Assembly: GCA_946800325.1 (NCBI GenBank)
Contig: OX326960.1
Coordinates: 51,517,355 to 51,581,354, forward strand
Direction: 5' to 3'
DNA: 64,000 nt
From: Luzula sylvatica
Lineage: Eukaryota > Streptophyta > Magnoliopsida > Poales > Juncaceae
Positions 1 to 64,000 of the stretch are shown piece by piece; within the stretch, counting starts at the first letter, position 1, and each line of letters starts with the position of its first letter. The notes beneath the pieces were generated by a model. The model searched no databases. It was not told the DNA's origin and was given only the letters and a program-made list of their open reading frames with translations. The position numbers were made by a program, and so were the translations under genes.

Positions 1-1543
<1,543 letters not shown>

Positions 1544-2399
1544 TGTCATTTTCATTTTCGCAACGGTATCTAATGTATTCTTTTTTCCATTTCATGTTGA
1601 ATTGCTTTTATTTTGCACACTTTTTTCTGGTTGTTTTATGCATGGGCGAATGAAAAATGTAATTGTTCTTAAAAAGCTCAACTATTATATCTGATTTTAC
1701 TAAAAATGGGATTATGTTTTGTGTGTGTGTGTATTGTTTTTAAGAATCCTGCTTCTGATTGAATGTCGGGGTTTCATTTCCGCTTCTGTTCTCTCCAAAA
1801 TCCCAAATCATGATTCTTTCTAGACTTTTTTGTGTAATTGTTAGTTCCTAGTACTAGTTGTGATTCGAAGTCATTTATCGAATGTTCCTTATGCCGACTC
1901 CGGCCCTTTATGTGGTAGGGAAGATCGAAGATGAGGTGTTTAATGAATTGCTCAGCTACATGGTGTTAAAGGTACACAAATGGATGTTTTTTATTTACTG
2001 ATATATGAAATAGTTAGATTATAACTTGCATAAAATAATTGTCCACAAAAGACTGCATACTCAGGACATCAATTCTCTTAAAAATATATGCGACGCATTA
2101 TATGGTATCGAATTTTGAGCATTACATCATTATATCACATTACACATCCACATACACTCACGAATTAATTGTCATAGATATTTTTCTCTCATAACCAGGA
2201 ACTCAAACAAATATTTCTTGTCAATGGCTCATCTCCATTACAATGCCCAAACCCTAAATGGGCATTCTCACCCTCTCATCATCAGACTCGGTATGCAGTT
2301 CACGCACATTACAAGATCAAACAATATCCAACACATGTGAGATCCCTCTCACTCTTTTCAAATTTTCCACAAATGCATACCTTGTTTCCTCAATTCCAA
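1544..2399. other. Intergenic, AT-rich, no gene recognised
   Basis: Downstream flank of the HSP70 pseudogene and 3' flank of the kinase on the other strand. A short open stretch at 1891-1972 ends at a GT but matches nothing I know. No RNA gene or clear repeat is seen. Confidence 0.5.
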
Positions 2400-5197
2400 T
2401 CAAAAGTCATCTTCATCACACATTTCAATCTCTGCATCTGAACTTGAGGGTGGATGTCCAGGTGGCGGGTAAAACTCGTCGGAGCAGTCCACAATATCGG
2501 GTTTAGGGTCAGCAAGAAATTGCAGAGCGGTTACCACATCACTGATAATGGGTCTACTTTCCGCTTCTTCTTGGAGGCACATAGCAGAAATAGCCAGTGC
2601 TTGATATAAACCTTTTATCGGAAATGCTCCTTTCAACAATGGATCCGCCATTTCAGCGTACCTGTTCTTGTTCTTGAATAATGGTGCCGCCTATCACATT
2701 TTTGACAAAAAAAAAATTAAATCAGTTTACTCCTACTTGGATATTTGTGATTTTATTTGCAATGTGACTCACCCAGTGAACAAGAATTTGTTCACGAGTT
2801 GGCTTTGTCGTATCCACGGCTCTTCTGCCAGTAATGAGCTCCAGCAGGACGACTCCAAAACTGTACACATCTGACATTTTTGTTAATCTGCCGGATAAAG
2901 CGTACTCAGGTGCGCAATAACCATAAGTTCCCATAACTCGAGTAGTGACGTGGGTTTTCTCGCCCACGGGGCCAAGTTTTGCCAGACCGAAATCAGATAG
3001 TTTTGGGTGGAAACCTTCACCGAGAAGTATATTGGACGCTTTTAGATCTCGGTAAATCACAGGCGGGTTTGCTGCGTCGTGCAAGAATTCGAGTCCTTTT
3101 GCTGCACCGGCTGCGATCTTCATCCTCGTCCCCCAATCCAACGGCCCATAATTTCTAGAATGATCTATATTGATTCATTTTTGTAAAAATATTAAAACCA
3201 AGCAAGAAAGAGAAAAAAGAGGTACAAAGTGTAACAATGTATACCTAAGAGATGATCTTGAAGTGAGCCGAGTTGCATGTATTCGTAAACTAAGATTCGT
3301 TGGCCATTTTCGACGCAGTATCCGAGCAAGTTTACAAGATTTGGGTGATGCAAAAGACTAAGCATCAATACTTCCACAAGGAACTCTCTATTGCCTTGCA
3401 ATCCATGTCTGTCAAGCTGTTTCACACCAATAGTCTGAAAAAAGTAATTCCATATGTAAACTCAAGATTATAACAAAAAATATATAACATATATGTGGAT
3501 CTTTTACTTATTTATTTATTTATTTATACCTCATTTGTGCCTGGAATGTGACCCAGATACACTCTTCCGAATCCTCCTTCGCCGAGTAAATTATCCTGAC
3601 TGAAATTCTTGGTGGCGACTTTGAGTTCGTCAAGCGTGAACACTCGAGAGGGAATATTATCGTTACCAATCCTTAAGATCTCTTGTGCCGCCGCTCTGTG
3701 TTTATAGCTATCTGTATTATGTATACATGCAGGTCATTTCATCATTTTTTACAACGATTTGTTTCAGCAAATTACAAGGATTTTTTTTTTTATTAAGAGG
3801 AATGAATTTACCCGATTGAAATGAAAGACTGCTGACGAGCCTCGCGAGTCCATTTGGCTGTCTATGAGCATTTTGCTCTCTTTTCTCTTTTTTCTCTCTT
3901 TTCTCTCGTTTCTCTCTTTTATCTCCTTTCTCTCTTTTATCCTTTCTCGATTTCCTCCTCCAACATAAAAATCGTTTCTTCTTCTTTCGAGTGTCGTTTA
4001 CTTGTTGTTGTAGCTCCGTCTCTTCTATTATTTTGTTCCATATTAGTTTGGCCATTTTATAGGAAAATTTTCAAAAATATAATCATGTATTTTTAGAGGA
4101 GAAGTTCCGAACCGTATAAATAAGTAGGTTCGCCAAAATTTGGGTGCCGTCTTTTGGATTTCTTGTTCTTTTTAACTCCACATAAATTCCACCTCCACTT
4201 CGCCTTCTTCTTCTCTTTTTGTTGTTGCGCTTGAAATTGTCGTGTTGGTTGCATCTGAGACTGCCTTGGTTGTGCCTGACACGGCCTTGGTTGTTGAAAT
4301 TCCTCTGTTCAATTACAATTTTTGCACAATGTTTTTAGATTAAAATCGCAAAAAAGTAATACTTGCAAAGACGTAGGACTTATGAACGTACTAAGTAAAT
4401 ACTTACCAAGTCTTGAGGTAGCATTATGGGCTGTTTTTTTATTTTTTTTATTTTTCTTAGTTCTCCTTATTCTCCAACATGATCTCTTCCTTTTCTTCAT
4501 TCGTGCCTGATCCGTCTCATTTTGGCAATGCCCTTGTGATTGCTGGATCGCCTCATCTAAATTTGTAATTACGAAAAGCATTATTATTATTTCATAAATC
4601 ACTGACATTAATTACACAAAAGAAAAAAAAAATGAAAATGGTAACAAGTATTATTTGTACCTTTCTTTAGAGGACATGGAGATTTTTTCTTAGTTTTCCT
4701 TATTCTCCAACATGAAGATTTTTTCTTTCGAGAATTAGGATTATTGACGCTCGCGCATTTGTTCTTATCTTTCTTATGTTTTCTCAATCTCCAAAACCTC
4801 TTCTTCTTCTTTGCTGCGGGGCGTTGACACATTTGAGATTGTTGTTGTGGGTCTTTAAAAAAAAGTTAATAATTCGTCGTTAACATAATGAATATATAAT
4901 TTTATTTAAAGACATAACCTAGTTATAACATTCCTCATGGAAAAGAAGAAAAAAACACGTACCATTTTGACAGACGAGATTATTATTGTTAGTTCTTTTT
5001 TTGTTTGCCTTGTCCTTCTTCTTCTTCCTCCAAAACCTCTTTTTCTTCTTCGTCTCCGCTAATGGTGGTACTTGTTGCTGAGGTGGAAACCGCGGTGACG
5101 GTAAATGCCTTTGTTGCGTCTTCTTTGTTGATTTTGTAAGGCAAATACAATCTAGTATTCTTTTCCCTTTGCGTTTCGTGTAACTCAAGAGCCCCAT
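2400..5197 (-). CDS. RLCK-VII (PBL-type) Ser/Thr kinase with expanded polybasic N-terminus
   Basis: Nine exons on the minus strand: 5197-4963, 4852-4661, 4556-4407, 4304-4113, 4024-3812, 3711-3530, 3434-3245, 3164-2773 and 2690-2400, giving 678 residues. Exons 6-9 encode a PBL/PBS1-type receptor-like cytoplasmic kinase. The glycine loop GEGGFGRVY is near residue 371, the lysine VKQLD near 393, the catalytic YRDLK near 489-493 and DFG near 509; the activation segment [18 protein letters not shown] is intact. Such kinases relay signals from membrane receptors in immunity and development. Exons 1-5 (residues 1-327) are unlike any PBL I know. They carry six copies of a lysine-rich motif around tryptophan, such as [14 protein letters not shown], and all of introns 1-5 are in phase 1. 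The start ATG gives MGLLSYTK; Cys18 and Cys20 could be lipidated. The weakest call is the exon 4 donor (G|GTTCGG). A TATA-like box lies about 55 bp upstream. Confidence 0.85.
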
Positions 5198-5250
5198 GAA
5201 TTTTTGTATATCTCACTCTCCAATAACAAAAAGAAGTCTAGAGAACTTCT

Positions 5251-5260
5251 TTTATATTTT
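5251..5260 (-). promoter_or_regulatory. TATA-like box of the kinase gene
   Basis: On the minus strand the sequence reads AAAATATAAA, about 55 bases before the kinase ATG. It is plausible as a core promoter with a very short leader. The surrounding DNA is AT-rich, so chance occurrence is possible. Confidence 0.45.
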
Positions 5261-5814
5261 ATTTTTTACTCTTTTGACGAGTAAATGATTACGAACAAAT
5301 GAAAACTTTTACGGGGTTTCCATTTTCGGTCTTCTTATTGAAAATTTTGAGTAAGAGAAAGATTGAGAGGAACTTAGTTTGCTATATACAGAATCAACAA
5401 ATCAATTTAACAGACTGATTGTTATGATAAAAATACTTTCTAACAATGTTTATTAATTAATGGTTTATTAATGTATTCGATACATATAATTAACATAATT
5501 GTAACTTAGTACTCTTCTTTTAGGTACAAATCAATAAAAATTAGCCACGCCTTAGTTTTCATTGTTCAGTAAAACAGACTGCCTTTGACAGACTGCTTTT
5601 GACTGGTTAATGGATTTGGACTGGACTTATCCAGTATTTCTGAATGGAGAAAATCAATGAGAGAGCACGCCTTTCAAATCCCAGTTTTCAGGGAACTAGA
5701 TTACCTCTAGTAAAACCGGGAAATGAAATCAGAGTTTTGATAAAACCCGGAAATTTTTTTGTGTGAGTTAACTCTTCTCAATGGACTTTTCTTTTTCTCC
5801 TCTTACCTCCTCTA
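5261..5814. other. Shared upstream region between kinase (-) and cardiolipin synthase (+)
   Basis: This divergent intergenic segment must hold both promoters. Two TTGAC cores (5585-5589 and 5599-5603) lie within a short repeated GACTGC(C/T)TTTGAC pattern. They resemble WRKY-binding W-boxes, which would suit a defence kinase, but the motif is short. Nothing else is recognised. Confidence 0.4.
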
Positions 5815-7264
5815 ATGGCGTTCTCCAAAACCCTAAAAACCCTAGTCCGCAGAAAATCCTACTCAGAATCTAGATCCATTTCTTTGTATTTTCATACGTC
5901 AAACCCTAACTTTCCTTTCTTCCCATTGCCTTCTCCGTCACCTCGGATCGAGCCTCCCTTTTCGTCTTCTCCGCCATGGAAGTTTTTTCAGTGCAAAACC
6001 CCATTCTATTTTCGTCGAGAAGGCGTCAAATTTCCAAAGAATTTGTTAAAATCTAGACGCTTGCCTATTTATTTCGATTTTGTGACTGATCGGAGAAATG
6101 GCGAGGATCTAATTGAACGAAAAGGCAAAGAATCGATGAATTTGGGGGTAATTGCGGCGAATGAAAAGTTTTTGAATTTGCCCAATTTGGTCTCGATTAG
6201 TCGAATGGTCTCGGGCCCTGTAATTGGATGGTAAGCTTAATTTAATTCATATCATATTTGATTATACAACTGTTTTTTTTTAAATTTGCGAATTAAACTC
6301 GATTAATTCAGGATGGTTATGAATGAATGGTACGTACCGGCTTTTGGTGCATTAATCGTCTCAGGAGCAACCGATTGGGTATTAATCAAATCATAGTTTT
6401 CATGATTATATCTTAACATTTTTATTTACTAATTTTTGTTTCATTTATATTATAATAGCTAGATGGATTTCTTGCGAGAAAAATGGGAATTGATTCGGTA
6501 ATTGGATCTTACCTCGATCCCCTTGCCGACAAGGTATCTTATTATTATTTTTCATTTCATTATCATTATTTGAAAATAAAACATTTTTTAATATCTTTAT
6601 ATATTTTTTGCACAGGTTTTAATTGGTTGTGTTGCGATCTCAATGGTTAAAATGGACCTTCTTCACCGTGAGTCTTTTTATCATTTTAAGGGTTTATTTA
6701 TAATAATCAAAGAATTTAGTTTTTTTCTTTTTGAATTCTTTTTAAATTTAAGCTGGCCTCGTTGGGCTGGTAATATTCAGAGATATCGGTCTAGTTGGCG
6801 GTGCAATATACAAACGCGCTACAATGATGAATTGGCAGGTATTTTAAATAAAAAAATGTTTAATATTATTAAGCTAATAAAATATTATATTTGGAAAAAA
6901 TATATTTAGTTGAATAATTGGCACGATTTCTTCAATCTCGACGGACCAAATCGTGAGAAAGTAGAGCCATTATTTATTAGCAAAGTAAATACGGTGCTTC
7001 AATTATTATTAGTCGGTTCGGCTCTTCTTCAACCCGATTATGGAACCGAAGTGACTCAACATTATATTACAAACTTGAGGTAAATAAATATCTTTTATAT
7101 TTCGTGCATTTTGCATCCTTGCCCTTGAAAGAATTTTATTGGTAATTAATTTGTTTCGGTGTTGTAGTTTGTTGGTTGCGTCTACAACGGTTGGATCCTC
7201 GGTTGGTTATGGAATACAACATTTTCGAAATAAACCTAGTGTAAATATGTGGCGCTCCAGATAA
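5815..7264 (+). CDS. CLS: Cardiolipin synthase (CMP-forming), mitochondrial
   Basis: Seven exons (5815-6230, 6312-6378, 6459-6533, 6616-6667, 6753-6838, 6910-7079, 7168-7264) join in frame to 320 residues. The enzyme condenses CDP-diacylglycerol with phosphatidylglycerol to make cardiolipin in the mitochondrial inner membrane. The CDP-alcohol phosphotransferase signature is complete across exons 2-3: D-W-L-DG-FLAR, then G, then D-P-L-A-D (residues about 160-186). The first ~110 residues are rich in Ser, Arg and Phe with few acidic residues, fitting a mitochondrial presequence. Hydrophobic stretches follow in [15 protein letters not shown] and the C-terminal [15 protein letters not shown]. All introns are GT-AG and every exon keeps the frame. 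Plastid phosphatidylglycerophosphate synthase shares the signature, but the C-terminal half fits plant CLS better. Confidence 0.9.
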
Positions 7265-7775
7265 AAAGGTTTCATTGCTTTTAGTTTTCAGAACTTAGAT
7301 TTATTTATTTCTTTTTTATTTCTTTTTGTAGAAGTTACAAGATCTTGACAATGTGGATGAAAAATAAAGGGTTGGGGTTAATTTGAAATAAATCATATAT
7401 CCATTAAGTCATGGGTAAAATGAATTATGTTTTATAATCATGTAAATGTTATAATCAAGACCCGAACTACGTCAATACCGCGAGTTATTGCTTGCATAGA
7501 TTGATCAAAAGAAGTTTCTGAAATAATTTGTTTACTGATTTATGGAACCAAAATTTTATAAATGGGGAAAAAAGACCTCATGTTACGCAGATTAGAACGA
7601 TTACTAAACAGGCAAGCACATAAAAACATGAGAATATTTATTTTAGAAGACTCGAAAATCTCAAACACCTATTGTGCCAAACAAAACTAGCACAAACAAA
7701 CACACTCATTCGTAACTACTACAATTTATTCGGCTAAAGAAAATCCAGACGAAAAATGAAATCACGAAATATATA
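7265..7775. other. Convergent 3' gap between CLS and PPO
   Basis: The two genes end towards each other across about 510 bases of AT-rich DNA that must carry both 3' UTRs. No additional gene or repeat is seen. Confidence 0.5.
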
Positions 7776-10319
7776 TCACTCGATATATTCAATCCTGACT
7801 CCACCAATCTTCACCTTCCCCTGCCCGGCTTCCGGCACGAGGGTAACCATGATGCTATCATCGCCTTCCGCACCAATATCATCCAAAAGCTCGGTTAGAC
7901 CGAGTTGAAGCTTCGTCTTTATCGCCTTCTCCATCTTGTCGTGCTTGTGTTTATGCGGCACATTTACAAAACTACCCGCGAGCTCTCGTCCACCAGGCCC
8001 AACTTTCGTATGTTCTTCTGCATTAATGTACACGTCAAATTTCGCCCCAACATCACGATCCACCTCAATTCCAGACACAACCAATATTTCTTCCTTCTCG
8101 TATTTCTCCTTCTTGCTTCTCGACTTCTTCGGCCTCTTCACGGTCACACTCACCGCCTTGTCGAGTACGAAGGGGAATTTGGTTGCCACGGGTGTCCCAG
8201 CTGCCTTGGCCGGCGGGGCAAACAAATCATTTGCCTTTTGTTTGAACGTAACAGTCGGTTTCGTCTGAGTCCACGCAACATTCACATCTTGATACTTATA
8301 ACGTAACTTAGTCGTGTCGAGCACATCGCTCACTTTAATCCTAACAAGTTTGGAATTCTCGTCGTAGAAGAGGAAGGATGCCCCTAGCCAGTCAGGATCG
8401 GTGAGATCAGTGCGTTTACCACCTAGCGATTTCCAAACCGACCACATACGATCTACATTGGCGTGGTGACCATAGAATATTGGATCGCGGCCTGCAGAGT
8501 AAAAGTTACCCATATCCTCGCCATCTGGCTGGTTCGGATCGCCTGACCAGATATGGACTGGGCCGTGCGGTACGTTTTCGAGCTGGCCACCACCTGGATT
8601 GGGTTCATCTCCTGCTCGGAACGGACTGCCAAAGAACAAGGAGGGCGTCGGACTATTCGAGACCATCTACAATTATAGTTGTCGTGTTGTTGTTTGTTAA
8701 ATAATTAAATTAACGTAACGATCGATAAATTGTATAACAGATAATTCAGACCTGACGATACATGATCTTGAGATTATGATCGATCATTTGTTTCTCGGTC
8801 GACACATGATCTCGACCACCGCTATAATCCAAATCTATCATCTTTCCGGCCATATGTCCTGCATTTCTCTTTGAATCATACAAAGGTGACGACTTATTCG
8901 TATAAAGCGCAGGCACCTTCATGCCGTCTGCCGCATCCCAGTTCCAAAACGGTATCGCGAAAGTTGGATCGTTGATCAAACTCCCCAATATTCTCTCGAA
9001 GAAGTACAAGTAGCACCTGTGAAATGGCAAGAAGAGCCATGAATTGTGTACTTGTAGCTCCACATTTGGAAACCCGTCTTGGTCGTAACCACTGTCGCAA
9101 TAAGCGCAATGAATGTTGGCTTGTTGCGTGAAACTCCTCGGATCTGAATCAGGCAATGCCTAAAAATAAAATATAAAAACTCGATAAGTAGTTTAGAGAT
9201 ATAATAAAAACAACCACTGAAACGTTGCAAAGAAACTACGAATGCTACGCTCGGAAGGCTCAACACGGCAGAAACGTTGCAAAGAAAAGGATGGCCGCAC
9301 AATGATCTCTGCTCTCTTTGTGGCCTTACCCTTGAAACGAACCACCACTTGTTCCTAAATTGCCCCTATACGATCTCCATTTGGAATATCGTGGAATCAA
9401 CTACGAATGCGCCTTGCGCTCTCGAACCCAAGGACTCATTCATGGAAACCTGGAGTTTCAACCGAGCTCGCCTTGATAGCCCACTGCAGCTAAGTTGGGG
9501 CCTTTTATGGGCTTCCGTCAACTGGCAAGTATGAAAGGAACGAAACCGGCGGATCTTCCAAACCATCACACGCCCAGCTCAACTTACGGCCAGGGTGGTA
9601 GAGGAAGTTCTAACTTGGAGGAAAGTGTTACCGACGTTTTCTTATTAGGATGGTTTGTTTAGGTTTAAAGAGATGCTTCTTATTATCCTCAGCTCTATTA
9701 TGTAAATATTTTTTCTTTTATTAATGAGAAAAAGGATACCATTCGGTACCCTAATTCAAAAAAAAAAAAAAAAAAAAAAAAAGATTACTCAAAATTTCCT
9801 AACTTTTGTTAGATTTCACTGATATATTAAAGATTCGAAGCATACCTTCATGAGTTGGATTGCTTTGTTGTACTTGGCAATGTAGTCCAATGAGGCCAAA
9901 TGTGCAGCGGGTCGGGTTCTAAGTGGAGTTGACGGATTGGGAAAAGTGAAACTAATAGGGTCCGATGCAGAGCTTGGAGGGCAACAATTAGTTTGAACGG
10001 CGCCAGGTGGCAGATCAGCGGGTCCGCAGGACTTGACATTAGGAGTAGCAATGGGGCTTGCAACGGCATTCTGAGTCGGTCCTAGAGCTGACGTGGCACC
10101 ATATATGCTGGCAACACCAATGAGCACATCGCGACGGTTCAACGACTCGGACTCGGGTTGTTGGTTCTTCGCAGTGCATGAGATTTGTTGTGTTTGATTT
10201 GGTTTACGGCGAGAAACTGAAATTTGTGTTGGTTTAGCATAGAAGGGGCATGTAGAGGATGTGTGATCTGAAAATGAGATGGAAGGAGGTTTCAAGATTA
10301 GTCGAGAAAGAGACGCCAT
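7776..10319 (-). CDS. PPO: Polyphenol oxidase (catechol oxidase), plastid lumen
   Basis: Three exons on the minus strand (10319-9846, 9159-8752, 8666-7776), all joined in phase 0, give 590 residues, the usual PPO length. The enzyme oxidises o-diphenols to quinones with a coupled binuclear copper centre, causing browning and wound defence. All six copper histidines are present: CuA at about H175 (HCAYC), H196 (VHNSW) and H205 (PFHR), and CuB at about H328 and H332 (PHGPVH) and H362 (FYGHH). C179 is placed for the thioether to H196. A Ser-rich plastid transit region is followed by a twin-arginine thylakoid signal (LNRRDVLIG, then an Ala-rich stretch). The C-terminal half holds the DWL and KFDVYIN regions that shield the active site. 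Intron 1 (9845-9160) carries an antisense LINE fragment. Some dicot PPO genes lack introns; this one has two. Confidence 0.93.
9270..9782 (+). mobile_element. 5'-truncated L1-type LINE fragment in PPO intron 1
   Basis: Reading on the plus strand, the translation starting near 9277 contains C-S-L-C-G-L-x-L-E-T-N-H-H-L-F-L-x-C-P, then W. This is the zinc-binding C-terminal domain (zf-RVT) found at the end of plant LINE reverse transcriptases. It continues to about 9655 with a stop at 9532. A 3' UTR and a run of about 27 adenines (9756-9782) follow. The copy is heavily 5'-truncated and antisense to PPO. A 17-bp direct repeat, GAAACGTTGCAAAGAAA, occurs at about 9220 and 9271 near the 5' end. I could not find a clean target-site duplication. 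Confidence 0.8.
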
Positions 10320-10369
10320 GAATACTCACTTTGAGCTTTGAGTGTGATGTTTTCGTCGAGCCAGTGTAA

Positions 10370-10380
10370 GGTATTTATGG
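10370..10380 (-). promoter_or_regulatory. TATA box of PPO
   Basis: On the minus strand the sequence is CCATAAATACC, about 51-61 bases before the PPO start codon. Position and sequence suit a plant TATA box. Confidence 0.55.
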
Positions 10381-10469
10381 TGACGATGGGAGACTTCAAT
10401 AGTCCTAATCACGTGCTTAATTAAATGGACTATGAAGCGAAGGGGAGACAAGTCTCTAATTATACATAG

Positions 10470-10748
10470 GGAAATTTTACTCTTCCCCCCAAACCCACTC
10501 CGCACCCACGATATGGGTTGGGGGAAAATTCCCATCCCCAAATTGTACCCAAAAAATTTAATTGATGGTTAATTCAAATTTTAATTAACTACTAATTCAA
10601 AGTTAATTAACGGTTAATTCAATTGTACTATTTATTAACAAAAATTAAAAATTTTAATTGATGATTAATACATTCTTGGATACACAAATTGGGGAGGCGA
10701 ATCAAAACCCCCCCGATCGTGGATGCGGAAGTGGATCCGGGGGGGTTC
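10470..10748. mobile_element. Foldback MITE with C/G-rich terminal repeats
   Basis: Two inverted arms of about 70-75 bases flank an AT-rich core of TTAATT repeats. The left arm reads CCCCCCAAACCCACTCCGCA and runs to CCCCAAATTGTACCC. The right arm is its diverged complement, from ACACAAATTGGGGAGG to GGATCCGGGGGGG. This is typical of a small non-autonomous DNA transposon sitting in the PPO promoter region. Family and target-site duplication were not resolved. Confidence 0.6.
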
Positions 10749-11084
10749 CATATATGCTCCCTTATACATATAGCTTATTCAATACTGATTCCGAGATATT
10801 CGGCTTTGAACACTATTCACTATTCGTGGAGTAATTATTTATTTGTAATTTATCAATACAAAAGAGTCTCTTTGAAATTGGCGCTTCTTCTCTTTCGCTA
10901 GTGGTGTTAGTCACGACGAGATTATGACGTTTCTTCTCTTTCTCTTCCTTTTTGTTCTTCATGACGATTGCATGGACAATCCACTGTAATCGTAAATCTA
11001 GACTGTGTAATTTATTTTGTTTCTCCTCTTCCCTCTTTCACCACTGACCTACCTCTAATCGGTCCTTTTCAATCCGTCTTTCTC

Positions 11085-11545
11085 TTCAATCGATTTCTCT
11101 CTCAATCGATTTCTCCTCTTCTCTGACAATCGATTTCCCTCGCAATCAATTTCTCCCTTTCTCTGGCCAGATTCTGTAGCGAATACTAACAGACACGAAG
11201 AACAAAAAATGAATAACGAATTGGGCAGAACGAACAGAAAGAACATGCCTAACATTTCCCGATTCCCCTGGTTAAGAACAAAAAGAACAAAAAGAACGAA
11301 GAACGAAGAACGAATTCCGTCGCCTAGTTAAGAACAGACGCGAAGAGTTAAGATCAGACGCAAAAAGTTTCCTGGTGAAGAGTTTCCTTGTGAACAGACA
11401 AGAAAATGTGAACAGACACGAAGAGTTTCCTGGTGAACGAACATACACGAAAATGTGAACATACACGAAAATGTGAACTGACGCGAAGAGTTTCTTGGTG
11501 AACAGACGCGAAGAATTTCCTGGTGAACAGACACGAATAGTTTAT
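11085..11545. repeat. Degenerate tandem-repeat tract
   Basis: Two repeat blocks lie side by side. At 11085-11152 the motif CAATCGATTTCTC recurs four times with small changes. At 11280-11545 a unit of roughly 26-32 bases, core GACGCGAAGAGTTTCCTGGTGAACA, recurs about eight times with variants (ACACGAAAATGTGAAC). Open frames across it are repeat artefacts and no protein is supported. Confidence 0.65.
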
Positions 11546-11776
11546 AACGAATTGGCCAAATTCCCTTTCCCAATTCTCCTTTCCTGGTTTTTAAGATCCT
11601 TAATTTTATCAATGAAACCGTCAACTTAGATCACTATTTTTAATACAAACTTGACTTGTAATAGTGATATTGTAGATAGTCTAAGGGCCTTTAAGCAAAA
11701 AAAAAATTATTTGTAATTTAGATCCATATAAGCATTAAAATACTATATCCTTACCTAAATCAAGGAATCATATGCA

Positions 11777-12062
11777 CAGGGGTGGATTCAGGATCCATAT
11801 ATAGGGAGGACCGAATTTTATAGGGTGGGCCGAAATAAAATTAAAAAAAATCAAAATATATGACTTGAGGGTCTTAAACTCAAGACTCACAAACAATAAT
11901 TTTACCACTTGACTATTCTAATATTTGTGAAATACATATAAATTTGACATATTTAATATTTTCCAAATGAACAAAATCATCTTATTTTTTCGCTAATACA
12001 TCGTTCTTGATTTTATAGGAGAGGCCGAACCTTCCGTTCGCCCCCCTCTAGATCCGCCACTC
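11777..12062. mobile_element. hAT-type MITE, 286 bp
   Basis: The left end is CAGGGGTGGATTCAGGATCC and the right end reads inward GAGTGGCGGATCTAGAGGGG, the widespread GTGGCGGATC-type plant hAT terminus. Flanking 8-base direct repeats are CATATGCA (11769-11776) and CATGTGCA (12063-12070), with one mismatch. The interior is AT-rich and non-coding. Confidence 0.7.
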
Positions 12063-12070
12063 CATGTGCA

Positions 12071-13663
12071 TGCATTACATTCAAAAAAAATATAAAATAC
12101 AATCATGTGCCACGAGACTCGAGAGTCGAGAGTATGATATTGTATTTTACTTTGGTTATGTACGACGCTGAAATAATTAAATTAAATCAATCTTCACAAA
12201 TCACAAGTCATAAGACTCATAACTGTGACCTTGAAAAAAGAAAGAAAATGCTTTATCCAAAAGGTACAAACTTAATAGTGCAATACAGGAAACCTATTTG
12301 CAGCAAATCTCGTGCATAGCTTCAGATCCAGACTTTCCTCCAAGTAATTACATGTCTAAATTATTATTGTTTAGGGAGCAGGTGATACATAATTAGTGGA
12401 TGCCACGTCAGTACGTACTTAATCCTAATTATTTATCGTTGTGGATAATATTAATAGCATATTCTATTATGACAATTAATTATTTTTTTGTTGCAATCTC
12501 GTGGCAGGGTATATGCCCTCTTAAACAAGAAAGCATCCCTTGAAATATGTTACAATCCCCATGTCAATTTAATGTGCACATGGTTTGAAAATCACGATCC
12601 TTCAAACAATGAATAAAGTTGCATGCATGTATACTTTGCATGATGTGTGGATAGTGGTAAATTTATTTGAGCCCAACCACTCTCATAGTCCCATGAGCTT
12701 CATTGCTCCATCTTCAGAACAGTTCATCATTCAATTATGGGAAAATATATTTGGCCCCGCAAACTCATCCAATGGCAAAAAAAAAAAATTAAATGGACTG
12801 ATTAACGTCTCCAATTGACTCAATTAAATACTAACAGAATTTAAAATAAGATATTAGTTTTTTTTTGTTACAAACCCGTAGGCGCACACACTAAACTAAA
12901 ATGATATCCTAATAGAAATTTTTTTCATAGTCCAGCTGCATGCTATCAGCTTGAACTATCAAATCGGTGGTGATATTAGCTTTTTTTATAATTAGATATC
13001 TGAAAGGATTTTTTGGTATTGTAGTGGCTCTTGTTGAATTAGTATATCCGTATTTATTTTCTCTTATTCTTCAAAAAAGATAAATCAAATATTGTAATTA
13101 TCGTTCTAGACATTTTCACGAAGTGTTGGATTATCAGGTGAAGAGTTTGAACGGTCTCGTTGATTCGCACAATTGATTATCTCGCTTGGTTCAAAAATTA
13201 GTGGCACAAAACTATCGTGCACGCGACTTAAATACACAATCCATTGAGATATTTCTGTCACGCATGTTCGTCTCTGAAAAAGAAAAGTTTTATATGTCGT
13301 TTGCATATTTCATTTTTTTTAATTTCAGTCAAATTTTTCACTAATTTGAATATAATTTAAGTTAAATTTTTATCTTGTTTGAATATATAAAGATTATCTT
13401 TGATTAATGACTCGATATTTTCCTATCCTTTTTTGAAATTTGAAATCAAGATTAAAAGTTATCCAAAAGACAAGAAGATCTCACTTTCAAAGTCAATGCT
13501 GAAAAACTGCTAATACACATGGGAACTTATCAAAATCTAGACTTTTAATTTAAAGGCTTCACTTTTATATCAAGGGTAACATGGACCATTAATATGACTT
13601 GTACATTTAAGTTTACCAAATTATGAAAATAATGGTTGTGAAAAATAAAATAATCTGAGTAGT
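12071..13663. other. Intergenic, no gene recognised
   Basis: AT-rich sequence with only short open frames lacking homology. It includes the 3' flank of the PIG-X gene. No RNA gene or clear repeat was found. Confidence 0.45.
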
Positions 13664-14771
13664 CTACAAATCTTTGGTAGAAATTTTGGGGTTATAAAAC
13701 ACGGAAGCGAAAACTATAGAGAGAGCACAAGTAAGAGCGAGAATAAATGTAAGGCTCGATACAATTCTATTGTGCGCCTCGTTTCCGCATGGAATAAGCC
13801 ATTTAATTACCTCTGTGGGTCCCGCATCGAGCACTGCTGATCTCCAGTAACACGGCGAACTGGACTGATTTTCTTTCTTCCTGCACCTGGTGTACAGCTC
13901 GGGTTTTCCAATCTCAACTATTTTATAACCACTTGCATTGAGAGGCTGTAAATCAAATAAAATAAATTAATAATTATATGATTGTCTGAAATATTACGAT
14001 AATTTAGTCGTGAAAATTTACTGGGTATCTTGCATGGAGAGGTAGTTCGATGATAAGCTCGTGGTTCGCATTTAATGCGTGAGCCAGGTACATGTGAATT
14101 TCGACTATAGATCTATTTGACAGAGCCGATGGTAATTCCAGATTTGTGTCCCCGAATACAAACGCATCATGATAAACTACATTGATAAAAAGAATTAGGG
14201 GTTACTATGCAATTAGGGCATAATTAAGGTATTGAATTGGAAATAAGTAGTACCATTTCGTGCGACGAGGCGTTGTAGCTCGAATGGATCGGCAAATACC
14301 TCGTGAAGACTCTCGATGATCACGAACTCACAATTGAATTCATCGAGATTGGTTGATAAGGAGCTCAAATGGTTTCCGAATTTGAATTTGGAAATTAGGC
14401 GGCGATGAGATCCTTCACCTTCTAGATGCCTGTACATTTGCAGATTTTCATCTGTATTGGAAATGCTAGGTATGGAATCGCAATCAATGGATCTTGAATC
14501 TTCACTGGTTGAGTATGAATCTGAAAGAAATGTTCTATAGCATGGAGAACAGATCGTGATTCTTTCGTTATTCATACTGGCCTAAAAATGTGAAATCAAA
14601 CAATATAGTAAGATAAATGTTTTGTGAGATTGATTCGAAAGAAAAGGAATGAAATCTTGTAAAATTGATCATCTCACCAACCGCAATAGAGGAAGCAAAA
14701 CATTGCAGAAACAAAATCGCGACGAAGAAGACTTGAATCGGGAGCAATCGTCGCCCAGAAAGGTGCTTCAT
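13664..14771 (-). CDS. PIGX: PIG-X homologue, GPI mannosyltransferase I subunit
   Basis: Four exons (14771-14682, 14581-14254, 14176-14022, 13945-13664) give about 284 residues. PIG-X is an ER membrane protein that stabilises PIG-M, which adds the first mannose to the GPI anchor. The start is a signal peptide (MKHLSGRR, then a hydrophobic stretch to about residue 28). The lumenal domain has the family pattern EGEGSHRRL, then CEFVIIESL, VFADPFELQRL, VFGDTNLELPS and the conserved HARYP. Near the C-terminus W-x-IPCG precedes a single membrane span (TFILALTCALSIVFASVF), giving type I topology. The junction of exons 1 and 2 is uncertain. The frame needs a weak donor GTTGGT, while a better GTGAGA donor four bases downstream would shift the frame into a stop. 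Confidence 0.82.
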
Positions 14772-14903
14772 TTCTCAATTTCAAGAAGAATCGCCGCAAA
14801 TCCTTGCTAATTTGGGAGCAAACGAACAAGGTCTAAATATATTACACAGGCCATATTCTAAGCCCATTAAAATATACAAGGCCATTTACAGGTCTAAATT
14901 TTA

Positions 14904-16084
14904 TAAGGGGCCGTTTGGCAAGCGGAATTAGTAGAGTGGAATTGGATTATAAGGTGGAGGAGTAAAAAGTTCTGGAATTAGTAATTCCACAGTTTGTTTG
15001 GATGTCCGAATTATAAGATGTTGGAAAATATAATTCTTTGTTTGGTTCTTTAAAATATTTTGGAATTTTGCTGATATGAACATGAAAATATTTGAAGTAA
15101 TTTAAAATATGATTATATTTGTTAGAGAAAATATAATATTACAATTATATCAAAAAATCACACATCATAAAAGACAAATTATACTTAATCAAGATTTGTT
15201 AACACTCTTAATTGAAATATAACAAGAATAATAGCAAATCGAAAACATCTTTATTTCTATGCAACACAAAACAACAAAATTACACCCATTTTTTCTATAA
15301 ACATGATAGCAACACAAAACAACAAATTACAAACTTCAAAATAAAACATTTTGATTATGCATTTGCCTTCAGAATTTACACAAGTTGGATCAGTGATGGA
15401 TACATAACAAGAAATAAAAATTAGAGCAATACATCGATCCAAGTTGGAGCAGTGATTGATCTTGGCTTCTAGGCTCCATTTAGAGTTGAATTCTTTATTC
15501 CTCTACATCTAAATTGCAGTGAGTGATTATTTCGAATACAAAATTAACAAATTAACTAAAAGCAAATATATAGCAAAATTGAATACTAATTTGCAGTAAG
15601 AAGAAGAAGTGGACAAAGTGGACATAGCTAATTTCTCTGTTACCTTTCAGATATAAGCATCAATTAGTCATTAATTACCCTTCAGATATAAAACTTAATC
15701 TTTAATTGTGAAATCAATAAGCCACAAGAAGTAAGAAATTAGAAATGTATAACAAAGTAAGCATCGAAAATTTCTCTGTTACCTTTCTCATTAAGTACCA
15801 ATTAATCACCAAAACAAGAAGTTCAGCAACTCTGTTACCTTTGCTTGTGTTATCTTTTTCATGGCGAATTCCTATTTCACCATTATTGCCATGGTGACTC
15901 TCCAAGAAGTTCAAGCTAGTCAATATATTCACGGACTCAACAACTTCCAGATCTACCATGGCAAGATCTCGACCAAGATAAGGAAGAGATGAAAGAGAGA
16001 ACTTCAGTCGTATACCGATAGAACAAGTGAGGAGGCCACCCATGAACTATGGAGCGAGCGAGATAGCGCAAGAGAGAAAGAGAG

Positions 16085-16127
<43 letters not shown>

Positions 16128-16344
16128 CGAAGCAAGAAAAAAGTAGTAGTCTGAGGGGAGATATTTTGCCGGCATTTGGCGCTCCCCGATTTTCTGGAAT
16201 TGAAATGTGCAGGTATAGAAGGATATAATTTTACCGGCAAATTTTAGTTCCACCATGAGAGGGCTGCCAAACAAAGAATATTGGTTTTACCGGATATAAT
16301 TTTCCAATTCCAGTCCGTAATTCCAGCGGCCAAACAGCCTCTTA
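14904..16344. mobile_element. PIF/Harbinger-like element, 1.44 kb
   Basis: The termini are inverted repeats of about 37 bases. The left begins TAAGGGGCCGTTTGGC and the right, read inward, TAAGAGGCTGTTTGGC; both continue into GGAATTA and GGAATTGG. A 3-base TTA duplication flanks it (14901-14903 and 16345-16347), the Harbinger signature. Internal open frames are short and show no transposase or DDE motif, so it is non-autonomous. A GA microsatellite lies at about 16078-16125. Confidence 0.7.
16078..16125. repeat. (GA)n microsatellite
   Basis: A near-perfect GA/AGAG run about 48 bases long inside the Harbinger-like element. Serine/leucine-rich frames across it are artefacts. Confidence 0.9.
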
Positions 16345-18028
16345 TTATTTAATACGTTTTTGCACCTTTCTAAAAATTAGAAAAAAACAATTATTTTATA
16401 AATTGTGTGATGTTGATAAAATTATTTGGATGATGATGATTGATTTGATAACAATGATTATGTGATTGAAATAATTGTGTAGTGGTTATTATGATGATTT
16501 CGTAGAAAATTTTGATGGTAGGAAATTGAGTAAAATAGTTAGAATTTCAACAAAAAATTATAACTTAACAAATTCAAATTCAATGCAGCCAATTACAATC
16601 CAAAATTACATTAATAAAAAAAACCAAGACCAATTTAAATTCAACTGACTTAAATTATTTTTTCAACTAAAATATTTTTGCAACTAAAATTTATTTTCTA
16701 AGTAAATTATTTTTCCAACTAATTTGATCTAGCATTTTTTCAAAGAAAACTCATTAACTAAAGATAACCAGCAAAAATAACTCGACTATACATATTTATT
16801 ACAAAAATCTAATATTAACTAGCGCAAATAATGAGCAATATTTGTAGATCTATTACTTAACCATGTATGATGGTTGCGTGTTAAGAATTAAATTAAAAAA
16901 AAATTATTATTGGACAGAAAAAAAGAAGATACTAACCGTTTTCTCAGAGAGAGCTTATTGTAAATATAGGAAATTTTGATATATGTACAAATCTAGAAAA
17001 ATAATGACAAAATCAACTTTGGATTTTTTTTAATTTTTCCAAAACTAACATTTTCGGACTTTGGGAGTCCAAAAATGATTAAGGTGGATATTTGAGTGTG
17101 ATTGTCGAGTTAAGAAAAAAGAAGTTTTTTTTTTGTTTTTTGAAAATAGAAGATTATTGGAATATGTAAATATTAGGGTATTGATAAAATTATATGATCC
17201 ATGTTGTACACAATAAGAAAATTTCGAAAAAGAGTTTGTTTAATTTTGTTGTTGTTAATTTACTAAAATATAATAAAATAATCTAACTCGTGATAAATTA
17301 AACCGAATTTTACGATTTTTCTTTTATTTGTAAAATATGTATATAATCGGACACTATTCATTTTTTGCTAAAATTTTTAATGTCTTTAACCGAGTCATTT
17401 ACTCAATTATAATATATTTATTTAACAAATACATAGTTAACACATGCTCATGTGTTAAATCAAGTTTCATTTACTCATTTATCACATACTCATCTAACAT
17501 CACATTTGAACACTAACTAACAAAAAATATCACATCATTCATATAATGAAAGATTTTTTAGGAGATTTTATATCACCGTTTCAAATAAATTTCTAAGATA
17601 AAAACATCATTCATATAATGAGAGAATTTTTTGGAGATTTTATATCACAACTTCAAATAAATTTTTAAGATAAAAACAAAATAGTTGGGATAAGATAAAA
17701 TTATATTATGCTATAGTTATTTAATATTTAATTTAACAAAAGTGATTATTTTGTTCGATGTAATGATTGTGGGTGTCATTATTTTTTTTTTCAAAGACTG
17801 GGTGTCATTCAAAATTATTTTTCCGAACTTGCACTAATTAATTTTGGTAATTCGATCTCTGAAACTCCTTAAAAAAATGTTCATATGATATTGGATTTGA
17901 TCTGTCCGCATAAATTAGAGGTGTGAATAAACAGGCCAATATACCAAGGTCACTTCTGCTGGGCTCTCCCTAAACACACCACCACTCCAAAACCCTCCAT
18001 CAACCCTAGCAAAGCGAAAACGAAAACC
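16345..18028. other. AT-rich intergenic with a 72-bp tandem duplication
   Basis: No gene is recognised. A tandem duplication of period 72 occupies 17532-17603 and 17604-17675. Both copies start ACATCATTCATATAATGA and differ at a few positions. The last ~100 bases are the PPR gene's promoter and leader. Confidence 0.6.
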
Positions 18029-19204
18029 ATGGCGGCCTTGACCCGTCTCCGTCACCAGCTTCTCAACCGCCACCGTCATTTCTCCGCTTCGCCATCCGCC
18101 ATCCTCAGCCCTTCCGATCCCTCTGCATCTCTAACTTCCAAGCAAAAGTCTCGCGCTGCTCTCTCACTCCTCAAGCTCAAAACCACCACCGATCCGGATC
18201 AGATTGTTTCCATTTGTCAGGCGGCCGCTCTCTCCAGCACGAATCACATGGACCGTGCTGCTTTCTCCATTGCTGTTAACAAGCTCGCTTCGGCCCAATC
18301 GATCACTCCACTCAGATCCCTCATTTCCTCTCTCATTCTCCCCACTTCCCCTCATCATGCTATCGTCCTATTCGGGCAAGGAGGCCTTCTCGAAGACTCC
18401 ATCTCCACCTTCAAATCTCACCCTTCCACTCGCACCCTCAACTCCCTTCTCTTCTCATGCCTCGTTTCAAAAAAGCATTCTGATCTTCAGCGCATATTCA
18501 ACGAATTCCCAAAATCTTACAGAGTTGATCCCGATATAGATACCTACAACACGGTTATAAAATCATTCTGCGAATCAGGTACATCTCGATCATTCTACTC
18601 GGTGTTCGATGAAATGCTCAAGAGAGGAGTCAAGCCCAACAAAACCACCTTCACCATTGCCCTCTCTGGCTTCTACAAAGAAGAAAAACTCGATGATGTG
18701 AGCGAAATCCTCGAGCTTATGAAAGCACACAAATGCGGGCCAGGCCTTACCGTCTATAACGTAAGGCTCCATAACCTTTGTAAAATCAAGAGAGTTAACG
18801 AGGCAAAGGAATTATTCAAAGAGATGTATTCGAAAGGGATAACTCCAAATTGGTTTAGTTACAACCATTTAATACATGGTTTTTGCAAAGAGGACAATTT
18901 GGAAGAAGCCAAGAAGTTCTACGACGAAATGAAGAGGAAAGGGTTAGTTGGAGACAATAAGTTTTATTTCATGATGATTTATTTTCTTTGCAAAGGAGGG
19001 GAATTTGATCGAGCACTTGAGGTGTATAAGGAAATCGAGGAGAAGAATTGGACTCCAAACTTCTCCACCATGAAAATGCTCGTGAATGGACTCGCGAGTA
19101 ATTCGAAGGTTGAAGAGGCGAAGGAGATCGTGGAGAAGATGAAGGAGAAATTCAAAGGTAAACATGATATGTGGAGTGAAGTAGAAGAAGCTTTAGAGGT
19201 TTAG
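18029..19204 (+). CDS. P-class PPR protein, probably mitochondrial
   Basis: A single intronless frame of 391 residues, as is common for PPR genes. The N-terminus is rich in Arg, Ser and Leu with no acidic residue in the first 28, fitting an organelle presequence. About seven P-type pentatricopeptide repeats of ~35 residues follow from residue ~140, for example DTYNTVIKSFCESG, TVYNVRLHNLCKIKRVNEA and FSYNHLIHGFCKEDNLEEA. Such repeats bind RNA base by base. The short length and layout resemble the PPR336/rPPR1 group of mitoribosome-associated proteins, which is my best guess but rests on memory of the family. No DYW or E domain is present. The leader ATG context AAAACCATGG is strong. Confidence 0.9.
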   Translation: MAALTRLRHQLLNRHRHFSASPSAILSPSDPSASLTSKQKSRAALSLLKLKTTTDPDQIVSICQAAALSSTNHMDRAAFSIAVNKLASAQSITPLRSLISSLILPTSPHHAIVLFGQGGLLEDSISTFKSHPSTRTLNSLLFSCLVSKKHSDLQRIFNEFPKSYRVDPDIDTYNTVIKSFCESGTSRSFYSVFDEMLKRGVKPNKTTFTIALSGFYKEEKLDDVSEILELMKAHKCGPGLTVYNVRLHNLCKIKRVNEAKELFKEMYSKGITPNWFSYNHLIHGFCKEDNLEEAKKFYDEMKRKGLVGDNKFYFMMIYFLCKGGEFDRALEVYKEIEEKNWTPNFSTMKMLVNGLASNSKVEEAKEIVEKMKEKFKGKHDMWSEVEEALEV

Positions 19205-21436
19205 TAAAATTCGGTGAAAACAATGATGTTTCGTCATTTGTGTGAAATTAGTGTTTTTTGTTTTTTGCTTGGTTGTAATGCTTTTGATAATTTCTTCATG
19301 GAAACAATAATTTTTATTTAGAATTTTTTTTCGGTATTTATGTACCGACAACTCCATTAACACTTCCATGATCTAATATGTTTTCTAAATATAATTGTTA
19401 CCAAACTTATTTATTTATAAGTTACATAGCTTTTAGTTTTATCGATTTAAATTTTATAAAATATTATATTGATCCAAATTGCCGTTAAATTAAACACAAT
19501 TTAGATTTTTTAATATATTACCCCTTAAACTCTAAGCACACATTTGATGAAAATACATTTCGAATATTCTAAACATGGATCTAATAAAATACCCTAAACC
19601 CGTTAACACCTAAACCCTCGTGAGCCGGAACCACTGCTGTATCGCACAAATTATAACTGACATTTGAAAGAAATGCAGAACATAGTAATAAATATATTTT
19701 TTTCAAAAAAAAATTATAATATGAATATCAAAAAGAATTTTGTACCACATAAATGAACACAATAATACAATATACAATATATACTTTAAATTTCTACTGC
19801 AATAAATGAACCCAGAAAAATCATATACTTTTCTTGAATATTATTGTACATTTTGAAATATCATTATCTTTTTTATTAATCTTGTTTTAAATAGTATTAC
19901 ACCTCTTTAAAAAAAAATTAAAACTCCATAGTCCGCCGCACATAATCGAATCGAATAAAATAATCAAACAATAATATTATTTATATGATTTTTTATTTTT
20001 GATTTTCAATATACTTCGTTGACTGTTAGAATACCTTTCTTAAATGACATACACATTTTTTGTAATATCTTTTGTTTTGTTGAATATCTTTTTTAGTAAT
20101 AAAAATAATTTAAAAGAAAATCGAACAAAAATAATTGTGCATCTCAGCGCACATAATGAAATTGATCAAAAAATTTCGACAACAGTATTATTTACAGATA
20201 CGCATCACAGATGTTTCTCGAGTACAAATTGGGTCTAGATATTATGAAATGCTAAAAAGAAAATATTATCCGGGTACAAATTGGGTTTAGTTATTAACTA
20301 AAGTTAAAGAAGACTCAATGAGAAAGAATGGTCCTTTTCTGAGTGCACGTGGTACACGAGATCATCAAAGGTGAAAATGCGTTGCTATTTTTTAATGTAC
20401 CATTTGTGTTATATATATAAAAAAAATAATATAATTTGTTGATACGATAAATTTTTGAAAATCAATAGTTCGTATTAACTCATAATTTTTTTTCAGTGAT
20501 TAGGATTGAATGAACGTGGCTTTCTATGAAAACATAGTTTTTTGTAAATTTAAAAAAGGTAAATTATAAATGTACTTGATCAGATTAATTTTCGTTATGA
20601 CACGTTCAACATTATAAGAGCAGTGAATTGTTCCGAAGACATTCTTCAATTTGTGAATCATTAACAAGAAAAAAAATGACAAGGCGCACAACGTCAAGTG
20701 GAGCACAATTTGGCTCGCTACAATGTGAAATATTTGGAAGAAGAGAAATCGACGATTTTTTCGTTTAAAACTGTATCAACACCTTTCTTAACAACAATGA
20801 TAGTGGAAGAAGGCTTTAAATAAATGCTCAATTGCTAATGAAGCAAAATTTGAAATTGATCTCTTTTATTTGGCCATGTCTTTTTGTGAAGGATGAAAAA
20901 AAATCAAAGGAGATACTTGGCCACTTTGTGTTCTCACTTCTCAAGATTGTGGTGCATGTCCTTTTGTGTTATTCTTTGCAAATTCATTAAAAGAAAATAA
21001 ATAAATATATGACACGTATTATATTTACTCTCACAAAAAATATGTATGCATGACCGTACTTTCTTACTTGATATTCAGTTCATAAAAAATATGACCAGAA
21101 GAAGCCGAGAGAGATGAAGTGGAAAATAAGAAAAGACGATGTCGCAAAGAAACCAACCAACATGAGGACGTGTTTCTGTTTTTTCTTCGATAGAGAATGA
21201 AAATGAGAGAAATAAATTAACAATGAAGATCATTTTTTTAGCTTTCAAGTTTTAGATATGTTTAGTCCGAAAAACAAATTGAAAAAGATAAACTATCAGA
21301 AAAAAAAACAATTTTACTTTTTTATATTATCAATTATGACCAACTATGTTTAGTTCGAGAAACAATTTTTTTTCTTTGCTTGGTTTGAGGGGAGATGAGG
21401 AAAAGGGAAGAGAAGGTAAAGTATTCCCGTGCTTGG
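19205..21436. other. AT-rich intergenic, no gene recognised
   Basis: Only short open frames without homology. A diverged 15-base echo, GTACAAATTGGGT(C/T)TAG, occurs at about 20222 and 20274. No transposon ends were resolved. Confidence 0.45.
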
Positions 21437-21815
21437 TTTGAGAGTAAAAAGGAAGAAAAGAAGGAAATGGAAGGGCAATAGATCTATCAATTATAGTACC
21501 AAATGGAGATGATGAAAAAATATGTTTAGAAACAAATTAATTATTTTAAAAAATAAATTATGTTTAAAATATATTGTATTTTAGAAGTTTATAGCATCAT
21601 AATTTTTAAAAAATAATTTGTTGTATTTACATCAATTAATTTAAAAATAAAAAATAATATAATAATTATAATTACAACATTTTCATTTACCTTCCGTTAT
21701 TCTCCTTCCAAAAAACTCCCAAATAGAAGTTTATAAGATAATTTTTTTACCCTTGAGAATTTTCTTTTCTTTTCTTCCCTTTCATTTCCTCTTTTTACTC
21801 CCAAACCAAGCCAAG
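21437..21815. mobile_element. MITE-like inverted repeat, about 380 bp
   Basis: The left arm begins GCTTGGTTTGAGAGTAAAAA and the right arm, read inward, GCTTGGTTTGGGAGTAAAAAG. The arms match over about 45 bases and enclose AT-rich DNA. A second GCTTGGTTTGAGGGGAGA copy at about 21378 suggests a neighbouring related end. No target duplication was resolved. Confidence 0.5.
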
Positions 21816-21822
21816 CCTAATT

Positions 21823-21958
21823 TTTTTTTTTTTTTTTTTTTGAAAGAAACCTAATCCACGAATCGTGGATATAATTGGATTCAAATTTTTAATAATAATA
21901 CCAACGGGACTCGAACCCAAGACCTATGGTATCTTGTGCTAAGCACCTCACCACTAAC
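21823..21958 (-). mobile_element. tRNA-derived SINE, 136 bp
   Basis: Read on the minus strand it starts with an A-box-like TTAGTGGTGAGGTGC. It then has a canonical RNA polymerase III B box, GGTTCGAGTCC, and ends in an A run of about 19 bases. A perfect 12-base duplication, CCAAGCCTAATT, flanks it (21811-21822 and 21959-21970). The length, internal promoter, tail and duplication together support a SINE insertion. Confidence 0.82.
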
Positions 21959-21977
21959 CCAAGCCTAATTATTTTTT

Positions 21978-22853
21978 GGGAAATTTTCAATAAACCCCCT
22001 ATCTTTTTTGGATATTCTAAAAAACTCCCTATCTTTTTGGAAACTCCAAAAAAACCCCTCTACCAAACTTTTATTTTCAAATACCCCCCTACGGGGTTAA
22101 AATTAACTATGGATGGTGCTAAATATTTTTTTATGACCAAAATACCCTTCTTTTTACATATTTAGTAATTAAAATAATGTTTTTGTTATTTGTATTAATT
22201 TTAAAAAAGTCCTAATTTTTTTTTAGCTTATAATAATTTTTAAAAAATAATTATCATATGTTATATTTATATAATTTTAATATTTCATACATTATATATA
22301 TTTGACTTTCATATTTTTTTACTGAAAAAATAACATAAAATAATAATAAGATGGACAATAATATTAAAAGAACACCTTGCAAATATTTAAAAATTAAAAT
22401 ATCGTGGATCTATTAAAAACATACATAAAAGAAGAACGAAAATAAAAATAAAATAGATGTTTAAAGAAATATTTTTCTATCAATATATTTTCAAGGTGTT
22501 TATTTTATTATTATCTGGTGTTAGTTTTTCATGAATAATAAATGAAATATTAAAATTATACAAACACAACATTTAATAATTTTATTTTTGTGAAATCATT
22601 ATATGTTAAAAATTATTTATGAATTTTCTTAAAACTAATAAAATTAATGAAAAAATAACAAAAATATACATATGAAAATAGAAGGGTATTTTGGTCCAAA
22701 TTTTTTTTTAACACCATCCATGGTTAGATTTAACCCCTATAGGGGGGTATTTGAAAATAAAACTTTGGTAGAGGGAGTTTTTTGGAGTTTCCAAAAAAAT
22801 ATGGAGTTTTTTAGAATATCCAAAAAAGATAGGGGTTTTTTTGAAAATTTCCC
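21978..22853. mobile_element. Mutator-like MITE, 876 bp
   Basis: Long terminal inverted repeats of about 170 bases start GGGAAATTTTCAA and contain CCCCTATCTTTTTTGGATAT. A perfect 9-base duplication, TTATTTTTT, flanks the element (21969-21977 and 22854-22862), the Mutator hallmark. It has no coding capacity. A second, interrupted copy in the opposite orientation is at 53770-56582. A few bases upstream is the SINE at 21823-21958. Confidence 0.85.
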
Positions 22854-22862
22854 TTATTTTTT

Positions 22863-23770
22863 ATAAGATGACATATCATTTTTCATTTAAATAACGTCAT
22901 AAATTATATCTAATTATTGTTTAAGCTACTAATTTAAGTATATAATAATAATTTTAATTTTTATGAAAATCGAATAAAGATAATAATAAGCCTTATAATT
23001 CCCAAAAAAAAACACCAGAACTGTTAGGTTTGGTCCACGTGAACGCGGCGCAGTCAAGAAATAACACCTTAACCCACGGTAAACCGTCGGGGCGCGAAGA
23101 ATTAACCAGCGGCCAGCCCCCTTCTCTCACCTTCCTCAATAATTTAGATGCAACTGGCGTAGGATTTAATCACTTGAGATTTTCGTACTTGCAGAGGCAT
23201 TTAATTTGTGTACCGAGCTCAGCCATATGAAACTCGGTTTCTCTCTCTCTCTCTCTCTCTCTCTGTTGAATCGTGCACTTTTTGATTTCTTTGATATTGT
23301 CGATAAGCTCTCTGTTTAAGCGGCTTGTAGGAGGTATATCTGACTCTTCCATTTCTTGTTTGTTTGTGTCGGCAAATTTCTGCATTTGTTGTTACAAATT
23401 TGGTTTTCTTTATCGTTGTCGTTGGATAAAATTTTATTTGAGATCGATTAGGGTTTGTTTTTTCTCTCATTCTCACTGTAATCCTCTTTTGATCTATATC
23501 GTGTTTGATTGATATAGTTAAAAATTGATGTATTTGAAATTTGAGTTTCGTGTTAGAAATTGGGGAATGATTTTCCTTTTGTCATTATGCATCATCATTA
23601 CTAAATAATTGTAGCTAAAACTAAAAGAAATATCTAGTCATAATAACTTGAACTTTGGTTGATTGTCATGATTGGGCTCCATTAAAAGAGGATTTAAGTT
23701 CAGTGTTATGAATAATTGGGGTAAGTACTTTTGAGTGAATTTGAAACCTTTAATTTTTGGATAATTACAG
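22863..23770. other. Promoter and leader region of the DEMETER-like pseudogene
   Basis: This stretch holds a CT microsatellite at about 23239-23263, as often seen in plant 5' UTRs, and a relatively GC-rich patch at 23030-23130. It probably once held the promoter and a leader intron. No separate gene is recognised. Confidence 0.45.
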
Positions 23771-26700
23771 AGTTGAGACAAGCATGGAAACAAGTATTAG
23801 AGGAACTAGCTAAAGCAACAAATCACATCGTCTCTTGGTCTCAGTCTCACTGAGGTACTTTTTCTTGTCACCCCTTCTAGAAATTACAAATTACAAATCA
23901 GTCCAGCTTTCAAAACTAATCTTTTAGAAACTTGAAATGACAAACAGATTTTAACTCCTAATAAGACAAATGACTCGGGAGTGCAAGAAACTTCTATGGT
24001 TGAACCAATTACGCCATGTAAAAGCCAAGTTAAATCTACAAAATTTGCAAATAAAACCCTAGAAAAAGACTCGATTACTATCGAGGACCAAATATTACAT
24101 GATGATCAAGAACCACAATCAGAAGATAATAACGAAAAAACCCAGGGATCAGTTCATAAAATGCCAAAAAGAAAGAAATTCAAGCCGAAGGTTATACAAG
24201 ATCGAGGAACGAATAGTAACAAAACTCCGAATTCAAAACCCAGGATTTCAAATCCCAGTTTTTCTCCCCAAACCCCAAACTCTCCCGTCTTTCAAAGCCC
24301 CCATCACTCCAGAACCGAAACCCAATAACTTGAAATTCTCCATTAATTCAGACCTGAAACCCAATAACCCAAAAGATCCAATTACTCCAAACCCCAAATT
24401 AGTTGCCTCAAATGAGTCCATCATAATGGATCCATTTACTCCATTAAAACCCGATATTGTTTATGGGAGGCGAAAAAAGAAGGCTTTTATTGTAACGAAT
24501 GAACAAAAAGATATTGTGTATGTAAGGAGAAAAAAGAGGTATCTTAATATCAATAATGACGAAAGGATATGGGCATTCATGATAGAAAATTTAATGTGGA
24601 TGAAAATAGAGCTGGTACGGGTTTGAATCGTGATGATGTCATCGAACTGGTACGAAAACCGGTACAAAGAAGACTTGATTTCGGAGAAGAGGGTTTAAGT
24701 GTAAATAAATCTTTGATCGGTACCACTTCAAGTTGTGAAGATTTGATGAGAGAGGTTAGTGTTGGCATGGAATTGGTTCCAAAATGTTTGATTGGTACGA
24801 GTTCAATTTGTGAAGATTTGATGAAAGAGTCTAATGTTGGTACAGAGTTAGTTCCAAAATCTTTGAACGGTACCAATCTTGATTGTGAAGATGCAATCAA
24901 AGAAACTAATCTTGGTACAGAATTAGGTCCAAAGTCTTCAATTGGTAATGGTCTTGATTGCGAAGATGTGATAAAAGAGACCAATGTTGGTACAGAAATA
25001 TATCCAAATTTAAGTAAATCTTCGATCGGTACCGATCAAAATTGTGAAGAGAGCAAATCACTCGAATTGGTGAGTAAAGACCTCGATAGAGTAACCCTAA
25101 AAGAGAACATAAGCCTCCTCGCAATTAAGAAGTTTCCAGGGATCAAAATGAAAAACCGACAAAAAGTCACAAAAAATAAAAAACTCAACAAGAAATTCGA
25201 GAAGTTGATGAATAAACTTATATTCAGGATGAAAAACTTAAATTTGAATTCAGAAATGTACGCAATTGTACCGTACAAGGAGAAGAAACACAGAGGAAAA
25301 GTAATTTTAGACAAACAAACCATCAAAGAGTGGAATATCATAATGAGGAAAGAAAATAGCGCCAGCTCAGCACCAGAGGCAAATTTGGAAAATGCAATTT
25401 TTTGGAGGACTGAAAGAGAAATTTTCAGCAATCTCGCCGAGTGCTTCATTGCACAAATGAAACTCATTCAAGGTATGTTTACATTTGAACTTTGTTTTTT
25501 ATTTTTATTTTTCTTAATTTTTTGTTTGTTTGTTAACAAGGTGATAGAAGATTCTTTGAATGGAAAGGGTCCGTGGTGTACTCGGTTGTGGGCGCCTATT
25601 TGACTCAAAATGTTTATGATCATATGTCTAGGTTTAAATCAAATTCTTTTATTTATTTATTTTTTAATCATTATATATAATATTACTATATTAAATTTTT
25701 GTTGTTGTTTATTTGATTTTAGTTCTGCATTTATTTCACTTGCTTCAAGATTTCCTCAAAAGACAAGTGAAGAAACCAAAAATACCCCAAAAATAAATAA
25801 CGATTCAAAAGCTGAGAAAAAGGGGTACAAAAGTGGTAAGGAAAATACCGATTGGGACGCGTTGAGGCGGTACACAACCCAAAATTGGTACGAGAAGGAG
25901 AGAGAAACTGTGAAGAGAGATGATTCGGTGAATTGGGACGCCGTGAGAAAAGCAGACGTGAATGAAGTTGCAAAGGCCATTCATGGTCACGGCATGGACA
26001 ATGTTTTGGCTAAAAGAATTCAAGTAAAATTACCATTTTACCCTTTTAGTTAAAACTCATTTGTAATTTTGTACTTATTTAACTTATTTAGGATTTCTTG
26101 AACCGAGTGGCTGAAGATCACGAGAAAGTAATCTCGAATGGCTCTGAGAAGTTGACGGAGACCAAGCAAAGTAAACCCTAAAACCCGAAACCCGAAACAC
26201 TGAAAAATAATATGTTATTTTTATTTTTATTTTTAGGGAATATTTGTTAAGTATATATGGATTGGGATTAAAGAGTGTGGAATGCATTCGTCTCTTGACT
26301 CTCCATCAAGCTGCTTTTCCGGTTTGTTTTCAAAATTCTAAAAAATAAAATAATGAGGGAGAAATATGATATTAATGATTTTTGCAAAATTAGGTCGATA
26401 CGAATGTGGGAAGGATTTGTGTCAGGCTTGGGTGGGTCCCACTCCAACCGCTTCCCGAGTCTCTTCAGATCCTTCTTCTCGAGCTGTACCCGTTTATTTA
26501 CATATTTACCCTTCTAGGAATCCAAATTATCATATTTACTCTTTTAAAATGTGCAAACTATGAAGGTAAAATATGATCTTTTTTTTTTTTGTGATTGAAG
26601 GTATCCTGTGATGGATTTGATTCAGAAGTATTTGTGGCCAAGACTCTGCAAACTTGATCAAAAAGCATTGTAAACTCTTTTAAGTCTTTTTTTTTTACCC

Positions 26701-28367
26701 AAATATCTTTTATTTACTCATTCGACCTGTTGTTTTCTGAAATTACATATATACCCTATAAACTGTCATGTTATTCTAACTTATAAAAATGAAATCGATA
26801 GGTACGAGCTTCATTATCAGATGATAACTTTTGGAAAGGTACTTCAAATTCCCAATTTCATAATTTCATATCGAAATTCTAAAACTGGTATTTAATTAAA
26901 ATTCGTGTTTAAACTTTAAAAATACATGTTTTCTGCACGAAAAACAACCCAAATTGTAATGCTGTCCTTTGAGAAGTGAATGCAAGCATTTCGCCAGCGC
27001 CTTCGCGAGGTATATTTACTATTTAGGGTTTAGGGTTTATGCTATATTCATAACTTTTCTTACAAATATATCTATTTTTTCATATTTGTAGTGCTAGATT
27101 AATGCTACCAGGAGCCAACAACGAAGAACCCAACTCCATAGTTCCAATTCAAAAAACCGAGAATCCAATTCCCATTTTCAATCTCTTGCCCGAGTCCATC
27201 AACGACATCACAGAACCCATAATCGAAGAACCCTCTTCCCCGATTGAAGAAAATCAAGAAACCCTAATTTGTAGCGACATAGAGGACATATTCGCTGACG
27301 ACGACCCCGACGAAATTTCCACGATCAAGCTCGACATGGAATCGTTCGTGAAGCGCTTGGAACAAGTGGTGAGAGAGAGAGATATAGAGAGACAGATCGA
27401 CATCGAGGATATTTCGAGAGCTCTTGTGGTGCTGCCACCTGTCCATACCTCGATTCCTTTGCCGAAGCTGAAGAATCCTACCAAGCTTCGTACCATTCAC
27501 GATGTGTAAGTAAACACGAGAAATTACGTGCACGCCCCTAGGCTCAGCATTCAAATTTTGAAATGGGTATCTATGAAATTTTTTCATTTTCTAAATTTTG
27601 CAGGTATGAAATCCCAGACTCGCATTCAATTTTAAAACGGGTAATTTCTAAACCAACCATATTAATTTTTTTCCGTGTATTATCTATGATAGTTTTAATA
27701 AATAAAATATGTGAATTTAAATATTTATTTAATTCATATTTATAGTTGGGTTTGGAAGAAAGAGATATTGATGATCCATCTCATTACCTCTTTGTTCTAT
27801 GGACTCCAGGTAAACAGTCACAAAAGCACTGGATCTCTCCAGTACCAAAATATTAATTTTATATTAATTTAATGATGATTAACGTGTGGAATTATACAGA
27901 GAAAGAAAATTCAAGTGAACCGAAAAAACCATGTCGATGCCGTACTTGTAAAAATTGTGAAATTTTCGTGCCTCTTTCAGAAGAAGAAAAAAATAAATAT
28001 GTCGAAGGCTCTATTCTGGTATTTGAATTTTTTTTCACATTAAACCCTATGTTTTATCTTATTTGCAAATAAATTGAATTTTGTTTTTTCCAATAAAGAT
28101 ACCATGTAGAACTGCAATGAGAGGAAGCTTTCCTCTAAACGGCACATATTTCCAAGTCAATGAGGTTCGTCAAAATTTATTTATTTGAAAACACAATTTG
28201 TTTATACTAATAAAAAATTAACATTTTATTTATTTATTTAGGTTTTTGCGGATCATGGTACGGCTAGAAACCCAATTAGGGCTTCAAGAGATGAAATATG
28301 GAGACTAAGAAGACTCCCTTGCTATTGTGGAACCAAAAGTACTACATTCACCGAAATAAATCACTAA
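23771..28367 (+). pseudogene. DML: Decayed DEMETER-like 5-methylcytosine DNA glycosylase
   Basis: Exons matching the DEMETER/ROS1 family run across the region; these enzymes remove 5-methylcytosine to demethylate DNA. Recognisable parts are the start of the glycosylase domain (25541-25631), the helix-hairpin-helix GLGLKSVEC with its catalytic lysine (26237-26321), VDTNVGR with the catalytic aspartate (26394-26485), the Fe-S segment (26928-27009) and the C-terminal IPCRTAMRGSFPLNGTYFQVNEVFADH block (28099-28260). Lesions: an extra C in the run at 24297-24301 and a compensating shift near 24560; a donor at 26171 that breaks the frame into GLGLKSVEC; acceptor AG changed to AT at 26926-26927; one base lost at 26963/26964 in the third Fe-S cysteine codon; and a C-terminus ending at IWRLRRLPCYCGT, without the final RRM-like part. 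No intact product can be read, though transcripts may exist. Confidence 0.85.
24710..25078 (+). repeat. 75-bp in-frame tandem repeats in the DEMETER-like N-terminus
   Basis: Three units of exactly 75 bases, one of 84 and a partial fifth encode a 25-residue repeat. The pattern is SLxGTxxxCED(L/A/V)(M/I)KE, then xNVGTELVPK. The copies differ by a few residues each and the reading frame is kept through all of them. I do not know of this repeat in other DEMETER-family proteins. Confidence 0.85.
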
Positions 28368-29934
28368 TCCTCCACCGAATAGTAATTTATTGTGGTACAT
28401 TTGTGATTTACTTCTGTAACTCAATCATTTCTTGGTTACATAATAGGCCATTCGTTAAAACGAACAAATAATTTGACTAATTAGATTGCATGTTTTTGTA
28501 GCTAGCATCAAGTATGTATTTTCCATGGATTTGTTATGTCGGTTAGAGAGCTAATCATGTCGAGCATCGCAAAACCGAGATGAAATCATTACAAACAAAG
28601 ATTGACGGTACAATATTACTTTCTATCTATGTTGCGCGAATATTTCAAAAATCAAGTCGTATCATATCAGACAGAATACTTCTCAAATACGGCCGTATTG
28701 AATTATTTTATTATAAAATAATGACGAATACTTCTCGAATACTTGATATTTACATCGCACGAAATTAGAAAGATAAAATTTAAATTTAAAATCCAACTAA
28801 AAAAAAATGTTACATTTGAGTAACAATCTAAATGTAAGGAACATTTTATTTTAGAAATATATATTTAATAAGGCGTATCATGATATTTTAAATATTTTAA
28901 CATATTAAAAAAATTATTACGCTAAATATATATCATTTTACATATTAAAAAAAATTACATATATAATTATAATTATAAAAATAACACTATATTATATTTA
29001 ATAAGACGTATCATGTTCTAGGTTTTTTTAAATTATGTCAACTTTACAAATTTTTAAATCTCAAATAATAATATATATTATAACAACCTATTCTTTTTAC
29101 ATTATATATTCAATTGTTTATCAAGTAATTTATAACTTTTATTTTTATATGGTTCAATCGAATTAAAAGTCAATTTATTCGATTCAATTTTAAATCCGTT
29201 CAAACTTAATTTGATTCGATTCAATTTTAATTCGGGTCAAACTTAATTTGATTCGATTCAATTTTAATTGATTAGTTTATCTTGATTCGATTCGGGCTTA
29301 ACTGTTGAATAACACCCTGAAAAACTAAAAGTTCCACGAATCACCAATATTTTTCAAGTAATGTGCATTCCTCAAGAGGAGAAACTTATGATGGCGTACC
29401 ACGAATAATCTGGGATTATATTTTGATTAATTGGTAACATATACACTTCATCAGAGATAGTGAAATTTACTATTTTCTAATAATTTTCATGGTTTATATA
29501 TTATCCTGCAATTTCCCAGATATCAATTAAAATGATTTAGTAAATTTATTAATCAGATATTTATTTTCTATGTAATATTGAAAAGCTGTAATGTGGATAT
29601 TGTGCAAGCAACTACTCTAATAATTCTTCTTCTTGTTTTTTCATGGATTGTATAGTCAACTACTCCACTTAATTTTTTTGGTTATGCTCATGTGATGACA
29701 TGCTTTCAAAAATTCCACATGGTTATTGGTTCCCCCATGTGATTCCATTCTATTTCTTGCCCTAATTTTTTCAAATTTTAGTTGCATTGTATAGTTAATT
29801 AATTTTTGTTTCTTAATTCATGAGCCAACCCTTAATTAAGCACTAATTTTGAGGTTTGGTCTGTTAACCGACCAACTGATAATTTTTGGATCCTCTGCGG
29901 TATTAATTATTGGAGAGTCCGGTCAATCAAAAGT
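28368..29934. other. AT-rich intergenic with a MITE fragment
   Basis: Around 28627-28768 the sequence CTATGTTGCGCGAATA to CATCGCACGAAATTA resembles a shorter, decayed relative of the MITE at 29935-30402. A GATTCGATTCAATTTTAA motif repeats at 29175-29300. No gene is recognised. Confidence 0.45.
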
Positions 29935-30402
29935 TGCACGTTATGTTGCGCGGATACTTGAAAAATGCAAAAATATCTTGAAAATATCAGTATCACGGAT
30001 ACGGGTGGGATATGTATCGGATACGTCACATGACGTATCCAAATATTTTAATATTTATTTTTCCGAATACGACAGGATACGACTGTGCACAGGACTGAGA
30101 TACTCCATTTAGGATACTTCGGCCCATTATATATTTTGATCCATAATATTTTTATAAATTATATATGATACTTCTAGGATATTTCTAGATTAGTTTTATG
30201 ATAATTATATTGTTTGGTTGATTTTATTTAGTGTCATGATATTTAATTAAAAATATTATTTATTTATTTATTTATTTATTATAAATAATATAAATATATT
30301 AAAATAATAATTATATAGCCGTATTTATATACGTATTTTTTTAAAAATTACCGTATCGCCGTATTCGTATTGTGTCGGTGCAAAATGCAACATAGCTTGC
30401 AA
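29935..30402. mobile_element. MITE with GTTGCACG/CTATGTTGC termini
   Basis: The left end, TTGCACGTTATGTTGCGCGGATAC, is matched by the right end read inward, TTGCAAGCTATGTTGCATTTTGCACC. Both inner flanks carry GTATC/GATAC-rich sequence. This looks like an old hAT-like MITE. The target duplication was not resolved, and short frames inside are not genes. Confidence 0.55.
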
Positions 30403-32300
30403 GTGTTTATATATGATCAACCCTCTCCAGTTACGTGCAAAACGGGGGAGGGTCATAATTCTTCTTGAATTCTTCTTGGATTGAAGAAAATACAGTAGTG
30501 AAGTGAAGTTTACACATTTACCCTTTTCAAATTTCAAAATCATGTAATAAGATTGTTGTATGATGTATTCAACATTGGTACATATCTCATCATTAGGTAC
30601 ACAACTTTAAATTTAGGTTGTTGAATCTTTGTCCTTTTGAGATGGTGAAGAGAGATGGAAAATCTTGATAATGAAGTTGAGACAGTGATATGAGCTTTGC
30701 CCACCAGTTTGGAATGTATGAAAAAAACAAGATTCTTTGTTTATTGTACGAGAGCATATTATCTAGTCATGAATCAAAAAGTGGTTATTACATCACTTGT
30801 TAAAAAACATTGTAATGTTTCATTAAATTTTCGCACAACTCTTTTAAGTATAATGGTGTATATTTTTTACGATTATATTATTTGCTGGTAGAAAATAACT
30901 CGTCTTTGTGTTTATCAAATTTTAATATAATATGTTATATGTTATTGTCACAATATAATAACATACGAGGTATAACATAATTTTACGAAAAATCATAACA
31001 ACAAAAATTATAGAATTGTTCGCATTAATTCATTCAGTACAAAATATAGAAACATTGAACCATGCGATCTATATACTCAATGCACACAAACAACATTATT
31101 CAATATAATTATATATGTTAATAAGTTTAAAAAGTTATTGATATTTTAATAGATAAACTATTGTTTTTATTTATGTTAATTTTTTTACAAATTTAGTATT
31201 AAAGTTGTTTTAAAAAAAACACAAATATAACATTTTAGTATTTTTTAGGATTCTTACTATTATAGATTTTAATTAATAATAATAATTCAAATTCAAATAT
31301 TTAAATACTAAATATGATTTTTTTGCATTGCATTTTCTTACATAATATATTCACAAATTTAAATTAGAAAAACACGTCATGCAAGAACTATACTAATATG
31401 TATGTCAAAACAGAGAAAAAATTCAAGTGAGTATATATTTGATAGATTTTCAAAATTAAAGTTCTTAAAATACCATTATCTAACCGTACCCCAAGAAATA
31501 ATATAAGGTCTCACGTTGAAAAAATATATATTTATTAATTAGATGAGAAAAAAAAACTTACGTATAATGTATTAAGTACTAACAAAATGATTTAATAAAT
31601 AACAAAAATTTATAACTTATACGTGTCAACAAAAATTAATATTTTTTCATATTTTTTTGTTATGCGGACACAAAAAAAATTCTTTCATAATTTTATCCTT
31701 GTTACCTGTCGTGGGCCCAATCTTCTTATTTTTTTTAGAAAAATATAAGAATCTATTGTTATTATTTTGTATCTGAGTTGCTAAGAGCACTTCACTATCG
31801 TACCTCAAAAAGAAAAAGAAAAATAGCACATATTCTCTTTCAAGAATAAATATATCATATTTAACCTCTCCAAAATCTTAAATCTCATATTTATCCAAAA
31901 AAACATCATTTATTTTTAAACAACAAGATAACAATTTGATTAATATTTTTCAGGTTTTGAGAAAATAGAAAATAACAATATTATTCCAAAATTTTGAAGA
32001 ATAAATATGACATTTCTATTTTTGAAAGGATAAATACGATTGTTTTATTTTTACAAGGATAAATATGATATTTTGGATTTTTTAGAAAAATAAATATGTA
32101 AATCTCTCTTGAATATAATATAGCAATTAAACAACCCATAAAAAAGACAACGTGGTGCCGACTGACATGTGCAGCATATTTCTCAATAATTTGATTTTCA
32201 AACTCAAAATACTGACAGTGGCAAAATGGAAAATTTCTTCACTTCGAAGGGTATTATAGTGCTGGTCTGTCTTTAAGACGAGGCCCCCTCCTCCTCTGAT
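30403..32300. other. AT-rich intergenic, no gene recognised
   Basis: Long stretches are over 75% A+T with only random open frames. In 31830-32100 a diverged phrase GATAAATATGA(C/T)ATT recurs, a hint of an old repeat. No RNA gene is seen. Confidence 0.4.
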
Positions 32301-32320
32301 TACGTGGCTTAGCTGTGAAG

Positions 32321-33075
32321 AGAGAGAGAGAGAGAGAGAGAGAGACAAAGGTAAAAAACTCGATTCTTTGCCTTCAATCTGATCTGTTCACTTCACCTTC
32401 CACCGACAAATCGACCTCTGTAGCTAGGGTTTCGGTAATTTTTGGCCCCGTTCGGATCTGGTTGAAAAATCGGCTTTTCAGGTTAGCAATTTGTTTGTGT
32501 TTATGTACTTTGTTTTTGTGATTTCTGGTAAGTAATTTCGTCCGATTTGAGTTGAATCTGTTTGTGGGAGCTGTTTTTTATTGATTTTGGTGGGTTCGGT
32601 GGGAATATGGGTGCGAATTTGGAGTATTGAAATGAGAGAATGAGAGATGTGGGTTTGATTCGAGTTAGATGTGGGTTTGATTCGAGTTAGATTTGAAAAT
32701 TATAGCCTAAATCTCTAGTTTTGATTCAAATATGAGTGTTGAAACCTAGTAAGAGACTATTCCCTCCTTTCAGCACGGGAAAAAATCGAATCCTTGGCTA
32801 TTTTTGGTTATTTCTGTTGAATCGTTATTCTATTTTCTTCCGTACCTAGATTAACATTGCTCAAATTTGACAGTTAGTATTCCAGATCTATAATGTGATA
32901 AAAGTCAGGTCATTTCACATTTCCCCTTTTTAGCCAAACTATAAATTCAATCCCCAAAGACTTCAATTAAATCAAAAACAATTTCCCCAATTTCCTCTCC
33001 TTTCAACTAATCTCCACTATACAATCAACCACAATCATAATTTCTCTCTTATTACAGATACAATTCGAAACCAAA
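32321..33075 (+). promoter_or_regulatory. 5' leader of the NRP gene with AG repeat and probable leader intron
   Basis: An AG run (32319-32345) is followed by leader-like sequence. The coding start is preceded directly by TTACAG|ATACAATTCG (acceptor at about 33058). A leader intron with a donor somewhere around 32480-32530 is likely. The exact donor was not fixed. Confidence 0.45.
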
Positions 33076-34274
33076 ATGGATAACCTATGGCATTTAGGAG
33101 ACGAATTCAGAGGCCAATCGAAGGTTGCAGAAGACAATCAATGGTCTCTAATGACCTCCAAGCTCGCAGAGCTAACCCGGTCAAACCTGGATCGGGTCAA
33201 CAACATCGACTATGCCCGAAACTCAATCGAACCAAACCCGTATGGCAAGTTCTCTTACCAAGAAGATCCGAAGATCGAAAACCTCAACTTGGCTCTCATG
33301 AATTTAAACGAACCCAATCCAAAGAGTCATTTTCAATCCAATTATTACAACAACATGAATATGAACATGAACATGAACATGAATTTGGGTGCTCCTATGT
33401 ATCAGCGAAATAATAATAACATGAACATGAACATGAACATGAACATGAACATGAACATGAATATCAACGCGTTTAAGGTTAATAACGGCATGGGAAAATA
33501 CATGAGTAATGTTAATGTAAAAGATAATAATAACATTAATATGAACATTAATAACGAAAAAAACCCAAATAATCATAACAATCACAACAATAATAATGGT
33601 ATGGATAAAAGATTCAAGAGTTTGCCATCGAGCGAAATGCTCCCACGAAACGAAGTTTTGGGCGGATACATTTTCGTGTGCAACAACGACACGATGCAAG
33701 AAGATCTCAAGAGACAACTTTTTGGTACGTTATTTATCTTATACACCTTTTAACTAATTGATCCATGTTTACATCTTGTTTAACACGAGGATATATACAG
33801 GCTTACCGGCTCGGTATCGTGACTCGGTTCGAGCGATTACTCCAGGCTTGCCGCTTTTTTTGTATAATTACACGACTCACCAACTTCATGGTGTTTTCGA
33901 AGCGGTTAGTTTTGGCGGGTCGAATATCGATCCAACTGCGTGGGAAGATAAGAAGTGTAAAGGCGAATCCAGATTTCCTGCTCAGGTAATTATTATTTGT
34001 AATTTTATTTTTGTTACTTCAATTCTTTTTTGTTGATATTTTTTTGGGATTTTGTGAAGGTGAGGATCAGGGTTAGGAGAATGTGTAAAGCGTTGGAAGA
34101 GGATTCGTTTAGGCCGGTTTTGCATCATTATGACGGGCCGAAGTTTCGACTGGAGCTCTCCATTGCTGAGGTATTTTCTTTTGTTTGGCTTGATTTTTAT
34201 AGAAGTATTAATTAATTACTTTATTTGTGTAGACGCTCTCGCTCCTTGACTTGTGCGAGAAAGAAGGGATGTGA
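33076..34274 (+). CDS. NRP: Asn-rich DCD-domain protein (NRP)
   Basis: Four exons (33076-33724, 33801-33985, 34060-34170, 34233-34274) give 328 residues. NRP/B2-type proteins are stress-linked plant proteins involved in ER- and osmotic-stress cell death. The C-terminal half is a complete DCD domain: LGGYIFVCNNDTM, then LFGLP, ITPGLPLFLYNY, LHGVFEA, FPAQVRIR and FRPVLHHYDGPKFRLELS. The N-terminal half is low complexity, with two Asn-Met runs coded by AACATG hexamers (about 33355-33400 and 33421-33462). The start was chosen because MDNLWHLGDEFRG is the usual NRP N-terminus. All splice sites are GT-AG and keep the frame. Confidence 0.92.
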
Positions 34275-34949
34275 AGTTGAATGAAATTTGTAATGTTTTG
34301 TGTGTGATTGTGTGTGTGTGGTGTGTGGAGACTCTCTCAATGAAGCGCAAGCTTTGGAGGTTTGAAAAATGAAGTTAGTTTTTGTAGGGATGGTTTTGCA
34401 TAATTGCATTTCCATATTTGTAACCAAGAGCTTAGTTAATTCGTGCTTTGAAACCGAAAACGAGGTAAATAGCACGATATAAGCCTTGGTTATAATCATG
34501 TGGGAGAAATCATGCATGTGTTAAAGTATATGTGTATCTAATTAAGTAGAGTTTATGTTGCCATGTTTAAGCAAAAAAGACGTTATAATGTAATGTGGAT
34601 CTCTCTTTCAATGTGCCCCTAAAATGAAGGGGGTATGAGATTAGTTTGAGATGCTCATATTTTCGTTTTGGTTTTTTCTTGGTATTATCTGTATCGTTTG
34701 TGCGAAATGAAGATTTTAAGTATGTTGTTTGTTAATTACTTGTTCGGTTGTAATCGAATCGGAACTTGTTGGTGCGCATTTTAGTCCATTTCTTGTTTAT
34801 TGATAATTCTGAAGCGGATCTCACTCCAATCGATACTCAGATCTGTGCATACCTGACGGAGATTTTTTGAATATAGGTAGGTTGCTGGAATTACCTTTTT
34901 TTGCAGCAGTCCCGTCCTTCAGCCAATTTTCAAAATTTTATCTCCTAAA
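34275..34949. other. 3' flank of NRP
   Basis: AT-rich 3' UTR and intergenic sequence with a short GT run near 34305-34325. No other gene or element is recognised. Confidence 0.4.
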
Positions 34950-35375
34950 TGTTCAATGTGTTTTCTAAACTTTCATTTTGTTCAATCAAATTCTTGAACT
35001 TTCAATTTTATTCGATTCGATTATCCTCTCCATCCGTTAAGCGATGATTGTACAGTTAACTGACGTGGCATTGACATCATATCATCAATAATAAATTTTT
35101 ATTGTCATGTCAAATAAATTGGATTTAAATCTAATAACAATTAAATTCAAGATTCAAATATTAAAATATTAAAACAATTCAAACGTATAAAATATGATGT
35201 CAATGAAAATATTTTTTTATGTGATGTTAGAAATGTCACGTCATTCGTTAATTGTACAATCATCATTCATTCTTAAAAACGAATGAAATTAATTGAATAA
35301 AATTGAGACTTCCTGAGATTAACTGAACAAAATTGAAATTGATGAGACGCATTTAGTGAGTAAAAATAGGCTGAA
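34950..35375. mobile_element. Foldback MITE-like inverted repeat
   Basis: The left arm contains CAATTTTATTCGATTCGATT and GATGATTGTACAGTTAAC. The right arm, read inward, contains CAATTTTATTCAATTAATT and GATGATTGTACAATTAACG. Arm order and spacing agree over about 130 bases, enclosing AT-rich DNA. The ends were not fixed to the base. Confidence 0.55.
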
Positions 35376-35478
35376 CGTATAACAACAATTTAGGGCTTGT
35401 TTGGATGCACAAGTATTTAATGGTATAGGATAGTTGATTTCTAGGATCGGGATTTAAAAAAAAACGTTATCCCATAAG

Positions 35479-36078
35479 TAGGGATGTCAATGGTGTGGAT
35501 ATTGCCCGAACCGACCCGAACCGTATCCGAAAAAATATCCGGATTCGAAAAAAATATCCGAATCCGAGTGGATCCGGATATGGATCTGGTTGCTAATTTT
35601 ATGATCCGGAACCGGATTCGATATTCGATTTTGGTGCGGGAACCGGATCCGTGTTCCGGATCCGGGTATTTTTAGGATCCGGATACTCGAAACTAGATTC
35701 GAGTATCCGAAATCGGATCCGGATACTCATATTATATATTATTTTTATGTGTTATATTTGATATTAGTTGAAAAATCATATACAAATTAATGATTTGTAA
35801 ATGATTTAACTCACAATCGTAAAATTATGTTTAAATATAATCATATTTATCGTTCATGTCACAAATTATATATATTTATAGCTAAAAAGTAAGTTACGTT
35901 ATGATAACATAATATCCGTTTTAATATCCGAAACAGAACCATATCCGTATCCGTATCCGACAATATCCGAACCGTATCCGTATCCGTTTATTATCCGAAC
36001 CGTATCCGGATCCGACAATATGGATATGGATCTGGTATGACCACTATCCGAACCGGATCCGAACCGTTGACACCCCTA
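35479..36078. mobile_element. hAT-type MITE, 600 bp, ATCCGAA-rich
   Basis: Termini TAGGGATGTCAATGG and, read inward from the right, TAGGGGTGTCAACGG flank a body dense in ATCCGGAT and CCGTATCCG. Eight-base direct repeats CCCATAAG (35471-35478) and CCTATAAG (36079-36086) differ at one base. A diverged relative lies at 57090-57711, and a terminal relative caps the HSP70 pseudogene at 1-74. Confidence 0.83.
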
Positions 36079-38060
36079 CCTATAAGACTAGTAAATGCAA
36101 ATGATTCTTCAAATGACTTGTTTGGATGTCGTTTTAGTAAAATGTAGGAATATATGTTGATATATGTGTAAGTTAAACATGCGATTAAATATATTGGTAT
36201 ATGTAAAATGATAATATAATTATTTTATGAAATTTACATGTAGTATATAATATAATATGATATAACTAAAACCAAATAATTAAACATGATGTTGACTATT
36301 ATATAATGATATATTATGTATCGTAAGTATTAACATAATATAGTATCAGAAATTGAAAACGAGCAAAAATTGCAATAAAAATATGAGATTGAGAAATTTT
36401 TTCGTGTTTATTAATAATAATTGTATTATTTTTGTTTTGAAAATTAAAGACATAAATTATTCTGATGTAAGATATCAAAGATTTAATTATGGTTATCAAG
36501 TTTCAATTTAATTAAAATGGAAAAACACCAAATAACGCAATATACAAAACAAGAATTTGAGTTTAGCCAAATAAATAATGATTTTGATCGTAATGAGAAA
36601 AAAATAACACTATATAAACATTGACTAGAAACAAAAAAATTAAACTTTAGTCAAAAATATTATTGATCAATTAAAAATTGAAATTCCATGATAAAATAAA
36701 AAGATACTGGGGCATTTAAAACATAAGAGTTAGTGCATTTAAGTAAGAGAGAGAGAGACCTAGGTAAAAGAGTCAAGACCATGATTACCAACTCCTAAAC
36801 CGAAAAAAACGGAGCAAAAACTGAGCAAAAACTTCAGTTTTATTTTTGCTAGCTTTTGTATACAAAATTTCCTTAAAATTCCTTAACTAAATATTAACTA
36901 CAATATACTAAAGGAAATTTTTCACATGTAACCAAGTTTACAAACACAATCCAAGAAATAACCAAGTTTTGAACGTATTTTTGAAAATGTCTTTTGCGCT
37001 GAATGGTTCAGCGCCTTTTATTAAAGGGCGAGGTATGGTTCAGCGCCTTTCTTAATTACGCGTTGATTGGTGGGTTGTGACGGTTAATTATTAATTAATA
37101 AGAGACGAAGAATGGAACCCCGCTTTTCTTTCAGGAGTTGCCACGTGAGCAAGACGCTGAATGGATGCTCGCCATGCGTGGAATGAAACCCCGCCTTTTC
37201 TCTGTAACCCTAACGCGCCGCTGCTTCTTCCTTTTCTTTCTCTTCTCTTCCCCTCTTTCTTCCTTCTCCCTTTCTTCCTTCTCTCTTTTCCTTCTCTCTT
37301 TTCCTTCTCTCTTTCTTTCTTTTCTCTTCTCCATCTCCCTTCCTTTTCTCCCTTTCTTCCTTCTCTCTTTCTTTCTCTTCTCCATCTCCCTTCCTTCTCT
37401 TTTTAGGCAGATTCGGTGTGTATTTTTTGTTCTTTTTATATATATCAAATATTTTGAATATTTCAATTGATTTTGAATCTTTGAATATTTGATTTAAAGG
37501 ATTGAAATCTTGAGATTTGGACTAGATTTGGGCTAAAGATTTGAAGTTTGTTCTTCGCTGCAAGGTACATTTTTCTATATTTAATTATTTTAATTAGATT
37601 TGTGCTATAGATTTGTGTTTAGGATTTCTATGGATTTGTGTTAGGATTTGTATCATGGATTTGTGTTAGATTTGTGTTAGGATTTAGTTAGATTTGTGTT
37701 AGGGTTTAAATTGCAAAAAAATAATTTAAGTTAGTGTTTAAGTTGCAAAAAAAAATTGTTGACAAAATAATTTAAAAAATAAAGAATTTAAAATAAATTT
37801 TACACAAAAACAACTTGTAGTGCAAGCAAGGAAGGGACGTCCTTTTGCATTTTTTGGGACGGTAATATTATTAGAGACGGAAATATATCCCGTTATGAAG
37901 GAGGTAGAAGTACGTTAGTAATTTTACGGATTTGATAAATTTGGTTCGTAATTGCACTGGAATAAATACAGAAATGTATGATATAATATTGAAAACGAAT
38001 TGGCCATTTCAATCAGGGGTTTGAGATATTGTTGAAATTAATGGTGATTCAAGTTTAAGC

Positions 38061-39108
38061 ATGATGATGGCAATTATTACCGCAGGTTACAACCAATTGT
38101 TTGTTGAACAAAGAGCTAAATATAATCTTTATCAGAATGATGCTGTTTTTGGTTATAATTATCCCGGTCATTCGTCTGATTCTGGACACCATTCTGCATA
38201 TTATTCGGGTCGTCCCGGGTCATCCGAACAATTTGCTGAACCCTCAGTACCCTCAGAGAGTCGCGTAGAATTAGAGAAAGATATGGAGGAGGAGGAAGAA
38301 GAAGAAGAAATGGAGGAAGGCGACGATAGTAGTGAAAATAGTGTTCCAGAAATTGATATAGATTACGTGATTCATGAATCTACTCAAGGCGGGACGTGGA
38401 TAAATGGAATGATTACGACGGAGGATATCCCCGAAATTTTTGAAGATGACGAATGGATGGATTTAATGGTATGTGAAGAAGGAGATGACGACAATGATGA
38501 AAAAAATGATTTGTCATCCGAGAAATCTTGGCACGGGCTATTGTTTGCAACGAAGAAAGAAATGCAAAACCAATTGAGAGATTGATCGATTAAGAATTTT
38601 GTCGAGTTTCGGGTAGAGAAAAGTAATACGAGTGAATATCAAATTCGATGTGTTCAAGAAGAATGTGAGTGGAGACTGCGTGCAATTGTGCCCAAATCTG
38701 GAATCTCGTGAAAAATTACTAAATTCAAAGGAGGACATACGTGTGTTAATTCTGGTGTTGCGTCTCACAATCGTCAATTAAATGCCGAACACGTTTGTTT
38801 GATGATCCTTCCCAATTTACGTCAAGATAGAACTTTTGATGTTCATAACATTAAAGAATTGGTTTTTAAGTAATATCATATCGAAATTAGTTATAAGGTT
38901 GCATGGCAAGCACGGTCAGATGCAATTGCCTTAATTTATGGAAAATGGGAGGATTCTTATGCCGATTTACCATCGTATATGAAGATGTTACAAATGAGAG
39001 ATCCAAGTACCGAGATATGACATTTAGATTATTGTCGTGGCGGTACTTCGTATGGTGGTCATCCAGACTATTTCGATCCGACACAAAATGCACCGAGAGA
39101 TGACATTT
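38061..39108 (+). pseudogene. Mutator-like (MuDR) transposase N-terminal fragment, broken
   Basis: An open N-terminal part (38061-38585) has a long acidic run (EEEEEEEMEEG) and ends at the conserved entry to the DNA-binding region (WHGLLFATKKEMQNQLRD). After a stop the family sequence continues: FRVEKSNTSEY, then C-x4-C-E-WRLRA, a stop where the usual Trp stands, then FKGGHTC. This is the MuDR DNA-binding zinc motif. Later comes ISYKVAWQARSDAIALIYG. Further stops interrupt it, and the sequence ends around 39108 before any DDE catalytic domain. No active transposase can be made. Confidence 0.8.
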
Positions 39109-39253
39109 AGATTATTGTTATTGTGTTGTGTTCTGATGATTGTGATTGTGATATTTAGATGATTTTGATGATATTGGATAGTAAAAAAAATACATTACCA
39201 AATTGTTGATATAAATAGGAAATACATTCTACTAAAATAGTACATATATCTAA

Positions 39254-39985
39254 TTAATTCCTTGGATAGTAAAAAAAAGTTGTTACTACATTTTCTCGAC
39301 AATCGATATATTTCTTGACTATGTTCCCATGCACATCACCAAATTGTCTCCTTGGTATGTACGCAGGTTTGATATATAGCCATTTGGATACCATCTGCAT
39401 TAACGCGTCGTGATTTGTATGCGCAGGCATAATCTTCCTTTCCGGCTTAACTCCTCTTTGATACCATAAATCGATATATAAATCACCCAAAGTGCATTCC
39501 TTATACATGAAGTCATACATTTCCTTTACAATTCTTTCCCAATGTATGGTACAATATTTCCAAAAAATATTGATTTCCTCCAGATTTGTAACCTCAACTG
39601 GCCGCTTGTAACGTTTCTAATTAACGAAAAAACACACATAAGCAAAATAATGAATTTTTTAAAGGTTAAAAATTAAATTTCAAATAACTTACACGAAATT
39701 CATCAAAAACTCTAACTCGTGCTTTGGGGCACCATCCGCTATCCCAATTAAGCCATCCTTCGTTATTTTGGGCTAAAATAATGTATATGTCATGATGTAT
39801 GAATAACGATTCATCGCGTTTTTTTTTTTCCCAAATAGCGAATATCGTACATATGACACTCAATAACGGGCCTATCTTTGTGGGGAACCGGAGGAGATAA
39901 GACATGCCTTTTATCAAAAAATGTCTCTTTCAACTCAATATCCCACCATTTTTTTTTTGGAAGGAGTAGAAGATGAAGAAGCCAT
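39254..39985 (-). pseudogene. Unknown two-exon gene inside the Mutator-like element, frameshifted
   Basis: On the minus strand a start at 39985 opens with MASSSSTPSKKK. A frame slip in the A run at 39948-39957 and another at about 39820-39830 interrupt an otherwise readable protein. It continues to a good donor (R|GTAAGT at 39692), a 75-bp intron, and a second exon 39616-39254 ending YYPRN. The product is rich in Trp and Tyr (NEGWLNWDSGWCP, EINIFWKYCTIHWE, KWLYIKPAYIPRRQFGDVHG). I do not recognise the family. It could be a captured host gene or a second element-encoded gene. Confidence 0.6.
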
Positions 39986-40653
39986 TAAAGAATAAATCTT
40001 GAGAAAAGAAGAAGAGAAAGATGATGATTTTTTGGTTTTTGAAAAATTGAGAAGAAGAGGAAGATATTAATAGGACTGAAAAAAGTAAAATCGAATATAT
40101 TCCTTTCTAATAAAGACAAGAAACAATTTCTGAAAGTGTTAAAGGGAATATATTCGTTTTTGATTTTTTATGACAGTGTAAGGTATTGTCAATTTTTTAC
40201 TTTTCAGAAGAGGGAAAAAAAAGAAGAGGCAAGAGGAGAAAAAAGAAGAAAGTAGAGGGGAAAAAAGAAGAGAGTAGAGGGAAAAAAGAAGAAGAAATAA
40301 GGCGCTGTTCCATTATTCGCCATTTAGAAAGGCGGGGTACCATAGAGCGCCAGGCGTGTTACCATTCTGCGCTTTTCTTAATTAAAAATTAACAGTCCAC
40401 AACAACTAATTAAAGGAAATAAATGAAAGGCGGGGTACCATACAGCGCCAGGCGCTGAACCATTCGGCGCAAAAGATATTTTCAGAATTATTTTCAAAAC
40501 TTGGTTATTTCTTGGATTATGTTTGTAAACTTGGTTACATGCGAAAAATTTCCTATACTAAAATGCATCCAAACAATCATTAGTAATTTATTTGAAATTT
40601 TTTCCTAAACTACAAATTACTTGGTACTTCCTTGTGATCCAAACAAGTCCTTA

Positions 40654-41099
40654 GGGAGTAAAAATAGACTTTTTTTTTTCTTCTATTTACTAAATAATGG
40701 GACAAATATAGGGGACTTTACAACAAACGCGACATGTCAATTTCAAAATGGACCTGCATAATTGAAATTAATGGGTTAATTTATAACTAATCATAGAAAA
40801 TTATTGCAATTTCGACGACACTGTCAGAGTTATTTTTTCAATTTTCAGTAAATTGTGCAATTTTGAGTCATTTTTGACACAATTCGGAGTTTTTTGTTGT
40901 GCAATTTTTATTCAAGAAAGAAAAACCCGTGAACTGGAATTTGAGCAATTTGTATTCAACCTCTTTAATGAAATTTGAGCAATTTGTATTCAACCTCTTG
41001 AATGTACATTCTGTAATGCAATGATCTTCCAGCAACAATAAATCAAATAAGTCTAACGTATCAACAGTTACTAAAACTAAAAAAATAAAATTAATGGTG
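40654..41099. other. Intergenic, short direct repeat
   Basis: The 28-base phrase around GAATTTGAGCAATTTGTATT occurs twice in tandem at about 40937 and 40972. No gene is recognised. The right end is the 3' flank of the small MGNC gene. Confidence 0.45.
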
Positions 41100-41405
41100 C
41101 TATCTTTGTTCTTGGCCCTCAGGTATACTTCCTAGACGGGGCTTCCAATGTCCTTCCTTAACACCGCCATCATGACAAACAATTCCTCTCTTCATTATCT
41201 CCTCCAAAGCCCTCTCCAAAGACGTCGATTCCTCGCTTCCTAACAATTCCTTCAATTGTTTCTTCGTGATCTTAATCTTCACCTCTTTCTTGCTTTCTTT
41301 CTCATGATAATGCCAAAGTTCGTGCTTCTCGGAGAACTCGAAATCCGAATCGTAGCCGTCGTCGGCCCAGGTCCTCTCCCGCTGAACCACGACGCAATTA
41401 CCCAT
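41100..41405 (-). CDS. Small plant-specific MGNC protein, paralogue 1
   Basis: A 101-residue intronless frame beginning MGNCVVVQRERTW. The MGNC start suits N-myristoylation at Gly2 and palmitoylation at Cys4, hence membrane attachment. An acidic stretch (DDGYDSDFEFSE) is followed by a basic helix KKQLKELLG, a Leu/Glu helix, and the C-terminal motif HWKPRLGSIPE. Function is not known to me. It is clearly paralogous to the gene at 51249-51536, which has the same start, KKQLEKLLG, and HWKPRLQSIPE. A TATA box (GTTATATAAG, minus strand, about 41480-41489) lies about 80 bases upstream. Confidence 0.85.
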   Translation of the reverse strand: MGNCVVVQRERTWADDGYDSDFEFSEKHELWHYHEKESKKEVKIKITKKQLKELLGSEESTSLERALEEIMKRGIVCHDGGVKEGHWKPRLGSIPEGQEQR

Positions 41406-41479
41406 TATTATTGGTTTTTAGATGCTTTGATGGGGAAGAATGGCGAAAGGTTGTTGAAATGGAATATTAAATGGGGTGC

Positions 41480-41489
41480 TCTTATATAA
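41480..41489 (-). promoter_or_regulatory. TATA box of MGNC paralogue 1
   Basis: GTTATATAAG on the minus strand, about 75-85 bases upstream of the ATG. The position is good for a core promoter. Confidence 0.6.
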
Positions 41490-43184
41490 CAAGGGGATAA
41501 GGGAGAAAGGAAGGGTCCACGTTGGAGAGGAAGGTTTGAAGTTGATCTCTTCTTTGAGAAGGTAAAAGGTCTCGTCCATGGAAATTTGATGGCATGTGAT
41601 ACCAAGTTGTGTGTATCCTCTCAGATGGTCAATAATGGAGAAATCATTAAGTGGAGGAAATGATTCCATATAGAAAACTATATATTACGAGATGTAAAGG
41701 ATCACGAATCTAGGTGGCATGGTAAAGACCAAGTCATATAATTTTCCATTTTGGAATCTTGATCAAATGATGAACGGGTAAGATTGACTGAGTAGTGTGA
41801 ACTCAAGTTCTCAAGGTATCTATCTATTTATCTATCCTTTCCTTATTATGGCTAAACTAATGGGGTTATATATGGTGTCTACAAAATTTACTCAATTTTT
41901 TTTTATAACTTTACGTAAATGTTTAATTAAATTGTTTAACATTACTAATTATTAGTAATGAATTGTTGAATTAATTGAATTGACATGTCAATTAATATGT
42001 AACCAGTGAGTTCATAACCTAGTTTGTTGAGTGTGAAGCACAAAAATCATATGTTATGAGAGGTTGTGTATGGCGGGGAACGCGCAGTTCGCGAAGGGAT
42101 TCAGATCCAACTGTTTAGGATTCAGATCAACGAGTCGAAGTTTAGGACAAAATCTGATGATTAAGAAGCTAATTAGTTTTATGGAATGTTGTGTATGGTA
42201 TGTAGTTTCGGTTATCTAGTTTTTATGGGTTTATTATCCTTTTTTTATGCTCGAGGCTCGTATATAGTTTTGTTGTAATAAAAACCGTTTTGGGTTAAGA
42301 TTTCATGTTTTATTCTTGGCACGTAAAAATTAGAAGTCCCTAGATTATCAGGACTTCATTTAATAATAAGATAACAAAATGTATATCTTGCTAATTAAGT
42401 TAATGATAAAAAAGCAAAAAACATTTATGTGTGCTCTTTTCAAGCAAATTTATACAAAAAATAATGCAGACATGACAGATTTAGATTTAGTAGGGATTCC
42501 ATAATTCTCGATAGAAACATTTGCATGTTAATAAATAATTGATTTTCTCTAGGGTCTCAAAATGAAATTGTTGGAGCAAATAAATTTGAATTTTACGTTT
42601 CATAATACAATTTTAATGTGCAAAATGAGAATCACTATCACTATGTACATACAAAAATAAATGTAACATTTGCATATTAGTAAGGTCTCCATGATTCTTA
42701 ATCTTAATACAAACTGCAGTTTATATTACCGGATAATTGATTTTCTCTGGTCTCTCATAATGAATTTGTTGAAAATGAAAAGTTGAATTATCATACTTCT
42801 CATGATACAATCTTCGATATTCAAAAAATAAAACAATCACTATATATATTAGAGAACATAGTATCTCATAATTAATGTGTGAAGGTTGAAACACGAATTA
42901 CATGCTGCTTTCGTAGTTCGTCAATTTGGCATGTTGATGAAGTAGTCCGGCATCATTTTTAAATTTTAATATTAAGATATTAAAATGAATTGACGTGTCA
43001 ATTAATTTTTAATTAAAGTATTAATTAATCCAACTAATTTTTTTTTCCATTTCGTCAAAAATATTGAAATGAGAGGAGAGCATAGTTTAGTTTCTCAAAG
43101 TTAAATATGGTCCACTGATAATAAAAATAGTACGAAGGGAAGGACTTTGATATAAATTTTTAAGACCAAAAAACTAATAAAAAA

Positions 43185-43222
<38 letters not shown>

Positions 43223-44566
43223 TCTGGCGATTACAGTCCAAATAGATTTGGGTCTCAAATTCGATTTTTGTGAGATATCATGCACTAGGTTGCCTACATA
43301 ACATGACGGACCTATTACATATAAAATTTTATTATTTTATTAATTATAACATACATATAATTATTTTACAATGTATTAGATTTAGGGTTTACGAGTCATA
43401 TAATTATTTTTGAATATATTTGATATCCATGTAACAGTATCTAAAGTTTTTTGATTTCGAAATATCATACTATAAATGAAATATTTGTTATTTTCAGATA
43501 TTTATTTATATGTCTTGTTTTTTTAATTTTAATTTTAATTTCGAATTTGAAATTTTGTTGTCGAATTATATTTGTTCAATCATTAGAAGTATCATATAAT
43601 GAGGATGACTAAGATAGTTAATTAAGTATCATGAGTTTGGTACTTAAAACTTTTTGACCATTATATTTGATTTGAGATGTGTGCATTTAATGATTAACAT
43701 AAACTGATATGTCAATCAATAATGATGAATATATATATCATTAAAAAACATTAATCTCAAATCAAATCTAATGGTTAAAAAATCCTAAGTACCAAACCCA
43801 TGATACTTAATTGAGTATCTTACCCATCCTCTCATATAATTGTCAGTGGATTATCCATTTATGTTTTCAAAAAAAAAAATATGTATGAAGAAGTTCTTTT
43901 TTTTTTTAAAAGTCCCTAATAATTTATCACACTATAAACTACGGTCGACTTAAAAAAAATAGATTTGAATTATACACAAATATATTATGTATTGTGTTAG
44001 AATAATATTCGCTTTGCTCGACGAGCGAGTATGATAATTATATTTTTCATTTAATATGAAGTATTATATTTGTATGTTGATAATAATCATGTTATATAAA
44101 AATAAAATTATTTACATTAAATTAATCTCATCAGATTATTATAACTCATTTATGTATAATCATTTATATGTTTTATGATTATGTTAAGTTATGACAAAAT
44201 ATAACTTATTTTTTTTTACCAATAAAAATAACAATAGTTGCAAATTGGGGAATCAATAAATATCTTGCAAATCACACAAAAACTATTGCTAGTCGTTAGA
44301 AGATGCAAACTTTACATATTCTCTAGTAAAATAACTGCCAGTTTTGATGTTACGAGTTGATAAATACTCAATCTGGTAACACTACTGAACAAATTAATTT
44401 ATTGATTTCTATAACTAGAGTACCACACGTATATCCTTGTTTCCTTGGCACAAAGAATTGATTTTTTATGGTTTCTCAAAAAGGAATTTGTTGAAACAAA
44501 TAAGTTGAATTATCATACGTTTCATAATACAATCTTGATATGCAAATGGAGACAAATAACTATATA
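41490..44566. other. AT-rich repeat-filled intergenic region
   Basis: No gene is recognised. A SINE-like remnant (42006-42080: GTTGAGTGTGAAGCACAAAAA, then TGTTATGAGAGGTTGTG) resembles the sequence at 47505-47630. A TA microsatellite lies at about 43190-43220. Modules starting GATTTTCTCT(A/G)G recur at about 42540 and 42731, and in weaker form at 44458 and 49308. A phrase around GACGAGCGAGTATGATAATT occurs at about 44020 and again, diverged, at 46175. Confidence 0.5.
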
Positions 44567-45370
44567 AAAATGCTAACAAGAATCCATAAAAAAATTAAAA
44601 AAAAAATTCAAATACCAAAATATACTGTTGAAATTAACAAAATATATTATTGGATTTATTAAGATATACTGTTGAAATATATTATTTTATTCTCAATTTT
44701 GACTATGTTAACATATTGGATTCATCAGTATATTTTACTAATTTGAAGACTATATTTTTGCTAATTTCATAAGTATATTTTGCACGCGTGAATTCTTTTT
44801 GAATTCTCCTTAGCAAACCTGAATATATATATATATATATATATATATCAAAATTCTTGTTTGGCGAACGCGACCAACAACGCTTATTTCTCACAATCTA
44901 TAAATGAAAATTAAATTTGAACCGTATAGATGTAATCAATATCACTTGAGAATGTTATAGATTCAATTTTATGAAAAATAAAAAATCTATCATATTCATC
45001 ATGATACGTAAAAATATTAACGGTCAATAACATTTACGACATGATTCATCATGAAATTTTTTTTTAAATTAGAATTTTTTGCATTGGATTTCATTTAAGT
45101 TATATAGATAGGGTTAGGATAAAATTTTACTATGTTACGAGTTTTTCTTAATGAAAATCTAAAATTTTACCGAAATGGACGGTTGTGAAAATTTGTTATT
45201 TGTTTTGTTAGATAGAAAAATTCAAATGATACAAAATTTATTTTACCACATATCTAGATGATATATATCACATCTATACGGTTATGGTTTAATTTTCATC
45301 TATATATTTTGAAAAATAAGCGTTGTTGGCCAATGTTGGCCAAGTAAGGATGTTGGCCATTGACCCTAGC

Positions 45371-45448
<78 letters not shown>

Positions 45449-45695
45449 CTAAGGAGAATTCCAAAAAAAAAATATCCGAAAATAATTCAGCAGGCAAAAT
45501 ATACTAATGAAATTAGGAAAATATACTATCTAAATGAACAAAATATAATGTTGAATCCAACATGTTAACATGATTAAAATTAAGAATAAAATAATATATT
45601 TCAACAGTACATTTTGTTATATACAAAAATATATTTTGCTAATTTCAATAGTATATTTTGAATTTTTAATTCTTTTTGTGGATTTTTTTTAGCAT
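44567..45695. mobile_element. Large foldback element, about 1.13 kb
   Basis: Left arm (44567 to about 44960) and right arm (about 45250-45695) are diverged inverted copies of each other. Both hold AATATACT(G/A)TTGAAATTA, TGTTAACAT(A/G)TTGGATTCA, AATTCTCCTTAGCAAA, an AT microsatellite, CCAACAACGCTTATTT and CCGTATAGATGT, in matching order. The spacer is about 280 bases and there is no coding capacity. Ends are near AAATGCTAA; the target duplication was not resolved. Confidence 0.7.
45377..45445. repeat. (AT)n microsatellite
   Basis: About 34 perfect AT units in the right arm of the foldback. The matching position in the left arm (44822-44848) has about 13 units. The Tyr-Ile frame across it is an artefact. 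Confidence 0.95.
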
Positions 45696-46296
45696 TTCAT
45701 ATATATATATAAGTAAAGTAAAGATAACATTTCACACAATTCATGCGTGAAGAACCACGAATTACATGATTTCCGTAGTACATCAATTTTGATATGTTGA
45801 AAAAGTTGTCGAGGAACCATTTTGATGATCTTCCATTCAAAAGTTTAATTTGCTATCGAAATATCACCATATAAATTAAATATTTCTTACATTCAGTTAT
45901 TTATTTTTATATATTGTATTGTTTTTTATTGTGATTTCGAATTTGAAATTTTATTGTTCAAATATATTTGTCCAATCATTAATCATTAATCATCGAATTT
46001 GAAATTTTCGTACCTGTTGTTATCCTTCCATTTTTAAGAATGTAGACACTTTTATTTTAAAAAATATCCCTAATTAATTTATCACACTATAATTTATGCC
46101 CGACTTAAAAATGTTTGATTTGAATTATACACGAACAAATTATGTACCGTACTAGAATAATACTCGTAATGCGCGGCGAGCGAGTATGATAATTCTATTT
46201 TAAATTTCACGTGGAGTATTAATTTTTATGATGATAATAACAATATCATATCAAAATAAAATTATTCACATTAGATTAAACTCATTATATTATTAT

Positions 46297-46521
46297 GGAG
46301 AGTTCTATGATAGACCCATTTTCGGACCTTTTTCGAAAATTATTTTAAGATATTTTAGGTATTTATCAATTAATTATACAAAATTTATGTTTTGCATATT
46401 ATTAAATGATAAATATACAATTGAATCTTACAAAAAACAATCATTAGTTAACAAATATTCGAATTTTTTTTTTTTTAAAATGGGCCCATCATAAGAAAAT
46501 AGGTCTATCATAGAACTTCCC
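46297..46521. mobile_element. Mutator-like MITE, 225 bp
   Basis: The termini GGAGAGTTCTATGATAGACC and, read inward, GGGAAGTTCTATGATAGACC are near-identical. A 9-base duplication TATTATTAT flanks them (46288-46296 and 46522-46530). The duplication is low complexity, which weakens it a little. Non-coding. Confidence 0.72.
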
Positions 46522-46984
46522 TATTATTATAGCTCATTTATGTATTCATGTAAATATTTTACGATTATTTGATTTTATGACAGAAAATAACTTTTTTTTA
46601 TATCAAATATTAATAATATATTACTACAAATATATAATAATATATGAGATATTACGAAATTTTAAGAAAAAGTACAACAATAAAAATTAATATTCATGTA
46701 ATATGATATATCAGGGTTTGGGTATAGTCCAACAATTGTTGGAGAATGTTCCGATCAATACGTTAATGACTATTAGATTTCAATTTTGATGATGATTTCT
46801 TAATATGATATACATATGATCAACAGTAACTTTAAAAGAAATATCACAATGATCATCAAAAATATCATCCAATGATTATTAATGCGTTGGTCGGATCATC
46901 CTTCAACGACTGAATCATATCCGAACCCGATATATGAAATATAGAATCAGCGAACCAAACGAAAACTACACGAGTTTTATTGAA

Positions 46985-47200
46985 ATAAATGTCCCAAGTT
47001 AATTCACCCGCTCCATTCCAAAATTGCCGAGTCGGCCCACCCAAATTAAACGAAAACCCCGCACCACGTCAATCGGGACACGTACCATTATACCATATAC
47101 ATCTAATCACTAAAATCCAGTTACCAACTCACGCTCTACTAGAAAATTACGCCCAAATTCAGATTTCAAAATTTAATTCGATTACTTCAAAACACGTGTT
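46985..47200 (+). repeat. Degenerate copy of the MGNC paralogue 2 promoter
   Basis: This segment parallels 50780-50965, the upstream region of the gene at 51249. Shared blocks in order are CTCCATTCC, TTGCCGAGTCG, GTCGGCCC, CCAATT/CCAAATT, GGACACGT, CAATCAC or TAATCAC, CACGCTCT and AAATTACGCCCAAATTCA. No MGNC coding sequence follows it. It looks like the remains of a duplicated gene copy whose coding part was lost. Confidence 0.72.
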
Positions 47201-47504
47201 ACACTTTTACCTATTCTTGTATCTTGTCACTGTTTTTCCAATATCCCTTGTAAACCTTCATAAATTTGTAAATTGTAACTAGTTAAGCTTGTTTGAATGA
47301 GTAAGAAGTAAGAGAAAATATACTCACACCTTTTTATTTATTAATGCTCTCACACTTTATTATTCGTTCATATTTATTATTATTCAATGCATATAGATCA
47401 ATTTTTTGAATATATTTGTTCATACCAATCTAGATAAAACTCTATTTGTGTATAAATCAATTTTTTTTTCTCATTTATAATTTATTTATTTTTGCCAATG
47501 AATT

Positions 47505-47630
47505 CGTGGTCCAATGATTGAGTATGAGAAATAAGAAATCATGTGTTGTGAGAGGTTGTGGGTTCGAATTTCATTGGCACCAATAGATGGAGGATCAACG
47601 AACTTTCTCCATTTACTCTTTTTTTTATAT
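47505..47630 (+). mobile_element. SINE-like element with a B-box
   Basis: GTGGTCCAATGATTGAGTATGAG resembles a pol III A box region. GGGTTCGAATTTC is a near-canonical B box about 45 bases later, and the copy ends near a CTTTTTTT run. A diverged 5' part of the same family lies at 42006-42080. No target duplication is seen, so this is tentative. Confidence 0.45.
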
Positions 47631-50600
47631 AATTTATTTATTTTTCATTTAGATTTTAAGGTTTTTTTTCTCTCATTTGCACTGTATTTAAATTAATAAG
47701 CATTGCATTTAATAAATAAGTAATTCTTTTAATTAGAAAAACATAGTACCTCATAATAATTTGAATTGCTTCATTCATACTATAACAAAACAAAATATTT
47801 TATTATATCATATTGTATTACTTTACTTTGCATTATATTGTATTATATAAAATATTACAAGTAAATTACTTTAAATAATACTTTCATAATATTCTTTAAT
47901 CAACATCAAAACATGACATTATTTGAATCCATTAATTTTATATTCAATAGGATTTTATTATTTGAATCCATTAATTTTTATATTGTATTATTTAAATTAC
48001 TTTAAATAATACTTTCATAATATTCTTTAATTAACATCAAAACATGACACTATTTGAATCCATTAATTTTTATATTCAATAGGATTTTACATTTCAAAAG
48101 TCCGATTCCTACAGATTAATCATCATATACTAGAAAAAACTAGCACATCCAAACAAACCCACACTAGTAGCTAACAGAAAAGCATTCATATCGTGCTTAT
48201 TACTCTTATCAATATTACGAGAAATATGGTCATATAATTACTAAGTAACAAAAGAGAGACTAACATACTTAATTAAGTCCAAAATTTTTGATGCTTAATG
48301 TTTCTTAGTCATTTAATTTGCAACGAGATTTGTATTATTCAATGAAATTTTGTATACATCATTAAATGCACGAATTTGAATACAAATTCAATAGTTAAAA
48401 AACATTAAGTACCAAATTTTTTATACTTAGTTAAGTAATTAGTCTCCCTCAAGAAATAATATGATTATATAAATCAATCATAAATGTGACGAGTAGGTCT
48501 AAATTTGTGTTTGATTTGTGATCTATACATTAACAATATTTTTTTGTAAATTTAAATATTTGTGTTATAATTATGAATAATTTATGTGTTTCTGTCATTA
48601 CTCATTGTCATAGTCATAGTCATAATCATAGTACAAATGGTTTTAGAGAAAGTGAGTGCACATAGGAGGAGGGCTAGTAGCAAAGTTTGTTGGTTATCTA
48701 ATTTTTGTATGTTGTTGTTTTTTTATGCTCGAGACTCTTGGATTTTGTAGTGTTGTGATAATATATCGTCACGATTTTGTGTTTGGTTTAAGTAGGAATA
48801 TTTCATGTCTCACAAAATGTTTTTTTAGTAAGCCAACATTTTACAAAAAATTACGAGCTAAAACTTTTGTTATTCACTTATGTCAATTTTTTATTTTGAA
48901 AATAAATCCAGGAGTAAATGATTAGAAAGTTTTGACAAAGATAAATAAAACGACGAAGGAGAGATTTTCTATAATAATAATAATAGAATAAATTTCGAAA
49001 AACGAATCGACTTTTAATATGTTTTCTTGGTCACAAGTATTGCTAGCATAACCCTTTCCTTAGAAAAACTAGTGTCGGTATTGAGATACAATATATGGTT
49101 GAGTTGAATTAATAGTTTGAATTGGAGACAAATAATTTAGAGTTCTTTTGATGAAAATCATAGATTAAGTTAAAGGAGGATCACTAGATTTTGCATGTTA
49201 TAAAAAAAATATAAAATACCTCCTATAAACTACTAATTAAATCCACCAACAAAAACGAAGAAGAAAAAAGACGTTCGCGTTCCCGTCACTATTTATTTGA
49301 TTTTCTCTAGTTTTTTAAAATAATTTGTTCAAATAAAATCGAAATATTCTTGATTTTCATAATGAAATATTAACATGCAAATCAATATAATGAATATTTA
49401 TATGTGAGTAAACGTAACATTTCACGATTCATGTGTGAAATAATGACAATTTGCTTGTGATTATAAAGTTGTTGTTGGGCTCCTTCTGGAAGATTTTTCA
49501 TGCAAAAAAGTTGAATGTGTCGTACTAACTACTAAACATAAAAAAGACTTTTTTTTTTGAAAAATCAATATTTAAATTTAAATTCGGAATTAAATTTTCT
49601 GTTGATAAGTAATAATATTCTATTTTGAATGCAGTAAATATTTCTACGCTTATATTTTACATTTTCAATATTGTCTTGGATATCAACATTTCGTTTGAAA
49701 TCCAATATACTATTTTTTAGTGTTTATAAATCGTTTGAAATTACAATATACTCTTTTTGGTGTAATATACTGATTTTTAGTGTTAATATGCGTATCTAAT
49801 GTTTAAGTCAAATGTCATTTTTATTATCACTATACTAATTTTAACACTCATATATTTTAGTGTTAATATACTATACCTAGTGGCAATATACTATTTCTGT
49901 CTAAATTTGTTTTTTCTTTTCTTTTTTCGTGTCTAACCATATTTTCGTTATTTTTAACCCAAAATGGAATAATATATTATTTATCATTTATGATAAATTG
50001 GTTTTGGTATTGATATATTATGTAGAAAAACAACAACAACAATATCATGGACCATGGTAATCATATTTCATGGAATGTGATTGCCGAAAATGTGGTTCTA
50101 ATTTTGAATTCCAAAAAAATATTCCAATCTTTGTTCTGGCATTATATATTACTAGATAAAGTTAATGAAATGAGTCAAATGACTATATTACCCATTCATA
50201 CATATTAATTAAAAAATAAATAACTTAACTAACTCATCACTAATAAATATAAATAATATAACTCATGAACTAATAAATAATAAAGTTGTAAAAATAAAAA
50301 ATAAAAAATATAATTAGTATAATTATAATATTGAATAAAAACATTTAATCTGAACGTATGAGAAATAGTGTATCCAAATACATTGAAGAGAGAAATAACT
50401 AAGCAAACATAATTTAGACAAATATACTTAAAATTAATTAATTTAATGTAAGATTATAATCAATTTTGATCACATTTTAATGAATGCGAAAAGTAGCACT
50501 TCTCATGACAATTTCATATTACCTTTACGTATGATTCTCATGTCATATAAAAAATGATAAATCATTTTTTAAATAATAATAACAAAACCATGTATTGTAC

Positions 50601-51130
50601 ACTATTATAGTTCAAAGATAAAAAGGATGAGTGGAAGCCGTCAAAGACTGAATATTTTCTCTATTTAAAAGTACCAATTTGAATACATTTACAAAATGAA
50701 AAAAACAAACTTGCGACGTCGATTTAGTAATTTCAGTTTTTCTTTTTTCATTAATGTGGGAGTTTCTTTAAACTCATTATACATTAATTTACCAACTCCA
50801 TTCCTATTTTGCCGAGTCGCTTCGGCAGTCGGCCCGCCCCAATTAATTTGGACACGTGTCATCCATCCAATCACCGAAGCAAATTACAAACGCACGCTCT
50901 CATGAAAATTACGCCCAAATTCAAATTCAAAATTCCAAATTCAATTCAATTAAATTATAAATTATACATAGAACGCCATAAATTTAAATTTGAATCCGTA
51001 AATTAAAAGAAACAGCATCTCTTTAACTCCTGATTCCCTTCATAATCCCGCGTTCACACCCCCACACTAATAAATGCAAAGATTCCAAATTTAATCCTTA
51101 CACACTGTATCTACGTCTACCCCCCCCCCC
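47631..51130. other. AT-rich intergenic with short degenerate repeats
   Basis: No gene is recognised. The phrase ATTCTTTAAT(T/C)AACATCAAAACATGACA and its flanks are duplicated at about 47890 and 48020. At 49690-49905 a degenerate unit around CAATATACTATTTTTTAGTG recurs about six times. The last ~350 bases are the promoter of MGNC paralogue 2, including a C run at 51121-51130. Confidence 0.5.
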
Positions 51131-51138
51131 CTATAAAT
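51131..51138 (+). promoter_or_regulatory. TATA box of MGNC paralogue 2
   Basis: CTATAAAT just after a ten-C run, about 115 bases before the ATG and with a CT-rich leader following. It fits a plant core promoter. Confidence 0.65.
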
Positions 51139-51248
51139 TCTCCACCCAACCATATTCAAATCTCCTCTCTCCACTTGTTCGATTCCAATTTCAAACCAAG
51201 TAACCCACAAATTTATACAAGGATTTAAGGTAGAAACGCGAATAATAA

Positions 51249-51536
51249 ATGGGGAATTGTATTGTGATACAGAGAGAGAAGACATGGATGGACGAGGAAG
51301 ACGAAGAATGGCAATTCTCAGAGAGACAAGGACTTCTTAAAGACGAAGAGAAACGGACGGAGGTAACCATTCGAATTCCGAAGAAGCAATTGGAGAAGTT
51401 ATTAGGGAGAGAGAAATTACCTGTAGAGAAGGTCTTGGAGGAGATCGTCAACAATGGCGTCGTCAATCTAAATCACGATCACTACCATTGGAAACCTCGT
51501 CTTCAAAGCATCCCTGAGCTCTCAGATGAAATTTAA
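51249..51536 (+). CDS. Small plant-specific MGNC protein, paralogue 2
   Basis: A 95-residue intronless frame beginning MGNCIVIQREKTW, with Gly2 and Cys4 placed for dual lipidation. An acidic patch (DEEDEEW), PKKQLEKLLG, a Leu/Glu helix (VEKVLEEIVNNGVV) and the C-terminal HWKPRLQSIPE follow. It is paralogous to the gene at 41100-41405, on the opposite strand 10 kb away. The function of this short family is not known to me. A TATA box and CT-rich leader precede it, so it is likely expressed. Confidence 0.87.
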   Translation: MGNCIVIQREKTWMDEEDEEWQFSERQGLLKDEEKRTEVTIRIPKKQLEKLLGREKLPVEKVLEEIVNNGVVNLNHDHYHWKPRLQSIPELSDEI

Positions 51537-51764
51537 GAACTTAGTTTTGTACATGTTACATGTATATAGAGAGAGATAGAATTATTATTATGATATATTT
51601 TGTACAAAAATAGAAGATTCTTTAATTGAATTAATTGAGTCGTTCATCTGTATTGCGCTAATTGGGGTTGATATCAGCCGTAGGATCTCAATCTAACGGC
51701 CACAAATTTAAGAACTTTTCTTTTATTATCTTCCTGTCCCTCACTCCACCGAATCAATACTACC

Positions 51765-53638
51765 ATGTACCCTCCTCCTCCCGTTCACGGCGATCCGTAC
51801 GACTACGCACCGGTCGGGACCGGCGATCCGTATGGCTACGGGGCGACTGCTCTGGCGCCGAGTCAGCTCTATTCTCATCAGCATCGTGCCCATTCGTATC
51901 ATCTCCAGCCTCCCACTCTCAATCCTGTGCCCGTCGCTTCCTCCTATTTGTCCTCAAATTATTCTCTCGCTTCCCCTCCGCGTAATTCGTCTCAGGATGA
52001 GCTGAGAACTCTCTTCGTTGCCGGTCTTCCTGATGATACCAAGCCCCGAGAGATTTACAATCTCTTCAGGGAGTTTCCAGGGTATGAATCCTCCAGTCTT
52101 CGCATTAACGAGAGATCTTCTCAGGTCTTCATTCTATCTTAATTTTGATTACGAATTTTGATCGATTTCAAATTTTAATTGAATTTTTCGATCTTAATTT
52201 CACAGGCATATGCATTTGTAGTATTTTCAGATCGTCATTCCGCACTGACAGCAATGCATGCTTTAAATGTACAAATTTACATCCATATTTCGTCCTAATT
52301 TTTTTTCCTGATTTTGAAATTTTCTAACACAATTCGCCTTCAATCTACTGAATCTCTCAAAATTCTTTATGAATTCAGGGAATGAGATTTGATCTGGAGA
52401 GAGAAACTCTTCTCCATATCAATCTTGCAAAATCGAACTCCAGAGGAAAACGCTCTAGAGGAGGTAAATCCAGTAAAACAAAATTTTCGAAACTTTGTAA
52501 GGGTATATATGCAAAAAAGATCATTCATTTTCTTATAATTTTAGATGACGATGGCTCGCAACACAGCACAAAATACTTCAGAAGAGAAGAATATTTTGGT
52601 AATTCTTACTTCGTAGTTTATATTCATTATAAGAGATATAATATAGTCACATTTGGAATCACACGATATCACCACATAAAATTTTGGTACGCGATTTACA
52701 CACTTTAGCAGGACCTGGAAGCAACACACACACACATGGTCATGCACTTCACACAGCTCACACTACCTTTGATTTTCCTTCTACACTAAGGTTTTTTAAA
52801 TTGGACCACTAACACTAATTCGTATAAAATCAGTGCTTAAAACACAAATTCACACGTAATTAACAAAATTAATTTCTCCACATTTTAAACTATTTTAATA
52901 ATTAGTTAATCCCAAATGGTAAAAAAATGCCTTTTTCAGAGTTTCGAGCTTGGAAGCTCCTGCTCCACCTGAAACTCATTATAACCAAATGGTAAAGTAA
53001 AAAAATTGGAACAAAAATATCTAATGATTTTGAATAAAAATAAGAATAAATTAATGAATATACCATTTTGTAGCGTGATTTGAATATTGGCTCTCAAGGA
53101 AATAATCCTCCGTGTCCAACGCTCTTTGTCGCGAATCTGGGCCCAAATTGCTCTGAAGACGAGTTAATTCATGTTTTCTCAAGGTTTGTTTAATCATATA
53201 GTTACTATTTTAGTATTTTTTTAATATATTTCTCATTTATTTCAAATTCGTAATGAAGGTGGCCTGGATTTATGAAGTTAAAGATGCAAAGTAGACGTGA
53301 ATCTTTTGCTGCTTTTGTCGACTTCATTGTATGCTCTCAATTAATCGAATTAACATATAAAATATAATTCATCATATATTTTTCATTTTATTAAGTTAAT
53401 AAAATGGTGAAATTATAGGATGAGGAGAGTGCAAGTGCAGCGATGAATAATCTGCAAGGCACGTTCTTGCATTCTTCATCTACTCGAGGAATGCGTTTAG
53501 AGTATCCTTTTAGAAAAAACTAATTGACAAATATCAAATATGCCCTTTGACAATTTTATACTTTAATTTCCTTGATTTAGTTGAACTAGATATGCGAAAT
53601 CGAGGATGGGTCTGCGTAGCAAGCGTGATCAAGTTTAG
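51765..53638 (+). CDS. Two-RRM RNA-binding protein, with an apparent frameshift in exon 5
   Basis: Ten exons can be traced: 51765-52124, 52206-52268, 52379-52463, 52545-52598, 52708-52790, 52940-52991, 53074-53183, 53259-53328, 53419-53501 and 53590-53638. The N-terminus is Pro/Tyr-rich (MYPPPPVHGDPYDYAP). RRM1 spans TLFVAGLPDD to AYAFVVFSDRHSALTAMHALNG, and RRM2 spans TLFVANLGPNCSEDEL to AFVDF and MNNLQG. It resembles plant two-RRM proteins related to the yeast WHI4/RBPMS type, which bind mRNA. Exons 1-4 and 6-10 keep frame, but entering exon 5 in frame leads past a CACACACA run into a stop at its 3' edge; the family-like frame after the run differs. Either the copy is broken, the run has a sequence error, or exon 5 is used differently. 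The last intron is U12-type. Confidence 0.75.
53502..53589 (+). other. U12-type (minor spliceosome) intron
   Basis: The 88-base last intron of the RRM gene starts GTATCCTTTT, the U12 donor consensus. It has TTCCTTGAT at 53568-53576, matching the U12 branch site TTCCTTRAY, with the branch A 14 bases before the acceptor AG. Joining L-E-Y-AKSRMG across it restores the end of RRM2. The neighbouring introns start with ordinary GT donors. Confidence 0.85.
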
Positions 53639-54130
53639 AATTTTGGATTCATTCATAATGTATATGTTCAACAAACTTAGTTGTGTTATTATAAATTGAA
53701 ATGAGGTTTAATTAGGTTACTTTTTAATTTTTACAATTACATGATTGCATTGTAGAATTATTATTATTAGGGGAATTTAAAAAAAAACCCCTAACTTTTT
53801 TGGATATTCTAAAAAAAACCCCTATTTTTTTGAAAACTCCAAAAAACCTCTTCTACCAAATTTTTATTTTCAAATATTCCCTATAGGGGTTAAAACTAAC
53901 CATGATGGTGTGAAATATTTTTTGACCAAAATACCATTCTATTTTCATATCTAGTAATTAAAAAAATATTTTTGTTATTTTTTATTAATTTTATTAGTTG
54001 TCAGAAAATTCATAAATATTTTTTAAAATGTAGTGATTTCAAAAAATTATAATTATTAATTGTTGTGTTTATATAATTTTAATATTTCATTTATTATTCA
54101 TGAAAAATTAACATCAGATAATAATAAAAT

Positions 54131-55899
54131 TATAATAAATATTAAAAATGGGATTTTAATATTTGTTTTTATTCTTTATAAAATATTGTGAAATCAAATT
54201 TCAAGTTACATATTTTAATTCTTTCGAAATTTGAAACCGAAACATAGTATATGCTAGTTTTCATAATGTAATATATTTTCAAGATTATATAAATAATACT
54301 TCGGCATGATCTTGTTTGTGAAGTTATCAAAATATTAACAATTATTTATTTAGGGTTATATTTGAAAAAGAAATATACTATTGTTTTTATTGGGCCTTAA
54401 CAGATTATTTCATTGGATCAAATAGTCATCAATAATTAAAATACAAAAATTTTGAGGTTTTTTTTTTGATTTATTAGCCCGTAGGAAAAAATATTTTGAG
54501 GTTATGAATGAAATGTGTCATTCTTTCCAATTGGGCCGAGTACCCCTTCTAAGGCGGTTGGGTATTGAGTATATAAACTTAATTGCTTCCTTATCTCTCT
54601 CCAGAATATAATTCGACTCATACATAAATATTTGAGAAAATATCAGAAGAGTAGAAAATTGAGGAAAGATCATGAAACAACAATTAAGAGGGAATAGTAA
54701 AGATGAGATCGTGTGAATTAGCAAGCGAGTTTTCTGAATTTGGTTTGAGTTTTAAGTTTTCGCTTTTTATCGGTCGGTCAATATTGGTATTCGATTCCGA
54801 AACTAGGTTTTCGATTTCGTCTTGACGTCAATCGAGTTCGATCAATTAGGTGAGTGTTATTTTTACTTTTCACCGTTATTTATACATATTTTGGTTAATT
54901 TGATTAAAACGAATTTTGTTCCAAAAAGCGTGTTTAATTACTAAAATATATATTATTTAGTTTATGATATAGTTATATATTTGGAACTGATTTTGAATAA
55001 CAGGTACGATGATTTATGATTTTAAATGAGTTGCGAAATTATGATTTTGAATTTGGATATTCATTCAAATATAAAAAGTATATTTCGAATTTGTTTTCAG
55101 AAATGATTTGTGTTAAAAAGTGTTTCTGTTTTAATAAAGATACTTAGTAAATAATATGGTTATAATATTATATTATGAGAATAATTTTAAAAAGACTCTA
55201 TATATATGTAGAATTTTATTTGGATAAAACGTAAGTCGGGTTTACGATTTTAGCGAGGGTCTCCATGAGGCTCTCTATATGTATGATTTGAATTTGTCTA
55301 AAACGTAAGTTATGACTTGTGATTTTAGAAAGGATCTCCGTGAGACTTTATTGAGTGAAAGGCGTAGCTAACTTGATGTAGTGCAAAGTCCCGACCCATG
55401 AGGGGTCTGGCTGTGGCGCATAGATATCCAGTCGTCGGGTGGATATGTTCCCCTTTTGTTTTGTTCCAGCCCGTGTGTGATTCGCTATCAACTCGGGTTG
55501 GCACTTCAGTCGAGAGTTATTAGCGCCCTCACCCCGGTATATGTTTCGGTATGATTATGATTATGATTATGTATGAAGGTAAGTGATTTTGATTTCGAAA
55601 ATCGGGACAAGTATTTTGAGATATATTTGAAAACTTATGATTTGAAGATATATGAGATTATTTTATGAACTTATTTGAAAAATACTTATTTTAATTATGA
55701 TTATTTTTAACAAGGTTTCACTCACTTAGTCACGTGACTAATCATTTCTATTTACATATTTTAAGTATAGGTGAAACGAACATGTCATCGGGAGTTAAGG
55801 GTACCTCGAGAGTGAGAACGACATATCTGAGTTTCGTATTAATATTTTTATGCTTCCGCAATAGTTTTGTACTATTATTTTAATTCCGTAATGTATGTA

Positions 55900-55946
<47 letters not shown>

Positions 55947-56072
55947 TCGAATCAGCTTAGTATCTTGTTTTGTGATGTTTTCATATGAGAGCCTGTGGTA
56001 TACGAGTTGTATACTCGCAGGTTGTCGCATCCTTTTTCATTTTATTTTTGGGGTATGACAAAAATAACCAAC
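54131..56072. mobile_element. Unclassified 1.94-kb insertion nested in the Mutator-like element
   Basis: The segment is absent from the related copy at 21978-22853. It is richer in G+C around 55370-55560, has a TTG microsatellite at 55898-55943, and ends near TTGGGGTATGACA. It contains two diverged copies of a phrase around CTCC(A/G)TGAG(G/A)CT at about 55260 and 55338. No coding homology is seen. It could be a solo LTR or another non-coding element; the ends were not resolved. Confidence 0.5.
55898..55943. repeat. (TTG)n microsatellite
   Basis: About 15 perfect TTG/GTT units. The poly-Cys frame across it is an artefact. Confidence 0.95.
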
Positions 56073-57089
56073 AATAAATAAACACCTTCAAAATATATTG
56101 ATAGAAAAATAGTTGTTTAAATATCTAGTTTTTTATTTCGTTCTCCTTTTATGTATTTTTTTAATAGTTTCATGATATTTTAATTTTTAAATATTTACAA
56201 GGTGTTTGTTTTAATATTGTTGTTCATGCTATTATTATTTTATGTTATTTTTCATGAAAAAAATATAAAAGTCAAATATATAATATATGAAATATTAAAA
56301 TTATATAAATATAAATGATAATTTTTTTTAATTATTATAAGGTAAAAAAATTTTGGACTTTTTAAAAATTAATAAAAAATAACAAACCTATTCTTTTAAT
56401 TACAATACATAAATAGAAGGGTATTTTGGTCAATTTTTTTAACACCATCCAGGATTAGTTTTAACCCCTATAGGAAGGTATTTGAAAATAAAAGTTTGGT
56501 AGAGTTTTTTTTGGAGTTTCCAAAAAGATAGGGGATTTTTTAGAATATTAAAAAAAGATAGGTTATTTTTGGAAAATTTCCCTTATTATTATTGTTGGTG
56601 TATTTGTTTATATTTGAAATATAAGCCTTCTCGACGACAACAACATAATTGCTATTTTTTTTTTCTTTTTTGAGTACATATTGAATTTTAATTTAGTATA
56701 ATATTGTTGCTTGGTAATTCAAAAAACACGCACTAACTTTTCTAGGATATTTAAAAAAAAACTCATTTCTTAGATACTTCAAAATATAGATTTCCTTTTC
56801 ATTTATCCATAAAGAAACTAAAATTAACAAATGATGGTGCTAAATTCTTGTTGAGTGAAAATATCCCTATATTTTCGATATTTTATTCTACTAAATTCCT
56901 TTTTAGTATTTTTCATTAGTTCAAAAGTCTCCATTACTTTTTTTTAAAAATATTTAAAAACGAGGAAATTTTCTAAAATATGCACAAAAAATGTTTGTTT
57001 TTTTGTAAAAATATCCACTTATTTATATAAATACAAGAATCCTAAGTAATGATTTGGGGTATAATACCGGACATGACATGTATAACAAC

Positions 57090-57711
57090 AAATGATCTAA
57101 ATGGTGCAGACATTATCCGAACCGAACCGTATTCTAAAAAATATCCGGATAAGAATTCGGATCCGGATCCGGTATTCGGTTTCAATGTGGGATCCCGATC
57201 CGGATACTTTTATTCGGATCCAGATTAGTTATTCGCTTTCAACATTGGATCCTGACCCCGGGTACTTTTATTCGGATCCTGCTCCGGTATTGGATTTCAG
57301 TGTTCGATCCGAGTATTATCCGGATTCGGTACTCAAATCAATACATTTTTCGGGATTTGGTATTCGAATTCGGATTCAAGTATTTTGTATCTGGAATGGA
57401 CATTATATATTTTTTTGTGCCATATTTGATATTAGTTGAAAAAAAATAAATATTTAGTGATTATTATTGATTTAAAGTCGTAATTAGAAAATTACGTTTA
57501 AAATGGATGTTATTTATGATATCATAGTATTTATTTCAATATCCGAAAAAAGTAAAACTGTATCCGTATCCGGCAATATTCGCATCGTATTTGCATCTGT
57601 TTAATATCCGAATCGTATTCGAATATGAATAGTATCGTATTCGAGAAATAATATAAAAACAATTCTGGCATGATCACTATCCGAACCGGGTCCGAACTCT
57701 TTACACCCCAT
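57090..57711. mobile_element. Diverged hAT-like MITE related to 35479-36078
   Basis: It shows the same body motifs (ATTATCCGAACCGAACCGTAT, CCGGATCCGGTATTC, ATATTTGATATTAGTTGAAAA, then CACTATCCGAACCGGGTCCGAAC). Spacing matches the better-preserved copy. The terminal bases are eroded and no target duplication is clear. Frames full of DPDP and RIRIR are artefacts of the repeat. Confidence 0.7.
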
Positions 57712-58092
57712 GACCCCTATTCAAACAGGATCCGAACAAGAGTAATTCTACACAACATACTTTCGCTGTATGATTGGCAAAAGAATATCGATATGACGTT
57801 AGATATTATATTTACACTATAAATTCAATTCAATTTATTTCAATTCTAACTCTTCACTCATCATTCCGTTGTCAATCATGCATCAATAACATGTTGTGTA
57901 GAATTACTCAGAAAACAAACCCGTTTAGAATTTCAAATATTAGGTTGTACTGTTGTATATATAATCCGGAATATCATATCTTGGATTTTGCATAATCCGG
58001 AATATTAAATTTGACTGAATTTAACACGAGGGAAGGGCATGAAAGGAACCGACTAAACGGAGAAGAGAGAGAAGAGAAAGAACACGAAGGCG
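57712..58092. other. Promoter region of the small zinc-motif gene
   Basis: Intergenic sequence with a short inverted phrase (AATTCTACACAACATACTTT at about 57745 and ATGTTGTGTAGAATTACTC at about 57890), probably an old MITE. A GA-rich leader precedes the ATG at 58093. Confidence 0.4.
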
Positions 58093-58948
58093 ATGGATTC
58101 ATCCGACATGGAGATGGAATCGGCGGAGTCGGCGCAGGCTCAGCCGCCGGCACCGGTTCATGATGCAGTTGCGGTGCCAGATAATTCGAATAGTCAATTG
58201 GAGAACGCGTGGAATCTCCTCTGTAGGGCTCGCCAGCTTCTCTCTGAGGGCAGTCCCACTCTCGCTCTTCAAGCTGTAAGCTCTAGTTCGTACTGATAAC
58301 CATATATCTTTCTCTTTTCGTCCTCAATTCTTAGCATTTCTTATATTTAGTATCTCCCCAAAATTTCGAGAATCGATCAGGTCCTGTAAGCTTCATACCT
58401 AAGTCAATCTCACTCAATTATTCTCATCTCCAAGTCGTAATCAGCAAATTAAAATAATTTTTGTTCTCAATGATCACTTCAATCTTCATCCTGAATTGAA
58501 CATACATCTCGAAAACGAAATTCACAGTTATAGAAACAGCCAAATTCTCGATTTCATCTCATTGATTCACTCAAATCTTTCCCCCCCAATTCAGGTGCTA
58601 TCGGCAATAAGATCAGAAGGCGGGGACCACGCAGTCCTTTGCGCAATGAGTCGAGCTCGCGAAATGTACAGACAAAAAGCCCACGCTGACGCAGACGCTG
58701 ACGAGCTGACAGCTCTCCTCGCGCAGTGCGCAATAGCTGAGGCCTCCGCTCCCTCGACCTCCAATTTTGCCCCTATGAGCGACCCCTCTCAAATGCTGGG
58801 CAATCCTGACGCGATTTTAGCGGAGGCAGGAAAGAAGCAAATAATACTGGATGCTTTCGCAGATGGAAGTAGCTTCATTTGCTTGAAATGTGGCGGTCTT
58901 ATTAGCGGGTCCCGCAAAGACGAACACTTGGCAAATTGGTGCCAGTAG
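58093..58948 (+). CDS. Conserved plant protein with C-terminal C2HC-like motif
   Basis: Two exons (58093-58275 and 58595-58948), phase 0, give 178 residues. The N-terminus is Ala/Pro/Glu-rich and probably disordered. A helical middle (NAWNLLCRARQLLSEGSPTLALQAVLSAIR, spanning the splice) is followed by a second helix (CAMSRAREMYRQKA). The C-terminus has C-L-K-C-G-G, then RKDEHLANWC, a likely zinc site with C-x2-C and H-x3-W-C. I recognise it as a conserved single-copy-type plant protein but cannot name a proven function. The splice sites are good and the exon 2 acceptor follows a C/T-rich tract. Confidence 0.85.
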
Positions 58949-59018
58949 GGTTTCGTTCAGGACCGGTCTGTTTTTTCGATGTAATGTTTATTATGAGTTA
59001 TGAAGTATTACGATGTGT

Positions 59019-59039
59019 CCCGCAAAGACGAACACTTGA
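59019..59039 (+). repeat. Small duplication of the upstream gene's coding end
   Basis: CCCGCAAAGACGAACACTTG at 59019-59038 repeats the codons for RKDEHL at 58912-58931 in the gene just upstream. TATGAAGTATTACGATGTG is also duplicated at about 58998 and 59070. These are local duplications in the 3' flank. Confidence 0.75.
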
Positions 59040-59749
59040 AATGTGTCCGTTTTGGTGTAGTATTTATTTATGAAGTATTACGATGTGTTATGAAGTTTCT
59101 ACATGAGGAATTTGTAATACTTGGAATGTTAAAGCATGCCGAAATTGCATCTTTTCAGACATATGATAATATTTTCATTCGTCTCCAATATTTGTATCGG
59201 ATGTTGATACGGCACGGATCCGTATCCGTTAAGCTGGTTTATCGGATTTTTTTTATGATAGAGATATACAAGGATACAACCCGATACTACATAATAAGTT
59301 TTCGATAACTCGGTATTTTTATATTTTGGCCAACATTAAAATAGCGTGTACCATATTCCCCTCGTTATATTTCTCATCAGATTTTTAAATAAACAATATG
59401 AATTTTTTTTTTATAATTATTATTTGAAATACTACGTCGTTTCCCTATCAGTTTTATACATTTGTACATGTGCAATATATTTTTATGTACGATCATTATA
59501 TTTTCTTGCTGAACCTTGGCAGTTGAATTTAATGGGATCTAAATAAATGGTTTTTATATGAATGGTTGTGAATAAATATTAATTTTTTTCTTAAATATTG
59601 ACAGTTTAGTACTCTATCACATCAATTAACAAGTAAAATGACATTTTATATTTATTATGTTAAGAATGTTTTGTCTTCCGGTATATATATTATTTATCTA
59701 TGCAGAAATAATGTTTGATGTTTGGGCCAACATTAATCAAATACATAAT

Positions 59750-59838
59750 AGTTTTTTTTTTGTTGATAATAATAAAAGATTATCAGTGGAAAGGATTCGA
59801 ACTGTGAATACCAAAATGAAGGAGACCTCACCTAATAA
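59750..59838 (-). mobile_element. SINE-like remnant with B box
   Basis: On the minus strand GTTCGAATCC matches the pol III B box, preceded by GGTGAGGTCTCC and followed downstream by an A run (T run at 59751-59761 on the plus strand). It is short and lacks a clear duplication, so the call is tentative. Confidence 0.4.
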
Positions 59839-61562
59839 TTATGAAATTTCATAGATACCCCCCTACAAAAAAAATATTACCAACTAAATGTTTTATCAGA
59901 AACTTTTATTATTTTTCAAAAAAAACAAAACATCAATTTTTGTTACCAACTAACTTCCTATTCCAAGTTGACATCTATAGGGTTTATCAGAAAGATACAT
60001 TCCCCAAAAAGAAAAAAAATAGTAAGACCAAAAAGATAGAATGAAATTTTCTTCAATATGTGAATTGAGAGGACCATTTCATTAAATGAGATTTTGACAG
60101 GGGTTGAACAATCGGAATTGATATTAGGAGGGTTAGTTTGCAAATTTATACTGTACTGAATAGTAATGTAAATGTAATCTTGCTTTGCTGATTGTCAATT
60201 CAAAGTCTTCTTCAACGCAAAGTAGGCTGATTGTCACTTCGTATTCAAATTTATTTGGTAAAATTCACAAAAAAAAATACAATATTCTTAATTTATCTTT
60301 TTATAGTTGTGACATGATGGAACAACTTAATTTTGATAATAACTTTATCTATCTAATCATAGATTTAATTGGATTAACATTCTTAACATAATAAAATTAA
60401 GTGATTTGCACATTCTTTTTTTATAATCTTTGGTGGCACCTAAATTTGAAGGGTTGATTGAATTGAAGAAAACTTTCTATCTAATCAAAATTAAAAATTA
60501 ATGAACATTAGGTTTTCATTTTGGTGAATGATGGCAAAACCCTACCCAATTTGCCCACCGTTCATTTTCATTGTTTTGTTGCTTAGAGTAATTTTGAGTG
60601 CACCTCATAGTCCTGTCAAGATCATCAACAAAAAAACAAAAACAAATATCATACACGGAATTCCTTATTATTTTTTCTGAAGTAATATTTTTACAATGAT
60701 CATTAAATTCCATCAATATTCTTTGCTTAAATCCAGTCATAAAGATTTTCAAGTAACACATAATTTCCACTTTTAAGTTTTACTCCTTGATTATCAATAG
60801 ACAAAAGAAGATCATACTTTCATACATACAAAATATATTCCAAATATTGTATTTTTTTATTCCATTTTCATTAGAAAAGATAATTAAGCATGATTATTAG
60901 GGGAAATATCAAATAGAAGGCACATCATCTCTGACCAACTTAAAGTTCTTTTTTGTTGTAACACTTGCAGTAAAGCAATATGTGTAGCGAGTTACTCTCT
61001 TTGTTTTAATCGGAAAACAAAATTTCAAAAATCAAGAATTTTTTTTATTGTACAAATATAAACATGAACAAGTTATTAATCTTATTAAAGTAAAGTAGCA
61101 CTATTGATTTAATTTAAATTATCAAAAAATAATTACATAATTAATTTATGTCAAATCGTCCACGTCAAAATAAAAACCACAAAAATGTCTCAGAAAATAT
61201 GGAAGTGATATTGTCATATTGACGAAACGATAAACAAGAAAAGAATATACTGCAAAATAAACTTTTAAATTTTGAAATATTTAGATTAGTTTTATTTTTT
61301 TAAATAATAATGTCATGCTCTGTTCCTAACTCGCCACACGGACAGATACACCCAATCTTACCTCCTCTTTCCCTCCCATTTTTACTCTCCTCTTCTCTCT
61401 CTCCTCCTCCTCACATAACATATTCACGTTCACATTCATTCACATCACATTCCCCTCTCGTTTTCACTCACCCCTTAACACCAAGCCAAAACAGAGCAAG
61501 AAGGCAAGGAAGAGGGAAGCGGAATTAAAGAAGCGATAAAGAAAGAAACGAGAAAGACAACC

Positions 61563-63040
61563 ATGAAAGGACTTCACAGCACAAGATTCATCCTCCTCCA
61601 CCCCTCCTCTCTCCCCACCACAAAACCCACCGGCGTGGGTGCTGCCTCTCCTCCTCACTCGCCCATCCTCTCCACCTTCCTCTCCGCTCACCACCGCGTT
61701 TATCTCCTCCTTTTTCTCTCCTTCTTCACTCTCGCTTCCCTCCTCACTCTCATCTCTACCACCTCATCTCACTCCCACCACATGTCCCCTACCCTTTCTC
61801 TCTCCTCCTCCCCTCTCCCTTCTCACATATTCGAAACCCTTCTCCATTATGCATCTCAGGCGAATTCGACATCGCGTATGCCCGATCAAGACTTGCGCTC
61901 GGTTGCCAACGTGTTGAGACGAAGGGGTCCGTGTAATTTGTTGGTTTTTGGACTCGGCGCGGAGACTCCGCTTTGGAGAGCTCTTAACTATGGTGGACGA
62001 ACCGTCTTTTTAGATGAAAATCAGTATTATGTTGATCATCTCGAAGGACGCCATCCCGGCCTCGAAGCGTATGATGTTTCGTACACCACTCAGGTCTGTT
62101 TTTCCAATTTATAACTTTTACCATTTGATGCTTCTTCGCATTGTTTGGATTTTTGGAGGATTAGGGTTGAAGGGGAAATTAGAATTGCAGTTTTGAAAGG
62201 CTAGCGTTGATATTTGAGTTTCCAAAAAAATTGCATACTAGAATCAATACAGAATTCAAATTTCAAAGCAGAACCATTTTTAATGCAGAAAACATAAAGG
62301 GTAGCTATTCGGACAGGAACAATTTTAATGGTCGTAGAAAATTAATTCTTGCAATCATCAAAAATATTTCTGTCCGAATAAAAAATAATGAGAGAATGAT
62401 TGGGACAGGAACAAATTTTATTGTTGCAGGAATTAATTTCTTGCGACCATAGCAAACGTTCCTGTCCGAATCACTACCCAAACATAAAACGTTAATGTGA
62501 ACATGTTCACAAGATAAAAAAGGAACAATTCAAATGTATTCTTAGTTCTTGCACAATTAAAGACTCACTCTTTTACATTATATATTTAAAAAAAAAATGA
62601 AAAAAAATAATAATCCATATTTATAGGTTCGGGAGCTAAACGACCTAATAGCCGATGCACGCGAAATGAGAAAAACTCAATGTCGGCCCGTCCAAAACCT
62701 CTTATTCTCAGACTGTCGTCTCGGGATTAACGATTTGCCAAACGAACTATACGGCATAAAATGGGACATAATTCTCGTAGACGGACCAAGAGGCTATTCT
62801 GCCTTAGCACCTGGCAGAATGGCTGCTATTTTCACAGCAGCCGTACTTGCCAGGTCGACAGGGAACGAAAAACCCGTGGATGTTTTGGTACACGATTACG
62901 ATCGAGAGGTCGAAAGGGTTTGTAGCGAGGAGTTCTTATGCATGGAGAATATGAAGGAAGAAAGCGGGACGCAAAATCTCGCGCATTTCGTCATTAGAAG
63001 AGGAGACTCGGCTCGTCGAAACGAGTTTTGTATGGAATAA
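61563..63040 (+). CDS. IRX15-L: IRX15/IRX15-LIKE-type DUF579 protein, xylan biosynthesis
   Basis: Two exons (61563-62093 and 62627-63040), phase 0, give 314 residues. Proteins of this family act in the Golgi on glucuronoxylan of secondary walls. The related GXM members are 4-O-methyltransferases, and IRX15 controls xylan chain length. A short cytosolic N-terminus is followed by one membrane anchor (VYLLLFLSFFTLASLLTLI, residues about 46-64). The DUF579 domain includes GPCNLLVFGLG, GGRTVFLDEN, CRPVQNLLFSDCRLG, WDIILVDGPRGY, APGRMAAIFTAAVLAR and HDYDREVER. The CRPVQNLLFSDC and EFLC blocks favour IRX15 over GXM. The intron holds a small Mutator-type MITE. The leader is CT-rich with many short direct repeats. 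Confidence 0.9.
62299..62479. mobile_element. Mutator-type MITE in the IRX15-like intron, 181 bp
   Basis: Termini GGGTAGCTATTCGGACAGGA and, read inward, GGGTAGTGATTCGGACAGGA differ at two positions in 20. A perfect 9-base duplication AAACATAAA flanks the element (62290-62298 and 62480-62488). TTCTGTCCGAATA recurs inside. Non-coding. Confidence 0.85.
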
Positions 63041-63461
63041 TGATGCTTGGTTTGTGAATTTGAAGTGTTTGTTACTTTTTTTTTTTCACTTTTGTATACT
63101 TGGCACTTGGGTTTAAAATGGATAGTGTTTGTCAATTTAAGAGGTTCAAAATTCAATTAATATTCTCGCTTTAATTACCAACAGTTGGGTTCGTTTCTCA
63201 TTAATGCTGATAACGTTGGACCACCAATTGGAATTTCCCACGTGTACCTTTCATGTATAGCTGTCGGTGGAATCCCAATTAGGAAATTTGTCTATTCCAA
63301 ATTCAATTACTTTCCAATTAAGTATAATAAACATTAACATTCACATGAAATTACAGGCAAATTTTGTGGCGATAATTACATCAATTCATCATAATATACA
63401 CACAAAACAACCACAAATCAAAGAATTGATTAAAAAATGAAAACATACTAGAAATGATAAA
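63041..63461. other. Convergent 3' gap
   Basis: AT-rich 3' flank between the IRX15-like gene (+) and the isomerase pseudogene (-). No gene or repeat is recognised. Confidence 0.45.
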
Positions 63462-64000
63462 TCATAATCCAGCCGAAACGAGACCATGTAAAGTGACAGT
63501 ACCGATCAATTGGCACGTCCGACCAACTGGGAGGTCGAAAATCGCGCGTTCACTTGCTTGGAGAGTGCGTCTAAGATCGCCATCTGTAAACATACCGATC
63601 AATTGACACGAATCGTCAATTACGAGGAGGCATCCACATCATTTGCTCGTCATTTCAGCAAACTGATCCAATATCATATCTCCATCTTTGCATAAAGGAA
63701 GCTCTTTCTCCTTCTTCATCACATCCTTCACCTAAACTCACATTTTTAAAATAAAAAACGAAACAAACAAATAAATTGAAGAAATGAAATAATGGTACTT
63801 TCAAGGTGAGCCCTTTGCCGATTCTGCCAGCTGGATGATTGGCTGTGTATTGTTCTTTACTGAGTCTGTTCGCCACCATTAATGTCGCTATGAATGTGTC
63901 TCCGAAGATGAACTGTACGATGGTGATGCCAACTGACAGATCTCGCCGGTAAATGCACGTTCATGTCGCAAAGTTTTCCGAGCTTTCCGCTTTTGCCATC
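63462..64000 (-). pseudogene. SETH3: Arabinose-5-phosphate isomerase (SETH3-like) pseudogene, cut by window edge
   Basis: Minus-strand sequence matches the KpsF/GutQ-type D-arabinose-5-phosphate isomerase with CBS domains, which makes the precursor for KDO in pectin RG-II. Readable pieces are [10 protein letters not shown], then [25 protein letters not shown] (splice at 63798), [36 protein letters not shown] and [11 protein letters not shown]. Damage: near 63915-63940 about 14 codons are missing with a frame change; a TGA replaces the Gly codon of SKGCGC in the first CBS domain; and roughly 43 codons of the second CBS domain are deleted between VG and QLIG. The rest of the gene would lie beyond 64000. 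Confidence 0.85.

Follow-up and report, generated by a model that had tools for sequence, protein, structure and literature searches.

The window, by which we mean the whole analysed stretch of 64,000 nucleotides from Luzula sylvatica, carries on its minus strand a gene (5197-2400) whose nine exons were rebuilt exactly into a single frame of 678 amino acids, with every junction of the GT-AG type (Table 1). As read from the sequence, an in-frame TGA lies six codons 5' of the ATG at 5197. Introns 1-5 (110, 104, 102, 88 and 100 bases) are all in phase 1; the codons that they split encode D, D, E, E and D, and each of exons 2-5 has Gln-rich sequence after its start. An earlier note on this DNA had given the lengths of exons 2-5, a common phase 1 and a size range of 88-110 bases for introns 1-5, and a D or E followed by Gln-rich sequence at the start of exons 2-5; the lengths, phase and range were exact on rebuilding, and the start pattern was recovered as well.

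Table 1. Exons and repeat tract of the kinase gene, in positions of the window
Feature	Position	Strand	Length and phase	Content
Exon 1	4963..5197	-	235 bases	Met-Gly start, basic stretch, Cys-Ile-Cys, Gln/Pro-rich linker, motif 1 (12 residues)
Exon 2	4661..4852	-	192 bases, phase 1-1	Gln-rich start, motif 2 KKKKRFWR, motif 3 (11 residues)
Exon 3	4407..4556	-	150 bases, phase 1-1	motif 4 (11 residues)
Exon 4	4113..4304	-	192 bases, phase 1-1	Gln-rich, motif 5 (11 residues)
Exon 5	3812..4024	-	213 bases, phase 1-1	motif 6 (12 residues), KREK slippage tract, 14-residue juxtakinase tail
9-base tandem repeat within exon 5	3855..3941	-		KRE repeats
Exon 6	3530..3711	-		juxtakinase segment, kinase domain start (Gly loop)
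Exon 7	3245..3434	-		kinase N-lobe (GVKQLD lysine)
Exon 8	2773..3164	-		catalytic and activation loops
Exon 9	2400..2690	-		C-lobe end, acidic C-terminus, stop

A plus-strand gene at about 5815-7264, which we take to encode a mitochondrial cardiolipin synthase-like protein, stands head to head with the kinase gene with ~600 bases between them, and HSP70 reading frames at 333-1540 (plus strand) converge on the kinase 3' end. Further along lie a polyphenol oxidase gene (7776-9159, minus strand; tyrosinase, PPO1_DWL and PPO1_KFDV domains in the ORF at 7779-8666) and plus-strand reading frames at 17927-19201, 58403-58945 and 61479-62111 with PPR repeats, a C2HC zinc finger and an IRX15/GXM domain. 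A second copy of the kinase or of its N-terminal array was not found in the 64-kb window at E 1e-3, except for three array matches at 37167-37437 (E 1.2e-5 to 7.7e-4 with filters off), which lie in a C/T-rich tract and look low-complexity.

The kinase domain matched PF07714 (2.1e-42), all Pfam matches were to kinase families only, and the nearest solved chain was PBL2 (E 2e-93). In a search with the kinase (7,985 proteins scored, best 120 listed), it was placed among proteins named PBL23 or PBL7, and many of the closest named relatives among the matches listed are so annotated. Judged from its sequence, the gene is an intact RLCK-VII (PBL23-like) kinase with an RLK/Pelle-type domain. In the activation loop of exon 8 (3164-2773, minus strand), a 21-residue stretch differs where many relatives have GDKSHVSTRV; GDKSHVS is presumably the protease site of PBS1-type kinases, and the window kinase may differ from its relatives at this site. 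The window protein ends in DEDDF, unlike Arabidopsis PBL23, which ends in SKL and is listed at peroxisomes (PMC8886021).

With the RLCK-VII (PBS1-like) PBL23 group the window protein shares the kinase domain, the juxtakinase segment and a Met-Gly/Cys start. It differs in an N-terminus of 327 residues with six basic-Trp-basic sites, as against the MGCFSCFGSKK-like start given for RLCK-VIIa-1 among the RLCK-VIIa motifs in a survey of plant RLK N-terminal regions (PMC10916322). This short start, which we treat as a typical rather than a defining trait of RLCK-VII, is absent: Met-Gly and Cys are present, and the N-terminus is far longer. Residues 1-327 hold 107 Lys and Arg, 25 Asp and Glu, 7 Trp and 12 Cys. 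The start of the protein retains Met-Gly and a Cys-x-Cys (Cys-Ile-Cys), so that the array stands between an acylation-type start and the kinase.

In order to count the sites, we used a regular expression of two basic residues, up to four others, Trp and a basic residue, which found six in residues 1-327, compared with a mean of 0.83 in composition shuffles and none of 10,000 shuffles reaching six; a stricter rule, used across species, counted five. The number of motif variants given in the earlier note, six, was thus recovered. FWR or CWR occurs in five of the six sites, the exon-4 site reads KWRW, and exon 2 holds two sites, so that motifs are not distributed one per exon. Trp is present in all six sites, which is partly circular since the sites were located through Trp. 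A basic-hydrophobic profile, with an assumed scale and cut-off of 0.6, gave six peaks that coincide with the six motifs, the third being a single position. On the shuffles, the motifs were judged not to be a pure low-complexity artefact; the KRE tract of exon 5 was judged to be one.

The earlier note had explained the array by tandem duplication of a symmetric exon. At the protein level, the number of shuffles per 1000 scoring as high as the real pair was 1 for exons 1 and 2, 2 for 1 and 3, 4 for 1 and 4, 2 for 1 and 5, 1 for 2 and 3, 23 for 2 and 4, 18 for 2 and 5, none for 3 and 4 or for 3 and 5, and 57 for 4 and 5. At the DNA level (500 shuffles), the counts were 0 for exons 1 and 2 and for 2 and 3, 1 for 1 and 3, 6 for 3 and 5, 8 for 2 and 5, 34 for 1 and 4, 72 for 2 and 4 and for 4 and 5, 169 for 3 and 4, and 181 for 1 and 5. 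The second site of exon 2 and the site of exon 3 have 32 bases in common at 97%. Pairwise DNA comparison of introns 1-5 gave no likeness (59 to 448 of 500 shuffles as high), and intron similarity was dropped as a sign of recent exon copying. On these sequence comparisons, exon duplication is well supported for exons 1-3 and weak for exons 4 and 5, with exon 4 poorly supported as a copy in DNA, and the 9-base tandem repeat of exon 5 is slippage, not exon copying. The earlier note was right that exons 2-5 are symmetric and that duplication enlarged the array, at least in part.

Counterparts were sought in protein databases. The search with the N-terminus scored 7,985 candidates sharing most words and was not exhaustive, since basic-tailed relatives found later were absent from its matches; the only protein at E <=0.01 was P0001 of Rhynchospora breviuscula (LUZ63_006973, 520 aa; E 9.3e-20). 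A search with residues 1-330 of that protein, with the best 120 of 5,335 matches listed, returned many of the same proteins as before. Among the matches listed in the kinase search, P0006 of Juncus effusus (LUZ60_001393, 412 aa) has a kinase part 89-90% identical to that of the window. Both species belong to Poales, Rhynchospora to Cyperaceae and J. effusus to Juncaceae.

Taking segment borders in these relatives from a reading of the protein sequences, we compared them with the window exons. The first 79 residues of the Rhynchospora protein, start Met included, match exon 1 (198 vs shuffled 31.6 +/- 5.9), the final segment of its N-terminus corresponds to exon 5 (78 vs 37.3 +/- 5.3), and its middle segment matches exon 3 only, and weakly (54 vs 31.8 +/- 5.3; 2/2000 shuffles). 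Like the window protein, it thus has a basic-Trp N-terminus, with counterparts of exons 1 and 5 in it; it differs in having about one intermediate segment where the window has three exons, and three Trp motifs against five in the window under the stricter rule. The J. effusus protein shares with the window the kinase part and an exon-3-like segment (100 vs shuffled 27.4 +/- 5.3, with exon 1 second at 58), but has one motif as annotated; its exon-3-like segment stands directly before exon-6-like sequence, and its start is possibly misannotated. The start of exon 1 also matched six proteins, P0030, P0053, P0134, P0078, P0092 and P0035 (0/2000 shuffles each), which come from oil palm, Musa (two proteins), Ensete, ginger and pineapple. 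Of two grass proteins, rice P0031 matched weakly (24/2000 shuffles) and Phragmites P0101 did not match (260/2000). Relatives from palms, ginger, banana and grasses can be aligned with the juxtakinase tail of exon 5, and the oil palm, ginger and banana proteins have a similar start, basic segment and tail in the order of the window.

These comparisons bear on whether the gene model is right. The earlier note had assigned exons 1-5 to the kinase gene and had named a separate gene for these exons, or a kinase start at its own downstream ATG, as findings that would speak against it; the annotated proteins of Rhynchospora and J. effusus, themselves predictions, contradict both and bear out the assignment through their counterparts, and the separate gene was rejected on this basis. 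A milder error, with all or some of exons 1-5 (e.g. exon 4) being part of a different transcript or being skipped to leave a shorter main protein, would fit the exon-4 donor (gttcgg), which appears weak by eye, the symmetry of exons 2-5, which makes them skippable in frame, and the direct junction of an exon-3-like segment to exon 6 in J. effusus. We nevertheless consider it improbable, because the Rhynchospora protein unites exon-1-like, intermediate and exon-5-like segments with a kinase in one annotated protein, and the same order of start, basic segment and tail recurs in oil palm, ginger and banana.

Next, we placed the gene in a tree of the kinase domain alone (305 columns; 70 rows), built from the window and 69 proteins hand-picked from 168 returned; among the other 99 were double-kinase predictions, near copies, unnamed rows, and additional grass and eudicot proteins. 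Clades were named after a quick tree and N-termini were scored afterwards. Two monocot clades emerged: clade A with 16 short-tailed rows (support 100/98) and clade B with 39 rows including the window (100/99). Within clade B, the window groups with J. effusus P0006 (100/98), joined by Rhynchospora (100/98). The short-tailed proteins of Colocasia and Wolffia stand beside clade B (84/78), and placement is less sure for the long branches of Vanilla P0064, J. effusus P0165 and Rhynchospora P0001. J. effusus has both paralogues, the short-tailed P0165 in clade A and the basic-tailed P0006 in clade B.

At least one basic-Trp-basic motif under the stricter rule occurs in 35 of the 39 clade-B rows, in none of the 16 clade-A rows and in one of the 15 others (Magnolia). 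An N-terminal net charge of at least 15 was found in 28/39, 0/16 and 0/15, and a basic-hydrophobic maximum above 0.6 in 29/39 (30 before rounding), 0/16 and 0/15, respectively. The motif is missing from four clade-B rows: Ananas, Zizania, Vanilla and Typha, whose tail is 23 residues long. On the tree, the motif requires five changes and the charge trait nine; this is not one clean gain, and loss, truncation or repeated gain must be allowed for. The earlier note had proposed that the kinase gained its basic N-terminus; this was not a new gain in this lineage, and a unique invention in the window genome was rejected on the presence of the motif across sampled clade-B members. As far as the sampled sequences indicate, a basic-Trp N-terminus marks a monocot paralogue clade, and the unusual part is the copy number in the window.

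Internal repetition of the tails was scored as a z value against 60 shuffles per row. The highest values were obtained for Hordeum (38), Ananas P0035 (37), Brachypodium (36), Ensete (29) and Aegilops (23), followed by Musa P0092 (17), Eragrostis P0033 (16), Zizania (15), Oryza meyeriana (12), Musa P0080 (11), Oryza brachyantha P0034 (8), Canna P0070 and Stipagrostis (both 7) and the window (6.4). Rhynchospora, at 3.2, was not above the best clade-A control (Ananas P0050, 3.5), and Musa P0053, both palms, J. effusus P0006, rice P0031 and ten rows of the second grass subclade were at or below 1.9.

An ungapped cross-comparison of 13 chosen rows, with the first 22 and last 36 residues removed and without shuffles, gave best scores for the window of 106 with itself, 146 with Rhynchospora and 41-87 with the other eleven. 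The scores were 143 with itself and at most 57 with others for Ananas; 181 with itself, 183 with Brachypodium and at most 48 with non-grasses for Hordeum; and 295 with itself, 369 with Musa, 139 with Canna and at most 97 with others for Ensete. In Canna, Brachypodium, Eragrostis, Rhynchospora, Zingiber, Vanilla, Elaeis and Phragmites the self-score fell below the score with a relative, so that the ungapped comparison gives no support for amplification of their own. Repeats of different units occupy the same N-terminal place in Musa and Ensete, pineapple and some grasses, and Cys-rich units are repeated in some clade-B members (Ananas, Hordeum, Brachypodium and Vanilla). These similarities, which are not dated events, suggest that at least the rush/sedge, banana-group, pineapple and grass lineages amplified their tails separately.

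That the repeated units differ between lineages would also be expected if the tail were a disordered linker in which purine-rich exons coding for Lys grow through slippage and exon copying under neutral drift, leaving the copy number without function. The 9-base slippage in exon 5 fits such drift, as does the one motif of the annotated J. effusus protein if its annotation is complete. The retention of the basic-Trp-basic motif in clade B, set against its absence from clade A, and the Trp in every window site, partly circular as noted, argue against it, and we give drift little credence.

We favour instead, with a probability of roughly 0.6, that the N-terminus is a disordered, multivalent anchor combining acylation with polybasic-aromatic membrane contacts, its motif cassette having been copied in this lineage; the function is proposed from chemistry and precedent. 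In this model, a symmetric phase-1 cassette with Lys/Arg-(F/C)-Trp-Arg-Lys/Arg would have been copied within the lineage, yielding six motifs between the Met-Gly/Cys start and the kinase. S-acylation at Cys-Ile-Cys, perhaps also at Cys adjoining Trp, would insert the tail, Trp and Phe would wedge at the membrane interface, and the six Lys/Arg patches would bind anionic lipids (PI4P, PIP2, phosphatidylserine) at the plasma membrane. Avidity, dwell time and the reach of the kinase would all increase with copy number, and the tail could be released by phosphorylation or Ca2+-calmodulin. Tyr is a poor residue for N-myristoylation at position 6, where the window protein has it, and acylation may therefore rest on Cys alone. 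The model is also weakened by the four clade-B rows that lack the motif, by the several changes needed on the tree, by the one motif annotated in J. effusus and by the low repeat score of Rhynchospora.

In the predicted model of the Rhynchospora protein (mean pLDDT 62.9), residues 1-152 are below 50 and most of the kinase core exceeds 80, with a gap at 352-374; its tail is thus predicted to be disordered. This disorder, the basic-hydrophobic profile and the precedent of the plant protein NGR1, whose placement at the plasma membrane needs Cys acylation and adjacent polybasic regions (PMC10942638), favour a plasma-membrane anchor. NGR1 would share the proposed working principle but is a different protein, described with two polybasic regions and one palmitoylation site and no tandem array; the polybasic motif of D6PK, likewise a different protein, would be a further example of that principle.

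Nuclear or nucleolar targeting, or nucleic-acid binding, would be an equally possible role for the Lys/Arg array. Its high Lys and Arg content and the resemblance of its basic runs to classical nuclear signals are compatible with a kinase that is nuclear or shuttles between membrane and nucleus, and the polybasic motif of EBP1 offers a dual-use precedent, serving both nucleolar targeting and phosphoinositide binding (PMC4941749). We hold this nuclear role to be unlikely, since the Met-Gly/Cys start, like the Trp of every motif, points towards membranes and a nuclear signal would not explain the Cys-rich repeats of the relatives.

Extending the membrane-anchor reading to the whole clade, we tentatively suggest that the clade-B N-terminus might be an evolvable avidity rheostat, in which membrane-anchor cassettes amplified separately per lineage (basic-Trp in rushes, basic-Phe-Phe in bananas, Cys-Phe-Cys in pineapple, Cys-Cys-Ser-Trp and Lys-Arg-Lys-Trp in grasses) would set membrane dwell and substrate reach, possibly tuned by in-frame exon skipping.

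The statement of the earlier note that no RLCK with this module has been described agrees with the literature searched, which is thin in subscription journals and in which no description of the N-terminal module was found; relatives carrying the module are nevertheless present in public protein databases. We take the rice clade-B gene P0031, Os05g0498900, to be LOC_Os05g41950; a literature search by gene name found no functional study. LOC_Os05g41950 is listed as up-regulated at 3 hpi in the rice line IRBB67 (PMC6971257). The accessible part of the survey cited above (PMC10916322) does not mention a basic-Trp array, and a word search of the available text of PMC12170986 found neither PBL23 nor polybasic.

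Rice, barley, banana and oil palm all have genes in clade B. RLCK-VII kinases act as relays for immune and growth signals in plants, and their membrane position helps decide which targets they phosphorylate. A clade whose putative anchor varies from one to about six motifs would offer a natural copy-number series for relating multivalent lipid binding to kinase signalling, and the apparent amplification of this anchor suggests a tunable means of attaching a kinase to membranes.
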